Below are positions 1-64,000 of a DNA stretch of 64,000 bases, in pieces; positions within the stretch are counted from its first letter, which is position 1; every line of letters begins with the position of its first letter. This stretch comes from FCB group bacterium (GTDB lineage Bacteria > Zixibacteria > MSB-5A5 > GN15 > JAAZOE01). The stretch lies in assembly GCA_024231695.1 (NCBI GenBank), contig JAAEQF010000742.1, forward strand, positions 1 through 64,000. The letters are read 5' to 3'. Below the pieces are notes generated by a model. That model made no database searches. It saw only the letters and a list, made by a program, of their open reading frames with translations, and was not told where the DNA came from. Made by a program: the position numbers and the translations under genes.

Positions 1-415
1 TTCAAAACAAACCCACAGGCGAAGCCTGTTTTCGGTTCGGCTTGCTTCGCTTGCCTCACACAGGTATTGCCTGTTTTTGGCTATCTGGGCAACAACCCCA
101 AAGTGGTGGGTCCCCTAAAAATGAGCAACCAAAGCCAAATCTCTCGTAATTCATTGCATGATAATCAAATGACGGATGTGAAAGGGTGGGTAGGTGTATG
201 ACTCACTCATCAGTTCAGGTCAGACCAACCCACAGCAAGCTGTGGGCGACCCAAACTTTGGTCGTACACGCGACAGCCAGAAACAGGCATCGCCACGGAT
301 CGTACTGGCGACAGCCAGAAACACGCGATGCGTGTGGCTCCGCCACTGGTAGTACTGGCGACAGCAGAAAAACAGGCTCCGCCTGGTGGCGGAGCCTGTG
401 AAAGGGTATTACTTA
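1..415. repeat. Mosaic of short modular hairpin repeats
   Basis: No gene is supported here. The stretch is built from short perfect or near-perfect inverted repeats with 2-4 base loops: ACAGGC-GAA-GCCTGT at 15-29, ACAGGT-ATT-GCCTGT at 60-74 (one G-U pair), CCCACAGC-AA-GCTGTGGG at 229-246, ACACGC-GAT-GCGTGT at 321-335, and a 12-bp stem at 372-399. A broken copy is at 283-291. The linker at 31-60, read on the minus strand, resembles the linker at about 62408-62435 (shared core AAGCGAAGC then AGCCGAAC). The same family recurs at 60531-60735 and 62361-62512. Small ORFs that run through it have no ribosome binding site and are composed of the repeat. Confidence 0.75.
368..399 (-). terminator. Hairpin terminator for the PEP-CTERM gene
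   Basis: A 12-bp perfect stem (372-383 with 388-399, loop TGGT) is followed on the minus strand by a run of T at 368-371. It lies about 50 bases past the stop of the minus-strand PEP-CTERM gene. It belongs to the hairpin repeat family, so a repeat unit appears to serve as the terminator. Confidence 0.6.
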
Positions 416-446
416 AGGAGATATGTTGCTCAACTACAGCGTTCCG

Positions 447-1199
447 TTATTTTCTTTTCCGACGAACCAGTCCGGTGCCCACAAGGCCCGCGCCCAAAAG
501 AAGAAGAGTCATCGGTTCCGGGATAGCGTCCGAAGTGATAAAGGTCGTGTAAGCGTTGGTGCCCAGACTGTAATGATCGTTGGAACCAAGACCGTCCGGC
601 ATCGACGCCGGGTTGTTCCAGAGATTGATGGCACTGCCATCGCCGCTGTACATGCCCCAATCCCGAACCGATCCAAATTCGGACGGGTCGATGGCGATTT
701 CCCAGTACGAGGATGTTGCCACCAGGTCCTCGATCATTCCGCCATCGGTGTTGTTGATGTAATTCCAGTTGCCGGAATAATTGAAAGCATCGAGTTGTTT
801 GAATTCGCTTTGAGTCAAATTGCCGTCATCGGACATACCGAAAGCGGAACTCATACCGGAAATTTTGATGTCCCATTTAACCCGGTTCCAGTATTGGTTG
901 CCGCCGGCGTCGATATTGTGAAAGAATCCCAAAGACAAACCATCGGAATTGTCATACATGAACATTTTACTTCGATGTGCCTCCGGAGCCGGGCCATTAA
1001 TCGGGTGGACCGAAGCCGAATAGTAGTCCATGTTGTCGTAAGCTGACGCCGCTCCGGTATAGGCGGAGACATTCCCCAGATGAACGTCCTTGACTCCGTC
1101 GCCGTCAGTATCCTGCCAAATGCCATACATTGTGGTCGCACTGGCCGACGCTGACAGTCCGAAGACGATGATAATGAATAAGATAGAAAGTTTTTTCAC
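447..1199 (-). CDS. PEP-CTERM sorted exported protein
   Basis: A 250-residue exported protein of unknown function. It starts with a clear Sec signal peptide (KK, then a hydrophobic run, then an ASASA cleavage region at about 16-21). It ends with a PEP-CTERM sorting tail at 226-250: IPEP, a hydrophobic segment of about 15 residues, and a basic RRKRK end. In known systems exosortase recognises this tail, anchors and then cleaves the protein, usually in bacteria that make exopolysaccharide. A short DTDGDGVKD stretch near residue 30 resembles a calcium-binding loop. The body matches no family I can name. No exosortase gene is in this window, although an exopolysaccharide cluster lies at 47-60 kb. 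The gene is monocistronic and is followed by a strong hairpin. The sorting-tail call is firm; the function is unknown. Confidence 0.85.
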   Translation of the reverse strand: MKKLSILFIIIVFGLSASASATTMYGIWQDTDGDGVKDVHLGNVSAYTGAASAYDNMDYYSASVHPINGPAPEAHRSKMFMYDNSDGLSLGFFHNIDAGGNQYWNRVKWDIKISGMSSAFGMSDDGNLTQSEFKQLDAFNYSGNWNYINNTDGGMIEDLVATSSYWEIAIDPSEFGSVRDWGMYSGDGSAINLWNNPASMPDGLGSNDHYSLGTNAYTTFITSDAIPEPMTLLLLGAGLVGTGLVRRKRK

Positions 1200-1576
1200 G
1201 ATTTCTCCCGTGTGATTGTTTTCTGATTTATAGGAGAGAATGAAGCAAATAGCTTGCCTAATGCGATGCGATCGTGTAAGTCGTTACAATAGCGCGATAT
1301 AGAAAATTAAATCGCTACCCTATTTCGGCTTCTGTTAAGCAGAATTGTACAATTATTGGACAGTAAAAAAACAGCGAATCGGAGCTTTTTACTCTAACCT
1401 GCTATGAATAAGCGTCATCGCATTATCGGCAATTGTCGGGATTTCGTACGCCGGTCACATTACCTTCGTATTTTACCAGTTTGATAATCCGGAAAGGGGA
1501 AAGCCGGACAATTTTCGTTTATCCCGGAACTGAATCGATTGAATTTTGTTCTATCTGAAAAAGGTAAGGATTGATA
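1200..1576. other. Intergenic region between divergent genes
   Basis: This holds the upstream regions of the minus-strand PEP-CTERM gene and the plus-strand peroxidase gene. It is AT-rich. I see no ORF with a ribosome binding site and no convincing -35/-10 pair on either strand. AAGGTAAGGA at 1561-1570 is the ribosome binding site of the peroxidase gene. Confidence 0.6.
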
Positions 1577-2173
1577 ATGGGTTTAAGAACTCTATTTTTG
1601 ATATTTCTGGGAATCAGGTTGTTGTTTATCGGGGGATGCACCGACAAACAACAGCTGGAATCTCATAAGGAGCCGGTTATGCAGTTGACCGAACACAGGC
1701 AGATAAATTTCAATACAATTTCAGGCGGTCAGGCCAGCCTTGAGAATTTCAAGGGCAATGTTCTTCTGATCGTCAACACGGCCAGCAAATGTGGTTTTAC
1801 CAAACAGTACGCCGGGCTGGAAAAACTTTATCGTGACAATCAAAAAGCAGGATTGATCGTCATCGGTTTTCCGTCCAATGATTTCGGCGGCCAGGAACCG
1901 GGGAGCGACGAGGAAATTCTTAATTTCTGCCAAAAAGTTTATGAAGTTACTTTTCCGATGATGTCCAAGACCGAGGTTGTTGGAGAGAACAAACACCCGC
2001 TTTTTAAATATCTGACCGAAGAGCCGCCGCTTGGCGGCGATATCAAATGGAATTTCAGCAAGTTTCTCCTTGACCGTGACGGTAATCTGGTAGCGCGTTT
2101 TGCTTCCAAGATTGAACCCGATGATCCGGAACTACTGGCCCAAATTGATCAGCTTTTGAAATCGACGCCATAG
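1577..2173 (+). CDS. Lipoprotein-type glutathione peroxidase
   Basis: A thiol peroxidase of the glutathione peroxidase family, reducing peroxides at a catalytic cysteine. The family signatures are all present: NTASKCGFT with the peroxidatic Cys72 (a cysteine, not selenocysteine), FPSNDFGGQEPG carrying the conserved Gln, and WNFSKFLLD carrying the Trp-Asn pair. A further cysteine in LNFCQKVY is the usual resolving position of thioredoxin-dependent members. The N-terminus is a hydrophobic segment ending in a lipobox (IGGC), so the protein is probably lipid-anchored facing the periplasm. That is unusual for this mostly cytoplasmic family. I chose ATG 1577 because AAGGTAAGGA ends six bases before it; an in-frame TTG lies at 1571. 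A bidirectional terminator follows. Confidence 0.92.
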   Translation: MGLRTLFLIFLGIRLLFIGGCTDKQQLESHKEPVMQLTEHRQINFNTISGGQASLENFKGNVLLIVNTASKCGFTKQYAGLEKLYRDNQKAGLIVIGFPSNDFGGQEPGSDEEILNFCQKVYEVTFPMMSKTEVVGENKHPLFKYLTEEPPLGGDIKWNFSKFLLDRDGNLVARFASKIEPDDPELLAQIDQLLKSTP

Positions 2174-2230
2174 CGAGTGTTATAAAAAATTTCGTAGTAG
2201 TCAGTGACTGTTAAGAGTATCAGTTACAAA

Positions 2231-2256
2231 AAAGGGACGAGGGATCGTCCCTTTTT
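2231..2256. terminator. Bidirectional intrinsic terminator
   Basis: The stem GGGACGA / TCGTCCC with loop GGGA (2234-2251) is flanked by an A run on the left and TTTTT on the right. It lies between two convergent genes, the peroxidase and the beta-helix lipoprotein, and can end both transcripts. Confidence 0.85.
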
Positions 2257-2276
2257 GTATTTGGTTCGATAACCAG

Positions 2277-4982
2277 TTAAAACTCAAAAGCTCCCATATC
2301 AATTATCGGCGCCGTGCCGTTACCGGTGTCGGTCGTGGCCGGATCATCGACGAATCTGGCTCTGTCCCAGTAATCGGTTGATATTGGAAGTTGTTCGGTA
2401 ACATCGGCGTCATTGTCGAGGTCATACACGTCGATATTGTTACCGGCATCTATGCAGGGCGACCCGGCCATTAGGCTAAAATCATAAATGGCCGCGTTGG
2501 TGAAGCCAGGCAAGCTGTCGATATTGCCGCCGTTATCGGTCCCGATGTCGGCCACCCAGGCGGAACTTCCGCCGCAGGACTCAATATCGCAATAGGAGAA
2601 TTGCGGGTTCGAGTAAACATCATTGGAAACTTCAGCGTAACTACCAATGGTGGAATCACCATAGAGAATGCAGTTGATCAATTGCGGAGAGCCATCCTCA
2701 TTACGTAATGCCCCACCGTCGATTAATGCAAAGTTTCCGCTGAACACGCAGTTGGCCAGAATCGGATCCGCGTTATCGAGGTTAAACATCCCTCCACCAT
2801 TATTGGCCTGGTTTTCCATAAGCAGGCAGTTGGACATCCGGGGATGAGAATAGCGGTAGTTGCAGACTCCACCTCCTCCGACACTCGCAATATTTTTAGA
2901 GAAATGGCAGTTTTTTAGAATAGGCGATGAGTAGTAGTCGTTGTGCAGCCCGCCGCCATTATCGGAGGCGTTGTTATCGGTGAAATAACAATCGATCAAG
3001 TTTGGTGAGGAGGAGTAATTATGCATGCCGCCGCCCTGCTTGGCGGCGGTATTGCCGGTAAAATTACAGGCGGTCAAGGTTGGAGAAGAGCCCTGTGTAT
3101 TTAGCATGCCGCCGCCGCCGGTATTGACATTGGTGGAAGTTGAGGAATTAGCGGTGAAGTGGCACTGGGTCAGGGTGGGCGATGAACTGGTATAATTGTA
3201 CATGCCAGCACCACGTCCGGCCTGATTACTGGTAAATACACAATAGGTTAACGTTGGGGAGGCAGAGTAGTTATAAATTCCGCCTCCTTCAATACCGCCG
3301 TTGTTGCTGTTAAAGACACAATTAGTCAGCGTAGGTGTACAATCCTGGAAATGTATTCCGCCTCCGCCCTGGGCCCGATTGTTGCTTAAATGGCAATTGG
3401 TCAGGCTGGGTGAGGCATAACGACAATAAATCGCACCGCCGGAATTACCGAAAGCGCTGTCACAACTGAAGGTGCAGTCGAGCAGGATCGGTTCCGAATC
3501 AGGATTGGAATCATCATAAATATAGAGGGCTCCGCCGAACTGGCCGGCGTTACAGCTGATAAACTGACAATCGGTTATGGTCGGTGAAGAGCGATACATC
3601 CATATACCTGCGCCGCTGAATTCAGCAGTGTTGTTGAAAAACTCACAGTTGGTCACAGTCGGAGAAACGTCGTTGATATATATCGAGGCGCCGCGCTTGG
3701 CATTGTTGGCCGTAAAGTAGCAGTTGGATACAGTCACCGAGGGAGAGACTATATATATGCCGCCGCCGTTGTCGTCATCGGCGTTGCCTCGGGTAACGGT
3801 AAAGCCGTCGATCTCCGTGTTGGCGGCGCTTTGAATGAAGACGACGTGATCGGTTATATATTCGCCGTCGAGGATGGTTTCATTGTTGTCGTAGTCGCGT
3901 TGCGAACGTTCTGTTTCCATTGCCCCGGAACCGCCGTTATATCCTTCGAAACCACCGTAAAGAAGAACGTCCGGTTTCATGGTCACCACCGGTATGGTGG
4001 GATCGACGCTTCCACTGAAATATGAATTGGCCGCCACCCAGATTTCACCGCCGCCGGCGATGTCTGAGGCATCGACAGCAGCCTGGATGGTGTGATAGGC
4101 TGTCGCCCAGGTCAGGCCGTTTTCCGGTCCCGGCGAAGTTGGATCGACCATCAGGTCGCCGGTCACCTGAGAATCATCATTGGTAATAGTTCCGACAGCC
4201 TGGGCATCACTGATAACGGCATTGACGGCATTGCTGAGATTGACGACAACGGTTTCATCCGATTCCACGTCCGTATCGCCGTTTACGGCTACGGCTATGG
4301 ATTGAGTCAGCGGATTTCCGTTGGTGAAGGTTAGAGTGCCGCTGCCGGCCGTGTAATCATTGTCGGCGGTAGTAGCTGTGCCGTCGGCCGTGGCCCAATC
4401 CACCGTGATGTCGCTTCCGGTTGCCGGAGCGGCTGAGATGATTACGGTAAATTGAAGATTAGCGGTACCGGCATCGCCTTCGACTACGGAATTGTCGGCG
4501 ATGATAACTGTTATCCCGGCATCATCATTGTTTATTGTCCCGACGCCCTGGGCATCACTTATATTAGCGTTGGTGGCGTTACTGAGATTAACGGTAAAAG
4601 TCTCATCGGCTTCAGCCGTAACATCACAGTTGACAACCACCGATATTTGTTGAGTCAGGGGATTTCCGTTAGTAAACGTCAGCGTGCCGTTTCCCGCTAC
4701 ATAATCGTTATCGGCTATCGTGGCCGAACCGTCGGCCGTGGCCCAGCCAACAGTAACATTGCTTCCCGAAACCGGTTCGCTTGAGATAGTAACGGTGAAT
4801 TGGAGGGTGTCCGTACCGCTGTTGCCTTCGACAGTGGAAGCATTGCCGATAGTGATCGTTATCGGATCGGGGCCGCCATTCTCAGACATCGGATTATCTG
4901 AGCTACATCCCATGAAGGCTATAAAGTTGATTATTACCAATGATAAAAGAAAAAGTCGTTTTGCCGGCGATACGCTAATCAT
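2277..4982 (-). CDS. Calx-beta / parallel beta-helix lipoprotein
   Basis: A 901-residue surface or periplasmic lipoprotein. The signal peptide ends in a lipobox with Cys26 (FMGCSS). Two Calx-beta domains follow at about 42-155 and 158-270, each with the VEGxxGT opening and an NDD end; these domains often bind calcium. Residues of about 275-830 form a right-handed parallel beta-helix with many turns of the kind SSPTLTxCxFxxNxAxxGGGMxN. Its opening (GLTWATAYHTIQAAVDA) is typical of secreted beta-helix proteins, and the C-terminus (SPCIDAG ... DMGAFEF) matches the end module common to that group. No catalytic motif is visible, so binding or adhesion is more likely than an enzyme. The ribosome binding site GGGAGGGAT precedes ATG 4982, with a strong promoter further upstream. 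Confidence 0.88.
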   Translation of the reverse strand: MISVSPAKRLFLLSLVIINFIAFMGCSSDNPMSENGGPDPITITIGNASTVEGNSGTDTLQFTVTISSEPVSGSNVTVGWATADGSATIADNDYVAGNGTLTFTNGNPLTQQISVVVNCDVTAEADETFTVNLSNATNANISDAQGVGTINNDDAGITVIIADNSVVEGDAGTANLQFTVIISAAPATGSDITVDWATADGTATTADNDYTAGSGTLTFTNGNPLTQSIAVAVNGDTDVESDETVVVNLSNAVNAVISDAQAVGTITNDDSQVTGDLMVDPTSPGPENGLTWATAYHTIQAAVDASDIAGGGEIWVAANSYFSGSVDPTIPVVTMKPDVLLYGGFEGYNGGSGAMETERSQRDYDNNETILDGEYITDHVVFIQSAANTEIDGFTVTRGNADDDNGGGIYIVSPSVTVSNCYFTANNAKRGASIYINDVSPTVTNCEFFNNTAEFSGAGIWMYRSSPTITDCQFISCNAGQFGGALYIYDDSNPDSEPILLDCTFSCDSAFGNSGGAIYCRYASPSLTNCHLSNNRAQGGGGIHFQDCTPTLTNCVFNSNNGGIEGGGIYNYSASPTLTYCVFTSNQAGRGAGMYNYTSSSPTLTQCHFTANSSTSTNVNTGGGGMLNTQGSSPTLTACNFTGNTAAKQGGGMHNYSSSPNLIDCYFTDNNASDNGGGLHNDYYSSPILKNCHFSKNIASVGGGGVCNYRYSHPRMSNCLLMENQANNGGGMFNLDNADPILANCVFSGNFALIDGGALRNEDGSPQLINCILYGDSTIGSYAEVSNDVYSNPQFSYCDIESCGGSSAWVADIGTDNGGNIDSLPGFTNAAIYDFSLMAGSPCIDAGNNIDVYDLDNDADVTEQLPISTDYWDRARFVDDPATTDTGNGTAPIIDMGAFEF

Positions 4983-5077
4983 GTATCCCTCCCGAATGAC
5001 GTCGTTTTGTAGAAGTGAAAACCGAGATTTTACATACCCAGGTTGCGAAAATCATACTTGTCTTATTGAACTGTCGT

Positions 5078-5106
5078 ATAATATTAAAGTCTTTCCGCCT
5101 TGTCAA
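5078..5106 (-). promoter_or_regulatory. Sigma-70-type promoter
   Basis: On the minus strand, TTGACA (5106-5101) and TATTAT (5083-5078) are separated by 17 bases. The predicted transcript starts near 5071 and runs into the beta-helix lipoprotein gene after a leader of about 90 bases. Confidence 0.7.
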
Positions 5107-5263
5107 GGATTGTCGGTATCCCGGTAGAGTAATTACCTCAATTTAATGAGGGCCGGAGGCAGTCTGACTTTTTCCATTGAGTTTAACCTTTGGTCCGTTT
5201 GAAGCGATGCCTTGCGACTATGTCACAAATTATTCATACTGCTGTAGATCAATAATGTAGTAG

Positions 5264-5291
5264 TTGACAATCATTGTCGGCTTGCTATATT
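5264..5291 (+). promoter_or_regulatory. Sigma-70-type promoter
   Basis: TTGACA at 5264-5269 and TATATT at 5286-5291 with a 16-base spacer. It would drive the DUF3857 gene pair with a leader of about 100 bases. Confidence 0.65.
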
Positions 5292-5398
5292 AGTTTCAAC
5301 GTCTGTATTCGGGGAAAACGGAATATCGGATACAGATATCATTATCGCCACCGGATCCGGCATCAATATTATTTGACCCGATGGATGGGGACCCGATT

Positions 5399-7318
5399 AT
5401 GATCTCATATACCCGAACTGTTCGATACTTTTTGTTTTTTTGTTTTCTTGGCGCAGCGGTAACAGCCCAAAAATTCGGCGAAATCTCCGCTGAAGAGTGG
5501 GCTGTCGTACCTCCGGTTGATTACCCTGAAGCCAAGGCGGTAGTCATTTTCGATCACGGCGAAATGGAAGTGACGGTTTATCCTCTGCGAGTGAAATTGG
5601 TTCGCCATGTACGCATCAAGGTCTTCAACAAGGCCGGAGCCGAGGAGTACCTGACGGTCGACCTCCCCTATGCCAAAGGGGATAAAATCAAATCCGTCAA
5701 GGCCCACACCATCAATCCCGACGGTGAAATATGCAAAATTAAAAAACTATATAACAAAAGTGCGGGTGGATACAAAACCAAATCGTTTTCCTTTCCATCG
5801 GTGGAAGATGGCGCGATTGTTGAATATCAATATACCCAAACTCATCAACGGCTGGCATTACTCGATCCCTGGTATTTCCAGAATCCACTCTACACGATGG
5901 AGTCGCGCTTTTCGGTGACTCCTGCGCCGGGTTTGAGCTATTCGGCAGGGGCGCATTCGGTCCCAGATGAGTGTCGTGATCCAAAGGCGGAGGATGTGGT
6001 TGTCAAGGGGCTGGCGGCTCAGAAATTTACCTGGACCTTACATGACATTTTACCGGCCGAAGATGAACCGTTGATTGGAGCGGAACTTGATTATAAATCA
6101 TCTCTGTATCTTCAGTTGACAGAATACCGTGATAGTCGCCAACATATCCCATTTATAAAAAACTGGGCATCTATCGGCGCGATGGTAAAGGAAAGAAAAG
6201 AGGAGCTTCTGAATAAATGTAATGATCTGGTTCAGGAATTGTCGGATTCTCTGTGCGCCGGGTGTGAGGACAACGAGGAGAAGAAAAAGGCTTGTTACTT
6301 CTACGTCCGAGACAATATCGAAACCCGGGATGACGCGGAGAATAATAGTTACAAAAACCTTTTGAAAAATAAAACCGCCGATGCTACCGATAAAAATATC
6401 CTATTTTCCGTTTTGTTACAAAAGCAGGGGCTTAATGCTAATCCGATGATGATCGGTACTCGCGATCAACATGCCAGACTGAGATACGACGCTATTCAGA
6501 TGGATATGATAAATTATGTTATCGGCTCGGTTTTCGAGGATGACGAATATTTCGGCTATGACACCAATGATAAGAATTCTGTTTACCCATACTTGCCTAC
6601 CAGAGCTTTGGTCGAAAATGGGCTGATTGTTGATGAGGATACCTGCCGCTTCAGATCTCTGAAGCATTACCAGCGAAAGAGCGGATTGGATGCTTCGTCT
6701 TTTCTGGCGTTTCACGAGGACGGTTCCGCCACCTGTACTACAACAGTATGGATCAGAGGCTATAACATGAATCAATACCTTGAATATGTGGAGGATTCGG
6801 TAGATTCAAAATTCTGGATGGAAAAACTTTTCGGGGATGTGGATTTTGATTACGAAGTGAAGGATATTTCCATCGTGCGGGAATTGGAACAGGATCGGAT
6901 TAAATGCAAATTGGTTATGCAATTTCCTTCTTTTTGCGAAAATATCAATGATAATTATCTGTTTTCGCCTTTTTCCCTTTCCCTGTTCAAGAATCCATTC
7001 ACTTCATCCCGGCGGGTGTTTCCGGTGGATTTTCGTTTTCCTTTTAAAAATCGTGTTCGCCATCAAATCCTGTTGCCGGAGGGCATGCTGGTGCATGAGG
7101 TCCCCGATGATATCGACCATAAATCTCGCGGATTAAAATATACAAGGGCATGCATGGCTCAGGGTAATCTGATAAATATCAAAGAAGAGCTGGATATTAC
7201 CAATTCGATTTTTCATCCTTCTGATTACGGAATGCTCAAAGGAGTTTTCGACGCCATCATTACTTTTAACGAGGATCAGATTCTGTTTACGGCGTCACCT
7301 GTGGCCGGTGATGAATAG
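5399..7318 (+). CDS. DUF3857 protein with inactive transglutaminase fold
   Basis: A 639-residue exported protein with a signal peptide (FLFFCFLGAAVTAQ) and the DUF3857 plus transglutaminase-like layout common in Bacteroidetes and relatives. The segment aligned with the catalytic core has lost the triad. Where the paralogue downstream reads GDCKD, this one reads ADATD (Ala329 for Cys). Where it reads FNHVI, this one reads INYVI (Tyr373 for His). It should therefore not be a cysteine hydrolase or transglutaminase and may be structural or a partner of its neighbour. The stop is only 15 bases before the next gene, so the two are probably co-transcribed from the promoter at 5264. I chose ATG 5399 because it opens directly onto the signal peptide and GGGGA lies upstream; ATG 5381 is the alternative. 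Confidence 0.82.
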   Translation: MISYTRTVRYFLFFCFLGAAVTAQKFGEISAEEWAVVPPVDYPEAKAVVIFDHGEMEVTVYPLRVKLVRHVRIKVFNKAGAEEYLTVDLPYAKGDKIKSVKAHTINPDGEICKIKKLYNKSAGGYKTKSFSFPSVEDGAIVEYQYTQTHQRLALLDPWYFQNPLYTMESRFSVTPAPGLSYSAGAHSVPDECRDPKAEDVVVKGLAAQKFTWTLHDILPAEDEPLIGAELDYKSSLYLQLTEYRDSRQHIPFIKNWASIGAMVKERKEELLNKCNDLVQELSDSLCAGCEDNEEKKKACYFYVRDNIETRDDAENNSYKNLLKNKTADATDKNILFSVLLQKQGLNANPMMIGTRDQHARLRYDAIQMDMINYVIGSVFEDDEYFGYDTNDKNSVYPYLPTRALVENGLIVDEDTCRFRSLKHYQRKSGLDASSFLAFHEDGSATCTTTVWIRGYNMNQYLEYVEDSVDSKFWMEKLFGDVDFDYEVKDISIVRELEQDRIKCKLVMQFPSFCENINDNYLFSPFSLSLFKNPFTSSRRVFPVDFRFPFKNRVRHQILLPEGMLVHEVPDDIDHKSRGLKYTRACMAQGNLINIKEELDITNSIFHPSDYGMLKGVFDAIITFNEDQILFTASPVAGDE

Positions 7319-7333
7319 TGTAGAGGATTTGAT

Positions 7334-9223
7334 TTGAACATGGCCAGAATCACGTTTGCGTTTTTTTTCTTCCTTGCCCTTGCGGTAGGGGCCGACAGAA
7401 CTGTCTCCGCCGATGAAACCCGTTCATCGAACGATGGTGCGATGATAATTGACGAGGAGTATGTTTTTGAAGTTCACAACCAAAAAAAGGCGTCATTTTC
7501 GGTCCGCCGCAAAATCGAGATTTACAAAACGGATCATCAATCGCTGGCAATGGTGCCGTTGACCAAATCCAAATTTATCAAGATCAAGAAATTTGAAGGG
7601 GTCTTATACAATGCCCGCCGCGACACGGTGGCGGTATTGAACCAGAAAGACGGCCTGAAGGTATGCGGGTTTAGCGACTTTGCTTTTTTTGCCGACGATT
7701 GCCAGTGGTTTTATGATCTCTCCAGCAAAAATACGCCCTATACCATAGAATACTCTTATGAACTCGAATTGAAATCACTGTTTTTCTGGCCGGGCTGGAC
7801 GCCGCAAAGTTCCGTCCCGGTGAATCATTCCCGTTACACTATCATCGCGCCGGAAAATTTCGCTTTTTCGACCAGAATCAACGGGGATATTCCGGCGCCC
7901 GAACAAATACTGGAAAAGGGAAAAATCAGGACGGTCTATGAACTGTCCGATGTGCCGGCGATGGAAGATGAAGACTTCGTTTACAGCCGGGACCAAGCTA
8001 CGATGACGGCGAGATTCGTGGCTGCCGAGTACGAACTGGACAAGTACAAATTTTCAGGCGGCAGTTGGGAGAGCCTGGGCCGCGACGGCTGGTTGATGAT
8101 GCGGGACTGTTTCGTCCTCAATGACCGGCAAAAAACACTAATTGAGCAGATAGAAAACAGCTCCGGAAGCCAAAAGGAAATCTGCGACCGCCTGCATGAG
8201 GAACTTATCGGGAGTATCAGGTATGTGGCTATCGAGATCGGCATCGGCGGCTGGCGGCCAACGACCTCGAAAGAGACTTTTGAAAGAGGTTACGGCGATT
8301 GCAAGGATTTGTCGATCCTGTATGTCTCGATGCTCAATCATGTCGGTATAGAAGCCAAACCGGCTCTGGTAATGACCAAAGATGTATCCCTGACTGATCC
8401 GGCCTTCCCCGAAATGGTTTTCAACCATGTAATTTACTTTGTTGTTCTCGAAGGTGATACCTTATGGGCCGATCCCACCTGTCAGTTTTGCGATGTCGGC
8501 GATCTTCCGTGGCAGGACGAGGATATCTTCGTTCTCGCCGTCGATTCCACCGGAGGTAGTTTGATAAAAACGGCCGCTTCCACCGCCGAGGATAATTGCT
8601 TTATCCGCAAAGTCGAGATCGATATAGATAACGATAGCACTAAAACAGTCCAAACCGCCTATACACTTTCGGGCACCGGTATTATACGATACTTGTTGGA
8701 AGCGTTTTCCCTTTATGAGAAGCCTGACATGCGGGAATCGTTCTTACGCGACGGAGAGTTTGGCCTATCCAAAAAATTAATTTATGACAGTATCATCGTT
8801 TCCAGCGAGCCGGTACCGGTGATTAATGCCTTCGGATCGATGAATAAAGCGATACAGACCTTGGGTCGGCATAGGTTTCTTACGACCGAATATTTTTCGC
8901 TTTTTCGCAATCGGGAAAAGACCAGGCTGAACGACCGGGTTTTGCCGGTTGATATGAAATACCCGATCTCCGTTATCGATTCAATTATTGTCAACTTGCC
9001 GCCCGATTGGAGATGGGAAAAACTTCCAGATACAGTGGCCTACGAGGATAATTTCGGATCGGTGCATATTGATTGTGTGATCGCCGATGAACGATTGATA
9101 ATATCCCGGATCAGGAAAAACCACAGGCATTTCATCGCCCCGGAAGAGTTCGCTGCTTTCAAGGATCATTTGGAAATTATCGAAAAGTCGATGGACAGTT
9201 ACATCGGTTTTTTTATACAGTAA
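7334..9223 (+). CDS. DUF3857 / transglutaminase-like protein, active type
   Basis: A 629-residue exported protein and the second of a tandem pair with the preceding gene. After the signal peptide (FAFFFFLALAVGA) comes a DUF3857 region, then a transglutaminase-like core. All three catalytic residues are present: Cys323 in GYGDCKD, His365 in FNHVI and Asp380 in WADPT. This fold carries peptidase or amidase-type chemistry on peptides; the actual substrate cannot be read from sequence. A C-terminal beta-rich region follows. TTG 7334 has AGAGGA six bases upstream; ATG 7340 is also possible and changes only two residues. The pairing of an intact copy with a degenerate one suggests they work together at the envelope. 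Confidence 0.82.
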   Translation: MNMARITFAFFFFLALAVGADRTVSADETRSSNDGAMIIDEEYVFEVHNQKKASFSVRRKIEIYKTDHQSLAMVPLTKSKFIKIKKFEGVLYNARRDTVAVLNQKDGLKVCGFSDFAFFADDCQWFYDLSSKNTPYTIEYSYELELKSLFFWPGWTPQSSVPVNHSRYTIIAPENFAFSTRINGDIPAPEQILEKGKIRTVYELSDVPAMEDEDFVYSRDQATMTARFVAAEYELDKYKFSGGSWESLGRDGWLMMRDCFVLNDRQKTLIEQIENSSGSQKEICDRLHEELIGSIRYVAIEIGIGGWRPTTSKETFERGYGDCKDLSILYVSMLNHVGIEAKPALVMTKDVSLTDPAFPEMVFNHVIYFVVLEGDTLWADPTCQFCDVGDLPWQDEDIFVLAVDSTGGSLIKTAASTAEDNCFIRKVEIDIDNDSTKTVQTAYTLSGTGIIRYLLEAFSLYEKPDMRESFLRDGEFGLSKKLIYDSIIVSSEPVPVINAFGSMNKAIQTLGRHRFLTTEYFSLFRNREKTRLNDRVLPVDMKYPISVIDSIIVNLPPDWRWEKLPDTVAYEDNFGSVHIDCVIADERLIISRIRKNHRHFIAPEEFAAFKDHLEIIEKSMDSYIGFFIQ

Positions 9224-9268
9224 TAATCGACACTCTGTTTTTTGCGGTGAGCCGGGTGCGGGGTGATA

Positions 9269-9682
9269 TTACTCAATATTGATAAACAGTTTACCTTCAT
9301 CCAGATCGAGCGGGAAGATTTTCAATTTATCCTTGGCTGAACCGTACAGGATTTTGCCTTCGTAATCATAAGTCGCTTTACCGATGCTGCAACACTGGAC
9401 AGTGTTGTCGCCGGGGACCGGGTCGAGATGTCTTTTGCCATGTTGACAGACGTTTTGGAAGGCATGATAGTTGCCGTCATCGCCGTGAATAATCAGCACT
9501 TTGTCCGGCAGGTCGTCGCGTTCGAGCCTGATGGCTCCACCCGGATCGGTCAGTTCCGAGGTGCGATCAAGATCAACGATCAACAGACCGTCCTTGAACG
9601 ACCAGCACGTTGGGTCCTGCGGCGGTTGAGTGATACAGACGCCGAAAAGCCGCTGGAAAATATTGCGCTTATTGAAATTCAT
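9269..9682 (-). CDS. Degenerate Rieske-type ferredoxin domain protein
   Basis: A 137-residue soluble protein with a Rieske fold. The first cluster motif is present as C79-Q-H81-G. The second motif, normally C-x-x-H-G, reads C97-C-S-I100-G, so the second histidine ligand is replaced by isoleucine. The surrounding residues (KATYDYEGK ... LKIFPL) keep the normal pattern of the family. A conventional 2Fe-2S Rieske cluster needs two Cys and two His, so the cluster is either lost, changed in ligation (Cys98 could help) or replaced by another function. It has no signal peptide or membrane segment. It lies 15 bases downstream of the GxDxY-repeat protein gene on the same strand and has its own site GGGGAG, so the two are probably one operon. 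Confidence 0.75.
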   Translation of the reverse strand: MNFNKRNIFQRLFGVCITQPPQDPTCWSFKDGLLIVDLDRTSELTDPGGAIRLERDDLPDKVLIIHGDDGNYHAFQNVCQHGKRHLDPVPGDNTVQCCSIGKATYDYEGKILYGSAKDKLKIFPLDLDEGKLFINIE

Positions 9683-9697
9683 ATCCAGACTCCCCGT

Positions 9698-11842
9698 TTA
9701 TTCAATATCAAATATTTCCAGTTCCGGGATATGGCCGGTGGCGGCATCGAGACCGATCCCGAAATTGTTATAGCCAAAATTGCTGTCGGCCCGATCCGGT
9801 GAAAACCAAACGGCGTTATCTCTTTGATTGTTGGAGGGCTCAATTTTGCCTTCCGCTTGCAGAAGATAATTGTCCGTACCGGAAGCATCGATAAAGATCC
9901 CGGCTGATTTTGAGTAATAGGTATAGTTGAACAGTTCGGTTGGTCGGGCAAAATCGGTGCGGAACGTCGCCCCGCCAAAACCCTGCTGACCTTGGCCATA
10001 GGTGTAGCTGTCGGCTCCGGCCATGTCGAAGAAAAAGGCGAATGACCTGATTTGGGCCAGGCCGTAGGAAATTATTTTGGCTTCATATTCGTCGTTACCG
10101 CGGCGGTCGATGAACAGGGCGTTGGTATAGTCCCAGCCGAAACCAAAAGCCGCTCCAGCCGTTTCAGTCAGGATATGTTTGTCGTCACCATCCTCGTCGA
10201 TTAGGATGGCGTTACAAAAATGAGCACCTGAGGCTTGAGTGAAATAAACCGATTGATATTCGTCGTTGCCATCGCCATCGTAACAAATGCCGGTGCCGAA
10301 CCAATAACCGACGCCCAGCGACCAGTTGCCGGAGATATATTGGTCGTCACCGTGGATGTCGATTATTGCCCCGACCCCTCCAGCCCAGCTGTGGCCGTCG
10401 GAACCGTCGCCTCGTCGTCCATACCCGGCTCCCTGAGCGTAGTTTCCCGCGATTTTATGTTCGCTATGATAATCGGCATGGCCGCCAATGGCGGCCGACG
10501 GTTCGGCCGTGTAAATATCATTGCCGGAATAATCTGCCAGACAACCGATTCCACCACCCACGCTGCCGCACCCCTGACCGTCACCGAAAAGGTAATAATT
10601 ATCGTTACCGGCGCAATCGATAGCCAGACCGATCCCGAAATAACCAACGCCTTGTGCCGAATTTTGGGCCCTGTAACTATCACTGCCGTCTTTATCGAAT
10701 AGAACTCCGATACCCAAGAAACCGGCTCCTTGCGAAAAGAGAGTTCCCTGATAACGGTCAGAACCGGCGGCATCATAGAGAAGACCGACACCAAGAATTC
10801 CGGTTCCCAATGAGGGGCTATTGCCGTTATCGCTTATATAGCGATCATTGCCGCCTAAGTCGAGCAGAAGCGAGATACCCAGGTCGATACTTGATGTTGC
10901 TCCGGCGGAACCGGTATAGAGGTCATCTCCGCCGAAATCAAGGATCAACAGGCAGTCATCGGCGTCGATCTCATTGTCGTCCGTTCCGGTGATGACAATC
11001 CGGCCCTGCGGTGTGGGAAAGTCGAGATGATAATCCGGCGGAACCTTGGCGGCATGGGTGCGCAGTTCTTTTTCGGCTTTTTCCGCGGCGGCAGCGACTT
11101 TCAGGGCGGCATAACAGATTGATTCGAAATCTATCTCTCCGGCGGCGTCATCGATTTCCGGATAATAAATGGTTCCATCCTCCTGAGTTTCGCTCAAGTC
11201 GCGAATTCGAAAAACTTTTAATCTTGTATCGAGAGGAATACGGCGGATGCCCAGATCGCGCCAGTGGATAGCCTCGCGCAGGTTTTCGATCAGACCGGCC
11301 AGGGCGATTTTGGCTTCCTCGGGAAGAGGTTCGAGCTGGCGGGCCAGATCGGCACGAAGATCATATCCTTCGTATTTCCGATTGAATGTTGTGTAATGTA
11401 TTTTTTTGCCGGCGGCCAGATACAGATTGTCAATGGCGGAAAGCAACGGTTCGGCGGTTTGCGGCGGATCGACCAGATTGGCACCGTAAGAACGAAAACC
11501 GCCGGTTTTATGTTCCACACCCAGAAAATAAAGCAGATGATAGAGATTGTCGGTGGTACTGTCGAGGCGGGCGGGATCGCAATATCTCCTGACTGCGCCG
11601 CCGAATGACTTGCCGTAATCATATAGTTTGAGCGGTTCGGCAAAAAGATCGTCGAACGATTTTATCTTATAGGGGATATCGGCCGGAAAACGGCCCCAGT
11701 ACCCTTTGGGGGTGAAACCGAGGTCCTGACGACTCAGGCCGATCGAATCGAGCGCCGTCTGCAGCAGGTCGGGTTTATCCTCACCCCGGACCGGGGCGAC
11801 CATTGTAATCAGAATCAAAACCACTGCCAATATCCGCATCAT
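9698..11842 (-). CDS. Exported GxDxY-repeat protein, unknown function
   Basis: A 714-residue exported protein with a signal peptide (ILAVVLILITMVAPVRG). Residues 20-290 are a mostly helical region I cannot assign. From about 300 to 690 the protein is at least eleven irregular repeats of about 25-45 residues. Each is built around a hydrophobic GIGxLxD strand followed by a turn G-x-D-x-Y (GGDDLY, GGNDRY, GSDRY, GSDSY, GNDNY, GNDIY, GDDQY, GNDEY, GADSY, GTDNY), often then QGxG. The turn resembles the calcium-binding GGxGxDxL nonapeptide of RTX proteins, but the spacing is longer and Tyr replaces Leu. A calcium-stabilised beta-solenoid is a reasonable guess. It forms a probable operon with the Rieske-like gene. 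I know no named family that fits. Confidence 0.75.
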   Translation of the reverse strand: MMRILAVVLILITMVAPVRGEDKPDLLQTALDSIGLSRQDLGFTPKGYWGRFPADIPYKIKSFDDLFAEPLKLYDYGKSFGGAVRRYCDPARLDSTTDNLYHLLYFLGVEHKTGGFRSYGANLVDPPQTAEPLLSAIDNLYLAAGKKIHYTTFNRKYEGYDLRADLARQLEPLPEEAKIALAGLIENLREAIHWRDLGIRRIPLDTRLKVFRIRDLSETQEDGTIYYPEIDDAAGEIDFESICYAALKVAAAAEKAEKELRTHAAKVPPDYHLDFPTPQGRIVITGTDDNEIDADDCLLILDFGGDDLYTGSAGATSSIDLGISLLLDLGGNDRYISDNGNSPSLGTGILGVGLLYDAAGSDRYQGTLFSQGAGFLGIGVLFDKDGSDSYRAQNSAQGVGYFGIGLAIDCAGNDNYYLFGDGQGCGSVGGGIGCLADYSGNDIYTAEPSAAIGGHADYHSEHKIAGNYAQGAGYGRRGDGSDGHSWAGGVGAIIDIHGDDQYISGNWSLGVGYWFGTGICYDGDGNDEYQSVYFTQASGAHFCNAILIDEDGDDKHILTETAGAAFGFGWDYTNALFIDRRGNDEYEAKIISYGLAQIRSFAFFFDMAGADSYTYGQGQQGFGGATFRTDFARPTELFNYTYYSKSAGIFIDASGTDNYLLQAEGKIEPSNNQRDNAVWFSPDRADSNFGYNNFGIGLDAATGHIPELEIFDIE

Positions 11843-12266
11843 AACCCTTCCTCCGGAAAATCGTTATGGCGGAAAATAAGCCGGTGAGAGGGTTCGATCC
11901 AGTTAAAAAGATGAATGGGTAATCATAATTCATAGTTTTGATCGAATATTAAATATCCTGTCAACTATAAAATGCAGGGATAGTATGAAAAAAAAATATT
12001 TTTTTTTATTGACCTTAACCTCAATTTTGGCAAAAATAGGGTTCGACCCGATATTAAAGGGATTCTTAGACATTTGTCTGAGTTTGATTATGGGGAGTTG
12101 AGTACCGGCCGAATCTTGACCGGACGATGAAAACAAGGAGGAAGAGATTGCGTTAGGGATGACGCTAGTATCCAATTCTAAAAAATAAGTACACTGTTAT
12201 AGTTGGGCGTCTATTAACGAGGAAATTATCAAAACGAGTATTTAACTTCAAACGAAGGGAAGAAAA
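11843..12266. other. Intergenic region, no gene seen
   Basis: This lies between a minus-strand and a plus-strand gene. It is AT-rich with long A/T runs near 11985-12010. An imperfect 8-bp hairpin (CTTAGACA / TGTCTGAG) lies near 12064-12081. The ribosome binding site of the next gene (GAAGGGAAG) is at the right end. I see no supported ORF and no clear promoter. Confidence 0.55.
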
Positions 12267-13436
12267 ATGAAGAAGCTGTTAATGTTTGTGGTACTGTTTG
12301 CCTTTGTGCTGGGCAGTATGGCGAGCGCATCTGAAAACCGCGTCTATACGATGGGTGATGCCAATAACATCGTGAAAGACGAATACAACATCTGGATGTA
12401 CCCCTCAACTATCAACCAATATCCCCGGTTGTTGACGATGTGCATCGATGGTGACATCGACCAAATGGGAGCGCATTTCCAGTTTGGTCAAGATACCGAG
12501 AATCCCTGGGTATTGGGTGCCTATTTTGAAGATGGGTACTACTGGCCGGATATCCTCGATGACGTTTATTATGGTGATGGGTTCTACTATCTTGAGGACA
12601 ATCGCCGCATTTCGTTGTTCTATGGCCGTAACCTGGGCGAGATGCCTTTTGGGTTCACCCTGGATATCATTCACTCCTCCACTTCCTACGAGGCTCCGGA
12701 TGATAATCCAGAAGCCGGGCTCTCAAAGTACACTATCGGATTCGGTTTTTCACCGATGGAGGGTAAGGCTGAAATTGGTATTGGATTCTCAATGATGTCC
12801 TGGACTGACAAGGACGGAGACGGGGTTGATAACACCAAGCCATCCGGCAATATGGAATTTATGGCCACCGGTCGTTATTGGATGGAAGGCAGCGGAAAAT
12901 ACACCTGGGTTCCTCACGCCGCACTGTGGTATGAGAAACAGGGTCGTGAGGATTACACCGATGGTGTTCTGGATGGTGAGGAAACCAATACCGAGATGGC
13001 CTTTGATCTCGGCTGTGGCATGAATTACGAGGCCGATGAAGATATCCTGGCGATTGCTGATATGGGTTTCCAATTCTGGAATGAAAAGGGAGAATGGACA
13101 CCGGCCACCGGTGATGCGGTAGAGAATAAAGAATCCAATATTGCCCTTCCATATTTCCGAATTGGTCTGGACGCTAAAGTCTTCAAATGGTTGGATGTTC
13201 GCGCCGGTACCTATTCAACCTGGGATCGCTGGAAAGAAGAAGACGTGGCTGACGAAACCACCGATAAGCACAACAGTGTTGACACCGATCTGTTCCTCGG
13301 TATCGGACTGCATTGGGGCAACCTGGAGATCGATGGCGAGATGGATCCCGATTTTGTAGAAGACGGGCCATATTTCCTCTCCGGTGAATATGAAGATATG
13401 TTCTACAGTGTATCAGTAACTTACTGGCTCGACTAA
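12267..13436 (+). CDS. Outer-membrane beta-barrel protein, putative
   Basis: A 389-residue exported protein. The signal peptide is clear (KKLLMFVVLFAFVLGSMASA). The mature part has alternating polar/hydrophobic strands rich in Gly, Tyr, Trp and Phe (for example ISLFYGRNLG, TIGFGFSP, AEIGIGFSMM, LFLGIGLHWG, YSVSVTYWL) and acidic loops such as DKDGDGVD. This pattern fits an outer-membrane beta-barrel; the terminal strand ends in YWLD rather than the usual terminal Phe. No known porin or receptor family is recognisable and no plug domain is seen. It is monocistronic, with its own site GAAGGGAAG before the ATG and a strong terminator 27 bases after the stop, which suggests an independently and perhaps highly expressed gene. 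Confidence 0.72.
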   Translation: MKKLLMFVVLFAFVLGSMASASENRVYTMGDANNIVKDEYNIWMYPSTINQYPRLLTMCIDGDIDQMGAHFQFGQDTENPWVLGAYFEDGYYWPDILDDVYYGDGFYYLEDNRRISLFYGRNLGEMPFGFTLDIIHSSTSYEAPDDNPEAGLSKYTIGFGFSPMEGKAEIGIGFSMMSWTDKDGDGVDNTKPSGNMEFMATGRYWMEGSGKYTWVPHAALWYEKQGREDYTDGVLDGEETNTEMAFDLGCGMNYEADEDILAIADMGFQFWNEKGEWTPATGDAVENKESNIALPYFRIGLDAKVFKWLDVRAGTYSTWDRWKEEDVADETTDKHNSVDTDLFLGIGLHWGNLEIDGEMDPDFVEDGPYFLSGEYEDMFYSVSVTYWLD

Positions 13437-13463
13437 GAATCACCTTGATTGACATCATAGAAG

Positions 13464-13493
13464 AAACCCCGCCCGTTTGGGCGGGGTTTTTTT
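13464..13493 (+). terminator. Strong intrinsic terminator
   Basis: The stem AAACCCCGCCC / GGGCGGGGTTT with loop GTTT is followed by a run of seven T. It ends the transcript of the beta-barrel gene. Confidence 0.93.
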
Positions 13494-13754
13494 GTGTCTC
13501 CGGCGGTTCTCTTCAATATCAGATTTAGCCTGTTGTATGCAAGTCGGTAGAAGCTGTGCATAGTTTGCAGTTGTTTGCGCACAAGCAGGCTCAAATGGTC
13601 CAGTCGGCATGTTTGCATTAAGTAAAATAATAGCAAGAAGTTACGGAGAGTGGCCTCGCTTTCGGAGGCAATGTCCGCCGCAAAAAATTTGAAAATACGA
13701 TAAGGCATAGGGTTTGCATTATTCCCTGCTGAGATGACACGCAAAGGAGAGACA
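13494..13754. other. Intergenic region, no gene seen
   Basis: No ORF is supported. A small hairpin GCCTC / GAGGC lies near 13652-13668. AAAGGAGAG just before 13755 is the ribosome binding site of the next gene. A minus-strand ORF here runs through the terminator and lacks a ribosome binding site. Confidence 0.55.
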
Positions 13755-14375
13755 ATGCTAGCTCAGAACTACAGCCGAGGTTTCACGGACGATAAGTTGA
13801 AAGCCACTCCCGAACCGAAAATAAAGTATGATGAGGGCGGCTTTTACATCATGACTATTTCTGAAAACGTGAAAGTCTATATCGATGATTATTATCGTTT
13901 TCTGGGGCACAGCTATGACCAATGCATGACTGAGCTGGCTCGAATCGACAATAAACTGGATAATCTCGGTCCTCAGTGGAGCGAGACGCGGGCCTATTGT
14001 ACCGCTTATAAGATAATTTTAAATCTGGTAGTAAAAAACATCCGCTCATTCTATAGTGACAGTTCGAATTTTGGCGTTTTCATGACGCCCTGGTGCTTTG
14101 GAACGGTTATTCTCGAAAAGGTTGAGACATTACAGGATCGGTTGTCCAAGGGTCAGGTAACCGACGATTCACTGCCCGAGGACACTTATTACGTGACCCG
14201 CTATATGGATGAGATTTACCGAAAAGTGCTTCTGGATCTCTTTGATTTTCCGGATGAGGCTTTCAAGATGCGCTGGCAATACAGTGAACTACTAAAGCGT
14301 TACTCACGTGTTCTGCAGAATATCACCGGTTCATTGCAGTCGGTTCTACTATCGGTAAAAAGTTACGGCGTCTAA
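13755..14375 (+). CDS. Conserved-looking helical protein, unknown function
   Basis: I do not recognise this 206-residue protein. It has no signal peptide and no membrane segment. After a charged N-terminus it is predominantly helical with many aromatic residues, including VKVYIDDYYRFLGHSYDQC, ending in a helix KRYSRVLQNITGSLQSVLLS. Two cysteines (PWC, AYC) are not in a metal-binding spacing. I chose ATG 13755 because AAAGGAGAG lies directly upstream; an in-frame ATG at 13734 has no such site. The gene stands alone: a terminator precedes the region and another follows the stop, so it is a separate transcription unit just before the HD-GYP gene. Confidence 0.72.
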   Translation: MLAQNYSRGFTDDKLKATPEPKIKYDEGGFYIMTISENVKVYIDDYYRFLGHSYDQCMTELARIDNKLDNLGPQWSETRAYCTAYKIILNLVVKNIRSFYSDSSNFGVFMTPWCFGTVILEKVETLQDRLSKGQVTDDSLPEDTYYVTRYMDEIYRKVLLDLFDFPDEAFKMRWQYSELLKRYSRVLQNITGSLQSVLLSVKSYGV

Positions 14376-14406
14376 CCATTTATGCCCTAAAAGTAGTGTA
14401 TTAATA

Positions 14407-14440
14407 AAAAACCCGCCTTTTCCTCCTGGGCGGGTTTTTT
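14407..14440 (+). terminator. Intrinsic terminator
   Basis: The stem AAAACCCGCC / GGCGGGTTTT has a 12-base loop and is followed by a T run. It lies about 30 bases after the stop of the orphan 206-residue protein gene. Confidence 0.88.
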
Positions 14441-14499
14441 CTTGTCAAAAAAGAATGACAACTGACCGATATGTATAAAGATCGAGGTATGAGTGTATT

Positions 14500-15483
14500 A
14501 TGGCAATTATGAATAGTAAAAGAACGCTGACCGACAAATTTCTTCCAATCTATCTGGAGGCTTTACGGATAGATTCCGTGATCGATTTTGATCTATATTT
14601 GAGTATCGGTCATGATTTGGTGCTTTACCGGGCGGCCGATCTGCCGTTTACCGAAAAAACCAGAGCCACGCTCCTCGATAACAACATCAAGCAGTTGTTT
14701 ATTCCCGGCGGCGAACGTTCCCGTTATCAGACTTATATCGAATCCAATATAAATCAGATAATCGAGGATCGCGAAATACCAGAAACGACCAAAGCCGGAA
14801 TCGTTTATGACAGCACCAAGCTGCTGGTCAAGGATGTTTTGGACAATCCCACCCTGAGTGATAATATCAGGCGTAGTAAGGATCTGGTGGAATCCTCAGT
14901 AAACTTTGTCATCAAAGGGCAGGATGCTTTTCATAATCTCCTTATGGTGATGTCTTTCGATTATTATACCTATACCCATTCGGTCAACGTTTGCACGTTT
15001 GCCGTCGCTTTCGCCCGTCATTTGGGTTACAGCGACGAAGATTTTCTGATCAATCTGGGCACCGGCGCGTTATTGCATGATGTCGGCAAGACCAAAATAT
15101 CCGACCGTATTTTGAATAAGCGTTCCCGATTGAGTCCGCTGGAGCTTGAACTGATCCGTAAGCATCCGCAATGGGGTGTCGATCTGATCCGCGACACCAA
15201 TCTGGTTCACGACAGTTCCTATTATGCCATTCTTCAACATCATGAACGAGATGATCAGTCGGGATATCCGGCCGGTTTACGAGGCGAGGATATTCATATA
15301 TACGGTAAAATCACCGGCATCGCCGATTCTTTCGATGCCATGACCACTCGCCGCGTTTATCAGAACGCTGTTGAGACTTACCCGGCGTTGAAGGCTCTTT
15401 TTGAAAGAGAAAATGCCTTCGACCGCAATCTTCTGGAACAATTCGCTCTCCTGATGGGACCGCGCGAGATGGCGCAATTATAG
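14500..15483 (+). CDS. HD-GYP domain phosphodiesterase
   Basis: A 327-residue cytoplasmic protein with a C-terminal HD-GYP domain, the family that hydrolyses cyclic di-GMP and sometimes other cyclic dinucleotides. The key signatures are the HD pair at 193-194 in LLHDVGK, the HH pair in LQHHERDDQSGYPAGL with the GYP motif, and the metal-ligand region SFDAMTTRRVY. The middle position of the HHExxDGxGYP signature reads DDQSGYP, a mild variation. The first 140 residues form a helical region (FDLYLSIGHDLVLYRAAD) that resembles the N-terminal DUF3391-like part of other HD-GYP proteins and is probably sensory. No receiver domain or membrane segment is present. RidA and MFS genes follow on the same strand. 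Confidence 0.9.
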   Translation: MAIMNSKRTLTDKFLPIYLEALRIDSVIDFDLYLSIGHDLVLYRAADLPFTEKTRATLLDNNIKQLFIPGGERSRYQTYIESNINQIIEDREIPETTKAGIVYDSTKLLVKDVLDNPTLSDNIRRSKDLVESSVNFVIKGQDAFHNLLMVMSFDYYTYTHSVNVCTFAVAFARHLGYSDEDFLINLGTGALLHDVGKTKISDRILNKRSRLSPLELELIRKHPQWGVDLIRDTNLVHDSSYYAILQHHERDDQSGYPAGLRGEDIHIYGKITGIADSFDAMTTRRVYQNAVETYPALKALFERENAFDRNLLEQFALLMGPREMAQL

Positions 15484-15560
15484 CGCATTTCAGTCCGGTT
15501 TTTAATTGTTCGCAGCCATAATCCTGCTTTATATTCAGTTCTCGAAACATGGAGGACGAC

Positions 15561-15947
15561 ATGAAAAAAATCATTATTGACACCGATTTGGCGCCCAAGG
15601 CGCTCGGTGCCTACAATCAGGCAGTTATCGTCGAAGCCGGGCGATTGCTTTTTATCTCCGGTCAACTCGGTCTTGATCCCGATTCGATGAAAATGGCTGA
15701 GGGCGGAGTGGCAGCTGAGGCGGAGCTGGCAATGAATAACATTAAAGCTATTCTGACCGAAGCCGGTTGCGATTTCTCTTCGGTCATCAAAGCGACGATT
15801 TATCTGGCCGATATTGGTGATTTTTCGACCGTCAATGAAATCTATGCGTCCTGCTTTCAATCGGATGCTCCGGCCCGGGCCGCCTTTGCCGTGGGAGCAC
15901 TACCTTTGGGGGCGCGAGTGGAGATTGAGGCGATTGCGGCTCTGTAA
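15561..15947 (+). CDS. ridA: RidA family enamine/imine deaminase
   Basis: A 128-residue protein of the RidA (YjgF/YER057c/UK114) family, a trimeric enzyme that hydrolyses reactive enamine and imine intermediates released by PLP enzymes. The signature residues are in place: GAYNQAV near the N-terminus, FISGQLGLDPD, and the C-terminal pattern GARVEIEAIA, which contains the conserved Arg and Glu of the active site. The length is normal for the family. I start it at ATG 15561, since GGAGG at 15551-15555 is correctly spaced and the family begins at this point; an in-frame ATG at 15549 overlaps that site. The stop is six bases before the MFS gene, so the two are probably co-transcribed. Confidence 0.93.
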   Translation: MKKIIIDTDLAPKALGAYNQAVIVEAGRLLFISGQLGLDPDSMKMAEGGVAAEAELAMNNIKAILTEAGCDFSSVIKATIYLADIGDFSTVNEIYASCFQSDAPARAAFAVGALPLGARVEIEAIAAL

Positions 15948-15953
15948 CGGTCA

Positions 15954-17123
15954 ATGACGCGCAATATTCGGATATTTCTTGTTACTGAGGCGATACTGGC
16001 CGCCTGTGGCGGATTTATTCTGCCGATTTATGTCCTTTATTTTCGGTACTTCAGTATAACCCTTTTCGAAGTGGCTCTTTTGGCGGCGGTTTTCGAAACC
16101 TCGGTTTTGATTTTTGAAATTCCCACCGGCCTTTTGGCCGACCGTTTCGGTCGCAAGCAATCAGTAGCCATCGGATTTACCCTGTTTGCCGTAAGCGGTC
16201 TGGTTTTCATCCTTTTCCGCAATCTAACCGGATTTATTTTTGGCGAAATAATCTTCGGGCTGGCTGAGGCGTTTATCTCGGGGGCGGGTGAGGCGCTGGC
16301 AGTCGATTCGATCGAGGAGAATGATAAAGACCGGCTTATGAATCGAGTTTTTATACTTCGGAGCCGGATTCGGATCGTGGCCACCACGGTTTTTATGCTT
16401 GGCGCCGGGTTTCTATTTATCGCCAACGTTTCGATAACCTTTTATCCGATACTTTTGGGAGGGCTGGCCGGTCTGGGTGCGTCGATGTTTTTTGTAGTCA
16501 ATGAAAAAGGCGACACGGATGGACAGCGACTCGGTTTTTTTGCGCCGATCGGCAATATGCTGAGGCAGATTAAAATATCGCCGCTACTCAAGATTATCTT
16601 TATCCTGTCTGTCGCCGCCAATTTCTCGTTTGAGGGCGCCGATCAATACTGGCAGATACTATCATCAGAAATATATGACATTGATATTCGGTATTTTGGT
16701 CTTCTGACCGCCGCCGGAGCGGTTATAGCCTTCTTTCTGGTCGGGCCGGTTACACGGCGAGCCGCCGGGGGGATATCTTTGCCGCTGATGATATTGATTC
16801 TGGCCGGCGTGGTGATATCATCGTTACCAAACATTCCGGCTATGCTTTTGCCGCTGCTCTTGATTCTCTATTTCATTTGCAAGGAAATGATAACACCGAC
16901 CTTTTCGATCATGATCAACCGGGCGATTAAAGCGGAGGGTCGGGCGACTTTTCTTTCGGGCTACAATCTGGCTTGTTCGGTGGGCGAAGTTGGCTCAGGA
17001 CTGATTGTCGGCATAATTGCTTCGCGTTTGGGTCTGCCGGTGGTTTTTGTCCTCTGCGGCGGCTTTCTGGTGCTGGCCACGGTAACAATCATGTTCAAAT
17101 CTGCGTTGGTTTCCGGCAAATGA
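15954..17123 (+). CDS. MFS transporter
   Basis: A 389-residue integral membrane protein with about 12 hydrophobic segments, consistent with the major facilitator superfamily. The loop between helices 2 and 3 carries the family motif A as GLLADRFGRKQ, and FEIPTG just before it is common in drug-exporter-like members. The central loop (VVNEKGDTDGQRLG) separates the two six-helix halves. The substrate cannot be told from sequence. The gene starts six bases after the RidA stop with no strong ribosome binding site of its own, which suggests translational coupling. Confidence 0.88.
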   Translation: MTRNIRIFLVTEAILAACGGFILPIYVLYFRYFSITLFEVALLAAVFETSVLIFEIPTGLLADRFGRKQSVAIGFTLFAVSGLVFILFRNLTGFIFGEIIFGLAEAFISGAGEALAVDSIEENDKDRLMNRVFILRSRIRIVATTVFMLGAGFLFIANVSITFYPILLGGLAGLGASMFFVVNEKGDTDGQRLGFFAPIGNMLRQIKISPLLKIIFILSVAANFSFEGADQYWQILSSEIYDIDIRYFGLLTAAGAVIAFFLVGPVTRRAAGGISLPLMILILAGVVISSLPNIPAMLLPLLLILYFICKEMITPTFSIMINRAIKAEGRATFLSGYNLACSVGEVGSGLIVGIIASRLGLPVVFVLCGGFLVLATVTIMFKSALVSGK

Positions 17124-17581
17124 TCGGGGAGCTTGCCCGAATCGGTATGAACGACGGGTTTTAAGGCCGAAAATCAACACTTTTGGCGATTTTCTTTTTG
17201 CTTATTTGGTTGTAATACTTCAGAAATCCCTTGACAAATATGGTCTGATGTAGTTAATTACATAATGTCAGGGGTAAAGTCTCGCCTTTGCATCTTTGAT
17301 CACCCAGACAAAAAAAGAGCACAAAGTTTTACTCGCCAGTGGTCATACGCTGGAATTAACTTTTGACTTTTTAATCTTTTTGAATCGCGGGTGCATGATA
17401 ACCATGCTATCGCCAGCCCAAAGGATTCGGTCGTCCTCGTGGTGTGATATTATCGCCAAGGCAATCATCTCATCTGCTTCTGGAACGGCGAATTATCCTT
17501 CCACCATCGGTTTCGTCCGTTTACCATCAAAAATAAGGCAAAATCCATGAAAATAGATATAGACGATTGTTAGGAGGAAGT
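17124..17581. other. Intergenic region / long leader, no gene seen
   Basis: About 450 bases precede the large vWA/HYR gene. A TTGACA hexamer lies at 17231-17236 but no good -10 box is at the right distance. A small hairpin GCATG / CATGC lies near 17392-17408. An 84-codon ORF at 17296-17550 has no ribosome binding site and looks accidental. AGGAGG at 17572-17577 is the site of the next gene. Confidence 0.55.
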
Positions 17582-20500
17582 ATGCACACATTTAAGGGGA
17601 AACTGCCGACGGGGCTGTTGCTTTGTATTATGGTCCTGACGGCACAAATGGCGTTAGCCGATCTGACGCCGCCTACACTAACAGCCACGCTGGAAGCGGG
17701 TCAATCAGTCAGCGAAACAAAGACGGCTACCGTCACCGGGATTATTCCCAAAGGTGATATCGTTTTTGCCTTTGATCTGACCGGCAGCATGTCTACGTCG
17801 ATTAACACTGCCAAGGCCCAGGCAGTCAATATCATGACCAGTCTCAATACTTTGATTGGCGATTCCAAGTTCGGAGTCATGTCGTATATGGATTATCCGC
17901 ATTCCTATAGTTCTTGCGGATACAGTGCGACCTATGGTTCTCCGTCAAGCGGCGATTATGCTTATAATTTGGACTTACCGCTCAATTCCGATTTTACGAC
18001 GGTTTCCAATTCTATAAATTCGCTGGTTCTGGGATATGGTGCCGACGGCCCGCAGGATTACACGCGGGTTTTTTATGAAAGTTATGCCGATGCTTCGATT
18101 GGGTATCGCACCGGGGCGAAGAAAATTCTCCTCAATTTCGGCGACAACATTCCGCATGATTGCGATATCAATGAAGGCGTTCCCGGTTATTCCACCGTTT
18201 CCAGTCGGGGTGGCGATCCCGGTCGCGATGAGATCATGGGTAATGGCGATGATCTGGATTTGCAGACCGTTCTGGCCGGCATGGCCTCCAATGACATTAC
18301 TCTACTGGAAATACACAGCAGTTCCAGTTATGGAGCACATTGGGATTACTGGACCGGTTTAACCGGTGGCGAAAAGCATCTCCTCAGTTCTCCCGGAGAT
18401 ATTCCCACGGCCATTTATAATTTGATCTTGGCTCAGGCCACGGAAATCGCTTTGTTGACTCTGGAAACGGAACCGGGTTATGAAGCCTGGTTGACTGATG
18501 TCGCTCCAAGCCAGTACGTCGATATAACCGCTCCGGCTTCGGTCGATTTCGATATTCAAGTGACCGTACCTCTCTGCACTCCGGCCGGATACTATGAATT
18601 TTACATCTACGCTATCGGTGACGGGGCCGAGCTTGGTGCGCAATTGGTCCAAATTACGGTGGAAGACAACACTCCGCCGATGGCTAATTGTCCGGCCAAT
18701 ATCACGGTCAATAATGAACAAGGCGCATGCGGTGCAGTGGTCAATTTCACGGCTACGGTTACCGACGATTGTCCGGGAGCTACCATCTCCTGCAATCCGC
18801 CTTCGGGAACGTATTTCCCGGTTGGTACGACCGTGGTGACGTGCACTGCCTATGACGCCTCTGGCAACACGGATGTCTGTACTTTCGAAGTTACGGTCAT
18901 CGACAACGAACTGCCGGTGGCAACCTGTCCGGGGAATATAGCTGTCAATAATGATCCCGGAGTTTGCGGAGCGGTGGTGAATTTCACGGCCACGGCCACT
19001 GACAATTGTCCGGGAGTGAACATTTCTTGTGTTCCTCCTTCGGGCTCCTACTTCCCGGTTGGAGTGACCGTGGTTACATGTACAGCAGTCGATGGTTCTT
19101 TTAACCAGGATGTCTGTACGTTTACGGTCACGGTTACCGACAACGAACCTCCGGTGGCAAATTGTCCGGGGAATATGGCCGTTAACACCGATCCAGGTGT
19201 TTGCGAAGCAGTGGTGAATTTCACAGCCACAGTCACCGACAATTGTCCGGGCGCATCGATCGCCTGTGTTCCTCCGTCGGGTTCAGTCTTCCCGCTGGGT
19301 ATGACTTTGGTTACCTGTACGGCCCTTGATGCTTATGGCCATCAAGACGTCTGCACCTTTGAGGTTACTGTGGCGGATAACGAGGCGCCGGTACCGGTTT
19401 GTCCGGCAACGGTTAACTTGCAGTGTCTTGCCAACGTACCTCAGCCGGATATCGGCCTGGTTACGGCCACCGATAACTGCGATCAGAGCCCGGTGATTAC
19501 TTGGGTGAGCGATCTGTCTGACGGTCAAACTTGTCCGGAGACGATTACCCGGACTTATCGGGCCACTGATGCATCAAGCAACTGGGCTGAATGCCAACAG
19601 TTAATAATTATTGATGACACCATTGATCCGGTCTGTACTGTTCCAGCAAACAGTTCCTTCTTCCAATGCGAACCGACGGAGGTTTGTCTGCCGGTCAGCT
19701 GCAGCGATAATTGCGACATCGATCCGACCATGACTGTCACGGCCGGCAAAGGGGTTATTAACAGCGGAACCTGGTGTTACACTCCGACTGTTGATGAAAC
19801 ATTTACGGTTACGATTCAATGTACCGATGACTGCGGCAATACTTGCGAAGACAGCTTTGAGGTTGGGTTTGTCATCAACAAGCCTCCGGTTGTGACCTGT
19901 CCGCAGAATGCGGTCATCCATTGGGATGATGTTTATGATGGCACAGCCACCTACACCGATCCGGACGCCGGACAGAGCGTCTACTTTAGTCTGGGCAGCG
20001 GTTCGCCGGTAAATATGGGTATTAATGCGACTACGGGAGTCATTACCTGGCCAACCACTAAGTACGATATTTGCGACAACAACGTCTGGGTGATAGCCAC
20101 CGATAGTTGTGGGGCCAGTGACACTTGTGAATTCAATATTTGTGTCCAGAACGACCCGCCGGAAATTGTCTGTCCGCCTGATACGGTCAGGATATGGTGG
20201 GGCTATACGGCCATGGGTTCGGTGGCGGCAACTGACCCCGATGATGGTCCCGAACCGCTGAATTACACTTTGGCGAGTTTTTCCGTTCCCGGATTGGGAG
20301 TGATCACTATCGATCCCGACAATGGTGACTGGACGTGGGAAACCGAAGAGACCCATGATTACGTCGGCGTTTTTGAGCTTTGTATCAAGGTCGACGACGA
20401 TGCTCCTGTATGTCCCGGCTGTTCGCCTCGCAATGCCGACACCTGTTGCGTAATTATCAAAGTCCGGCCGCGGCCACAGATAGTCATCGAGAAATCACAC

Positions 20501-21964
20501 AAAATCCTGCAGGGTCATTTCACCGATATTTCGGTCACGATTGAAAACAGTGATTTGGATATGGGCGGTTTCGAATTCCTGATTGCCTATGATGCTTCGG
20601 CGTTGTCTTTTATCGAGGCTACCCCGGGACAGTTGCTTGAGGATTGCGATTGGGAATATTTCACCTACCGTTATGGCGCCGACGGCAATTGCGGAGACGC
20701 CTGTCCTTCGGGACTTCTGCGGATTATCGCCATTGCCGAATCGTCCGACGGTCCCAATCATCCGTCGTGCTATGGCCCGCCGGATTACGATCCATATGAA
20801 CTGGCCAGAATTAAATTCCTCGTCACCAATGATCGTACTTTCGATTGTCAGTATGTTCCGATTAAATTTTTCTGGGGTGACTGCAACGACAACTCCGTAT
20901 CCTCAGTGGATGGCGAGATCCTCTATGTTTCGGATCATGTCTATGATTTTGAGGGTACTGACATAACTGACTCAACTTTTGGTTTCCCGACCTACTACGG
21001 TGTGCAGGCGGGATGTCTTGAGGGTGACAAGACTGTGCCCGTGTCGTTATTAGATTTAACCAACGGTGGAGTGGATATTGTCTGCGCCGATTCGATTGAT
21101 GCCCGGAGTGATATCAACGCCAACGGTATAGCTAATGAAATCGCTGACGCGGTTATGCTGACCAATTACTTCGTTCACGGCTTGGGCGCTTTCCTTGATC
21201 ACGTGGAAGCATCTATTGCCGCATCCGATATCAACGCTGATGGTATCTCGCTGTCGGTGGCTGATCTGGTTTATCTGGTTCGTGTAATCGTCGGCGACGC
21301 CAATCCTTATGCCAAGCCCGAACCGTTTGCACAAGCGGTTTCAGTTGGCTTGCAGGTCAATCATTCGGCAGTTGGACTTTCCACCAACTCATCGGTTGAA
21401 TTAGGCGCCGGATACTTTGTCTTTGAGCATGACGGATACGAAATCGGTCAGCCGCATTTGATCAACGGAGCTTCGAATATGTCGCTGAAATACAGCGATG
21501 AAGACGGAGTACTACGCGTACTGGTTTACACTTTCGAAAAGGGTGTGAGTATCCCGGCTGGACGTGAAAACGTTTTCGCCTTCCTGATTGAAGGTGAGGG
21601 AACGGTTCGGCTAGTGGAATCGCAAATAAGTGATTATTGGGGCAATCTGATGGACGTTAAAGTCGAGAGCGGCCCGGTTATGCCGTCCAGCTTTGCGTTA
21701 CACCAGAGCTACCCCAACCCGTTTAATGCGACAACAACCATCATGTATGAACTACCCGAACCGTGCCATGTCCGGATTGATGTTTTCAATGTTCTGGGAC
21801 AGAAGATCATCACGCTGTTTGACGGCCAGGAATCGGCCGGTATCCATAGTGTTGATTGGAGAGGCGTCGATGAATCGGGACGGACGGTTTCCAGCGGTGT
21901 TTATCTATATCGTCTGAACGCCGCCGGTTTCACTTCTGACAAAAAGATGGTTTTGATGAAATAG
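17582..21964 (+). CDS. Large secreted vWA-HYR-cohesin-dockerin protein
   Basis: A 1460-residue secreted multidomain protein. In order: signal peptide (LLLCIMVLTAQMALA); a von Willebrand A domain at about 55-280 with the metal site DLTGSMS (Asp65); three tandem HYR domains at about 365-608, each with CPxN, NFTATVTDxCPG and a PVGxTxVTCTA stretch; further Ig-like Cys-rich domains to about 960; a cohesin-like beta-sandwich at about 964-1120; a dockerin-like pair (DINANGIANEIADAV and DINADGISLSVADLV) at about 1177-1235; and a C-terminal FlgD-like domain (SYPNPFN ... SGVYLYRL ... KMVLMK) at 1375-1460. The last resembles the type IX-like sorting tail of FCB bacteria. A role in adhesion or surface assembly is likely. 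ATG 17582 follows AGGAGG; the gene ends at a terminator. Confidence 0.9.
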   Translation: MHTFKGKLPTGLLLCIMVLTAQMALADLTPPTLTATLEAGQSVSETKTATVTGIIPKGDIVFAFDLTGSMSTSINTAKAQAVNIMTSLNTLIGDSKFGVMSYMDYPHSYSSCGYSATYGSPSSGDYAYNLDLPLNSDFTTVSNSINSLVLGYGADGPQDYTRVFYESYADASIGYRTGAKKILLNFGDNIPHDCDINEGVPGYSTVSSRGGDPGRDEIMGNGDDLDLQTVLAGMASNDITLLEIHSSSSYGAHWDYWTGLTGGEKHLLSSPGDIPTAIYNLILAQATEIALLTLETEPGYEAWLTDVAPSQYVDITAPASVDFDIQVTVPLCTPAGYYEFYIYAIGDGAELGAQLVQITVEDNTPPMANCPANITVNNEQGACGAVVNFTATVTDDCPGATISCNPPSGTYFPVGTTVVTCTAYDASGNTDVCTFEVTVIDNELPVATCPGNIAVNNDPGVCGAVVNFTATATDNCPGVNISCVPPSGSYFPVGVTVVTCTAVDGSFNQDVCTFTVTVTDNEPPVANCPGNMAVNTDPGVCEAVVNFTATVTDNCPGASIACVPPSGSVFPLGMTLVTCTALDAYGHQDVCTFEVTVADNEAPVPVCPATVNLQCLANVPQPDIGLVTATDNCDQSPVITWVSDLSDGQTCPETITRTYRATDASSNWAECQQLIIIDDTIDPVCTVPANSSFFQCEPTEVCLPVSCSDNCDIDPTMTVTAGKGVINSGTWCYTPTVDETFTVTIQCTDDCGNTCEDSFEVGFVINKPPVVTCPQNAVIHWDDVYDGTATYTDPDAGQSVYFSLGSGSPVNMGINATTGVITWPTTKYDICDNNVWVIATDSCGASDTCEFNICVQNDPPEIVCPPDTVRIWWGYTAMGSVAATDPDDGPEPLNYTLASFSVPGLGVITIDPDNGDWTWETEETHDYVGVFELCIKVDDDAPVCPGCSPRNADTCCVIIKVRPRPQIVIEKSHKILQGHFTDISVTIENSDLDMGGFEFLIAYDASALSFIEATPGQLLEDCDWEYFTYRYGADGNCGDACPSGLLRIIAIAESSDGPNHPSCYGPPDYDPYELARIKFLVTNDRTFDCQYVPIKFFWGDCNDNSVSSVDGEILYVSDHVYDFEGTDITDSTFGFPTYYGVQAGCLEGDKTVPVSLLDLTNGGVDIVCADSIDARSDINANGIANEIADAVMLTNYFVHGLGAFLDHVEASIAASDINADGISLSVADLVYLVRVIVGDANPYAKPEPFAQAVSVGLQVNHSAVGLSTNSSVELGAGYFVFEHDGYEIGQPHLINGASNMSLKYSDEDGVLRVLVYTFEKGVSIPAGRENVFAFLIEGEGTVRLVESQISDYWGNLMDVKVESGPVMPSSFALHQSYPNPFNATTTIMYELPEPCHVRIDVFNVLGQKIITLFDGQESAGIHSVDWRGVDESGRTVSSGVYLYRLNAAGFTSDKKMVLMK
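18675..19400 (+). repeat. Three tandem HYR-domain coding repeats
   Basis: Three consecutive repeats of about 240 bases encode near-identical HYR domains of the large secreted protein (segments such as VVNFTATVTD and FPVG recur in each). The similarity is at the nucleotide level too, which suggests recent internal duplication. Confidence 0.75.
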
Positions 21965-22030
21965 TATAAGAGGAGATATTTGGGGAACGCTTGCGTTTTG
22001 TAGCGTACACGTAATCACGCAGGTTAAAAT

Positions 22031-22067
22031 AACACCGGGTGGCTTTAAAAAGCTGCTCGGTGTTTTT
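22031..22067 (+). terminator. Intrinsic terminator
   Basis: A hairpin with outer stem AACACCG / CGGTGTT and an inner GGCTTT-AAAA-AGC region is followed by TTTTT. It lies about 65 bases after the stop of the large vWA/HYR gene. Confidence 0.8.
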
Positions 22068-22118
22068 AATTTTTGGGATTGGCACATAACAAAATTTAGG
22101 AATACACCATATTTCCTC

Positions 22119-22147
22119 TTGACAATTATTAAGCTGATAAATATATT
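22119..22147 (+). promoter_or_regulatory. Sigma-70-type promoter
   Basis: TTGACA at 22119-22124 and TATATT at 22142-22147 with a 17-base spacer. It directs transcription toward the GEVED/transglutaminase/dockerin gene with an unusually long leader of about 245 bases. Confidence 0.7.
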
Positions 22148-22399
22148 AATTCTTGAGAGGTAACTCAAAAATCATTTTTGCCATCAATTGAACCAACAGC
22201 GCCGGTTAAATTTACGGATAAACCGGGGGGAGTCAGCTTTACCAATGTCCAATTATCCTTAAGTAGGATGCGATTGGGAGTATCTCTGCGTTGAGGAAAA
22301 ATCAGGCGATGGTTACTGTGGGCCGAATTGGACAACATTTAGTGAACAGCGGGCTTCTACCGGATCAATCCCAGGGGAAAACAAAGAAAGGGAGGTTTT

Positions 22400-25300
22400 A
22401 TGAAAGCGTCCTGGATAATGACGGGAATAATAGTTTTGGCAGTCATTCTTCCGTCGGTAACGCTTGGCGAATCGGTTTCTTCGCTGTCCGCGGAGGCGCA
22501 GGAAACAGAGCGAAGAATTTCGGATGTGGAAAAGAGTCGGACATTAATCCCCACGCCGCCGAAAGCAACGAAGACAAATCGGGCTTACTGCACCTCGTCC
22601 GGGGGAAGTACATCTTACGAAAGCATATCATCGGCCTCGATATCAATCAATCCGGGTGGCACCACGGCAACACTGACAGTCCAGATTTATATCGCCAATC
22701 CGACCGGTTGTATCGCCGGTAACCCGTGTCCTGAATATGATAATAGCCCGGAGTATGTAAATGCCTGGATTGATTGGAATCAGGATGATGACTGGTATGA
22801 TGGCAATGAAAGAGTTATGGACGCGGCCGGGACGGGTTATCTGAACATCAATTATCAGGGTACGATGACACTGGTGACACAGTTTACAATTCCCGCCGGA
22901 ATCACCGGCGAGCGGGCCATGCGAGTCAATCTGGGCTGGGGATATGACCCTAACGATCCATGTGATCCCAGTTGGGCATGGGGAGACGTTCTCGACTTGT
23001 TTGTCAATTTTGGTAATCTGGCCGTGACTCGGCTTTCGGCTCAAAATGATGTCCCTATCGATAATGTGGCTGACCCCATATGGCGCAAAATTATAAATCC
23101 CGATGGTTCGCTGGCCGATGATACGCCTCCGGGAGATCGGGTTATTGCCGATTCCAAGGCCAGTGGTTCGTTTGATATTCAGGCGACGGTGACTGCTCTG
23201 GCTCCCGCGCCAACCTGGAATCCAACCGTTGACTGCATGTGGAGTCTTGACGGTCAGGCCGGGATCAGTTCGTTTACCGGTTGGTCGGGGACATTTACGG
23301 TTACGGTTCCTCAAAGTGTGGGCGTCTATAATCTGACCATATTTTTCACCATTCGTGATCCCAACGGTAATGTTGTGCGCCAACAGACAGTGATGATGCC
23401 GGTTTACATTACCTATGATATGCCTCTGGCCGGTGTATCTCCGCCCAAGCTAAAATGGCTGGAAAGCGCCTGTACCTGGGCTTCAGGGGCGGTCACCGAA
23501 GGCAATGTTCTCGATTTTCTCACCACCGGAATTTACACTCAGAGCGGGGGAATATACGAGGATTTTTGGGTAAGTTGGAGCAATTATGTTGAAAACAGTC
23601 CCGGAGTGCAGGCCAATTGCGTCGTTTTCTCCGATGTTTGGGACGGTTTGTGTCAGGTTCTGGGAGTGGCCGGTACGTCCGTGCAGCGAACCCGGGGATC
23701 CAACAACATTGGCTTCGTCACCAAAGGCGGCACCTCAATGGATGGAAAAACCGGTAATGCCTATGCGCTGGCGGCCGGAGGCCCACCATGCGACAAATGG
23801 TGTTTTGGTATGCATCAGGTTGGCAGAAAAACCAATTACTGGGATCCGACCATGGGTGTAATCAATTTTACACCTATCAACGATTTCATAAAATGGAACA
23901 TAACCGGCTGGGGTGCCGGCGGAATTATCAATGCCGACGGAGGGCACACTATCCAGTCTGCCGGTGGAATGGTCGGTGCCACCTGGTCCACCGTTACCTA
24001 TGATCCGGCTGTCGAGATTGCGGCCGGGGGGAGCTATCCGACTGGAAGCGCTATTCTTCCCGGTGAATTTTCCGATGCGGCTTATGACGATAACGGTGAC
24101 GGTTGGTATGATCGCCTGACGGTTACGGCCACTGTTCTGGTATATAATCCCGGGAAATTCAGGCTTCAGGCGATAGTTACGGCCGGTGATTCGGTGGTCA
24201 GTGTAACTCCTTCCTGGGCGGCCTCAATGCCCTCGCATGTCGACTCACAGCTTTCGTTTGGCGGCCACTATCTCGAATTATCGTTCAGCGGCGAGGAAAT
24301 TTATCGCTCCGGTTATGATGGCCCATATATTATTGAATGGGTACTGCTTGACTCCGTGAATGGCTTTATGGATAATGCCTTTCAAGTCACAACGACGGCT
24401 TATGAGTATATGGATTTCGGCGAACTCCCCGCGCGTATTCAATCACAATGGGATGAAGGCGTCGATCTGGAGCCGAACGGTCTCTATAATTTGCTGCGCT
24501 CCCATGTCACCGTCGATCTATCGCGAGAAGGAAATTTCTCAGTCGGTGGAATTTTACTCTCGGATTCAATGAAAGAAATCGCCTCAGCCGCATCCGCTTC
24601 CAGTATGATCGGCCCCGGGATGGTTGAATTCATCCTGGATTTTGATGGCCCGGATATCAACGAAAGCAATAAGTTCGGCCCCTATGATCTATCGGTCTGG
24701 ATTTTGGAAACCGGCGAAGGACAAGTTAGCGAGGGGGAATTTTCTACCGGTTCCTATTCCCCCGACAGTTTTGAAGTTGGACCCATTGGATTAATTGGTG
24801 ACCCGGATACTTCTCTAGTCGATATTGACAGCGACTACCTGATCGACTCGCTGGTCATCGAAATAGACTTCACCAGCGATTCAACCGGGATTTTGGAATG
24901 GATCGGGTGGCTCGTGGATGGCGAAGGATCATCGGTGGCCACAGCCACAGCCCAATACGATCCCATGGCTGCACGGGATGCCGGCTCGGCGGATGAGATG
25001 GCGGGAACCGTTCACCTGAGTTTCGTTGGCACTGAGATCAACGCGAGTAATCTTGATGGTCCGTACACACTTTCATATCTGGTGGCCACCGGTACGCCGG
25101 GAATGGCCGGGTTTGAGGATGTCTTCACCACCGAGTATTTACCTTACACGTTATTCGAAGCCCTGCCGCCACCCTTGATTTCTTACGTGGGCAGTTTCAG
25201 CGACTCACCGGTAGATACTAGCGGAAATGAGTTGTTCGATTATCTGGCCTTCGGCTTCTATGTCTCGGCAGCAGATAGCGGAAATATAATCGGCAACGGT

Positions 25301-25759
25301 CTTTTGGCCGATATGTATGGTGAAGAAATTCAATGGTCCTCAGGATACGTCCATTGTCCAATGGAGGACTCGTGCTATTTGGAAATCGACTTTGATGGTT
25401 TAGCTATAAGCGAGCACGGGGAGTCAGGACCCTATTACCTTAAGAACCTGATTGTCTATCATACTGGTGACCCCGGACAGATGTACTCGGAGACCATGGA
25501 AATTGCTTCGGCATCGTATGCCTACACCGAGTTTACAACCTGCGGAGATGCCAATACCGATGGTGCCCTAAATGTCGGTGATGCGGTTTTCCTAATCAAC
25601 TATGTCTTTAAAGGCGGCGCTGCCTCAAATCCGCTCTGCATCAGTGACGCTAACGGCGACGGCTCAATCAATGTCGGCGATGCTGTTTACATGATTAATT
25701 ACGTCTTCAAGGGTGGATCAAAACCCTCTGGGTGTTTCGATTTATGCTCGGAAGATTAA
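22400..25759 (+). CDS. Secreted GEVED-transglutaminase-dockerin protein
   Basis: A 1119-residue secreted protein. After the signal peptide (IIVLAVILPSVTLG), residues of about 61-200 form a GEVED domain (AYCTSSGG start, YVNAWIDWNQD core). A transglutaminase-like core lies at about 350-500; its plausible triad is Cys407 (ANCVVFSDVW), His472 (CFGMHQVG) and Asp482 (YWDPTMG), with the spacing of the superfamily. Residues 540-1040 are repeated beta-sandwich domains, each marked by D-x-DGDGWYD-like or DTSGNELFDY strands and a GPY motif. The C-terminus is a dockerin pair (GDANTDGALNVGDAV and SDANGDGSINVGDAV). The protein probably acts on extracellular protein or peptide amides. Gene start is fixed by GAAAGGGAGG. 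A hairpin follows the stop. Confidence 0.85.
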   Translation: MKASWIMTGIIVLAVILPSVTLGESVSSLSAEAQETERRISDVEKSRTLIPTPPKATKTNRAYCTSSGGSTSYESISSASISINPGGTTATLTVQIYIANPTGCIAGNPCPEYDNSPEYVNAWIDWNQDDDWYDGNERVMDAAGTGYLNINYQGTMTLVTQFTIPAGITGERAMRVNLGWGYDPNDPCDPSWAWGDVLDLFVNFGNLAVTRLSAQNDVPIDNVADPIWRKIINPDGSLADDTPPGDRVIADSKASGSFDIQATVTALAPAPTWNPTVDCMWSLDGQAGISSFTGWSGTFTVTVPQSVGVYNLTIFFTIRDPNGNVVRQQTVMMPVYITYDMPLAGVSPPKLKWLESACTWASGAVTEGNVLDFLTTGIYTQSGGIYEDFWVSWSNYVENSPGVQANCVVFSDVWDGLCQVLGVAGTSVQRTRGSNNIGFVTKGGTSMDGKTGNAYALAAGGPPCDKWCFGMHQVGRKTNYWDPTMGVINFTPINDFIKWNITGWGAGGIINADGGHTIQSAGGMVGATWSTVTYDPAVEIAAGGSYPTGSAILPGEFSDAAYDDNGDGWYDRLTVTATVLVYNPGKFRLQAIVTAGDSVVSVTPSWAASMPSHVDSQLSFGGHYLELSFSGEEIYRSGYDGPYIIEWVLLDSVNGFMDNAFQVTTTAYEYMDFGELPARIQSQWDEGVDLEPNGLYNLLRSHVTVDLSREGNFSVGGILLSDSMKEIASAASASSMIGPGMVEFILDFDGPDINESNKFGPYDLSVWILETGEGQVSEGEFSTGSYSPDSFEVGPIGLIGDPDTSLVDIDSDYLIDSLVIEIDFTSDSTGILEWIGWLVDGEGSSVATATAQYDPMAARDAGSADEMAGTVHLSFVGTEINASNLDGPYTLSYLVATGTPGMAGFEDVFTTEYLPYTLFEALPPPLISYVGSFSDSPVDTSGNELFDYLAFGFYVSAADSGNIIGNGLLADMYGEEIQWSSGYVHCPMEDSCYLEIDFDGLAISEHGESGPYYLKNLIVYHTGDPGQMYSETMEIASASYAYTEFTTCGDANTDGALNVGDAVFLINYVFKGGAASNPLCISDANGDGSINVGDAVYMINYVFKGGSKPSGCFDLCSED

Positions 25760-25784
25760 ATGGAATTGAGAAAATGAATTCCGC

Positions 25785-25810
25785 GAGAGGCCCTGATTAT
25801 TGGGCCTCTC
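25785..25810 (+). terminator. Hairpin after the dockerin gene
   Basis: A perfect 9-bp stem GAGAGGCCC / GGGCCTCTC with an 8-base loop lies 25 bases after the stop. It lacks a T run, so it may be a factor-assisted terminator or an mRNA-stabilising 3' end. Confidence 0.55.
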
Positions 25811-25911
25811 CGGACGTGTTGTAATCGTGTAACCACAAGTTTTGGTTGTACTTAAGCGTATTTTTATTGTCTGTTTTCGATTACGATGAGCGCGGCAATT
25901 TAACAAATAAC

Positions 25912-25940
25912 TTGACAATCGTACCTGAATTACATATCTT
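25912..25940 (+). promoter_or_regulatory. Orphan sigma-70-type promoter
   Basis: TTGACA at 25912-25917 and TATCTT at 25935-25940 with a 17-base spacer. No ORF begins within the following 200 bases, which end at an intrinsic terminator. Confidence 0.6.
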
Positions 25941-25946
25941 GATAGT

Positions 25947-26155
25947 GCCTGTGCATTTGAGCACTTCTTTGATTTTCCTTCTTTGATTAGAACAGGACAA
26001 CCGGCACTGCCAGGTTCTTGTTTGGGTTTTGACTATTCCGGCCTTTTTCGATAGGCCTGATTATAAAATGTGCGCATTATTGCGCATGCCTTTCTATTTT
26101 GCGTGTGTTTAGAAAGCATCGAGCCGTCATCCTCTGGCGGCTCGATGTTGTTTTA
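25947..26155 (+). ncRNA. Candidate small non-coding RNA
   Basis: A predicted transcript of about 210 bases runs from the promoter at 25912-25940 to the terminator at 26117-26155. It has no supported ORF. Several hairpins can form: AGTGC / GCACT near 25944-25966, AGAAC / GTTCT near 25988-26020, GGCCT / AGGCC near 26041-26060, and TGCGCA-TTAT-TGCGCA near 26070-26090. I do not recognise 6S, SRP, tmRNA or RNase P RNA in it. Expression is inferred only from the promoter-terminator pair. Confidence 0.4.
26117..26155 (+). terminator. Intrinsic terminator of the candidate sRNA
   Basis: A perfect 10-bp stem CATCGAGCCG / CGGCTCGATG with an 11-base loop is followed by TTGTTTTA. It lies well past the dockerin gene and well before nuoA, so it most likely ends a short separate transcript. 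Confidence 0.8.
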
Positions 26156-26212
26156 TGAGAACGGCCTTCAAGCCAACGGTTGCACCTTACCGGACAATTC
26201 AAAACGGTAGAT

Positions 26213-26236
26213 AATCGCCCATGATGGGCGATTTTT
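26213..26236 (+). terminator. Second intrinsic terminator
   Basis: Stem AATCGCCC / GGGCGATT with loop ATGAT, running into TTTTT. It is the second terminator within 100 bases and would insulate the nuo operon or end another short transcript. Confidence 0.7.
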
Positions 26237-26353
26237 ATCTGGAGCCGGAAGTTGTTGAGCTACTTGTTCCTTAGCCATAACCGAAGCATCGCCCCGGTGT
26301 AGCCGCTATCGTAACAATATAATATATATGGAGTTAAAAAATTTAAAAATAGC

Positions 26354-26383
26354 TTGACAATTTGGCTAATTTGGCTTTCTTAT
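26354..26383 (+). promoter_or_regulatory. Possible nuo operon promoter
   Basis: TTGACA at 26354-26359 with a weaker -10 candidate TCTTAT at 26378-26383 (18-base spacer). The position, about 70 bases before nuoA, fits the operon promoter. Confidence 0.45.
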
Positions 26384-26455
26384 CGACTTAAATTATGCCG
26401 CTTTGTGAAGATCGTCACATGACGAAGTTGTCGCTTTGCGGTGAAAGAGGTGGAT

Positions 26456-26812
26456 ATGCCAGCTGACTATAGCGCTGTTCTGATATTTATCATCGCCGGT
26501 ATCGGCCTGGTTCTGTTTACCTTTCTCCTTTCCCGTCTTATCCGGCCGCATAACCCGAGTCAAGTCAAGAATGATACTTATGAATGCGGTATTCCGATAA
26601 TCGGGGAGAGTTGGGTTCAGTTCAACAACCGTTTTTATATTATCGGACTGATCTTTGTGATCTTCGACGTGGAAGCGGTATTTCTCTTTCCGTGGGCAGT
26701 GGCCTACAATTCTCTGGGACTATTTGCCCTGATCGAGATGGTCATTTTTATCGCCATCCTTCTGGTGGGGCTGGTCTATGCCTGGAAGAAGGGAGCCTTG
26801 AAGTGGGTATAA
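26456..26812 (+). CDS. nuoA: NADH-quinone oxidoreductase subunit A
   Basis: A small membrane subunit of complex I with three transmembrane helices (118 residues, normal length). It carries the conserved loop YECGIP between helices 1 and 2 and the [12 protein letters not shown] motif in helix 2, both close to the quinone-binding region in known complex I structures. ATG 26456 has AGAGGTGG just upstream; a GTG at 26441 would only add five residues. It is the first gene of an eleven-gene operon nuoABCDHIJKLMN, and nuoB overlaps its end by ten bases, which implies translational coupling. Confidence 0.96.
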
Positions 26813-27309
26813 TTAAGAAGCTCCCGGTTTACGCCGAGAAAGTGCCGGGCGGTGGTCTGGTAGCGACCTCGGTAAATGGTATTTTGACTTTGACTCAGGC
26901 CAAATCGCTCTGGTACTTTTTGTTCGGCACTGCCTGTTGCGCTATTGAACTGATGGCTACCGGGGCCTCCCGTTACGATTTTGATCGTCTGGGGATGATC
27001 TTTCGGGCCTCGCCAAGGCAGTCCGATCTGCTGATCGTCGCCGGAACAATTACCCATAAAATGACCCCGGTCGTCAAACGACTTTATGATCAGATGGCCG
27101 AGCCGAAATACGTTCTGGCCATGGGCGGCTGTGCCATCGGTGGCGGACCGTTCTACTATGACAGTTATGCCGTACTCAAGGGGATCGACAAAGTTATCCC
27201 GGTGGACGTTTATGTTCCCGGTTGTCCGCCCCGGCCGGAGGCTCTTCTTCAGGGCTGTCTGGAAGTTGGTAAAAAGATCAGAACCCTGAAAATGGATGAC
27301 TGGAGCTGA
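26803..27309 (+). CDS. nuoB: NADH-quinone oxidoreductase subunit B
   Basis: A peripheral-arm subunit that holds the terminal 4Fe-4S cluster N2, which passes electrons to quinone. The four cluster ligands are visible: the tandem cysteines in GTACCAIE, the Cys in GGCAIGGG and the Cys in [10 protein letters not shown]. The predicted 168 residues match the family. The start is GTG 26803 inside the end of nuoA, preceded by GGGAG with correct spacing. The same reading frame stays open upstream to 26584 but that extension lies in nuoA and is not coding. Confidence 0.96.
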
Positions 27310-27317
27310 ATCAGCCG

Positions 27318-27791
27318 ATGACCAGGGAAGAACTTACCGAGTATATAAAAGAGAAATATTCCGGGGGAATCGAGGTTATCGAAAACGACCAGCCGGAACC
27401 GTACCTGATCGTGAAAACCGGCGAAGTAAAATCTTTCGCCCGCTTCGTTCACGACGATCTCAAGTTGCAAATGACTTTTCTGATGAATCTGTCGGGTGTT
27501 GATACCGGGGAAGCGTTCGAAATCGTTTACAATGTCTGCTCGCTAAAACTCAAACACCGGATATTTTTCAAAATCATTCTCGACCGGACCAAGCCCGAAT
27601 TTGAATCGTCCATTTCCGTTTGGCCTGCCGCCAACTGGTACGAGCGCGAGGTCTGGGAGCTTTTCGGAATCAATGTCGCCGGACATCCCGACCTGACCAG
27701 ATTTCTTTTGCCTGATGACTGGGACCAGGGCGCGCCGTTGCGCAAAGACTGGGTGGGGCGTGACGTGATTCCGTTCCCGGAGGGGAAATAA
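27318..27791 (+). CDS. nuoC: NADH-quinone oxidoreductase subunit C
   Basis: A 157-residue peripheral-arm subunit (30-kDa type), needed to assemble the connecting module with NuoD. The family signature is near the end: NWYEREVWELFGI, followed by FLLPDDW and GAPLRKDW. It is a separate gene, not the NuoCD fusion found in enterobacteria. It lies eight bases after nuoB and two bases before nuoD. Confidence 0.95.
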   Translation: MTREELTEYIKEKYSGGIEVIENDQPEPYLIVKTGEVKSFARFVHDDLKLQMTFLMNLSGVDTGEAFEIVYNVCSLKLKHRIFFKIILDRTKPEFESSISVWPAANWYEREVWELFGINVAGHPDLTRFLLPDDWDQGAPLRKDWVGRDVIPFPEGK

Positions 27792-27793
27792 TC

Positions 27794-28900
27794 ATGGCCA
27801 ATAAGCTTCATACAGAAGAGATGGTCATGAACATGGGGCCGCAGCATCCCGCTACCCACGGGGTCTGCCGGTTGATCGTGACCATGGACGGCGAGGTAGT
27901 CAAAGACTGCATTCCGGTGGTCGGTTATCTTCACCGAGCCATCGAAAAAATTTGTGAAAACAGGACCTACGCCCAGTGTATCCCGCTATTGGACCGTTTC
28001 GAATATGTCACTTCGATGTCCTGCAACTGGGTCTTTGCTCTGGCCACAGAAAAACTGACTGATCTGGAAATTCCTGAACGAGCCGAATATTTGCGGGTCA
28101 TCATGGCCGAACTCAACCGGATGGCTTCGCATCTGCTCTGTATCGGCGTAACAGCCATGGACGTGGGCGCGCTTACGCCCTTCCTGTACACTTTCCGTGA
28201 ACGGGAATTGATTCTCGATCTCTTTGAAATGACCTGCGGCCAAAGGTTGACCTACAACTATATCTGGGTGGGCGGGGTTTCCAAGGATATTCCGCCGGAA
28301 TTCATTCCCAAATGCCGGGAATTTCTGGATATCATCGACGGGAAGCTTGACGACTACGAAAAAATATTGAATAGAAATCCGATCTGGCTGGCCCGCAACA
28401 AGGGTGTTGGTATCATCACCGAAAAGATGGTTCACGATTATGCTATTTCGGGCCCATCGGCCCGCGCCTCGGGAGTCAATTTCGACATCCGCAAGCATGA
28501 TCCCTATTCGGTTTATGATCGGTTCGATTTCAAAGTCCCGGTTTTCTACGGCTGCGACTCTTACGACCGATATCTGGCACGAATGGAAGAACTTCGCCAG
28601 TCGGCGGTGATTATCCGTCAGGCTCTGGATCAATTGCCCGAGGGGCCGATCCGGGCCAAGGTGACTATGAATTTCAAACCCAAACCGGGCGAAGTTTATT
28701 CGCGGATAGAAAATTCACGCGGCGAGATGGGCATTCATCTTGTTTCCGACGGCAGCAAGAAGCCGTATCGGCTCCGGGCCCGCGGAGGCAGTTACAATCA
28801 CCTGATGGCCCTGCCGGAAATTGTCCGGGATCTCAAAATCGCCGATCTGGTGGCTATCTTTGCGTCGCTTGACATCATTTTGCCGGAGATTGATAGATAA
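27794..28900 (+). CDS. nuoD: NADH-quinone oxidoreductase subunit D
   Basis: A 368-residue peripheral-arm subunit (49-kDa type) that forms the quinone site with NuoB. Conserved elements: NMGPQHPATHG near the N-terminus, which contains the quinone-site His, GYLHRAIEK, and the C-terminal GSYNHL and DIILPEIDR end. The usual DPVVGD-type C-terminus of NiFe-hydrogenase-like relatives is replaced by this family form. The stop overlaps the start of nuoH by one base (TAATG). Confidence 0.96.
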   Translation: MANKLHTEEMVMNMGPQHPATHGVCRLIVTMDGEVVKDCIPVVGYLHRAIEKICENRTYAQCIPLLDRFEYVTSMSCNWVFALATEKLTDLEIPERAEYLRVIMAELNRMASHLLCIGVTAMDVGALTPFLYTFRERELILDLFEMTCGQRLTYNYIWVGGVSKDIPPEFIPKCREFLDIIDGKLDDYEKILNRNPIWLARNKGVGIITEKMVHDYAISGPSARASGVNFDIRKHDPYSVYDRFDFKVPVFYGCDSYDRYLARMEELRQSAVIIRQALDQLPEGPIRAKVTMNFKPKPGEVYSRIENSRGEMGIHLVSDGSKKPYRLRARGGSYNHLMALPEIVRDLKIADLVAIFASLDIILPEIDR

Positions 28901-29934
28901 TGGAACTGGCACCTGTTTTCAGCTGGTTGTATGAGCTTTTGGTTTCGATTGGTCTGGGCGACACTCTGACGAGTATTATTGCGCAAGTGGCTGTGGCCAT
29001 GATCGTTTTCGGAGCGTTGTGCCTGGTGGCGTTATTTCTGGTCTGGTGGGAACGTAAAATTTCGGCCCATATTCAACAGCGTTTCGGGCCGATGATGACC
29101 GGCTGGCATGGTATATTGCAAACCATCGCCGACGCCCTCAAGTTGATCCAGAAAGAGGATATCATTCCCACCCTGGCCGATCGCAAAGTTTTCCTATGGG
29201 CTCCGATTATCGTCTTTGTCAGCGCGTTTGCCGCCTATGTGGTCATGCCCTTCGGCGAAGGCCTGATAGTATCCGACCTCAATATCGGTATTCTCTATAT
29301 TATCGCCATTACGACCTTTACCATCATCGGTATGCTGATGGCCGGATGGTCTTCGAACAACAAATATGCCCTTCTGGGCGGGATGCGCTCGGCCGCTCAG
29401 GCGGTCAGCTACGAGGTTCCGCTGGTATTATCAATTTTGGGCGTGGTCATGGTTACCGGATCGATGTCGATGAACGACATTGTTAAGGCTCAGTCCGGCT
29501 GGGGCGGGTTCCATTGGAACATCTTTTTTCAGCCCCTCGGCTTCATCATCTATATTATCGCCGCCACGGCCGAGGCCAACCGCACGCCATTCGATCTGCC
29601 CGAGGCCGAACAGGAGTTGGTGGCCGGTTTCAACGTCGAATATTCGGGTATGAAGTTCGCCATGTTCTTCCTGGCCGAATTCGTCAATATGTTTACGGTC
29701 TCAGCCATAGCCGTCACCGTTTTTCTGGGCGGCTGGAACGGGCCGTTTTTACCGTCATGGGTATGGTTTTTGGGCAAGACCATTTTCATCGTCTTTATCT
29801 TGATGCTATTCCGCTGGACCTACCCGCGCCTGCGCGTTGATCAATTGATGGAATTTGCCTGGAAGGTGCTATTACCGCTGGCCTTCCTGAATATCATATA
29901 TGTTGGGGTGTTAGCAAAATGGCTGAATTGGTAA
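28900..29934 (+). CDS. nuoH: NADH-quinone oxidoreductase subunit H
   Basis: A 344-residue membrane subunit with eight or so transmembrane helices that joins the peripheral arm to the membrane arm and lines the quinone chamber. Signatures are WWERKISAHIQQRFGP in the first conserved loop and the acidic loop TPFDLPEAEQELVAGFN. EYSGMKFAMFF follows, as in typical NuoH. It overlaps nuoI by 16 bases. Confidence 0.96.
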   Translation: MELAPVFSWLYELLVSIGLGDTLTSIIAQVAVAMIVFGALCLVALFLVWWERKISAHIQQRFGPMMTGWHGILQTIADALKLIQKEDIIPTLADRKVFLWAPIIVFVSAFAAYVVMPFGEGLIVSDLNIGILYIIAITTFTIIGMLMAGWSSNNKYALLGGMRSAAQAVSYEVPLVLSILGVVMVTGSMSMNDIVKAQSGWGGFHWNIFFQPLGFIIYIIAATAEANRTPFDLPEAEQELVAGFNVEYSGMKFAMFFLAEFVNMFTVSAIAVTVFLGGWNGPFLPSWVWFLGKTIFIVFILMLFRWTYPRLRVDQLMEFAWKVLLPLAFLNIIYVGVLAKWLNW

Positions 29935-30641
29935 AACAGTTTGCCTCCGGGATATACAACCTGATACTGGGATTGTTTACCACCACGAAACATCTGGGGC
30001 GGCATGCCATCACCATTCAATATCCCAAGGAACGCTGGGAAATTCCCGAACGTTCGCGTGGTATGGTCGTTCTTTTGACCGACCATGAAACCGGCAAGCT
30101 CAATTGCACCGCCTGCATGCTATGCATGAAAGCCTGTCCTACGGCTGCCATCGATATCGGTGTCTATAAAGATGAGAAGAAAAAGCGGCACCTTGAATCG
30201 TTTACCGTTGATTACAATATCTGCTGTTTCTGCGGCTTGTGTGAGGAATCCTGCAATTTTGCAGCCATAAAGATGGCCACTAAGTTCGAATTTCCGGCTT
30301 TCGACAAAAAGGACCTTTTCTGGGATATGGACAAGTTGGCCAAAATGGGCCTTGATGTCCCCTACGAAAAGCCGGTTAGAAAAAAACCTGCGGCCAAAAA
30401 GCCGGTAGCCAAAAAGCCTGCCGAACCGAAAGCGGAAACTCCGGCCGAAACCAAACCGGCTGAAGCGAAAACAGAGACTCCGACCGAAGCTAATCCGGCT
30501 GAACCGAAAGCGGAAACTCTGGCCGAAACCAAACCGGCTGAAGCGAAAACAGAACCGCCGGCCGAGTCCGAGAAGGCTGCGCCCGAGGGCGATAAGCCTG
30601 ATAAAGATGATTCCGGACCACAAAAGGACGAGGGCCAGTGA
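29919..30641 (+). CDS. nuoI: NADH-quinone oxidoreductase subunit I, extended tail
   Basis: A ferredoxin-like subunit that carries clusters N6a and N6b. Both 4Fe-4S motifs are intact: CTACMLCMKACP and CCFCGLCEESC. The ferredoxin core ends near residue 150. A tail of about 90 residues follows, made of Ala, Pro, Lys, Glu and Thr (KKPAAKKPVAKKPAEPKAE and related repeats) and ending in an acidic GDKPDKDDSG stretch. Such a tail is not part of the usual subunit, which ends soon after the second motif. It is probably disordered. The tail is encoded by an in-frame 78-base direct repeat. The start lies inside the end of nuoH, and the stop overlaps the nuoJ start (TGATG). Confidence 0.94.
   Translation: MAELVKQFASGIYNLILGLFTTTKHLGRHAITIQYPKERWEIPERSRGMVVLLTDHETGKLNCTACMLCMKACPTAAIDIGVYKDEKKKRHLESFTVDYNICCFCGLCEESCNFAAIKMATKFEFPAFDKKDLFWDMDKLAKMGLDVPYEKPVRKKPAAKKPVAKKPAEPKAETPAETKPAEAKTETPTEANPAEPKAETLAETKPAEAKTEPPAESEKAAPEGDKPDKDDSGPQKDEGQ
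30423..30553 (+). repeat. In-frame direct repeat in the nuoI tail
   Basis: Two copies of a 53-base unit at 30423-30475 and 30501-30553 differ at one position and are 78 bases (26 codons) apart. They encode the PAEPKAETxAETKPAEAKTE segments of the disordered tail. Copy number could vary by slippage or recombination without breaking the frame. Confidence 0.85.
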
Positions 30642-31132
30642 TGGAACAAGCCGTCTTTTATCTGTTCGCCATTATAATTGTCGTTTCCGCCATGCTGGTG
30701 GTTTCGATGAAAAATATTTTTCACTGTGCGCTGGCATTAATCTTATGCCTGTTCATGGTGGCCGGTATTTATGTTCTTTTGCACGCCGAATTTCTGGCCG
30801 TGATCCAGGTTCTGCTCTATGTCGGGGCGGTGGCCATCTTGATGATTTTTGCCATCATGTTGACCTCCAAACTGGCCGGACGAGAAGTGATGATGACCAA
30901 TGAACAGAGCACGGTCGGCCTGTTTTTATCCATGATTATGGCCGTCAGTCTTTTTTGGTCGCTGAAAAATACGATTTTCCGATTGGCCGACACTTCACCA
31001 GCACCGCAGTCCACGCTGGAGATCGGCAAACTGCTGATGACCGACTTTGTTTTACCGTTTGAGCTGGTCTCGGTGTTGCTTCTGGCGGCTTTGGTCGGCG
31101 CCATAGTTATCGCCCGGCGGGAGGGCAATTAG
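30641..31132 (+). CDS. nuoJ: NADH-quinone oxidoreductase subunit J
   Basis: A 163-residue membrane subunit with five predicted helices. The conserved third helix reads FLAVIQVLLYVGAVAILMIFA, the NuoJ hallmark that carries a pi-bulge in structures. The next helices flank a variable loop with TSPAPQSTLE. ATG 30641 overlaps the nuoI stop; a GTG immediately before it is less likely. Confidence 0.95.
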   Translation: MEQAVFYLFAIIIVVSAMLVVSMKNIFHCALALILCLFMVAGIYVLLHAEFLAVIQVLLYVGAVAILMIFAIMLTSKLAGREVMMTNEQSTVGLFLSMIMAVSLFWSLKNTIFRLADTSPAPQSTLEIGKLLMTDFVLPFELVSVLLLAALVGAIVIARREGN

Positions 31133-31133
31133 T

Positions 31134-31466
31134 ATGGAAAACCTGATGTACAATCTGGAAGTCAGCCTGTGGAGTTATCTGACCCTGGCGGCGATTCTGT
31201 TTTCCATCGGCTTCTACGGCGTAGTTACCCGCCGCAATGCCATTGCTATCCTGATGTCGCTGGAATTGATGTTCAACGCGGTAAACATTAACCTGATTGC
31301 GTTCAATAATTATGTGACTCCCGATAAATTCGTTGGTCAGATTTTTGCCATTTTCGTCGTCGTCATAGCCGCTGCCGAGGCTACGGTCGGACTGGCCATC
31401 GTTATTCTCATTTACCGGAACTGGCGCGGTATCGACGCCGACCGGGTCAACCTGTTGAAGTGGTAA
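31134..31466 (+). CDS. nuoK: NADH-quinone oxidoreductase subunit K
   Basis: A 110-residue membrane subunit with three helices. It contains the two membrane glutamates important for proton transfer, in MSLELMFNAVN and in AAAEATVGLAI. The length is slightly above the usual 100 residues because of a longer N-terminus (MENLMYNLEVS). It lies one base after nuoJ and one base before nuoL. Confidence 0.95.
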   Translation: MENLMYNLEVSLWSYLTLAAILFSIGFYGVVTRRNAIAILMSLELMFNAVNINLIAFNNYVTPDKFVGQIFAIFVVVIAAAEATVGLAIVILIYRNWRGIDADRVNLLKW

Positions 31467-31467
31467 T

Positions 31468-33468
31468 ATGCTGGAATACTCGAGTATCATACCGTTTTTA
31501 CCGCTGTTCGCCTTCGCGGTCATAACATTCTTCTCCCAGCAAAAGGAGAAGTTTTCGGCCGGTCTGTCCATCGCCACGATGGGTATTGCCTGGGTGATGT
31601 CGATCACGATCCTTATTCAGATGCTCGGTTATCACGGCGAGCATGCCTTCCGGCTGGAGCAAGCGTTTGATATCGTCAATTTCGAAGGCTTCCGGCTGGA
31701 ACTGGGAGTCCTTTTAGATCCGTTGACGGCGATTATGCTCATCGTCGTTACCACTGTATCCCTGATGGTGCATATTTACTCTCTCGGATACATGCACGGC
31801 GACCCGCGCTTCTCCCGCTTCTTCTCTTATCTGTCGCTGTTTACCTTCGCCATGCTCGGCCTGGTTCTGGCCAACAACTTTTTCATGATCTTCATCTTCT
31901 GGGAACTGGTCGGTCTGACCTCCTACCTGTTGATCGGCTTCTGGTATGAAAAGAAGTCGGCTTCCGATGCCGGTAAAAAAGCTTTTATCACGACCAAGGT
32001 GGGCGATCTGGGCTTCCTGCTGGGCCTGATGATGATGGGCATGTATCTTCAGACTTTCAATTATGCCGAAGTTTTCGACAAAGTCGTAGCCGGTCAGGTT
32101 TCCGGCGGGCTTTTGACGGCTTTGGCCCTTCTGGTTTTCTGCGGAGCGGTCGGCAAATCGGCTCAATTTCCTCTGCATGTCTGGCTGCCCGACGCCATGG
32201 AAGGTCCCACGCCGGTCTCGGCCCTGATCCATGCCGCGACGATGGTTGCCGCTGGTGTTTATCTGGTAGCCCGGACTTTGACCATTTTCATCCCCGACTG
32301 GCATGCTTTCACTGAAAACGGAGCGTTGACCGATGCGGCCATGACGGTCGCGTATGTCGGCCTGTTCACCTCGTTTTTCGCCGCCTCTATTGCCCTGGTC
32401 CAGAATGATATCAAACGGGTTTTGGCTTTCTCTACGCTGTCGCAGCTGGGCTATATGATTATGGCGTTGGGTTTGGGCGGATTTACCGCCGGTACGTTCC
32501 ATCTGATGACCCACGCATTTTTCAAAGCTTTGCTGTTTTTGGGGGCCGGATCGGTTATTCATGCTGTCCACACCAATGATATTCAGGAGATGGGCGGGCT
32601 TTGGGGCAAGATGAAAACCACTTCGCTGACCTTTGTTATCGCCTCGCTTTCGATTGCCGGTATTTTCCCGTTGTCCGGATTCTGGTCCAAGGATGAGATC
32701 CTGGCCTCGGCGCTCAACCACCCCTTATTTTTAATCGTCGGTCTGCTGGTGGCCTTTATGACGGCCTTCTATATGTTCCGGCTCTGTTTCCTGACTTTCG
32801 CCGGTGAACCACGCGACCAGGAAAAATTCGACCACGCCCACGAATCGCCGCGGACCATGACCTGGCCTTTGATCTTTCTGGCCGTATTGTCGGTTTTTGC
32901 CGGATGGGTCGGTATTCCCTGGCTGTCGCACGGTTATGCTTCATTCGTTTTTCACGGCCATGCTCATCATGCCGAACCAAATTGGTTCCTGATGATTGGC
33001 TCCTCTCTCGTGGCTATCTCCGGAATCGGGCTGGCTTATCTGATGTATTACAAGAAATCGATTTCGGCCGATGCCGTGGCCGAACGGTTCAAACCGATAT
33101 ACAATCTTTTTTACAACAAGTACTACATTGACGAATTTTACGATATCGCCTTTATAAAACCGGCTCATGCCGCCGCGCGGTTCCTGTGGAGATTTGACGG
33201 CAGTGTCATTGATGGTCTGGTTAATCTGCACGCCACGGTGACAGTGTGGCTGGCCGATGTCAAATATTGGATCGACGCCAACATTGTCGACGGTATCGTC
33301 AATGCTCTGGGAATGATTACCGCCGCCGCATCTTCGGCTTTTCGCAAAATCCAGAGCGGCCGGCTGGCGCATTATCTTCTGGTCGTTTTGTTCGGCCTGA
33401 TTGTGATAGGACTTTTGGCAACCTCGAACCTTCTAAATTTGGCCTTAACCGAGGTCGGGATCCATTAG
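31468..33468 (+). CDS. nuoL: NADH-quinone oxidoreductase subunit L
   Basis: A 666-residue antiporter-like proton-pumping subunit with about 16 helices and the long lateral C-terminal helix typical of NuoL. Key regions: FFMIFIFWELVGLTSYLLIG with the conserved Glu, KSAQFPLHVWLPDAMEGPTP with the Lys, and the broken-helix region HAATMVAAGVYL. A His-rich loop FVFHGHAHHAEPN lies near residue 490. Codon use and strand match the other nuo genes. Confidence 0.96.
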   Translation: MLEYSSIIPFLPLFAFAVITFFSQQKEKFSAGLSIATMGIAWVMSITILIQMLGYHGEHAFRLEQAFDIVNFEGFRLELGVLLDPLTAIMLIVVTTVSLMVHIYSLGYMHGDPRFSRFFSYLSLFTFAMLGLVLANNFFMIFIFWELVGLTSYLLIGFWYEKKSASDAGKKAFITTKVGDLGFLLGLMMMGMYLQTFNYAEVFDKVVAGQVSGGLLTALALLVFCGAVGKSAQFPLHVWLPDAMEGPTPVSALIHAATMVAAGVYLVARTLTIFIPDWHAFTENGALTDAAMTVAYVGLFTSFFAASIALVQNDIKRVLAFSTLSQLGYMIMALGLGGFTAGTFHLMTHAFFKALLFLGAGSVIHAVHTNDIQEMGGLWGKMKTTSLTFVIASLSIAGIFPLSGFWSKDEILASALNHPLFLIVGLLVAFMTAFYMFRLCFLTFAGEPRDQEKFDHAHESPRTMTWPLIFLAVLSVFAGWVGIPWLSHGYASFVFHGHAHHAEPNWFLMIGSSLVAISGIGLAYLMYYKKSISADAVAERFKPIYNLFYNKYYIDEFYDIAFIKPAHAAARFLWRFDGSVIDGLVNLHATVTVWLADVKYWIDANIVDGIVNALGMITAAASSAFRKIQSGRLAHYLLVVLFGLIVIGLLATSNLLNLALTEVGIH

Positions 33469-33495
33469 AGGGACCGGTAGGAGGATAGATTTAAA

Positions 33496-34977
33496 ATGAG
33501 TTACAGTTTCCCGCTATTGACCTACACCATCTTTACGCCGCTATTGGGGGCGTTGGTGATATTCTTTATCGACCGGGAAAAACACAATGCCATCAGGTGG
33601 GTAGCGACCTTTTTCTCCTTTGTGGCCTTGCTCTTGACGCTGTTGATTCTCCGGGATTATAATTGGGCCACAAGTGAGATGCAGTTTATGGAACTGCACA
33701 ACTGGATACCGGCCTTGGGCGCTCAATACATCCTTGGGCTCGATGGTATTTCCGTGCCGATGATGGTCCTGACCGGACTGCTTTCGTTGATTTCCATTGT
33801 CATCAGTTTCAACATCACCAAACGGGTCAAGGAATATTTCGTCTTCTTCCTCATGTTGGAATGCGGCATGCTCGGTGTCTTTTGTGCCCTTGATTTCTTC
33901 CTCTTTTATGTTTTCTGGGAAGTCATGCTGGTGCCGATGTATTTCCTGATCGGTATCTGGGGCGGTCCGCGGCGCGAATACGCGGCCATCAAGTTCTTCC
34001 TCTATACGCTTTTCGGATCGCTGTTCATGATGGTGGCCATTCTGATTCTTTATTTCACCTCCGAGCCGCACACTCTGAACATGCTGGAATTGACTAAAAT
34101 CGGTCCATCCTTCGCCCACAATATCCAGATTCTGACTTTTGCCTTCTTCTTTATTGCTTTCGCCATCAAAGTCCCTGTCTGGCCTTTCCATACCTGGTTA
34201 CCGGACGCTCACGTGGAGGCGCCGACGGCTATCTCGATTATTCTGGCGGCTGTGCTCTTGAAAATGGGAACTTATGGCATGCTCCGCATCTCCTGGCCGA
34301 TGCTGCCTGAAGGATTGAGGTATTTCTCCATGCCGATTGTCATTCTGGGGGTGATTGCCATCATCTACGGGGCCTTGGTTTCCATGGCCCAGAAAGACCT
34401 TAAAAAACTTGTGGCTTACAGCTCGGTGTCGCATATGGGCTACTGCATGGTTGCTCTGGCGGCCTACAGCTCGGTGACGGCCATGGCCGGGTGTATGTTC
34501 CAGATGATCTCGCACGGACTTATCACCGGGGCACTCTTCCTCTTGGTTGGCGTGATTTATGATCGAGCTCACACCCGTGAAATCGCCGCTTTCGGCGGGC
34601 TGGCTAACAAACTGCCGGTTTACACGGCCATTTTCACTCTCTTCGGGATGGCCTCTTTGGGCTTGCCGGGTATGTCCGGGTTTGTGTCCGAGTTCATGGT
34701 CTTCATCGGCTCTTTCCCCTCCTATCCGATTTTCGTTGGTATCGCCGTATTGGGCGTGGTTCTGACCGCGGCCTATATTCTGCGAATGATTCAGAAAGTA
34801 TTTTTGGGCGAATTTGACGCAGATAAATGGGGACACCTGACTGAAATCAATGTACGCGAGACGCTTTGCGTGGCTCCGCTGGCGATTTTAACCATATTCC
34901 TGGGCGTCTATCCCAAGCCTTTGACCGATTTGATGAAGGCAACCCTGGAAAATCTTGTAACATTAATGGCGCGATAA
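33496..34977 (+). CDS. nuoM: NADH-quinone oxidoreductase subunit M
   Basis: A 493-residue antiporter-like subunit with about 14 helices. Hallmarks are FYVFWEVMLVPMYFLIGIWG with its conserved Glu and KVPVWPFHTWLPDAHVEAPT with its Lys and His. Its own site AGGAGGATAG lies upstream after a gap of 27 bases, the largest gap in the operon. It is followed directly by nuoN with a one-base gap. Confidence 0.96.
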   Translation: MSYSFPLLTYTIFTPLLGALVIFFIDREKHNAIRWVATFFSFVALLLTLLILRDYNWATSEMQFMELHNWIPALGAQYILGLDGISVPMMVLTGLLSLISIVISFNITKRVKEYFVFFLMLECGMLGVFCALDFFLFYVFWEVMLVPMYFLIGIWGGPRREYAAIKFFLYTLFGSLFMMVAILILYFTSEPHTLNMLELTKIGPSFAHNIQILTFAFFFIAFAIKVPVWPFHTWLPDAHVEAPTAISIILAAVLLKMGTYGMLRISWPMLPEGLRYFSMPIVILGVIAIIYGALVSMAQKDLKKLVAYSSVSHMGYCMVALAAYSSVTAMAGCMFQMISHGLITGALFLLVGVIYDRAHTREIAAFGGLANKLPVYTAIFTLFGMASLGLPGMSGFVSEFMVFIGSFPSYPIFVGIAVLGVVLTAAYILRMIQKVFLGEFDADKWGHLTEINVRETLCVAPLAILTIFLGVYPKPLTDLMKATLENLVTLMAR

Positions 34978-34978
34978 A

Positions 34979-36442
34979 ATGGTTGATATAACACCTCTTA
35001 TACCGGAAATTTTCCTTCTTTGCTGGGCCATAGTCGTGCTTTTGGCCGACCTCTTTTCCCAGCGGCGGACGGTCGCTTTACCGGCCTGGCTCAGTATGGG
35101 CGGGCTGCTCGTTACCGGATTCTTGATGTTCAAGCTGCAATGGGGCGCGCCCACCATGATGTGGAACGGCATGTTTGTCACCGACCATTTTGCTCTGTTC
35201 TTCAAGATTATCTTCCTGAGTGCGGCTTTTCTGACCATCGGGTCTTCGTTCGGCGCGGTCGGCCGAATGACGCATCATCGCGGCGAGTTCTTTTCGCTGA
35301 TCCTCTTTTCCACCGTGGGGATGATGTTCCTGGCTTCGTCCAAGGAATTGATTACCATGTACATCGGGCTGGAATTGACGACCATTCCGCTCTTTGTTCT
35401 GGCCGCCTATAACAAGACCGTACGCGCCTCATCCGAGGCCGGTCTTAAATACCTGATTATCGGCGCCACTTCATCGGCTGTCCTCCTCTATGGCCTGTCG
35501 ATAATCTACGGTCTGACCGGAACGACGTTCCTGTACGAGATTACTATCAATCTTTCCATCCACTGGCTTTCTTTCGGTGAACTCGGCCCGGCTTTCTCCG
35601 TGGCCATGATAATGATTATTGCCGGTTTGGGTTTCAAGCTGGCTTTGGTGCCTTTCCACATGTGGGCGCCGGATGTTTATGAGGGTTCGCCGACACCGAT
35701 CACTGCCTTTTTATCGGTCGGCTCCAAAGCCGCCGGCTTAGCCGCTTTTGTCCGGATTTTTGTCGGCATGTTTGTCGCCTTTTCAACCGATGTCATGGCT
35801 CCCCGCGATTGGGGCACGATGGTGGCCTTTCTGGCCGCGGCGACCATGATTCTGGGCAATATCGTTGCCCTGCGCCAGACCAACATCAAACGGATGCTGG
35901 CCTATTCCTCGATCGCCCAGGCCGGGTATATTCTGGTCGGCGTTGTGGCCGCCTCTCATCTGGGCGTGGCTTCGCTAAGTTATTATATGTTCGCATACAT
36001 GTTTGCCAATATGGGAGCTTTTGCAATCGTGGCCATATATGCCGAACGGACTGGTTCGGAGAATATCGCCGATTATGCCGGACTGTCCAAATCTTCGCCG
36101 GTGTTATCGATGCTGATGGCTATCTTTATGTTATCTTTGGCCGGTATCCCGCCGCTGGCCGGATTTTTGGCCAAATATTACGTCTTTGCCGCCGCGATTG
36201 AGGCCGGTTATACCTGGCTGGTTATTATTGCCATTTTGACGGCGGTGATTTCGCTTTATTATTATGCCAATGTAATTCGGGTTATGTATCTGGTGCCGGA
36301 TGAAAATCGACACCATATCGTCCCCTCGTTTCCGGCCGGAGTGGTCTTGACCCTGACCGGAATCGGCGTGTTCATTTTCGGGATTTTGCCGCAATCAATT
36401 CTGGATCTGGCCCTGAAGGCGGCCTCCTGCTTTGCCTTCTAA
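34979..36442 (+). CDS. nuoN: NADH-quinone oxidoreductase subunit N
   Basis: A 487-residue antiporter-like subunit with about 14 helices and the last gene of the operon. Hallmarks are MYIGLELTTIPLFVLAAY with its Glu, LGFKLALVPFHMWAPDVYEG with its Lys, and SLAGIPPLAGFLAKYY near the end. No clear intrinsic terminator follows; the next gene has its own promoter. The operon lacks nuoE, nuoF and nuoG, so the complex as encoded here cannot oxidise NADH without subunits or donors from elsewhere. Confidence 0.96.
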   Translation: MVDITPLIPEIFLLCWAIVVLLADLFSQRRTVALPAWLSMGGLLVTGFLMFKLQWGAPTMMWNGMFVTDHFALFFKIIFLSAAFLTIGSSFGAVGRMTHHRGEFFSLILFSTVGMMFLASSKELITMYIGLELTTIPLFVLAAYNKTVRASSEAGLKYLIIGATSSAVLLYGLSIIYGLTGTTFLYEITINLSIHWLSFGELGPAFSVAMIMIIAGLGFKLALVPFHMWAPDVYEGSPTPITAFLSVGSKAAGLAAFVRIFVGMFVAFSTDVMAPRDWGTMVAFLAAATMILGNIVALRQTNIKRMLAYSSIAQAGYILVGVVAASHLGVASLSYYMFAYMFANMGAFAIVAIYAERTGSENIADYAGLSKSSPVLSMLMAIFMLSLAGIPPLAGFLAKYYVFAAAIEAGYTWLVIIAILTAVISLYYYANVIRVMYLVPDENRHHIVPSFPAGVVLTLTGIGVFIFGILPQSILDLALKAASCFAF

Positions 36443-36464
36443 AAAATAGTTTGTGGCTTAGCAA

Positions 36465-36494
36465 TTGACATTCGCCGGGTAATTTAATTATTAT
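36465..36494 (+). promoter_or_regulatory. Sigma-70-type promoter
   Basis: TTGACA at 36465-36470 and TATTAT at 36489-36494 with an 18-base spacer, about 40 bases before the DUF502 gene. It starts just after nuoN and would make the two-gene unit that follows independent of the nuo operon. Confidence 0.65.
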
Positions 36495-36537
36495 GGAATC
36501 AGAAGGCTCTGCCGATCTACTATATCAGGGATAGACT

Positions 36538-37191
36538 ATGTCAATTACGGGGAAAATCAGCTCTACCATAAAAAAGCAGTTTATATCGGGACTGTTGGTT
36601 ACCGTTCCGCTGATTGTAACCTATTTTGTTCTGCGCTTTCTGTTTGATCTGCTGGACGGCATTTTAAACCCGGTCACCGAAGGTCTGCTCGGGTACGATA
36701 TCCCTGGTTTGGGCGCCGTAGTTACTATCCTGCTTATTCTACTGGCCGGGATCATTACTACCAATTATGCCGGGGCCCGGCTTTATCACTGGAGTGACCG
36801 TTCACTGGGACGGACGCCATTGGTGCGCGTCGTTTATACCGCGGCCAAACAACTGGTGCAGTCCATGTTTACGCCCAGCGCCCGAGCTTTTTCGGAAGTG
36901 GCTTTCATCGAATACCCACGCAAAGGGATATATGCCATCGGTTTTTTATCCGGGAAAAGCAGAATAAAAAAAGGCGATACGGTAAGCGAGATGCGCCTGG
37001 TGTTTATCCCATCCACACCGACTCCTTTCACCGGACTGGTCATTTATGTGCCGCTGGAGGATATTTATCCTGTCGATCTGGGCGTCGAGGAAGCAGTCAA
37101 ATTATTGGTTTCCGGAGGTATTGTAGCGCCACCGGAAATAGCCATTGAAGGCGATAGTAAAAAACAAGAGGTTTCTCATGCGGCTGGCTAA
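36538..37191 (+). CDS. DUF502 family membrane protein
   Basis: A 217-residue membrane protein of the DUF502 family, found widely in bacteria and plants, with no established biochemical role. Two transmembrane segments flank a loop: LLVTVPLIVTYFVLRFLF and VVTILLILLAGII. The family hallmarks TxPLVRxVYTAAKQ and GKGIYAIGFLSGK-like strands (here PRKGIYAIGF) are present, as is the FIPSTPTPFTG motif. The C-terminus is a short charged tail. Its end overlaps the start of the next gene by 14 bases, so the two are translated together. Confidence 0.9.
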   Translation: MSITGKISSTIKKQFISGLLVTVPLIVTYFVLRFLFDLLDGILNPVTEGLLGYDIPGLGAVVTILLILLAGIITTNYAGARLYHWSDRSLGRTPLVRVVYTAAKQLVQSMFTPSARAFSEVAFIEYPRKGIYAIGFLSGKSRIKKGDTVSEMRLVFIPSTPTPFTGLVIYVPLEDIYPVDLGVEEAVKLLVSGGIVAPPEIAIEGDSKKQEVSHAAG

Positions 37192-38083
37192 TTTGTTAGA
37201 CGAAAGACTGGTCACCCATTCTCTGAATGCTACCACCAAACGCGAGGCGATTGCCGAACTCCTGGATATGATTCGACAGAAGCATCCCGAATACAATTAC
37301 GATATTATTCTGCAATCGGTTCTGGATCGGGAGGAAATCGAGGATACGGCTTATGGTCGGGGCGTGGCTTTTCCGCATGCTCGCACCAACGCCGTCGGCG
37401 AAATGATTATCGCCGTGGGTATCTCGCGATTGGGACTTCTGGACAAGACCCCCGATGATCAACCCCTGAGAATGATCTGCTTGATGCTGACCCCGTCCAG
37501 TATCGCCAAACTGTATCTGCAGGCTCTTTCGGCCTTTGCCACTTTCGCCCGTGATCCCGAAAACCTGGATAAAGTGGTGGGTGCCGGATCGGACGGTTCG
37601 GTAATCGATGCCATCTGGGAATCGGGGGTGACGGTTGAAAAGGAACTAACGGCCAAGGATATCATGAATCGCGACGTGGCTACGGTTAATCCCGAGGATA
37701 GCCTCAAAAAGGTGGCCAATATCATGTTTCGCAACCGGCTCTCGGCTTTGGCCGTGATCAGTGAGGATGACCGTCTGCTGGGTCAGATCACCGATCGTGA
37801 TTTGATCAAGGCGGCCTTGCCCGATTTTAAATCGCTGATCTCCAACCTCAATTATTCCATGGACGTGGAACCTTTCGAGGAACTACTCAAGCGCGAAGAC
37901 AAGATTCTGGTTAAACAACTGTACACTACCGATCAAGAAGTGGTTAGCCGGGATACCAAGATCGTGGAAGTGGCGGCAATGATGTTATTTAAGGATTTGC
38001 GTCGGGTTTATGTTGTTGAGGATGACAAGCTTTTGGGCATCCTTCTACGTAAGAATATCGTCAACATGATAATCCGGGGGTAG
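37178..38083 (+). CDS. PTS EIIA-like protein fused to CBS domains
   Basis: A 301-residue cytoplasmic protein. Residues 1-150 resemble the EIIA(Ntr)/fructose type PTS domain, with the phospho-acceptor histidine in GVAFPHART. Two CBS motifs follow, at about 160-215 (AKDIMNRDVATVNPEDSL) and about 245-300, separated by a short insertion; CBS pairs bind adenine nucleotides. No PTS enzyme I, HPr or sugar permease is nearby, so a regulatory role that senses phosphorylation and adenylate state is more likely than sugar uptake. I chose ATG 37178 because AAGAG precedes it; the TTG at 37145 would add an unrelated 11-residue stretch inside the DUF502 gene. Confidence 0.85.
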   Translation: MRLANLLDERLVTHSLNATTKREAIAELLDMIRQKHPEYNYDIILQSVLDREEIEDTAYGRGVAFPHARTNAVGEMIIAVGISRLGLLDKTPDDQPLRMICLMLTPSSIAKLYLQALSAFATFARDPENLDKVVGAGSDGSVIDAIWESGVTVEKELTAKDIMNRDVATVNPEDSLKKVANIMFRNRLSALAVISEDDRLLGQITDRDLIKAALPDFKSLISNLNYSMDVEPFEELLKREDKILVKQLYTTDQEVVSRDTKIVEVAAMMLFKDLRRVYVVEDDKLLGILLRKNIVNMIIRG

Positions 38084-38090
38084 GCACCTT

Positions 38091-38894
38091 TTACCTCCTT
38101 CTTCTCAGCAACAACAGAATCAATAACAGCACCCCAAATGTAACGACGATAGTTGCCCCGGTTGGCGTGTCCAGGTGAAAAGATAGAATTATCCCCAGAA
38201 TCGATCCCAATAAACCGAATAGCCAGCCGTAAATCAGTCTTCGGCCGATACTGTCGGTTACCAGCGCGGCAAAAACGGAAGGCACGACCAGGAAAACAAA
38301 GACCAGCAGCACACCACAGATTTTCACCGACGAGGTGACGATTACGGCGAAAGAGGCATAAAAGAAAAAATCCCAGAGCCGGGCATTGGCCGGTTTTCGG
38401 CCCTTACCGAAAGTCAGGGCAATAAACCTCTTTCGAGCCAAATAATGAAATAATCCGACCACTGCGTACATGCCGGCCGTTTTCAAAACCATGGACGGGG
38501 TCACCGTCAGGATACTGCCGACCAGAAGATGGCGAATATGTTCGCCGCCTTCGGGTGAATGACTGACGACCAGAATGGCGGCGGCGGACGAAACGGCATA
38601 GATTATACCGATAAATGCTTCCTGCGGTACCTTGCCCTCGATATCCTTGGTAAAGGTAAAAATAGTGGCGCCGAGGAGGGCTAAAAGCAGCGAAAAGAAA
38701 TAAGATAGATCGGTACCCGGCTCATAACCCAACAGTAGAGCCAAAGTCATGCCCAGTGCCGCCACTTGGGCCAGCGAGAGATCGATGAAAATGATCCCTC
38801 GCTTGATGACATGCAGCCCGAAATAGACATGGATTCCGACTAAAATCAAACAGGCCAGGAAAGGCCAGGCGAAAAATCGGAGATAATCCGTCAT
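38091..38894 (-). CDS. Zinc/manganese-type ABC transporter permease
   Basis: A 267-residue integral membrane protein of the ABC-3 permease family (ZnuB/MntB/TroC type), with about eight helices. Family features are IFIDLSLAQVAALGMTLA with the coupling-helix region, QEAFIGIIYAVSSAAAIL, and KICGVLLVFVFLVVPSVFA near the C-terminal half. It would move a divalent metal across the inner membrane. The start overlaps the stop of the binding-protein gene by four bases. The partner ATPase is missing from the locus. It ends with an Arg-rich tail. Confidence 0.9.
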   Translation of the reverse strand: MTDYLRFFAWPFLACLILVGIHVYFGLHVIKRGIIFIDLSLAQVAALGMTLALLLGYEPGTDLSYFFSLLLALLGATIFTFTKDIEGKVPQEAFIGIIYAVSSAAAILVVSHSPEGGEHIRHLLVGSILTVTPSMVLKTAGMYAVVGLFHYLARKRFIALTFGKGRKPANARLWDFFFYASFAVIVTSSVKICGVLLVFVFLVVPSVFAALVTDSIGRRLIYGWLFGLLGSILGIILSFHLDTPTGATIVVTFGVLLLILLLLRRRR

Positions 38895-39775
38895 TTAAGG
38901 GCCTCCAGCAGGCTATTGACATTTCCCCTCAGCCAATCGACATAGGTTTCCTTTTTCAACCGGCCTCCGATTGAAGGGAATAGGGTAATTAATTTGACTC
39001 CGGTGGCGTCGGCTAATTTACGGGGGACGCGCTGATCGAAATACGGTTCCATGGCGATCACCTTTATCCCGCGCGAACCGATTAATTGCTGCAGCTTCTT
39101 GATATGAGCCGGCGAAGGCGGAACGCCCGGGTAGGATTCGATGAATCCGGCCGGTTTCAGGTCGGTGAATTCATTGAAGTAGGGCCAGGAGTTGTGATAG
39201 TAGATGATTTCTTTATCTCTCAGCGGTTCCGCCAATTGGCGAATAGCCTCGATTTCCCGCTTGAACTGATCGAGATATTCAGCCTGATTTTTGGCATAAG
39301 ATTCGGCGTGTTCCGGATCGGCAGCAGCCAGCCCCTCGACGATGGCATCGGTAATAGGTCCGACATTATCCGGGCCCATCCAGTAATGCGGATTTCCGAA
39401 ACGATGCAGGTCGCCGTGACGGGCGTCGGCCTTGAAGGCGGGAATCTCCAGCGGTCTTACATATTTGGAGCAGTCAAAGACCAGCAGACGATCGCTTCGT
39501 GATCCATCGATAATACGATCCATCCAAACGTCCAGTTCCAGGCCGACCTTGAATACCAGATCGGCTTTGGCCACCTTCATCATGTAGCTGGGGCGTACTT
39601 CGACAAAGTGAATGTCGGCTTTCGGCGAAGCGATAGCCGAGACATCGACTCGATCCCGGCCGATAGTCTCGACCAGATAGGCCAGATCGCTGGTCGAAGT
39701 TACTACTTTGACTTTACCCTCGGCCCAGGCCGGTAAAATCAGCAACAGCAACAGCAAACATCTATATAAATTCAT
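38891..39775 (-). CDS. Metal ABC transporter binding protein (ZnuA-like)
   Basis: A 294-residue periplasmic metal-binding protein of the cluster A-I (ZnuA/TroA) family. The signal peptide is LLLLLLILPAWAEG. Metal ligand positions of the family are visible: His in ADIHFVEVRPS, His in GNPHYWMGPDN, His in IYYHNSWPYF and an acidic ligand in AMEPYFDQR. The two lobes are joined by a long central helix. It lacks the His-rich loop of many ZnuA proteins; the His-rich segments are instead in the neighbouring outer-membrane protein. Zinc is the likeliest metal, with manganese or iron not excluded. It lies 9 bases downstream of the outer-membrane gene. Confidence 0.88.
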   Translation of the reverse strand: MNLYRCLLLLLLILPAWAEGKVKVVTSTSDLAYLVETIGRDRVDVSAIASPKADIHFVEVRPSYMMKVAKADLVFKVGLELDVWMDRIIDGSRSDRLLVFDCSKYVRPLEIPAFKADARHGDLHRFGNPHYWMGPDNVGPITDAIVEGLAAADPEHAESYAKNQAEYLDQFKREIEAIRQLAEPLRDKEIIYYHNSWPYFNEFTDLKPAGFIESYPGVPPSPAHIKKLQQLIGSRGIKVIAMEPYFDQRVPRKLADATGVKLITLFPSIGGRLKKETYVDWLRGNVNSLLEALK

Positions 39776-39784
39776 GGCATGCTC

Positions 39785-40924
39785 CTAAAAATTGTGCGGT
39801 TGATGGGGACCAAGGCTGAAGACGAACTGCAGGGCAAGCTCCCAGAAACCGTCGTCCTCATCGGATTCGGTCCAGTGACCGGTCAGCCTGACCAGACTGG
39901 TTTCTTCGACCGGGGCGAGGCCGACAAAGAGGCCGGCCCGCCAGATGTCAGAGTCATGAATTTCCAACTCGCCATCGTGGTCATGCTCTTCTTCGAGAGA
40001 GGTAAATTCGAAAATACCGCCGAGGTTGTATTTCTGCCGGAAGCGGTAGTCGGCATATAAATAGCCACCGTACGATTTAAGATCATCGCCTTCGTGCCTT
40101 TCTGCGATCCGCATCAAAGCTTCACCTTCGACTTGAAGAGAGGTATAGCGCGAAGGTTTGTTTTTGAATTTAAGGTCAACTCCGTAAATGCCGGCTCGAA
40201 GTTGTTCCGGTTCGGCATGGTCGTCATGGTCTTCGTGTCCCTCGAGACTGTAAACACTATTTATCATCGAAATGCCCATCGCCAGTTCGGAGTTTTCGGA
40301 AACGGCCAGCGAGGTCGTCAGTCTTGAAAATCCCCCCAAGTCGATTCGTTCCGGCGTTTCCTCCTCATGGTCATGATCGGTATCGTCATGATCGTGGGAG
40401 TGACCGATCAGGGCGTCGCCTTTGAGCAGGCCGCCCATCAATTCGGTGTAGGCGTTTCCGGTCGGCAAAAGGAAAGACGCCCGGATGGCCATATCGGCCA
40501 GACCGTGCTCGCCGAAGAAGTGTTCATGCGGCAGGGGACGTTTGATAAACGACCAGGCATGTTCATGGACGGGATTGAGTCGGCCATATTCCAATAGGTA
40601 TTTTCCTGCCCGAAGGTTCATTCCCAGCGGAAGCCCCCGCAGGATGGTACCGTAGATTTCCTCGATCTCGGCCTGATCCTCACCGTGCCAGCCGATAACG
40701 GCCTCGGCCCGGGCATAGGGATTAAGGTAACCGCTGATGACGATTTCCATTTGCGGATCGGCGACAATTAGTTTTTCGGCCTCGGCCGGCAATGAACCGT
40801 TATCATGGCTGAATACGCGAATGTCGCCGATTACCGAAAGATCGGGATTAAGACTTGTCTGTGCCAACAGGTCATGCCCGACCGGCAATAGGCAAACAAT
40901 CAGCCCGATAATCCAATAGCGCAT
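39785..40924 (-). CDS. Histidine-rich outer-membrane protein, metal locus
   Basis: A 379-residue exported protein with a signal peptide (IIGLIVCLLPVGHDLLA) and a beta-barrel pattern ending in FWELALQFVFSLG. At least three putative external loops are loaded with His and Asp: HSHDHDDTDHDHEEE, EGHEDHDDHAEPE and EEEHDHDGELEIHD. Another His cluster is VHEHAWSF ... PHEHFFGEHG. It has no TonB box or plug domain, so it is not a classical TonB-dependent receptor. Its place upstream of a ZnuA-like protein and a permease suggests that it concentrates or admits zinc at the outer membrane. The ribosome binding site AGGAGG precedes the start. Confidence 0.82.
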   Translation of the reverse strand: MRYWIIGLIVCLLPVGHDLLAQTSLNPDLSVIGDIRVFSHDNGSLPAEAEKLIVADPQMEIVISGYLNPYARAEAVIGWHGEDQAEIEEIYGTILRGLPLGMNLRAGKYLLEYGRLNPVHEHAWSFIKRPLPHEHFFGEHGLADMAIRASFLLPTGNAYTELMGGLLKGDALIGHSHDHDDTDHDHEEETPERIDLGGFSRLTTSLAVSENSELAMGISMINSVYSLEGHEDHDDHAEPEQLRAGIYGVDLKFKNKPSRYTSLQVEGEALMRIAERHEGDDLKSYGGYLYADYRFRQKYNLGGIFEFTSLEEEHDHDGELEIHDSDIWRAGLFVGLAPVEETSLVRLTGHWTESDEDDGFWELALQFVFSLGPHQPHNF

Positions 40925-41016
40925 TATTTCCTCCTAAGGAAATGCTTGAAGAGCAGACGCACCAATCCTATTAAAAATGCCGGTAACGCCTGATCAAATT
41001 AATCGCGGAAATTGGA

Positions 41017-41298
41017 TCAAATGGGAGGAGCGCGAGGAGAGATGTGTAACAGGGTCATGCCCCGGCGGTTGTCGCAGGAAAGCGGAGACAATATAAGAAT
41101 AATCACCAGAAATAGGATAATGGCCGGATTACTGCAGTACATGACCAGATGTGAGGCCACCGTGCTTATCGGGCAGTGATCATCATCACACTCGGCGGCA
41201 TGGAAAAGAATCAGGCTCAGCGACAATATTACCACCGACACGATCATAGCGATGATGAAATAAAAGAGTCCGCTTGAATATGCCCTGGCCGCAACCAT
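41017..41298 (-). CDS. Small Cys-containing membrane protein, metal locus
   Basis: A 93-residue protein with two hydrophobic helices (FIIAMIVSVVILSLSLILF and AIILFLVIILIL). The loop between them contains ECDDDHCPIS ... HLVMYCSNP, three Cys and two His, a plausible metal-binding site facing the periplasm. A fourth Cys follows the second helix. I know no family with certainty; it is in the size range of the DUF2946-like proteins seen near metal genes. It is the first gene of the minus-strand run leading to the outer-membrane protein, 92 bases downstream. A promoter with a perfect TATAAT box lies just upstream. Confidence 0.55.
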   Translation of the reverse strand: MVAARAYSSGLFYFIIAMIVSVVILSLSLILFHAAECDDDHCPISTVASHLVMYCSNPAIILFLVIILILSPLSCDNRRGMTLLHISPRAPPI

Positions 41299-41342
41299 GT
41301 CGATTGACCTGTCCGGTTAAATCTCGCAAATTATGATATATT

Positions 41343-41372
41343 ATTATACGCATTTCCCAGTTTAATTCGCAA
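41343..41372 (-). promoter_or_regulatory. Promoter of the metal locus, with possible operator
   Basis: On the minus strand, TTGCGA (41372-41367) and a perfect TATAAT (41348-41343) are separated by 18 bases. An AT-rich partly palindromic stretch at 41328-41356 (GAAATG on one side, AAATTATG on the other) covers the -10 box. Its layout recalls Zur-type operators, but the match is loose. Confidence 0.5.
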
Positions 41373-41409
41373 CTGATTAATTTGGCAATTTTCGCTTGAT
41401 TATAGATTC

Positions 41410-41438
41410 TTGACAGTTAAAGAATAGTATGGTACATT
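41410..41438 (+). promoter_or_regulatory. Sigma-70-type promoter
   Basis: TTGACA at 41410-41415 and TACATT at 41433-41438 with a 17-base spacer, about 40 bases before the cation exchanger gene. Confidence 0.65.
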
Positions 41439-41481
41439 CTGCCTTAATAAAAACGATTGGCAAAAACCTGGGCGGAAGTAA

Positions 41482-42669
41482 ATGACAGACAAGTCCTCTA
41501 CAAGCACTTTGCGCATAACCATCATGATCATCGCCATTCTTCTGACTCTGCCCGGAATTCTGGTCAAATTAGGGATTATCCAAAACGGTTACGGCGCCGA
41601 GGCGCTTCTTTTTGGACTGGGCCTTTTGGGGGCGGCGCTGATGCTTTCCTGGGCGGCCGAGGTCAGTCAGATGGATATATCGCAGGGGTTTGCTTTGGCT
41701 ATCCTGGCTTTTATCGCTGTCCTGCCCGAATACGCCGTCGATATGGTGTTCGCCTGGAAGGCGGCGGGCGATCCGCAAATGGCCCATTTTGCCCTGGCTA
41801 ATATGACCGGAGCCAACCGGTTGTTGATCGGTTTGGGCTGGCCGATGGTTTTAATAATATTCTTTATTAAAACCAAAAAGAAATCGCTGGCGTTGTCCAA
41901 GGAACATTCCACCGAGATTTTTTATCTGATTTGCGCCACGGTGTATGCCTTCTCAATTCCGTTCAAAAGCAGTCTGAACCTGATTGATGCCGCGATTCTG
42001 GTGGCTATTTTCGTGACCTATATAATCCGTACGGCCCGGGCTGAAGTGGAGGAGCCGGAACTGGTCGGACCGGCGGCCATGATCGGGTCTTTTTCAACCG
42101 GCGTACGCCGGACCTGGGTGGCTCTCTTATTTTTGTACTCGGGATTTATAATCTTTATCTCAGCGGAACCGTTTGCTCATTCGCTGGTGGAATTCGGCCG
42201 CGAAGCCGGCATCGACCAATTCCTGCTGGTTCAATGGGTGGCGCCATTGGCGTCCGAGGCCCCGGAATTCATTGTTGCCGGCATATGGGCTTCGCGCTTG
42301 CAGGCGCAGGCGGCCATGGGCGCACTGATATCCTCCAAGGTCAACCAGTGGACACTTTTGGTGGGGACTCTGCCGGTGGTATATTCCATAGCCTCGGGCA
42401 AAGTTTCCGCCCTGCCCCTCGATATGAAGCAGGATCATGAAATCTGGCTTACCGCCGGACAATCGATTTTTGCCGTGGCCATATTATGCAATCTTAAAAT
42501 ATCCTGGTATGGAGCGATAATGCTGGTAGTGCTGTTTATGGCTCAGCTTATTTTTTCAGAAATCCGCATGGAAGTGATGTGGATATACTTGCTCTTTGCT
42601 GCTGTGATTCTGTTGCGTGAACGCAAACACCTGCCGGGGCTGGCCAAAATTGGCCTGAAGTTCAAGTAG
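41482..42669 (+). CDS. Sodium/calcium exchanger family protein
   Basis: A 395-residue membrane protein of the CaCA (Ca2+/cation antiporter) superfamily, with about ten or eleven helices. The two alpha-repeats are recognisable: FIAVLPEYAVDMVFAW with ANMTGANRLLIG in the first half, and PLASEAPEFIVAGIWASR with SSKVNQWTLLVG in the second. These hold the acidic and Asn residues that bind the cation in known exchangers. It would export Ca2+ or another cation in exchange for Na+ or H+. The gene is single, with its own promoter, and converges on the PhoU-like gene with a three-base gap. Confidence 0.86.
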   Translation: MTDKSSTSTLRITIMIIAILLTLPGILVKLGIIQNGYGAEALLFGLGLLGAALMLSWAAEVSQMDISQGFALAILAFIAVLPEYAVDMVFAWKAAGDPQMAHFALANMTGANRLLIGLGWPMVLIIFFIKTKKKSLALSKEHSTEIFYLICATVYAFSIPFKSSLNLIDAAILVAIFVTYIIRTARAEVEEPELVGPAAMIGSFSTGVRRTWVALLFLYSGFIIFISAEPFAHSLVEFGREAGIDQFLLVQWVAPLASEAPEFIVAGIWASRLQAQAAMGALISSKVNQWTLLVGTLPVVYSIASGKVSALPLDMKQDHEIWLTAGQSIFAVAILCNLKISWYGAIMLVVLFMAQLIFSEIRMEVMWIYLLFAAVILLRERKHLPGLAKIGLKFK

Positions 42670-42672
42670 TTT

Positions 42673-43344
42673 CTACTTTTCTTTGGCGCGATACCCGATT
42701 CGTGGAAACGGATTAACTACCGACGAAACGATGTTGGTCAGATGCGACGAAATTCGCTTTAAAAAGCGTACGTAAAGGGCCAGGGTCACGGCATCGCCGA
42801 CGGCGAAACCTTCCGGAGGACTGATAATCAGTTCTTTGTTAACCAGATCACACCAGCCGGAAATATTTTTATGATCGGTCATCAATTGCGTCGCCAGGGC
42901 TTCGTCAGATTTGGTATATGCCTGAGCAACCTGCTCGAAACGGTCGGTGATTACTTTTTCCACTTCGCATAAACGCTCTTCGTACTGCAGTCCGGCCAGT
43001 TGTTTGGGGTGAGCCGTGGCCAGTTCATATATATTTTTTGTGTAATCGCCGATCCGTTCAACATCACTGACTACTGAAATCAGGATTAAACCGGGGGAGA
43101 CGTCTGCGGGCCGAGACACGGACAGCTGGGTTAAGACCATGCGTCTGACTTCCCGCTCGTATTTGTTTATTTTTTTATCCGCAGCATAGATATCGAACTT
43201 TAGTTCGGATGAACCGGAGTGCCTCAGCGAGCGCACTGATTCTTCGAACATGATGTAGTCCTCGCGAAGCATATCCGCGGAGGCATCAAAAGCCTCTTTA
43301 AGCAGATTGTCGGCTGAGAACAACTCTCTTAGGAATTGGAACAT
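42673..43344 (-). CDS. PhoU-domain protein
   Basis: A 223-residue helical cytoplasmic protein with two PhoU-type repeats. The metal-binding motifs are SDVERIGDYTKNI in the first and LYVRFLKRISSHLTNI in the second (the latter with a looser form of the E/DxxxD pattern). PhoU proteins restrain phosphate uptake and signalling. It lies four bases downstream of the Na/Pi cotransporter gene on the same strand, matching the frequent NptA-PhoU pairing, so it probably controls that transporter. There are no Pst or PhoR/PhoB genes nearby. Confidence 0.85.
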   Translation of the reverse strand: MFQFLRELFSADNLLKEAFDASADMLREDYIMFEESVRSLRHSGSSELKFDIYAADKKINKYEREVRRMVLTQLSVSRPADVSPGLILISVVSDVERIGDYTKNIYELATAHPKQLAGLQYEERLCEVEKVITDRFEQVAQAYTKSDEALATQLMTDHKNISGWCDLVNKELIISPPEGFAVGDAVTLALYVRFLKRISSHLTNIVSSVVNPFPRIGYRAKEK

Positions 43345-43348
43345 TTTT

Positions 43349-44443
43349 CTACCTCCACAGGTAAATCAGTATCACCGGTACAATAAAGAAAATGACACCG
43401 ACAAACGCAATAGGCACAACCTTCGATTTTACCGCCAGATCGGCCATTTTTCGGGCTAATGACATGGGAATTCTTCGCAACGGCCAGAAGACAAAGATTC
43501 CGCTCAGGTTAAAGAGCATGTGAGCAAAGGCAATGGTGACCGCGGCTATATTTCCGGTGGCCAGCGAAGCCAGGATGGCCGTAGCCGTGGTGCCCAGGTT
43601 GGCGCCCAGAGTATAGGGGAAAACCTGGAAAAGGGTCAGGACTCCCGATCCAGCCAGCGGGATAACGATCGAGGTTGTGATTGATGATGATTGCACTAGA
43701 ACCGTAATACCCAGGCCGAGTAGGAAAGACCGGAAATTAGTCTTGAAAATATAACGCTGGAAAAACCCGGTCAGGCGGGACATGAGCATCGATTTCAGTA
43801 CTCTGACCATGAAATTGAGCGAGACAAAAAGCAGAACAATGGCGATAACCGTCCCGATTATAGCGTTGTTGTCCAACATGTTCAGGACTGCAGCAATTAC
43901 CGGCTTTGTGATAGCTCCCAACGGATTGAATAACTTCATCCCCCCATAGTCGGAAAAGGTGTGGGCCAGATAGTCGCTGAACCGACCGAGAAAATTGGTC
44001 TTGATCTGGATTGGCAGAAAAAGTATTACGGCCAGCAGATTGAAAATATCATGAACCACAGAAGAAGCAAAAGCCCGACGAAACTCGGCCGATCGGTTGA
44101 TATGGACCAGTGAGACCATAAGATTGGTGATGGTCGTCCCGATATTGGCGCCCATGATGATCGGAATAGCGTTGCCCACACTCATCATTCCGCCGCCGAC
44201 CATGCCGACTACCAGCGAAGTGGTCATGGATGAGGATTGGACGACACTGGTTACCAGTATACCGATAAATAGTCCGACAATGGGATTGGCCGTGGTGGAC
44301 AGCAATGTTTCGGCGAAACCTCCGCCGAACAGCTTCAATGAGCTACCCAACAGACCCACAGAAAAGAGGAACATGTACAAAAACCCGAGAAGCAGAGCGA
44401 TACGGAGGGGAATTGATGTTTTTACAGAAGGCAAATTTCTCAT
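43349..44443 (-). CDS. Na/Pi cotransporter family protein
   Basis: A 364-residue membrane protein of the sodium-dependent phosphate cotransporter family (PF02690, NptA type). The two inverted repeats each carry the hallmark QSSS: SVVQSSSMTTSLVVG in the first and LVQSSSITTSIVIP in the second, together with GANIGTT and GANLGTT. It imports phosphate with Na+. Eight or nine helices are visible. Unlike many bacterial members it has no fused PhoU domain; that role is taken by the separate gene just downstream. Confidence 0.92.
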   Translation of the reverse strand: MRNLPSVKTSIPLRIALLLGFLYMFLFSVGLLGSSLKLFGGGFAETLLSTTANPIVGLFIGILVTSVVQSSSMTTSLVVGMVGGGMMSVGNAIPIIMGANIGTTITNLMVSLVHINRSAEFRRAFASSVVHDIFNLLAVILFLPIQIKTNFLGRFSDYLAHTFSDYGGMKLFNPLGAITKPVIAAVLNMLDNNAIIGTVIAIVLLFVSLNFMVRVLKSMLMSRLTGFFQRYIFKTNFRSFLLGLGITVLVQSSSITTSIVIPLAGSGVLTLFQVFPYTLGANLGTTATAILASLATGNIAAVTIAFAHMLFNLSGIFVFWPLRRIPMSLARKMADLAVKSKVVPIAFVGVIFFIVPVILIYLWR

Positions 44444-44499
44444 CGATCCTTTTATCTGGTAGGCCGGTAACCGGCAGTTCCCTTTTCTTACCGCGCGTA

Positions 44500-44527
44500 A
44501 TAATCATTCAAAGTCTGAAAAAGTCAA
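44500..44527 (-). promoter_or_regulatory. Possible promoter of the Na/Pi-PhoU genes
   Basis: On the minus strand, TTGACT (44527-44522) and GATTAT (44505-44500) are 16 bases apart, about 55 bases before the cotransporter start. The match is moderate. Confidence 0.4.
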
Positions 44528-44688
44528 CCATATTTCACCCTAAGATCAAAAAAAAATCGAGTGAATTTGCCTAAATTCCCCTCCCATAATTTACCTGACC
44601 GGTCACCTTGATTGGAACTTGACAGAGATTTTAATTGTATTAGTTTAAAGAACCGTGGCACCAGACAAATTGAATGAAGGAGAAACGC

Positions 44689-45438
44689 GTGCTTTCAAAA
44701 CACTGTTCGATCATACTGTTAATCATCTCTCTGATAATCTTCGCGATTTCCTGTGGTGACAAGGGTGTGCCGGTAGATACAACGACCACCTCATTGACAA
44801 TTGTTTCCGGAGATGGTCAGATTATTTCGGCCGGAGATTTTCTCCCCGATTCCCTAATGGTCCGCGTAGTTACCGACAAGGGTGCCCCCGTTCCCGATAT
44901 CAACGTATTGTATGAACAGATCACGCCGCTTGACGGCGACGGTCTTACCTGGAATGGGCCGCAGGTTACCAACCTCAACGGCTATGCCCGCAATAAATAT
45001 TATGCCAACAACCACATCGGCGTGGATACAATTCAGGCCACGGCTTCCAACATTGATGATTCTATCGTATATTTTGTTGTCAACGTTATTGCCGGAGCGG
45101 TTGACACTTTGGATATCTCGGAGGGTGACAATCAGTCCGGTACTGATGGACAGCCCCTCGCCGAACCCTGTGTGGTTTTCCTGATCGACAAGTACGATAA
45201 TCCGATTTCTGATTACCGCGTGCGGTTCGTAGCTCAAGACGGTTGTACGATTACAACTGATTCCACGACTACCGCTGCCGATACCGCCATTACCCGGACC
45301 AATGCCGCTGGCTTGGCTTCGGCCACATGGATTATGGCTCCTGATAACCCAAACGGTTATTCCGTATTGTGGGCGCAAGGTTTGAGTAATGATGTGGTTG
45401 CTGATTCAATTTCCTTCAGTTGTTTGGTTTTTCCCTGA
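44689..45438 (+). CDS. Ig-like (Big-1 type) lipoprotein
   Basis: A 249-residue lipoprotein. The signal peptide ends in a clear lipobox with Cys22 (FAISCGD). Two bacterial Ig-like domains follow, each of the Big-1 type seen in invasin-like proteins: about 35-130 (VRVVTDKGAPVPDINVLYE ... TNLNGYARNKYY) and about 135-245 (VFLIDKYDNPISDYRVRF ... TNAAGLASATW). A structural or adhesion role is likely. I chose GTG 44689 because AAGGAGA ends five bases before it; ATG 44674 lies upstream of that site and would put a charged stretch before the signal peptide. Confidence 0.82.
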   Translation: MLSKHCSIILLIISLIIFAISCGDKGVPVDTTTTSLTIVSGDGQIISAGDFLPDSLMVRVVTDKGAPVPDINVLYEQITPLDGDGLTWNGPQVTNLNGYARNKYYANNHIGVDTIQATASNIDDSIVYFVVNVIAGAVDTLDISEGDNQSGTDGQPLAEPCVVFLIDKYDNPISDYRVRFVAQDGCTITTDSTTTAADTAITRTNAAGLASATWIMAPDNPNGYSVLWAQGLSNDVVADSISFSCLVFP

Positions 45439-45535
45439 TGCTATAGCCGACTAATCCGTTTTTTCCTCCGGGACAAAATCTATCACGGATAGATTCGGCT
45501 TGTTTTGAAAACCGGTTCGCCCGATATTTACTATC

Positions 45536-47281
45536 ATGTTGAAGTATCGCAAAATCGATGGACGCGAATCCGATCCGGCACCGATACGGTGGTTGCCGTA
45601 TATTTTATTTCTGGCAATTACCGCCGTGCTGGCTATTCCGCTTTTGAAAAATATTGGCTATTGGGGTATTCGCGACTGGGATCTGTTTACCACTTTACAT
45701 GCTGCAGCTGTCCGTTCGATTGTTGAATTTGGGCAATTTCCTTTTTGGAATCCGTATATTGGCGGCGGTAATATATTGTTTGCCCACCCTGAAGTACCGG
45801 TTTTAAATCCCCTCTTTGGGTTACTTCTGATTTTCGGACCGCTAATTGGTCTGAAAATTCAAGTAGTGATTGTCTATTTCATCGGTTTGACTGGATTTTA
45901 CAAATTGTCTCGCCAAGAGGGTATCGGTTTTTGGGGCGCATTGATGGCCGCGATCGTTTTTATGCTCAGTTCCTATCTGACATTGCATTTCGCCGTCGGC
46001 CATATCCCTTTTCATTCTTTTGCTGTTTTCCCATGGCTGCTTTTCTTTTATAGAAAATCGCTGACCCACCCTTTGCATATACTTTCTGCCGGAGCGGTAG
46101 TCGGTTTCATTATCCTCGGCTCCGGAGCGGCCGTGCCGCTTTTGTTTTCACTCTTTTTTCTTTTTCTTTTCAGTCTGTTCGACTGTGCGCAGGGAAGAGG
46201 TCTTCGGCCGCCGTTGTATGCGATTCTGGCCGGCATATGCGGTATTCTATTCGGAGCGATCAAGTTTTTCCCGATGTTTGATTATCTCAACAGGCATCCC
46301 TGGATTCCGGATGGCACGGTCCAGATAACCTCCTGGTCGGCGCTGCCCAAAATGTTTTTCAGCTTCCAGCAATCGCCTTTTGCCCAACATGCCACTGAAG
46401 TCTGGGGCTGGCATGAATACGGCGCTTTTATTGGGCCGATGGCCGCATTTCTGGCACTGGTGGCCGTTGTCACCCGCTTTCGTCAGGTATGGCCCTATGT
46501 GGTTTTGATCTGCTTTTCGCTGGTTCTGGTTTTGGGTTCATTTTGGCCACCTTTTTCTCCATGGGATCTATTACACAAACTACCCGGCTTCGAATCGATT
46601 CGTGTGCCTTCCCGTTTTGCCCTGCTGGCTTTGATTTGTGTCGCCCTGTTGGCTGGCCGCGGAGTCGATGCTTTACAATCGCTGTTTGCCTATCGGAGAA
46701 TGACTTTGGGGATTTTACTGTGCGGAACCGTTTTGGTGACTCACCTGATCGTCTGCTTGCCCATTTTGAACAAGGCTTTCGTCCGACCTCCGGCCAAATT
46801 GAGAATCAATGCTGATTTTAAACAGATTGAGGGCGATCCCAATCAAATGTACAGCGCCTTCTTAGCCAATCGAGGTACTTTACGAGCCGCCTGGCTTTCA
46901 GCCTACCGGCCCGGCCGGGGGATTCTGGGACAGGATAATCGGGCCAGCGAATGGTACAGCGAAAACAAAGCCGTCACGGTTATCGGCCGCGAATTCAGCC
47001 CCAATCGGCTGGCTTTCGATTTGCAGACGGTGACCGGCGGGACGTTAACAATTTCTCAGGGATTCGACCAGGGCTGGCGTCGAACCGATGGCGGGGAAAT
47101 CAAACCGGTTTCTGATCTAGTCTCCTTTTTCGTCCATCCTACCGATCAACGAATTATGCTTGAATATTTCCCGGATTATTTTATAGCCGGAGCGGTAGTC
47201 ACCAAACTATCAATATTATCCGCCATTTTCGGACCTGTAATATACCGCCGCCGCCGTTCCTCAAAGATACCACGCCGATAG
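45536..47281 (+). CDS. Large polytopic membrane protein, YfhO/GT-C-like
   Basis: A 581-residue integral membrane protein with about 11-12 helices in the first 420 residues and a beta-rich C-terminal domain (LTISQGFDQGWRRTDGGEI) before a final helix. The layout, an early acidic loop (IRDWDLFTTLHAAAVRS) and the FWNPYIGGGNILFAHPE stretch, resembles YfhO-type and other GT-C fold glycosyltransferases that use lipid-linked sugars. I cannot name a substrate. It stands just upstream of the exopolysaccharide cluster but has a separate transcription start, so participation in it is only a suggestion. The start lacks a strong ribosome binding site. The end (YRRRRSSKIPRR) is Arg-rich. Confidence 0.7.
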   Translation: MLKYRKIDGRESDPAPIRWLPYILFLAITAVLAIPLLKNIGYWGIRDWDLFTTLHAAAVRSIVEFGQFPFWNPYIGGGNILFAHPEVPVLNPLFGLLLIFGPLIGLKIQVVIVYFIGLTGFYKLSRQEGIGFWGALMAAIVFMLSSYLTLHFAVGHIPFHSFAVFPWLLFFYRKSLTHPLHILSAGAVVGFIILGSGAAVPLLFSLFFLFLFSLFDCAQGRGLRPPLYAILAGICGILFGAIKFFPMFDYLNRHPWIPDGTVQITSWSALPKMFFSFQQSPFAQHATEVWGWHEYGAFIGPMAAFLALVAVVTRFRQVWPYVVLICFSLVLVLGSFWPPFSPWDLLHKLPGFESIRVPSRFALLALICVALLAGRGVDALQSLFAYRRMTLGILLCGTVLVTHLIVCLPILNKAFVRPPAKLRINADFKQIEGDPNQMYSAFLANRGTLRAAWLSAYRPGRGILGQDNRASEWYSENKAVTVIGREFSPNRLAFDLQTVTGGTLTISQGFDQGWRRTDGGEIKPVSDLVSFFVHPTDQRIMLEYFPDYFIAGAVVTKLSILSAIFGPVIYRRRRSSKIPRR

Positions 47282-47356
47282 TGATCTTTTTGTATAATTT
47301 CAAGTACGGCAAGCGATTATATGTGTCAATCGGAGCGTGCGACCGGGAACAAGCTC

Positions 47357-47385
47357 TTGACAATGAGTATAATGTATGTTATACT
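47357..47385 (+). promoter_or_regulatory. Exopolysaccharide cluster promoter
   Basis: TTGACA at 47357-47362 and TATACT at 47380-47385 with a 17-base spacer. It lies about 50 bases before the first gene of the cluster and is among the closest matches to consensus in the window. No other strong promoter is seen until about 58.7 kb, so it may drive a transcript of more than 11 kb. Confidence 0.75.
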
Positions 47386-47435
47386 TTGCGGTTGAATATT
47401 AATTCTTTATTGGCGATAAAATAGGTGATTTTACA

Positions 47436-48893
47436 TTGACCATTTTACGTTTTTTGTATCTGGCAGTTTTGTTGATTTATTGCCTGGTTCCCTTGACGAC
47501 GCTGAGTCAGACTTTCGATCCGGCATCAGTCGGTCAAAACCAGTCTCCGACTTATTTGATCCCTCAGATTGATATAGCTGGAAACCTGTTGCAGCGGATG
47601 CAAATCAGATTTCTGGATACTTTCATTGATCCTGATCAATATATTGTGGGGCCGGGCGATAAATTGGGCCTGTTTTTCACTTCCAGCGATATCGGCAATG
47701 TCAGCGCCGAAATAAAATCCGACGGATATGTCTTTATAAAATCGGTCGGGTCCCTCAAAATTGGTCATGTAACCCTGCGACGCGCAATAGAGATAATCAT
47801 CGAAAAAGTGAAGACAGTTTATACTAATACCGAATTCGGTGTTCGTTTGACAGGTTATCGGGTGGTTCGCCTGAATGTGATCGGTGAGGTGGCCCATCCT
47901 GGAATTTACTACGCTCCGGCAATCTGGCGTGTTTCGGAAATCCTTGATCTGGCCGGTGGAGTCACATCTCGGGCTGCTGTCAGGAAAATTGCTTTACGTG
48001 GTTTGGGTGATACTTATCTGGCTGACTTGACCCGTTTCACCAGCCTTGGCGACACCGAGAAAAATCCGATGATTTGCAAAGGGAATATAATCGACGTTTC
48101 CGCTCGGCAGGTTGGATCGGAAATGATTACTATGGCCGGTCGGCTCAATCAACCGGGTGTATTTGAACATACGGCCGGGGACTGTTTGGCCGATTATATC
48201 GCCTTTGCCGGCGGACTAAACGGCAATCAGACCGAGATGGAGTTCATTATCTCCACTGCGGGCCGGGAAATCGACCGTCTTGATGGAGCGGCGAAAAGTG
48301 CCAACAATTATGAACTCAAGCCGGGAAATAACGTAAAAATTGAATGGAAAGACGGTCGTCGGAACTTTGGAACGGTCGGAATTTTTGGTGCGGTGATTCG
48401 GCCCGGAAGGTATGTGCTGGACCAGAGCGATTTGTCACTCCAGACCCTGTTGGATCGATGTGGCGGAGAGAGTGAAGACGGTTGCCCGGAAATGATTCGG
48501 ATATTTAGAACCGATTGGATAAAGGCCACACAAGGAACGGATTACGATGGGATCAATATAACCGGCGGATTGATCAGCCGGAATCCGCGCCAACCCTGGA
48601 ACCCGGCGGAGTTTATGCTTCTCGACGGCGATTCGGTTTTTATCCCGCACCGGACCGGGATGGTGGCTGTATCCGGGGCCGTAGCCTCACCGGGGTTAGT
48701 CCGGTTCAGCGACGGTCAAGGAATTGGGTATTATTTGAAGCAAGTGGGTGGACTCGGCTTCGATGCCGATAAATCGCGGATGGTTGTGATCAACCCGGCC
48801 ACCGGCGGCCGCATCGATGCCTCTGATGCAGGGGATTTGTTTGATAGTGAAATACTGTTTGTCCCTCAAAAGGAAAGCCAGACGAAACCATGA
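47436..48893 (+). CDS. Polysaccharide export protein (Wza-like, SLBB)
   Basis: A 485-residue exported protein with a signal peptide (LYLAVLLIYCLVPLTTLSQ). The N-terminal part holds the polysaccharide export domain (PDQYIVGPGDKLGLFF). Several SLBB repeats follow, each with a G-x-V-xxPG pattern: VIGEVAHPGIYY, MAGRLNQPGVFE, IFGAVIRPGRYV and VSGAVASPGLVRF. This architecture forms the periplasmic and outer-membrane channel for exopolysaccharide. It lacks a lipobox, unlike enterobacterial Wza. The only start that keeps the signal peptide is TTG 47436, with AGGTGA seven bases upstream. It overlaps the next gene by four bases (ATGA). Confidence 0.9.
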   Translation: MTILRFLYLAVLLIYCLVPLTTLSQTFDPASVGQNQSPTYLIPQIDIAGNLLQRMQIRFLDTFIDPDQYIVGPGDKLGLFFTSSDIGNVSAEIKSDGYVFIKSVGSLKIGHVTLRRAIEIIIEKVKTVYTNTEFGVRLTGYRVVRLNVIGEVAHPGIYYAPAIWRVSEILDLAGGVTSRAAVRKIALRGLGDTYLADLTRFTSLGDTEKNPMICKGNIIDVSARQVGSEMITMAGRLNQPGVFEHTAGDCLADYIAFAGGLNGNQTEMEFIISTAGREIDRLDGAAKSANNYELKPGNNVKIEWKDGRRNFGTVGIFGAVIRPGRYVLDQSDLSLQTLLDRCGGESEDGCPEMIRIFRTDWIKATQGTDYDGINITGGLISRNPRQPWNPAEFMLLDGDSVFIPHRTGMVAVSGAVASPGLVRFSDGQGIGYYLKQVGGLGFDADKSRMVVINPATGGRIDASDAGDLFDSEILFVPQKESQTKP

Positions 48894-50077
48894 TGCCAGA
48901 TGCGAATAGAAATTTTAATCTTTGGAAAATGCTTCTGGTTTTGGCCCGGTACAGGAAATTTATCGTCAGCCTGGTAGTCTTATCCACGTTAGCGGCGGCG
49001 GTGACGGTCTTGGTATTGCCCAAATGGTATCGCGCCAAAACATCGATTCTGCCGTCGCAGTACGACCATTCACTTGGAATTACCGGCAATTTTGCCCAAT
49101 TTACATTGTCCTCGGCCGGCTTTGATCTGCCGATCATGGCTACCCCCTCCGATGTCTATGCGACCATGCTTAAATCGGAAACGGTCGCCCGCAACGTGAT
49201 CGATGAGCTTGATCTGATGGCCTACTTTGAGCAGAAAACATTTCAGGAATGTTATCTGTATCTGAAGGAAAAGACCGCTATATCCATCACCGGCGAAGGT
49301 GTCGTCGAACTCTATTTTGAGGACAAGGATCCGGAGATGGCGGCCAAAGTAGCCAACAGCTTCATTTTCCATCTGGATCAACTCAATCGCGAGGTGAAGG
49401 CGGCCAAAGCCCGTTCCGACCGTGAATTCATACTGGAACGACTCAACACTACCAATATCGAGTTGGATAGTGCCCGGGCCCGGCTATTGGCTTTTCAAAC
49501 CAGCAACAAGGCCATTGATTTGGATCAGCAAAAGAAAATGGCCCTTGACGCGGCATCCGCTCTTAAAACCCAATTGGCTATGACGCAAGTTTCCCGCGAT
49601 GTCAAAAGCATTCGATATTCTCCGGATCATCCCGATGTGCTTCACCTGGAAAACGAAATCAAGCAATTGAAAAAACAATTGGCGATTGTCGAAAAAGGTT
49701 CCGGGGATGACCTCTCCTACTTCGGACTGCCTTTGGCGGATATACCCGAATTGGCCATTCGTCACGCCGAATTGGCCGCCGACCTGGCAATACAGGTAAA
49801 GGTCGCCGATCTGTTGACCGGCTTGTACGAAGAAGCCCGCATCAAAGAACAGAAAGACACGCCCACTATTTCGATACTGGAAACAGCCTATAAGCCGGAG
49901 ATCAAATATAGACCGCGGCGCACCTTGATCCTCATCGTAACTTTTGCAGCATCCCTTGTGCTGGCGATATTTCTGGCGCTGTTCGGCGATTATTTGTCCG
50001 AATTAAGGCGTTTGGCGCCGAACGATTTTGAACTACTGAAACGTACTCAGGATGAGTTCACCGGCAAAAAAGGCTGA
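48890..50077 (+). CDS. Wzz/GumC-type chain-length protein
   Basis: A 395-residue inner-membrane protein of the polysaccharide co-polymerase family. A first helix (KFIVSLVVLSTLAAAVTVLVL) is followed by a periplasmic coiled-coil domain (about 90-330) and a second helix (LILIVTFAASLVLAIFLALFG) near the Pro-rich stretch typical of the family (PEIKYRPRR). It would control chain length and link the polymerase with the export channel. It has no C-terminal BY-kinase domain and no separate kinase is in the cluster, so regulation by tyrosine phosphorylation is not encoded here. Confidence 0.9.
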   Translation: MMPDANRNFNLWKMLLVLARYRKFIVSLVVLSTLAAAVTVLVLPKWYRAKTSILPSQYDHSLGITGNFAQFTLSSAGFDLPIMATPSDVYATMLKSETVARNVIDELDLMAYFEQKTFQECYLYLKEKTAISITGEGVVELYFEDKDPEMAAKVANSFIFHLDQLNREVKAAKARSDREFILERLNTTNIELDSARARLLAFQTSNKAIDLDQQKKMALDAASALKTQLAMTQVSRDVKSIRYSPDHPDVLHLENEIKQLKKQLAIVEKGSGDDLSYFGLPLADIPELAIRHAELAADLAIQVKVADLLTGLYEEARIKEQKDTPTISILETAYKPEIKYRPRRTLILIVTFAASLVLAIFLALFGDYLSELRRLAPNDFELLKRTQDEFTGKKG

Positions 50078-50153
50078 TCCGATTATTGATGTGAATACAA
50101 AGTTATATTGACCGGGCCGGATATCGCCCGGTTTCCAACCGGGGGAATTGACA

Positions 50154-50912
50154 ATGAATACTCAAATTATAGATACGACCGCCTCTATCGGTGAGAGTAC
50201 TACCCTGGGCGAATTTGTTGTTATCGGTGAAAACGTTGTTATCGGGAAAGATTGCATTGTCGGCCATCATGTGGTCATTCATGACGATACGGTGTTGGGC
50301 GACAATATCAGAATAGACGACCACACCGTCATCGGCAAGGAGCCGATGCGGGCGGCCAATTCGGCCGTGACCAAAGATCAGCGATTGCCCTTATGCAAAA
50401 TAGCCGACGATTGTATCATCGGCACCGGCGCCATAATTTATCGCGGGTCGGACATAGGCCGGCGGGTTTTAATCGCCGATCTGGCCACAGTGCGCGAAAA
50501 CGTGACCATCGGTGAATACACCATCATCGGCCGCGGCGTGGCCGTGGAAAATTTCTGCACCATCGGCCGCTACTGTAAATTGGAAACCAATGTTTATATT
50601 ACGGCCTATAGCAAACTGGCCGATCGGGTTTTTGTGGCTCCCTGCACGGCCACATCCAACGACAATTTTGTCGGTCGCACCGAGGAGAGATTCAAGCATT
50701 TCAAGGGGGTGACAATCGAGACCGGCGCCCGTATCGGCGTTAATGCTGTCATCCTGCCCGGAAAAACGATAGAGGCCGACTCGTTGGTGGCGGCCGGTGC
50801 GGTAGTAACCCGCGATGTTCCGGCTCAAAAAATAGTGGCCGGCATGCCGGCGCGAGTAGTGCGTCGGGTGCCCGAAGAACAACTTCTTGAAAATCAGGAC
50901 TGGCCCGAATAA
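50154..50912 (+). CDS. Hexapeptide-repeat sugar acetyltransferase
   Basis: A 252-residue protein built mostly of left-handed beta-helix hexapeptide repeats (for example IGENVVIGKDCIVGHHVVI, IGEYTIIGRGVAV). The C-terminal part (NAVILPGKTIEADSLVAAG then AGMPARVVRR) matches sugar-nucleotide N-acetyltransferases of the WbpD/FdtC type. Such enzymes acetylate an amino group on a UDP- or dTDP-sugar. The next gene is a DegT aminotransferase, the enzyme that would supply that amino sugar, so the two probably act in sequence. ATG 50154 follows GGGGGAA; a TTG at 50148 is less likely. Confidence 0.88.
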   Translation: MNTQIIDTTASIGESTTLGEFVVIGENVVIGKDCIVGHHVVIHDDTVLGDNIRIDDHTVIGKEPMRAANSAVTKDQRLPLCKIADDCIIGTGAIIYRGSDIGRRVLIADLATVRENVTIGEYTIIGRGVAVENFCTIGRYCKLETNVYITAYSKLADRVFVAPCTATSNDNFVGRTEERFKHFKGVTIETGARIGVNAVILPGKTIEADSLVAAGAVVTRDVPAQKIVAGMPARVVRRVPEEQLLENQDWPE

Positions 50913-50923
50913 AGGAGAATAAA

Positions 50924-52027
50924 ATGGCGGTGCCTCTTATAGATTTAGGCCGGCAATATGAGCCGATTCGCGAGGATATCAACCGGGCTGTTAACCGGGT
51001 TCTGGATCATTGCGGCTTCATTCTGGGTCCGGAAGTAAAAGCCCTGGAAGCGGACGTGGCCGAGTTCTGCGACGTCAAACATGCTATCGGTGTGGCTTCC
51101 GGAACCGATGCGTTGCTCTTAGCCCTGCATGCCTGCGGCGTGGGGCCGGGAGCGGAAGTCATCACTTCTGATTTTTCCTTTTTTGCCTCAGCCGGAGTTA
51201 TCGACCGTTTGGGGGCCAAGCCGGTACTGATTGACATTGATCCGGAAACATATAATATCGATCCGGCGGAAATCATCAAGGCGATTACTCCCCAAACCCG
51301 AGCCATTATCCCGGTTCATCTTTTCGGCCAATGCGCCGACATGGATCCGATTATCGAAATCGCCAAAACGCATGGTCTGAAAGTAATCGAGGATGCAGCG
51401 CAGGCGATAGGGGCACAATACAAAAGCCGTAAAGCTGGAACCTTGGGTGATGCCGGCTGTTTTTCGTTTTTCCCGACCAAAAATCTCGGTTGCGCCGGTG
51501 ACGGTGGAATGATCGTCACCAATGAAGACGGTATTGCCGATATGGCCCGCAAACTTCGTGTTCACGGCGGACTTTCTGATTACAATCACGAGGTTGTCGG
51601 CTACAATTCCCGGCTGGATACTTTGCAGGCAGCTTTGCTTCGCGTTAAACTGCCATATTTGCCCCGGTGGACCAAGGCCCGCCGGGCACATGCCGCTCGC
51701 TACGACAGGGAACTGGCCGGGCTTCCATTGATTACTCCCAAAGTCAACGACGGCGCCTATCATATTTACAATCAATATACCATCGCCTGTGATCGGCGTG
51801 ATGAACTGGCCGCGCACTTAAAGGAAAATCAGATCGGTCACAAGGTTTACTATCCAGTCCCGTTTCATCTTCTGGAATGTTTCGCCGATCTCGGGCACAA
51901 TTCAGGAGCATTCCCCATTAGCGAACAAGCGGCTGGAAGCGTGCTCTCCCTTCCAATTTTCGGAGAAATGACCGAGACGGAGCAGACAGAGGTTATTGAG
52001 GTCGTTAAACGGTTTTTTGCCGGTTGA
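50924..52027 (+). CDS. DegT/DnrJ/EryC1 sugar aminotransferase
   Basis: A 367-residue PLP-dependent aminotransferase of the DegT/DnrJ/EryC1/StrS family, which converts keto-sugar nucleotides to amino sugars. Features are the N-terminal PLIDLGRQYEPI, ASGTDALLLAL, VIEDAAQAIGAQY with the PLP-contacting Asp, and the Schiff-base Lys in FPTKNLG. It is closest in pattern to WbpE/FdtB-like enzymes that act on 3-keto sugars, which fits the adjacent acetyltransferase. Its site AAAGGAG lies in the 11-base gap after the acetyltransferase. Confidence 0.93.
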   Translation: MAVPLIDLGRQYEPIREDINRAVNRVLDHCGFILGPEVKALEADVAEFCDVKHAIGVASGTDALLLALHACGVGPGAEVITSDFSFFASAGVIDRLGAKPVLIDIDPETYNIDPAEIIKAITPQTRAIIPVHLFGQCADMDPIIEIAKTHGLKVIEDAAQAIGAQYKSRKAGTLGDAGCFSFFPTKNLGCAGDGGMIVTNEDGIADMARKLRVHGGLSDYNHEVVGYNSRLDTLQAALLRVKLPYLPRWTKARRAHAARYDRELAGLPLITPKVNDGAYHIYNQYTIACDRRDELAAHLKENQIGHKVYYPVPFHLLECFADLGHNSGAFPISEQAAGSVLSLPIFGEMTETEQTEVIEVVKRFFAG

Positions 52028-52062
52028 GGTAAAAGATTAAGACGGGCGGATATAGAAAATAA

Positions 52063-52224
52063 ATGGCCGCGACAAAGGCAACAGTAGTATCCGTTAGCGG
52101 CGCGCGGCCGCGGTTGGTCAAACTGACCGGCAGAGCCACCGCGTTGAATGATAAAGTCACATCATTGTATTTTGCCCCTCTGCGCCCGATCAAAAATTAT
52201 CTTAAGGCCGGTCATGGGCAATAA
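52063..52224 (+). CDS. Possible small protein overlapping the flippase start
   Basis: An open frame of 53 codons, basic and without a membrane segment (it contains RPRLVKLTGRATALNDK), begins at ATG 52063 and ends at 52224, overlapping the flippase start by 11 bases. The overlap would allow translational coupling. There is no good ribosome binding site, only GGGCGGA too far upstream. It may be a real small gene or an accident of a 186-base gap. Confidence 0.25.
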   Translation: MAATKATVVSVSGARPRLVKLTGRATALNDKVTSLYFAPLRPIKNYLKAGHGQ

Positions 52225-53755
52225 TGTCGATTCGATCAAAGAGGCGACTATTGGAATTGCCCTGCTGGTATTGATTTCCAAAGGATTCGGCTTTGTGCGC
52301 GAAATGGTGATCGCCTATAAATTCGGCACCGGGATCGAATACGACGTTTATCTCATTGCCGCCTCCATTCCGATAGCGTTGTTTGCCTGGTTTGGGGCGA
52401 CCTTTTCCAGCATGTTTATTCCGGGCTATGTCCAGGCGCTCTCCGATAGAGATCGGTCTCGGGCTTGGAAGGCGTTGTGGACCGATTATAATCTGGCGCT
52501 TATCATTTCGGTGGTTGCGGTCTTGGCGCTGTTGGCGAGTGCTTCGCAGATTATCCGGGCCATCGCCCCCGGTCTCGATGAGAAATATTTGTCCGAGGCG
52601 GTCTATATGACCCGCGTCTCGGCAATTATTGCCGTTCTGGCGGTTTTGGAAGCGATCTTTCGCAGTGTGCTCAATGCCGAAAAAAAGTTCATGGTCCCGG
52701 CCGCGGGACCAGTGCTTTTCAATCTGGTTATCATCGGGTCGGTTGTCGGGTTGTCCGGTTCTCTTTCGGTCAGGGCTATTCTGTACGGGTTGGTTTTCGG
52801 ATACGCGGCTCAGGTTCTCTTTACTTATATCCCTTTCCGGCGTTTCGAAATTTCACGTCATTTCAATCTCCGCTTCAACCGCGAGCGCATCAGACCCTTT
52901 TTCGCCGCCGCTGTGGCTATCTTGATTATCGAAGGAGCGGCTCATCTGTACGGAATAGTGGATCGTTATTTCGCTTCCTCCATGGAGTCGGGCATCATCT
53001 CCACGCTGGGATATTCCTACAATCTGATGATGCTGCCGATAATGATTTTTGCTTATGCCCTGTCAACGGCTCTTTTCCCATATTTCAGCGACGCTTTTAC
53101 CGCCGGGGATAAAAAGAGGATCAGTTATCTGATTTCACGGGGAATATCGATCTCACTGCTTTTAGCTTTGCCGACGACCGTCATCATCTGGATCTTCAGC
53201 GATAAGCTGGTGATATTGCTTTTTCGTCGAGGTGCATTCGATATGGAATCGGTGCGGCTAACGGCCGGTCTGTTGAAATATTTCAGTCTTGGTCTGGCGG
53301 CGCAATTTATTCTGTATATTATGGTCCGGGCCTATTATGCGGCTAAAAAACTTAAACCGCTCCTGTTCCAGGTGGGTATAGTTGTAATTGCCAAAATTTT
53401 CCTGACCGCGTGGCTGGTCGGCCCGCTCGGCCATATTGGTCTGGCGGTGTCGGCGATTATCAGCTACTGTATCGGTGCGCTGATTCTTTATATTTGTGCC
53501 GGTTCGGTTCTAACCCGTCTTGACGGAAAGGGCATCTTCCTGTATTTTATTAAAGTTGTGACGGCCGCCGCCGCCGCTTTGGCAGCGGGACAATTGCTGT
53601 ATAATCGTTTTCTGGCCGATCTTGACCAATTCGGACCTTTGCTGTTTACGGCAGTTGCAGTAATCGGTGTAACCCTGATAGTCTTTACTGCCGTCGCCTA
53701 TTTCCTTAACATTCCCGACGTACGGGAAATAGCCGGTTTTCGAAAGAGGAGATAG
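52214..53755 (+). CDS. MurJ/MviN-type lipid-linked sugar flippase
   Basis: A 513-residue integral membrane protein of the MOP superfamily, MurJ/MviN branch, with about 14 helices. Early signatures are SKGFGFVREMVIAYKFG and the FSSMFIPGYVQ stretch; the middle contains IVDRYFASSMESGIISTLGYSYNL, typical of the family. In this cluster the likely role is flipping the lipid-linked repeat unit (Wzx function) rather than lipid II, though a true MurJ cannot be ruled out. I chose ATG 52214 since AAGG lies before it and the family begins about here; ATG 52148 would add 22 unrelated residues. Confidence 0.86.
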   Translation: MGNNVDSIKEATIGIALLVLISKGFGFVREMVIAYKFGTGIEYDVYLIAASIPIALFAWFGATFSSMFIPGYVQALSDRDRSRAWKALWTDYNLALIISVVAVLALLASASQIIRAIAPGLDEKYLSEAVYMTRVSAIIAVLAVLEAIFRSVLNAEKKFMVPAAGPVLFNLVIIGSVVGLSGSLSVRAILYGLVFGYAAQVLFTYIPFRRFEISRHFNLRFNRERIRPFFAAAVAILIIEGAAHLYGIVDRYFASSMESGIISTLGYSYNLMMLPIMIFAYALSTALFPYFSDAFTAGDKKRISYLISRGISISLLLALPTTVIIWIFSDKLVILLFRRGAFDMESVRLTAGLLKYFSLGLAAQFILYIMVRAYYAAKKLKPLLFQVGIVVIAKIFLTAWLVGPLGHIGLAVSAIISYCIGALILYICAGSVLTRLDGKGIFLYFIKVVTAAAAALAAGQLLYNRFLADLDQFGPLLFTAVAVIGVTLIVFTAVAYFLNIPDVREIAGFRKRR

Positions 53756-53762
53756 CCAACCG

Positions 53763-55166
53763 GTGTCAATGCGCATCAGTCATATCCCGTTTTACGACCG
53801 TTTGCCGGTATCCAGTTTGCGACTTTTGACTGCGGCCGCCGTTTATGCCGTGCCGGTGATGTTGCTGATGTTATGGAAACTACAGGCCGGAATTATTATG
53901 GCGGTTGCCCCCCTGCTGTTTTTAACTGTAGCTCACGGACCGACGGCAATCATGATTCTAATCGCCGCCTCGTTTGTTTATATCCCGCTGGGCGTCGATA
54001 TCTTCCTTCTGCCCGCCGATCTGGCAGCTTTTGTCCTAATCGCTGCGTACGTTGTCGATTTATTATGCCGTGGTGCATCCCCGGTCCGAAACCGGATTGC
54101 CCGCCCTTATCTGGCTTATTTGCTGGTTATCGTGATCTCCCTGAGCCTTGAAGGATTTACTGATCTATCTGTGCGATTTTTTAGTCGCCAGGTAGTGCTT
54201 TTCGGCACGTTTGCCGCGGTAGCTCATTTCGGGTATAAGATTCGCGTTCGCCATTTCCTGCAATTAATGATCATCGCTGCCGTCGTTAACTCCTCGTTTT
54301 CCCTGAGTCAATTCCTGATGGCCGGTGGACAGATTAGAACGTTCGGAGCGGCCGGACTCGGATTTGGCGATCATGCCATGTTGGCTTTTCTTATATCGGT
54401 TGTGTATTATTTCTGGTCGCGCGATCTGCGAGCGAGATTCCTGTATGGAATGGCGGCTATTATCACAATGGGCGGTATGGTAGCCACCCAGACCAGAGCC
54501 TCGATCATTACTGCCATGTGGGGGTTGGCGATCGTCATCTTCCTCGCTCTCTGGGCCGGGGCGCGTCTGAGCCGGAAATCACCGAGAAGAAATTTGTTTA
54601 TAGCCGGAGCGTTGGTTCTTCTGATCGTTCCTCTGCTGGCTCTCTACACGCCGATTTTTGAAGGTATTTTCTATCGTTTTGGAAGGATGGGCCTGGAGGC
54701 CACCGGCACTATTCTTCTGCGTGTTTCCTTGTGGAAGGCGGCCCTGTCCGCCTTTTGGGCCAATCCTTTGTTTGGTATCGGCACCGGGAATTTTGCGGCT
54801 ATTCATCTCTGGATTCCGGAGGTTCGTTTCGATCCCATTTTTTATCTGGTGGCCGGTTTATCGACTCATGCCCTGGCTATGACGGCACTGGCCGAAACCG
54901 GACTGGCCGGTTTTTCGACCCTGGCCTATTTCCTTGTTCGGGCTGTTAAAACCGCCTTCCGTAATTTTTCAGAAGCAGAATCGAATTACGATATCGCCGA
55001 TACTCACTGCCTGCTGGCGGTGGCTATTGCTGTACTGGGTTCATCCATTTATGCTGGATCCTGGTTCTGGGGTAACAACAGCTACCATATGGCCATTTTC
55101 TTCGGACTCATCGCCTCCTATCGACACCATCCCGATCCGCCCAAAGTCGGAGGGGAGGAGGCGTGA
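53763..55166 (+). CDS. O-antigen ligase/polymerase-like membrane protein
   Basis: A 467-residue membrane protein with about 11-12 helices and the Wzy_C/O-antigen ligase pattern. The diagnostic part is the large periplasmic loop after helix 9 or so, with RVSLWKAALSAFWANPLFGIGTG followed by ALAMTALAETGLAGF, a combination shared by WaaL and Wzy enzymes. Arg and His residues there act in catalysis in known members. It is the likely polymerase of this cluster. GTG 53763 or ATG 53769 may be the start; the difference is two residues. The end overlaps the glycosyltransferase start by four bases. Confidence 0.83.
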   Translation: MSMRISHIPFYDRLPVSSLRLLTAAAVYAVPVMLLMLWKLQAGIIMAVAPLLFLTVAHGPTAIMILIAASFVYIPLGVDIFLLPADLAAFVLIAAYVVDLLCRGASPVRNRIARPYLAYLLVIVISLSLEGFTDLSVRFFSRQVVLFGTFAAVAHFGYKIRVRHFLQLMIIAAVVNSSFSLSQFLMAGGQIRTFGAAGLGFGDHAMLAFLISVVYYFWSRDLRARFLYGMAAIITMGGMVATQTRASIITAMWGLAIVIFLALWAGARLSRKSPRRNLFIAGALVLLIVPLLALYTPIFEGIFYRFGRMGLEATGTILLRVSLWKAALSAFWANPLFGIGTGNFAAIHLWIPEVRFDPIFYLVAGLSTHALAMTALAETGLAGFSTLAYFLVRAVKTAFRNFSEAESNYDIADTHCLLAVAIAVLGSSIYAGSWFWGNNSYHMAIFFGLIASYRHHPDPPKVGGEEA

Positions 55167-56224
55167 TAATTGTTATGCTGGCTCAGGCCGGCTCCGTTCA
55201 TAATACACGTTGGAGTCGCGGGTTGGCGGCCAGAGGTCATCGCCTGATTATAATCAGCAATGATAGCCTCGAATTCCCGGCCACGGAGATCGAAACGATT
55301 ATTCTTCCCGGAAGTTCCGCAATCGCTTATTTTAAAAATATTCCCCGCGTCCGCAAAATCATCCGTCGCATCAAGCCGGATATCGTTCATGCTCATTATG
55401 CCACTGGCTATGGCCTGTGGGGAAGCTGTCAGAACACAGCGCCTTTTGTTCTCACTGTCTGGGGTAGCGACATAGAGGATGCCTTAAAAAATAAACTGAC
55501 TACAGCCCCCATAGTCCGGAGGGCTCTGAAAATGGCCCAATGTGTCACTTCGGCCAGCCGCCACCTGGTTGAAAGGACACTGGCCTTCGAACCATCAGTT
55601 GAGGATAAAATCCATGTCGTTCCCTTCGGCGTTCCGCTTCCAAAAGAGGTGGATGATTCCTCAAAGACAAACGATGACATCATCCGCTTCGTTTTCACCA
55701 AGTATTACAAACCGGTTTATGCTCCCGACATTGCCCTGAAAGCCTTCGCCGTGGCCGCTCGTAAAAATAAAAACATTCGTCTGACAATGATCGGCGGCGG
55801 ACCGATGGAAGCCGACTTGAAGCAGATGGCCGAAAACTGGCATCTGACCGGGCGAGTGGAGATAAAAGGCTGGCAGAGCATGGCTGCCACCGAAAAGTTG
55901 ATTAACGCCGCCGATGTGATGTTGATGCCTTCCCGTCGAGAATCTTTTGGAGTGGCCGCGTTGGAAGCTCTGGCACATGGCAAACCGGTGATTGGATCCA
56001 AAGTAGGAGGCATCCCGGAGATTGTCGAAGACGAAGTCAATGGATTGTTGATACCCACCGAGGACCCCGAATCCTTGGCTATGGCTATCCTGAGACTGGC
56101 CGGAGACAGGGATTTACGCCGCCGGATGGGCCGTGCGGGTAAGGCCGGTGTCCGGGAACGGTTTGATTTTGAAAAGTGTCTGGATATGATGGAAGAGTTG
56201 TATGACCGAATCGGCACTTCGTAA
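55163..56224 (+). CDS. GT4 family glycosyltransferase
   Basis: A 353-residue retaining glycosyltransferase with GT-B fold. The N-terminal domain begins MIIVMLAQAGSVHNTRWS. The C-terminal domain shows the donor-binding features of GT4: GGGPMEADL, INAADVMLMPSRRESFGVAALEALAHG (with the E-x7-E motif, ESFGVAALE) and GGIPEIV. It transfers a sugar from a nucleotide donor to the growing lipid-linked chain; the donor cannot be told. The start is GTG 55163 following GAGGAGG, inside the end of the polymerase gene. Confidence 0.92.
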   Translation: MIIVMLAQAGSVHNTRWSRGLAARGHRLIIISNDSLEFPATEIETIILPGSSAIAYFKNIPRVRKIIRRIKPDIVHAHYATGYGLWGSCQNTAPFVLTVWGSDIEDALKNKLTTAPIVRRALKMAQCVTSASRHLVERTLAFEPSVEDKIHVVPFGVPLPKEVDDSSKTNDDIIRFVFTKYYKPVYAPDIALKAFAVAARKNKNIRLTMIGGGPMEADLKQMAENWHLTGRVEIKGWQSMAATEKLINAADVMLMPSRRESFGVAALEALAHGKPVIGSKVGGIPEIVEDEVNGLLIPTEDPESLAMAILRLAGDRDLRRRMGRAGKAGVRERFDFEKCLDMMEELYDRIGTS

Positions 56225-56243
56225 AAACGCGGAAGTATAATCA

Positions 56244-56930
56244 ATGACCGGAGAGCGAAAAAAAATCGATCAGATCTTCCGAGATCGCCAAGCTTTGGCT
56301 TCAAAATATTCACTCGACATTCCCGGAAACAGGTTAAATCTTGATCTCCTGCTTGAAGAGATCGTGAAATTTATCGGTCGGTCGTTCTCTGACCTGTCAT
56401 CGGTCAAAATGCTCGATCTGGGCGCGGGGGAACTATTCTGGGTGGATCAGTTTGCCCGCATGGGTCTGACTGATAGAAACTGTTTCGGGTCGGACTTGCT
56501 TTTGTGGCGGATGAAAGTCGGCCGCGAAATCGGCCGCCGCCATAACGCTGCCGCTGCTTCGGCCGCCGAACTTCCCTTTGCCGATGAAAGTTTCGATCTG
56601 GTAACTCAATTCGTTATGATGACTTCAATTACCGATTTGGCTGTCAGGGAGAAAGCTGTAGCGGAAATGAAGCGGATTCTGCGCCCCGGAGGTTTTATCC
56701 TCTGGCATGATTTCCGAATCAATAATCCTTCCAATCCGCATACTCTGGCAATCGGTAAAAAAGAGCTGTATGGCTATTTCACGGATTGGCCGATTGACTG
56801 CCGGACGACTACTCTCCTGCCTCCACTGGCCAGAAAAATCGGTGGGAAACTATCACCGCTCTTGAAATTATTATACTCTCTGCCTATCTTGCGCACACAT
56901 TATCTGGCGTTAATTGGACCGAAAGGATAG
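56244..56930 (+). CDS. SAM-dependent methyltransferase
   Basis: A 228-residue class I methyltransferase. The SAM-binding motif I is MLDLGAGELFW, the acidic end of beta-2 is in FGSDLLLWRM, motif II/III are AAELPFADESFDLVTQFVMM and KRILRPGGFILWHDF. It probably methylates a sugar or a lipid-linked intermediate of the polysaccharide, since it is located between a glycosyltransferase and an aminotransferase. It starts 20 bases after the glycosyltransferase stop. It overlaps nothing and ends one base before the next start. Confidence 0.88.
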   Translation: MTGERKKIDQIFRDRQALASKYSLDIPGNRLNLDLLLEEIVKFIGRSFSDLSSVKMLDLGAGELFWVDQFARMGLTDRNCFGSDLLLWRMKVGREIGRRHNAAAASAAELPFADESFDLVTQFVMMTSITDLAVREKAVAEMKRILRPGGFILWHDFRINNPSNPHTLAIGKKELYGYFTDWPIDCRTTTLLPPLARKIGGKLSPLLKLLYSLPILRTHYLALIGPKG

Positions 56931-56931
56931 C

Positions 56932-58092
56932 ATGAAAATAACCGGCGTACCGTTTTACAGGCAGTCATTCGGACGAAAAGAGATAGCCGAAGTCACCGAT
57001 ACCATCAAGAGCGGCTGGATCACTACCGGCAAAAAGGCCCGACTGCTGGAAGAAAAAATCTGCGCTTATGTCGGCGCGCGACAAGCCATGGCTGTCAATT
57101 CCTGCACGGCCGGTATGCACCTGCTTCTAAAGGCGTCCGGGATCGGTCCCGGAGACGAAGTCGTCACTACTCCCTACACGTTTGCTTCCACCAGCGAGGC
57201 TATCCTTTATACCGGAGCCAAACCGGTTTACTGCGACATCAATTACGACAGCCTTAATATCGAAGCCGATACGGCTGCGGCCAAATTAAATCGACGGACC
57301 AAAGCGATCCTGCCGGTGCATATTGCCGGTCTGCCTCTGCATATGGATCGCTTCGTTTCTTTGGTCCGAAGCAAAAAGATAAAGCTTTTCGACGATGCCG
57401 CCCATGCCATCGGTGCCTCCTATAAAGGGAAAATGATCGGATCGATCGGTGATGGCAGCGCTTTCAGTTTTTACGCCACCAAAAACCTGACCACCGGCGA
57501 AGGGGGGATGGTCACCACTCGACACGCCGGACTGGCTAAGAAGATAAAACTGCTTTCGCTTCATGCCATGAGCAAAGGCGCCTGGAAAAGATATGCCAAA
57601 GGCGGGTCATGGCGTTATGATCTGCTCGATTTGGGGTACAAATACAATCTGTCCGACATGGCGGCCTCGCTGGGTCTGGTGCAATTCGAAAAATTCGATA
57701 AACTTCAAGCCGCACGTAAAAAAGCAGCGGCGCGATACATAAAAAACCTACAGGATATCGACGCGCTCAAAATGCCGCTGGTCGAAGATTGCTCCGACCA
57801 TGCCTGGCATCTGTTTATTCTGAGACTCCGGCTGAAACAGTTGAAAATCAACCGTGACCATTTTATCGACGAATTGAATAAACGCAATATCGGTACCTCG
57901 GTGCATTTCATTCCCCTTTTCCTGCAGTCGTATTATCGGAAAAACTTGAATCTCAATCGCCGTGATTTCCCCAATGCCGACAAGGCTTTTCGCGAAGTGA
58001 TTACTTTGCCGTTTTTCCCCGATCTTAAAAATGCCGAGATCGATTATGTCTGCGAGGTGATCGAGACTATTTGTCGGAAGCAGAAGCGATGA
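56932..58092 (+). CDS. DegT family sugar aminotransferase, second copy
   Basis: A 386-residue PLP enzyme of the same superfamily as the earlier one but a distinct branch. It has GVPFYRQSFGRKEIAEV, KSGWITTGKKARLLEE, SCTAGMHLLLKASGIGPGDE, LFDDAAHAIGASYKG and the Schiff-base Lys in FYATKNLTTGEGG. The sequence pattern resembles 4-amino sugar aminotransferases such as PseC, ArnB or PglE types. The cluster therefore probably makes two different amino sugars. I chose ATG 56932 with AAAGGA upstream. It overlaps the sugar transferase start by four bases (ATGA). Confidence 0.93.
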   Translation: MKITGVPFYRQSFGRKEIAEVTDTIKSGWITTGKKARLLEEKICAYVGARQAMAVNSCTAGMHLLLKASGIGPGDEVVTTPYTFASTSEAILYTGAKPVYCDINYDSLNIEADTAAAKLNRRTKAILPVHIAGLPLHMDRFVSLVRSKKIKLFDDAAHAIGASYKGKMIGSIGDGSAFSFYATKNLTTGEGGMVTTRHAGLAKKIKLLSLHAMSKGAWKRYAKGGSWRYDLLDLGYKYNLSDMAASLGLVQFEKFDKLQAARKKAAARYIKNLQDIDALKMPLVEDCSDHAWHLFILRLRLKQLKINRDHFIDELNKRNIGTSVHFIPLFLQSYYRKNLNLNRRDFPNADKAFREVITLPFFPDLKNAEIDYVCEVIETICRKQKR

Positions 58093-58676
58093 AAAGGAGC
58101 TTCGATTTTGTCGTCGCTCTGCTGGGATTATTGATCCTGTCGCCGCTTTTACTTATAATCTCGCTGGCTACTCTGGCCACTATGGGTTCTCCGATATTTT
58201 TTCGGCAGATTCGAGTCGGTCGTGGCGGAGTGGATTTCAAAATCATTAAATTCCGTAGCATGATTCGTGATCGGGCAGGTATGGCTATTACCACAGGCAA
58301 AGACACCCGAATTACTCCCTTCGGTCGGTTTCTACGCCGAACTAAACTGGATGAGTTGCCGCAACTGTTCAATGTCGTTTCCGGCGATATGTCGCTGGTC
58401 GGGCCGCGGCCGGAAGTCCCTCAATTTGTCCGCCTTTACACCGAAACGCAACGCCGGGTCCTGGCTGTTCGTCCCGGCTTGACCGATCCGGCTTCGATTG
58501 TATATCGCGATGAGGAAAGCGTCCTGGCTCGTTATGGCGACCCCGAGAGGGCATACATCGAGAAGATCATGCCGGCCAAGTTAAAAATGAATCTGGCTTA
58601 TCTCGAAAAGGCGGGTTTCTGGACCGATTTTGGCCTCATCCTCAAGACCCTGAAACGCCTTAGTTTAAACCGCTAA
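58089..58676 (+). CDS. Phosphoglycosyl transferase (PglC-like)
   Basis: A 195-residue monotopic phosphoglycosyl transferase of the bacterial sugar transferase family. It initiates the repeat unit by moving a sugar-1-phosphate from a nucleotide sugar to a polyprenyl phosphate. The re-entrant membrane helix is FDFVVALLGLLILSPLLLII, followed by the family motifs IIKFRSM, TPFGRFLRRTKLDELPQL (with the catalytic DE pair) and GDMSLVGPRPE. It is the short form without the four-helix N-terminal domain of WbaP/WcaJ. The next gene carries an N-terminal four-helix segment of that kind. Confidence 0.93.
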   Translation: MKRSFDFVVALLGLLILSPLLLIISLATLATMGSPIFFRQIRVGRGGVDFKIIKFRSMIRDRAGMAITTGKDTRITPFGRFLRRTKLDELPQLFNVVSGDMSLVGPRPEVPQFVRLYTETQRRVLAVRPGLTDPASIVYRDEESVLARYGDPERAYIEKIMPAKLKMNLAYLEKAGFWTDFGLILKTLKRLSLNR

Positions 58677-58682
58677 AAGCAC

Positions 58683-58710
58683 TTGCTCCCGTGAAATCAT
58701 TGCTTATATT
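58683..58710 (+). promoter_or_regulatory. Possible internal promoter
   Basis: TTGCTC at 58683-58688 and TATATT at 58705-58710, 16 bases apart, just before the epimerase fusion gene. The -35 box is weak. Confidence 0.35.
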
Positions 58711-58731
58711 ATGAAGCTTGGTATTTAAAAT

Positions 58732-60534
58732 ATGCTCAGAAAACGATACACATATATTCAGGCTGTAGTCGATTTTATCGTCTTCAATCTGGTCACTTGG
58801 TTTCTGGCCTTTGTCCAGCCTGCCCTTGGGCGTCTCTATGGCACCGGACTTCTGTCCAATCTGATGCCCGGCCTGATCGCACTGATGATGGTCGCCCTGC
58901 TGGCTGTTTTTCGCCAGTATCAGCTCAAAAGGCGCGACCGCTTTCTGCGGCAGTTTCTGAGTGCTTTCAATGTCGTGACCCTGGGCTTTTTGCTGATTGT
59001 CGTCATCAGCTTCGACCTTGGAGCCTTGGTAGCCTCCGAACGCGGTTTGCTGGGATTGTTTCTATTAGGGCTTCTTCTGGCCACCGCCGTTTCCCGTATT
59101 ATCACCTATCTTTGGATGGGTAGCCGGCCCGATTTTTCCCTCAAGGAACCGGTAATACTTAAAAATGGCAACGGTCATAACAGTACTGTGGATCAACCCT
59201 TAATCCTGCGGTCGAATCTGACGATTGACGAAGCGATCAGTAAAATCGATGAGTCGCCATTCGACTTTGCCGTTTTGACCGATGAGGATGGGTATTTTAC
59301 CGGAACGGTTACCGACGGCGACATTATCGAAGCTCAACTCAATGACGCCGACAAAAACAAACCGATCCGCGAGATCATGAACCGCAGTCATCCGGTGGCT
59401 CGGGATTCGTTGACGGCAATCAAAATGCGCCAGATGATGATCGACCGAAACTTGCGCTTTTTGCCACTTCTGAACAATGTCGGTAAACCGGTGCGAGTGG
59501 TTTTGCATTCCGATCTGGACCCCAAATACCGAAACGGTAAAATCGAAAATAAATTGCGGCGAATTTTGATTATCGGCGGAGCCGGATATATCGGATCGAT
59601 TATGGTCCGCTATCTGCTCAAACGCGGTTATCATGTTTCAGTTCTTGATAATCTCACTTTCGGCTATGACGCCCTTGAGGGTCTGGACAATCATCCAGCC
59701 TATCGTTTTTATAAAGGCGACGCCCGCAATATTCAGGACCTGATGACTTCGATGAAAGACGTCGATGCCGTAGTGCATCTGGCGGCCATTGTCGGCGACC
59801 CGGCCTGCGCTCTTGATCCTCGCGCGACTATCGATATCAATTATGAAGCCTCCAAGCTTTTGGTCGATGCCTGCCTGCATAAGAAAGTCGATCGTTTGCT
59901 TTTCGCCTCCAGTTGCTCGGTTTATGGCGCCAGCGAAAACGGCGAACTGCTGACCGAGGAGTCGCCTTTAAATCCCGTTTCGCTTTATGCCGAAACCCGT
60001 CTGCGCAGCGAAGAGGCGATTCTTAACCGAGCCGTGCCGCCTTTGGCCGTGACCATGTTCCGGTTGGCGACAGTGTTCGGATTTTCTTATCGCCCTCGTT
60101 TCGATCTGGTAGTCAATATCCTGACGGCGCGGGCTTTGGAGGACGGCGAAATCTCGATTTTCGGCGGTTCGCAATGGCGGCCCAATGTACATGTCCATGA
60201 CGTGGTCCGAGCTTTCGTGGCCGGGCTGGAAGCGCCCAAAGAAAATATCGACCGGCAGATTTTCAATCTCGGGTCCGAAAGTCAAAACTATCGTATCTCC
60301 GAACTGGGCGAACTGGTCAAGGAAGCTGTTCCGGGAACGAAAGTGAAACTGGTCGAAGCCGAGATGGACAAGCGTGATTATAAAGTCGGGTTCGATAAGA
60401 TTGAAAGCATGTTGAACTGGAAAGCGGGGATGACTGTCCGCGACGGTATCCAGGAAATTATCGACGCTCATCGTAATAAAAAATTCGGTCATTATTCCAA
60501 ACGCATCTATTCCAACCTCAAACAAATGCAATAG
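58732..60534 (+). CDS. 4TM-CBS-epimerase fusion protein
   Basis: A 600-residue three-part protein. Residues 1-130 form four hydrophobic helices resembling the membrane domain of polytopic phosphoglycosyl transferases and of WbpM/PglF dehydratases. Residues 155-262 are a CBS pair (LTIDEAISKIDESPFDFAVL; REIMNRSHPVARDSLTAIKM). Residues 277-600 are an extended SDR of the sugar-nucleotide epimerase/dehydratase type with the NAD motif GGAGYIGS and SSCSVYGASE. The catalytic YxxxK reads Y419-AET-R423, an arginine in place of lysine. In WbpM/PglF a different Rossmann domain links membrane and SDR parts, so the CBS linker is unusual and could allow adenylate-level control of precursor synthesis. No clear ribosome binding site precedes the ATG. 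The stop codon lies within a hairpin repeat. Confidence 0.85.
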   Translation: MLRKRYTYIQAVVDFIVFNLVTWFLAFVQPALGRLYGTGLLSNLMPGLIALMMVALLAVFRQYQLKRRDRFLRQFLSAFNVVTLGFLLIVVISFDLGALVASERGLLGLFLLGLLLATAVSRIITYLWMGSRPDFSLKEPVILKNGNGHNSTVDQPLILRSNLTIDEAISKIDESPFDFAVLTDEDGYFTGTVTDGDIIEAQLNDADKNKPIREIMNRSHPVARDSLTAIKMRQMMIDRNLRFLPLLNNVGKPVRVVLHSDLDPKYRNGKIENKLRRILIIGGAGYIGSIMVRYLLKRGYHVSVLDNLTFGYDALEGLDNHPAYRFYKGDARNIQDLMTSMKDVDAVVHLAAIVGDPACALDPRATIDINYEASKLLVDACLHKKVDRLLFASSCSVYGASENGELLTEESPLNPVSLYAETRLRSEEAILNRAVPPLAVTMFRLATVFGFSYRPRFDLVVNILTARALEDGEISIFGGSQWRPNVHVHDVVRAFVAGLEAPKENIDRQIFNLGSESQNYRISELGELVKEAVPGTKVKLVEAEMDKRDYKVGFDKIESMLNWKAGMTVRDGIQEIIDAHRNKKFGHYSKRIYSNLKQMQ

Positions 60535-60735
60535 GCGGAGCCTATTTTTGGCTGTCGCGTGTATGATCGAAGTACTCTTTTGTGAGCCCGGCGAAGCGCG
60601 GCGAACCAGAAACACACGAGTGTGTGAGGCCGAAGGCCGAACCGACAGGCATCGCCTGTTTCTCTGCTCGATCGCTGCGCTATCTCGCTGGCGGGGCCTG
60701 CCCTACACCCTGTGCCCAGGGTGCGGTACTGGAAA
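60531..60735. repeat. Modular hairpin repeats, second cluster
   Basis: This is the family seen at 1-415. Elements: ATAGGC-GGA-GCCTAT at 60531-60545, which overlaps the stop of the epimerase gene and runs into TTTT; ACACAC-GA-GTGTGT at 60612-60625; GGCC-GAA-GGCC near 60628-60638; ACAGGC-ATC-GCCTGT at 60645-60659; and CACCCTG-TGCC-CAGGGTG at 60706-60723. The 35 bases at 60591-60625 are identical to 62473-62507. Confidence 0.8.
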
Positions 60736-60742
60736 ATTAATG

Positions 60743-60770
60743 TTGACATTATTTTAAATGTACTTATACT
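60743..60770 (+). promoter_or_regulatory. Sigma-70-type promoter
   Basis: TTGACA at 60743-60748 and TATACT at 60765-60770 with a 16-base spacer, just right of the hairpin repeats and about 30 bases before the start of the FlgD-tailed protein gene. Confidence 0.7.
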
Positions 60771-60798
60771 GATATAAGCGCGTTAAGTGGAGGAGAAT

Positions 60799-62361
60799 AT
60801 GCGATTTGCCTTTTTATCTCTGCTCATCATTGTATCGTTATTACAACCTTCCTCAATAATTTCGGCGGTTGAAATCACTTTTTCAGAGCCTTTTCTTATT
60901 GAAACTGATATCGATAGCACATGCAATTATACATATCCTACCTTATTAACTGATAGCGCCGGGGTTTTGCTTTATAATCAGCTTTCCACTGACACCAGTA
61001 CGCAGATTATTGGATACCGATTCAATGTTGAGGGATCTCAGCCGGTGATAGAATCGCGTGGAAATGTCATACAACTGGATACTGCCCTTTGTGCGCCGTG
61101 GTTCTATGATCTTGGTGACCGTAAGGCGCTTTTCTATCATGAGTACACGGATAAATATCGAGGGCGCATGATATTTTTCAATGGCGATTTTCCGCTTCAG
61201 GAAGATGTCGACAATCGAATTCACCTTTACTCCGCCAACCAGGTTCACCCGCCGGCAGCGCTTAGAATCGATTCGCTTCTATATTTGACCCAGTTTTATA
61301 ATTGGAGTCATGGTGCGGAAGAAGTCTTTTTGTCATCGGCCAATGTACTAATTAATCTGACAAATTACTCCTTTCTTCCTCCCGACGATTACGTGTTTTT
61401 AAGTTCCACCGCTGGACGCACTGCGCTGACTCCATGCAATGACACCGCAGTAGTCTCAGAGTATTGGCAATTCTGCAATGACCATGCCCCGGCCAGTTGT
61501 CGTGAGTATTTCTGTGGCTATTTCGGTGTTTTCTGGCAAGACACCACATATTTGAGATTCTCATTTAATGAACAGACCGGTTCCTGTAATTCAGGTTTTG
61601 ATCATCATAACGATTGGTACTCCGATATATTTAGCGTCAAGGTCGGGGAAGAATATGTGATCTGGCGGGAAAACAGTTTTGATTTAATGCAGGCAAATAC
61701 AGTTGACCGAACATTTGACCGGGTTGTCGATTTGCAGGCCGCCGCAGGGATAGACTTTGGATATTCTACTTCGCACCCATTTACAATTAATCCGGTGAAA
61801 ATTGACGACGGCTACGCCGTTTTTATGATTAACAACCTTCATCCGTGGGAAAGTTATCTGCTGGTTTTTGATGGCCATTGGAAAATTGAAGGTCATGCCA
61901 TTATTCCGTTGGCTGATTCAGCACACGAGTTTTCTCAGTTTGCGTATTGTCCACAGGACGAACAAATTTATTTTGCCTATTCAGCTTCGCTATCGGATTC
62001 GTATTCAACCTCTCGGGTATTTCTGCAATCGGTCGCTATCAACAACGTCACCGATGTCGAGGACGTTAATGGTCCCCTCCCTGGACAATTTTCATTAGAG
62101 CAAAATTCTCCAAATCCATTTAATCCATTGACTAAAATCGAATTCTATCTCCCACGGCAGTCAAAAGTCGAACTGTCGATATATAATATTCAAGGCCAAA
62201 AAGTAGCTACGTTGATTAACAGGAGTCTGCCGGTCGGTGATCATGAAATTATCTGGAACGGCACCGATGACGCCGGAAAGCCCGTTGCTTCTGGTGTCTA
62301 TTTTTATAAAATCATTTCCGGTGATCTCTCCCAAGCACGTAAAATGATTCTTTTGAAGTAA
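60799..62361 (+). CDS. Secreted protein with FlgD-like C-terminal domain
   Basis: A 520-residue secreted protein. It begins with a signal peptide (FAFLSLLIIVSLLQPSSIISA). Residues 25-420 are a beta-rich region of unknown family containing several Cys (DTALCAP, DHAPASCREYFCGYFG, TGSCNSGF), possibly a beta-propeller. The last 90 residues form a FlgD-like sorting domain: NSPNPFNPLTKIEFYL, LSIYNIQGQKV, SGVYFYKI and a KMILLK end. This tail marks proteins exported by type IX-like systems in FCB bacteria. ATG 60799 follows GGAGGAG; an ATG at 60787 lies upstream of that site. The stop codon touches a hairpin repeat. Confidence 0.82.
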   Translation: MRFAFLSLLIIVSLLQPSSIISAVEITFSEPFLIETDIDSTCNYTYPTLLTDSAGVLLYNQLSTDTSTQIIGYRFNVEGSQPVIESRGNVIQLDTALCAPWFYDLGDRKALFYHEYTDKYRGRMIFFNGDFPLQEDVDNRIHLYSANQVHPPAALRIDSLLYLTQFYNWSHGAEEVFLSSANVLINLTNYSFLPPDDYVFLSSTAGRTALTPCNDTAVVSEYWQFCNDHAPASCREYFCGYFGVFWQDTTYLRFSFNEQTGSCNSGFDHHNDWYSDIFSVKVGEEYVIWRENSFDLMQANTVDRTFDRVVDLQAAAGIDFGYSTSHPFTINPVKIDDGYAVFMINNLHPWESYLLVFDGHWKIEGHAIIPLADSAHEFSQFAYCPQDEQIYFAYSASLSDSYSTSRVFLQSVAINNVTDVEDVNGPLPGQFSLEQNSPNPFNPLTKIEFYLPRQSKVELSIYNIQGQKVATLINRSLPVGDHEIIWNGTDDAGKPVASGVYFYKIISGDLSQARKMILLK

Positions 62362-62512
62362 CGCACTAGTGCGTCTTTCACTGTCGTGTGGATGTCCAAA
62401 TCCCAGTGTGAGCCAAGCGAAGCGAGCCGAACAGAAAAGACACGAGTGTGTGAGGCCGAAGGCCGCGAGGCAGCGAAGCGCGGCGAACCAGAAACACACG
62501 AGTGTGTTTTTA
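62361..62512. repeat. Modular hairpin repeats, third cluster
   Basis: Members: ACGCAC-TA-GTGCGT at 62361-62374, which starts at the last base of the preceding stop codon and runs into CTTTC; an ACAC-GA-GTGT copy near 62440-62449; GGCC-GAA-GGCC near 62455-62465; and ACACAC-GA-GTGTGT at 62494-62507 followed by TTTT. The linkers match those of the clusters at 60531 and, inverted, at 1-60. The hairpins lie between two convergent genes and may end both transcripts. Confidence 0.8.
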
Positions 62513-62564
62513 CTTTATCAGTGGTGTCGGAATCAGGGATGGTTTGATTTAAATTATGCCGTTC

Positions 62565-64000
62565 TCAATTCGGGCAAAGTGGCGTGCCACTTTTAAAGAT
62601 GAAATTTATGAGATAGACCGGATCGCCAATGTTGATACTTCCATCGCTGTTGGTATCTCCAATTTCCATCGGGACGGGCGAGGGGCCGTCCTTGAACACA
62701 AAGTTCATCAAATAGGTCACGTCGCCGACATTTACTACCCCGTCCTCATTGGCGTCGCCCAATCTGCAAATACCGTGTTCGTAGTAAATATCCAACATCT
62801 CCTGCCCGTGGCCTTTTGAGGGGGACTGAAACCACGCTCGCCAGAATTCGATAATGTCATGGGGGCGATGACCATCGATAAAACGATTGAGTAGAACGTC
62901 GAAGATATCATAAGCTCCCATATATAATGCATCACCCGTACCATCCGGATTGTAAGCATTAGGCCATGGAGCCGGGGGTACCTGATATGTGCTGTAGTCA
63001 TCATCGGGATAATCATAGATATCCCATAGAAGACAGCAAACTGCCCCTTCGTATTTAATTCCATAGTCGTTTGCCGAACCGTTTATTTGACTATTAAAAA
63101 GATCTTGTCCATTTTCGGCATTATATGAATCGGTGTCAGCAAAATTATTGTATAGATCGTGGTAAAAACTGTCATTTCTGACTGCGTCCGAAAAGAAAGT
63201 GGCAAAGCCTTCAGTTGCGGCAATTTCAGGCGTCGATATACTAAACCAACCGTGCGGTCCGGGATCCCAGTCATCAAAAAACTGATAATTGCCCTCCAAA
63301 AAGTGGCCGTATTCATGCATAATTACGTCTTTGTCATAAGTGTCTGGATTATCAGAAATATTCAAAATATGAATATAGATACTGTCAGGATCGTAATAGG
63401 TTCCATATGCTTCATTGTTGGATATGATCTGAATAAGCGGTGCGTACATTCCCGTTACATTGATCCAGTAGTCCTGAGCAACCAATGCCGCATCGGCTAT
63501 GAAAAAGGGGCCGCTTGCTGTTGCATCGGCGATGATTGTTGTATCATACACGCCGCTGGGCAAATCCGGCTGCTCGGGTGTTTCAATTTTATGAATATCT
63601 CCGTCGTATTCCTCTCTCACAGTGGTTGCGTCGTTGGCGGCATAAATGCGAAAATAGACATCCTGACCGGATAATCCTCCGTCATCAGTATTATCAACTG
63701 GCCCAAACGCAAAACTTCCATCGTTTTCTGTTACTGTTACATCTAATAATTGATCTGTGATTAGATCATTGTCCCACATCTCAATAGTAACATTACGTAT
63801 CGGTTCCTGACTTATCGTTGGCGGAACCGGATCTGTGTAAAATAGCTGGCCGGAGTAAGTGATTTTGTTGGAAATCGTAAAAAAATAGGGGCCGTTCCAG
63901 GGTGGCTTATAGATATCTATACCATCATTGTATGCCCATAACCAATACCCGCCATATCCAAACATTGCCGAATCAAGACATATCGTAGTACCTTCGGCTG
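62565..64000 (-). CDS. Metallopeptidase-like dockerin protein, 5' end off window
   Basis: The reading frame is still open at the right edge, so the N-terminus lies outside; about 478 residues are visible. The centre holds a zinc-peptidase motif HEYGH at 63303-63317, followed about 20 residues later by an EIAATEGFATFF segment with a possible third ligand. This places it among HExxH gluzincin-type proteins. The C-terminus is a dockerin pair (GDANEDGVVNVGDVTYL and GDTNSDGSINIGDPVYL) ending in PLCPN. It is probably a secreted peptidase. An in-frame ATG at 63965 is not the true start, because codons upstream continue without a stop and no ribosome binding site is seen there. It converges on the FlgD-tailed protein gene across hairpin repeats. 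Confidence 0.8.
   Translation of the reverse strand, partial: AEGTTICLDSAMFGYGGYWLWAYNDGIDIYKPPWNGPYFFTISNKITYSGQLFYTDPVPPTISQEPIRNVTIEMWDNDLITDQLLDVTVTENDGSFAFGPVDNTDDGGLSGQDVYFRIYAANDATTVREEYDGDIHKIETPEQPDLPSGVYDTTIIADATASGPFFIADAALVAQDYWINVTGMYAPLIQIISNNEAYGTYYDPDSIYIHILNISDNPDTYDKDVIMHEYGHFLEGNYQFFDDWDPGPHGWFSISTPEIAATEGFATFFSDAVRNDSFYHDLYNNFADTDSYNAENGQDLFNSQINGSANDYGIKYEGAVCCLLWDIYDYPDDDYSTYQVPPAPWPNAYNPDGTGDALYMGAYDIFDVLLNRFIDGHRPHDIIEFWRAWFQSPSKGHGQEMLDIYYEHGICRLGDANEDGVVNVGDVTYLMNFVFKDGPSPVPMEIGDTNSDGSINIGDPVYLINFIFKSGTPLCPN

Follow-up and report, generated by a model that had tools for sequence, protein, structure and literature searches.

A Cj1427-like SDR fused to a four-helix membrane domain and a CBS pair beside a small phosphoglycosyl transferase in one family of Zixibacteria

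We analyzed a 64,000-nucleotide stretch of DNA from a Candidatus Zixiibacteriota MAG, here called the window, in which a surface polysaccharide operon is followed by genes for a small phosphoglycosyl transferase (PGT) and for a protein that joins a membrane domain, a CBS pair and an extended SDR (TM-CBS-SDR). The relevant features are as follows.

48890..58092, plus strand: surface polysaccharide operon (profile matches; synteny in six relatives)
56914..58092, plus strand: DegT/DnrJ/EryC1/StrS aminotransferase, ArnB/PseC-like (PF01041, 399 bits)
58071..58676, plus strand: small, catalytic-core-only PGT, PglC-like, with conserved KLDELPQL (PF02397, 192.6 bits)
58732..60534, plus strand: TM-CBS-SDR fusion gene, a single ORF of 600 aa
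58732..59130, plus strand: four-helix membrane domain of the large-PGT/PglF type, residues 1-133 (TIGR03025 and model helices)
59188..59526, plus strand: CBS pair, approximately residues 153-265 (PF00571, two stretches)
59560..60501, plus strand: extended SDR domain, Cj1427-like, approximately residues 277-590 (PF01370)
59986..60000, plus strand: active-site motif Y419-A-E-T-R423 (YxxxK in the family), with codon CGT for R423

These assignments bear out a sequence-only reading of the locus, which had placed a membrane domain, a CBS pair and an extended SDR in one ORF, with the CBS pair replacing the usual Rossmann linker and YxxxK changed to YxxxR, directly behind a PglC-like enzyme lacking such a membrane domain. 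Residues 13-132 of the fusion match positions 2-119 of TIGR03025, the membrane part of large PGTs (E 1.6e-6), two orthologues (L034 and L036) align to this part as well, and the AlphaFold model contains four long helices (residues 2-28, 40-59, 71-95 and 101-128). PF00571 detected two CBS repeats (42.9 bits; cut-off 24), the second of which was poorly modeled; a separate prediction for just the N-terminal half had low confidence and was set aside. The CBS pair occupies the position held in WbaP and PglF by the Rossmann-like DUF PF13727, for which a profile search of the fusion returned no match (best E 0.36). The SDR domain (155.6 bits to PF01370; pLDDT mostly >90) carries the motifs GGAGYIG, SSCS and Y419-AET-R423. 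The PGT aligns only to TIGR03025 positions 254-438, the C-terminal catalytic part, and therefore lacks the four-helix domain.

The operon encodes Wzz, a hexapeptide acyltransferase, a DegT, a MurJ/Wzx-type flippase, a polymerase/ligase-like membrane protein (assigned by reading), a GT4, a methyltransferase and a DegT. In six relatives, the order acyltransferase, DegT, flippase, polymerase-like protein, GT4, methyltransferase, DegT, PGT and fusion recurs with about 35-77% identity as far as the contigs extend, and several relatives have two additional genes absent from the window operon, for a UDP-GlcNAc 2-epimerase and a further glycosyltransferase. The DegT two genes upstream of the fusion (56914-58092), whose nearest solved structures are those of ArnB (PDB 1mdo, E 7.8e-83), is kept in all family genomes and is the probable partner of the SDR. 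Immediately behind the fusion gene, 60787-62361 encodes a secreted protein with a FlgD-Ig/Por-type C-terminal sorting domain, in place of which several relatives have seryl-tRNA synthetase-like genes. Further downstream, 62565-63965 on the minus strand encodes a large putative secreted protein ending in two dockerin-like repeats (GDANEDGVVNVGDV and GDTNSDGSINIGDP).

A search with residues 1-277 of the fusion covered 133 genomes of the phylum Zixibacteria. The full fusion was present in all seven searched genomes of the window's family (window included; one copy cut by a contig end) and in none of the 126 others, where matches were mainly to sugar-isomerase CBS proteins. When a profile of the region was run against genomes of Planctomycetota (392) and Bacillota (300), the matches were essentially to CBS domains only, and a contig scan with narrow patterns recovered only the same family plus distant SDRs. 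Outside the family, the two top-scoring profile matches to the CBS pair that were checked are CBS-nucleotidyltransferases (L081 and L145, assigned by reading), which adjoin NeuC-like epimerases and, unlike the window protein, join CBS to a nucleotidyltransferase rather than to an SDR. The architecture is thus not common, and among the genomes searched it looks confined to one Zixibacteria family. Five full-length orthologues from other species keep it at 67-72% identity; mean identity among the fusions is 80% for the SDR half versus 59-61% for the membrane and CBS domains. TM-CBS-SDR is a real, conserved and rare architecture that varies a known theme by combining domains in a new way, and we found no description of it in the open-access literature.

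For the SDR, Cj1427 (PDB 6vo6) was both the best sequence match (phmmer, E 9e-54) and the first-ranked Foldseek hit (E 3.7e-29, TM-score 0.92 on the target), at only about 35% identity. Cj1427 shares the Tyr and Ser/Thr active site with the window SDR and differs in being a soluble, single-domain protein without membrane or CBS domain, in which YxxxK is kept; the window protein has Arg423 at this Lys position, with Y419 present, and three of its orthologues have Lys. Cj1427 oxidizes GDP-heptose at C4 by a ping-pong mechanism in which alpha-ketoglutarate re-oxidizes the tightly held NADH (PMC10680097). One SDR of the wider family, from Deinococcus (L140:2757-5062), adjoins an L-2-hydroxyglutarate oxidase gene, a neighborhood consistent with alpha-ketoglutarate as electron acceptor, as in Cj1427 chemistry.

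Position 423 was compared across homologues. Six complete orthologues divide evenly into Arg (window, CGT; G071, CGC; G069, CGG) and Lys (AAG in all three), with Arg found in three genera of the family and Lys in two. The 45 relatives outside the fusion family have Lys (42) or Asn (3), giving 45 Lys, three Arg and three Asn among 51 sequences of the wider SDR group, in all of which Y419, S396, R444, R456 and R483 are invariant. The YxxxN motif occurs in the SDR-only relatives L117 (YAKAN), L121 (YARAN) and L123 (YAQAN); a PGT homologue lies within about 600 bases of L117. Arg is thus not peculiar to the window, and its occurrence in three genera with three different CGN codons rules out a base-call error or a one-off substitution. 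Since the Lys and Arg groups are split in the SDR tree (support 91-92) and the outgroups carry Lys, a single Lys-to-Arg change fits best; going from AAG to CGT or CGC requires at least two base changes. The third codon base has drifted while Arg stayed constant, which argues that Arg423 is maintained. Eight alignment columns fully separate Lys and Arg orthologues, including SDR positions 360, 363 and 394. Compensation of R423 by S394 was considered and is weakened by the co-occurrence of S394 and Lys in other SDRs. On this comparison, we take Arg423 as a tolerated, maintained variant that would keep the positive charge beside Tyr419. We found no description of YxxxR SDRs in the open-access literature, and the natural Lys/Arg orthologue pair offers a clean test of how far the SDR lysine is replaceable in nature.

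Related proteins in other lineages carry parts of the architecture. In TM-SDRs from Planctomycetota (L126 and L127) and a phage record (L150), helices are directly fused to a closely related SDR, as in the window; unlike the window protein, they have no CBS pair and keep YxxxK, and they carry neither a Rossmann nor a CBS linker. In L127, the TM-SDR gene is contiguous with the genes that follow it, for a DegT (44% identity to 56914) and a PGT (48% identity to 58071). The occurrence of this trio in another phylum, together with synteny in all seven family genomes, upholds the earlier suggestion of a membrane-tethered sugar-nucleotide enzyme tied to the initiating transferase. The L150 protein, a four-helix TM-SDR (L150:2476-4002, YARSK), is encoded near exopolysaccharide genes in a record of 42.6 kb titled "Aphanizomenon phage Yong-DA" (ON073792.1); records of identical length are listed for Planktothrix. 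Haloarchaeal CBS-SDRs (L132 and L137-L139) share a CBS-containing N-terminus and the same SDR branch with the window protein but have no membrane helices, keep Lys and have a degenerate or unrecognized second CBS repeat (CBS 31 bits in L137); their genes lie on plasmids with a DegT directly upstream. Pantoea and Klebsiella plasmids carry an SDR followed by a DegT, and a wider relative in Planctomycetota (L097/L128; 3236-5563 in L128) unites SDR and DegT in one 776-aa protein. SDR-DegT linkage therefore recurs in the window family, Planctomycetota L127, haloarchaea, Pantoea, Klebsiella and one fusion. The pairing is not universal, as many SDR-only Zixibacteria relatives outside the clade lack a DegT in the surrounding 1.5 kb or so.

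In the tree, the TM-SDR, CBS-SDR and TM-CBS-SDR forms cluster, though the grouping is only modestly supported (ultrafast bootstrap 66). When the four-helix domains from Zixibacteria and Planctomycetota were compared directly as profiles, no link emerged, and their shared TIGR03025 matches are the sole connection between them. A linker swap as the origin of the CBS pair is disfavored by the existence of TM-SDR and CBS-SDR relatives without a Rossmann linker, and the SDR may have gained its membrane and CBS domains separately. In one Planctomycetota genome, a CBS-containing frame (L094:446-3558) directly precedes genes for an SDR and a DegT and is a possible source of CBS domains fused elsewhere. 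Two further fusion-like long frames (L098/L129 and L130) were discarded as apparently spurious upstream open frames in high-GC DNA.

From the observed architecture, conservation, gene partners, Lys/Arg distribution and nearest structure, we infer a reaction, substrate, reaction order, ligand and activity. As a reasoned proposal with a probability of about 0.55, the fusion is an active, membrane-tethered NDP-sugar 4-oxidoreductase that feeds the aminotransferase and then the PGT. The NAD-dependent, Cj1427-like extended SDR would be held at the inner membrane by its four-helix anchor and would most likely oxidize C4 of an NDP-sugar. The ArnB/PseC-like DegT (56914-58092) would aminate the 4-keto product, and the core-only PGT (58071-58676) would transfer the 4-amino sugar to undecaprenyl phosphate and so initiate synthesis of a surface polysaccharide. 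DegT aminotransferases regenerate alpha-ketoglutarate from glutamate; because alpha-ketoglutarate is the compound that re-oxidizes NADH in Cj1427, the SDR-DegT pair could be self-sustaining. The CBS pair may act as a nucleotide or nucleotide-sugar sensor, and feedback control of the committed step is its likely role because it stands where WbaP and PglF carry a nucleotide-sensing DUF. A broader version of this proposal, in which SDR 4-dehydrogenase, aminotransferase and small PGT work as one membrane unit, the adjacent CBS pair replaces the DUF sensing of large PGTs and YxxxR was selected as fully active, is tentative.

Among other explanations, an active NDP-hexose or NDP-HexNAc 4-epimerase of the GalE/Gne type, which would pass its epimer to the adjacent PGT with the 4-keto form only a bound intermediate and the aminotransferase serving another branch, is possible though rather unlikely. 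It would have the same fold, a UDP-GlcNAc 4-epimerase (6wjb) and several GalE structures are among the Foldseek hits that follow Cj1427, and galE tops the NCBIfam matches of the SDR; that match, however, reaches 118.5 bits against an equivalog cut-off of 262.3, Cj1427 scores far better in Foldseek than any epimerase (E 3.7e-29 versus 3.2e-24), and the repeated DegT linkage, with one SDR-DegT fusion, also speaks against this reading. A WbpM/PglF-type UDP-GlcNAc 4,6-dehydratase with its linker exchanged for CBS would explain the shared order of membrane domain, middle nucleotide-sensing module and SDR (PMC10942596), and yet is very improbable. 4,6-Dehydratases carry an [ST]D[EK] triplet (PMC8987622), at which position the window SDR has S394-C395-S396; with the acid pair absent, 4,6-dehydration is unlikely, and Mx3K is missing as well. 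The SDR scores 155.6 bits with PF01370 against only 28.9 with PF02719, a family difference that, with the SCS and YxxxR motifs, rules out WbpM/PglF membership, and TM-SDR relatives exist without either linker. The initially proposed likeness to WbpM accordingly stands for the architecture and fails for the SDR, which belongs to the Cj1427-like branch.

The sequence-only reading had also offered a non-catalytic scaffold for the initiating transferase. A dead or crippled SDR serving the small PGT as membrane scaffold and nucleotide sensor, with Arg marking the loss of the catalytic Lys, would accord with the occurrence of Arg in three genera and with an adjacent PGT lacking the anchor and DUF of large PGTs; moreover, Lys-to-Arg replacement usually lowers SDR activity. 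We consider it improbable. Conservation is highest in the SDR half of the protein, all examined active-site positions except K423 are intact, among them Ser, Tyr and the remaining conserved Arg positions, Arg conserves the charge, and Lys-bearing orthologues have the same architecture and operon. WbpM and PglF, furthermore, are active even though Met takes the place of their catalytic Tyr (PMC8987622). On these sequence comparisons, the fusion enzyme is probably active, a point on which we are fairly confident.

The proposed 4-oxidoreductase is best viewed alongside the membrane-bound systems that share its layout. In large PGTs (TIGR03025) such as WbaP, a four-helix domain matching the same TIGR03025 positions as the fusion stands in one protein with PF13727 and the catalytic core PF02397, whereas in the window the core is a separate adjacent gene and PF13727 is absent. 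The WbaP DUF binds uridine nucleotides, UMP inhibits WbaP (IC50 4.1 uM), and PglF has the same DUF (PMC10942596). By analogy with this position, the CBS pair of the fusion probably senses a nucleotide or nucleotide sugar. CBS1 retains G191xxT194xxD197, a GxxTxxD nucleotide-ribose motif found by alignment, which only suggests ligand binding; control by adenine nucleotides, as put forward in the sequence-only reading, is one option, and a uridine nucleotide or a nucleotide sugar is just as plausible a ligand. The UDP-GlcNAc 4,6-dehydratases PglF and WbpM resemble the window protein in their four-helix membrane domain, middle nucleotide-sensing module and C-terminal SDR, and supply an initiating PGT pathway, as proposed here; they differ in their PF13727 middle module, their PF02719 SDR with TDK and Mx3K, and their dehydratase chemistry. 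The membrane-plus-DUF module of large PGTs and PglF-like dehydratases has been puzzling and was recently found in WbaP to sense uridine nucleotides. The window combines a different SDR with the same kind of anchor and a different sensor at the same position, alongside a PGT without both, a layout that points to repeated selection for a membrane-anchored, ligand-gated supply of the first sugar.
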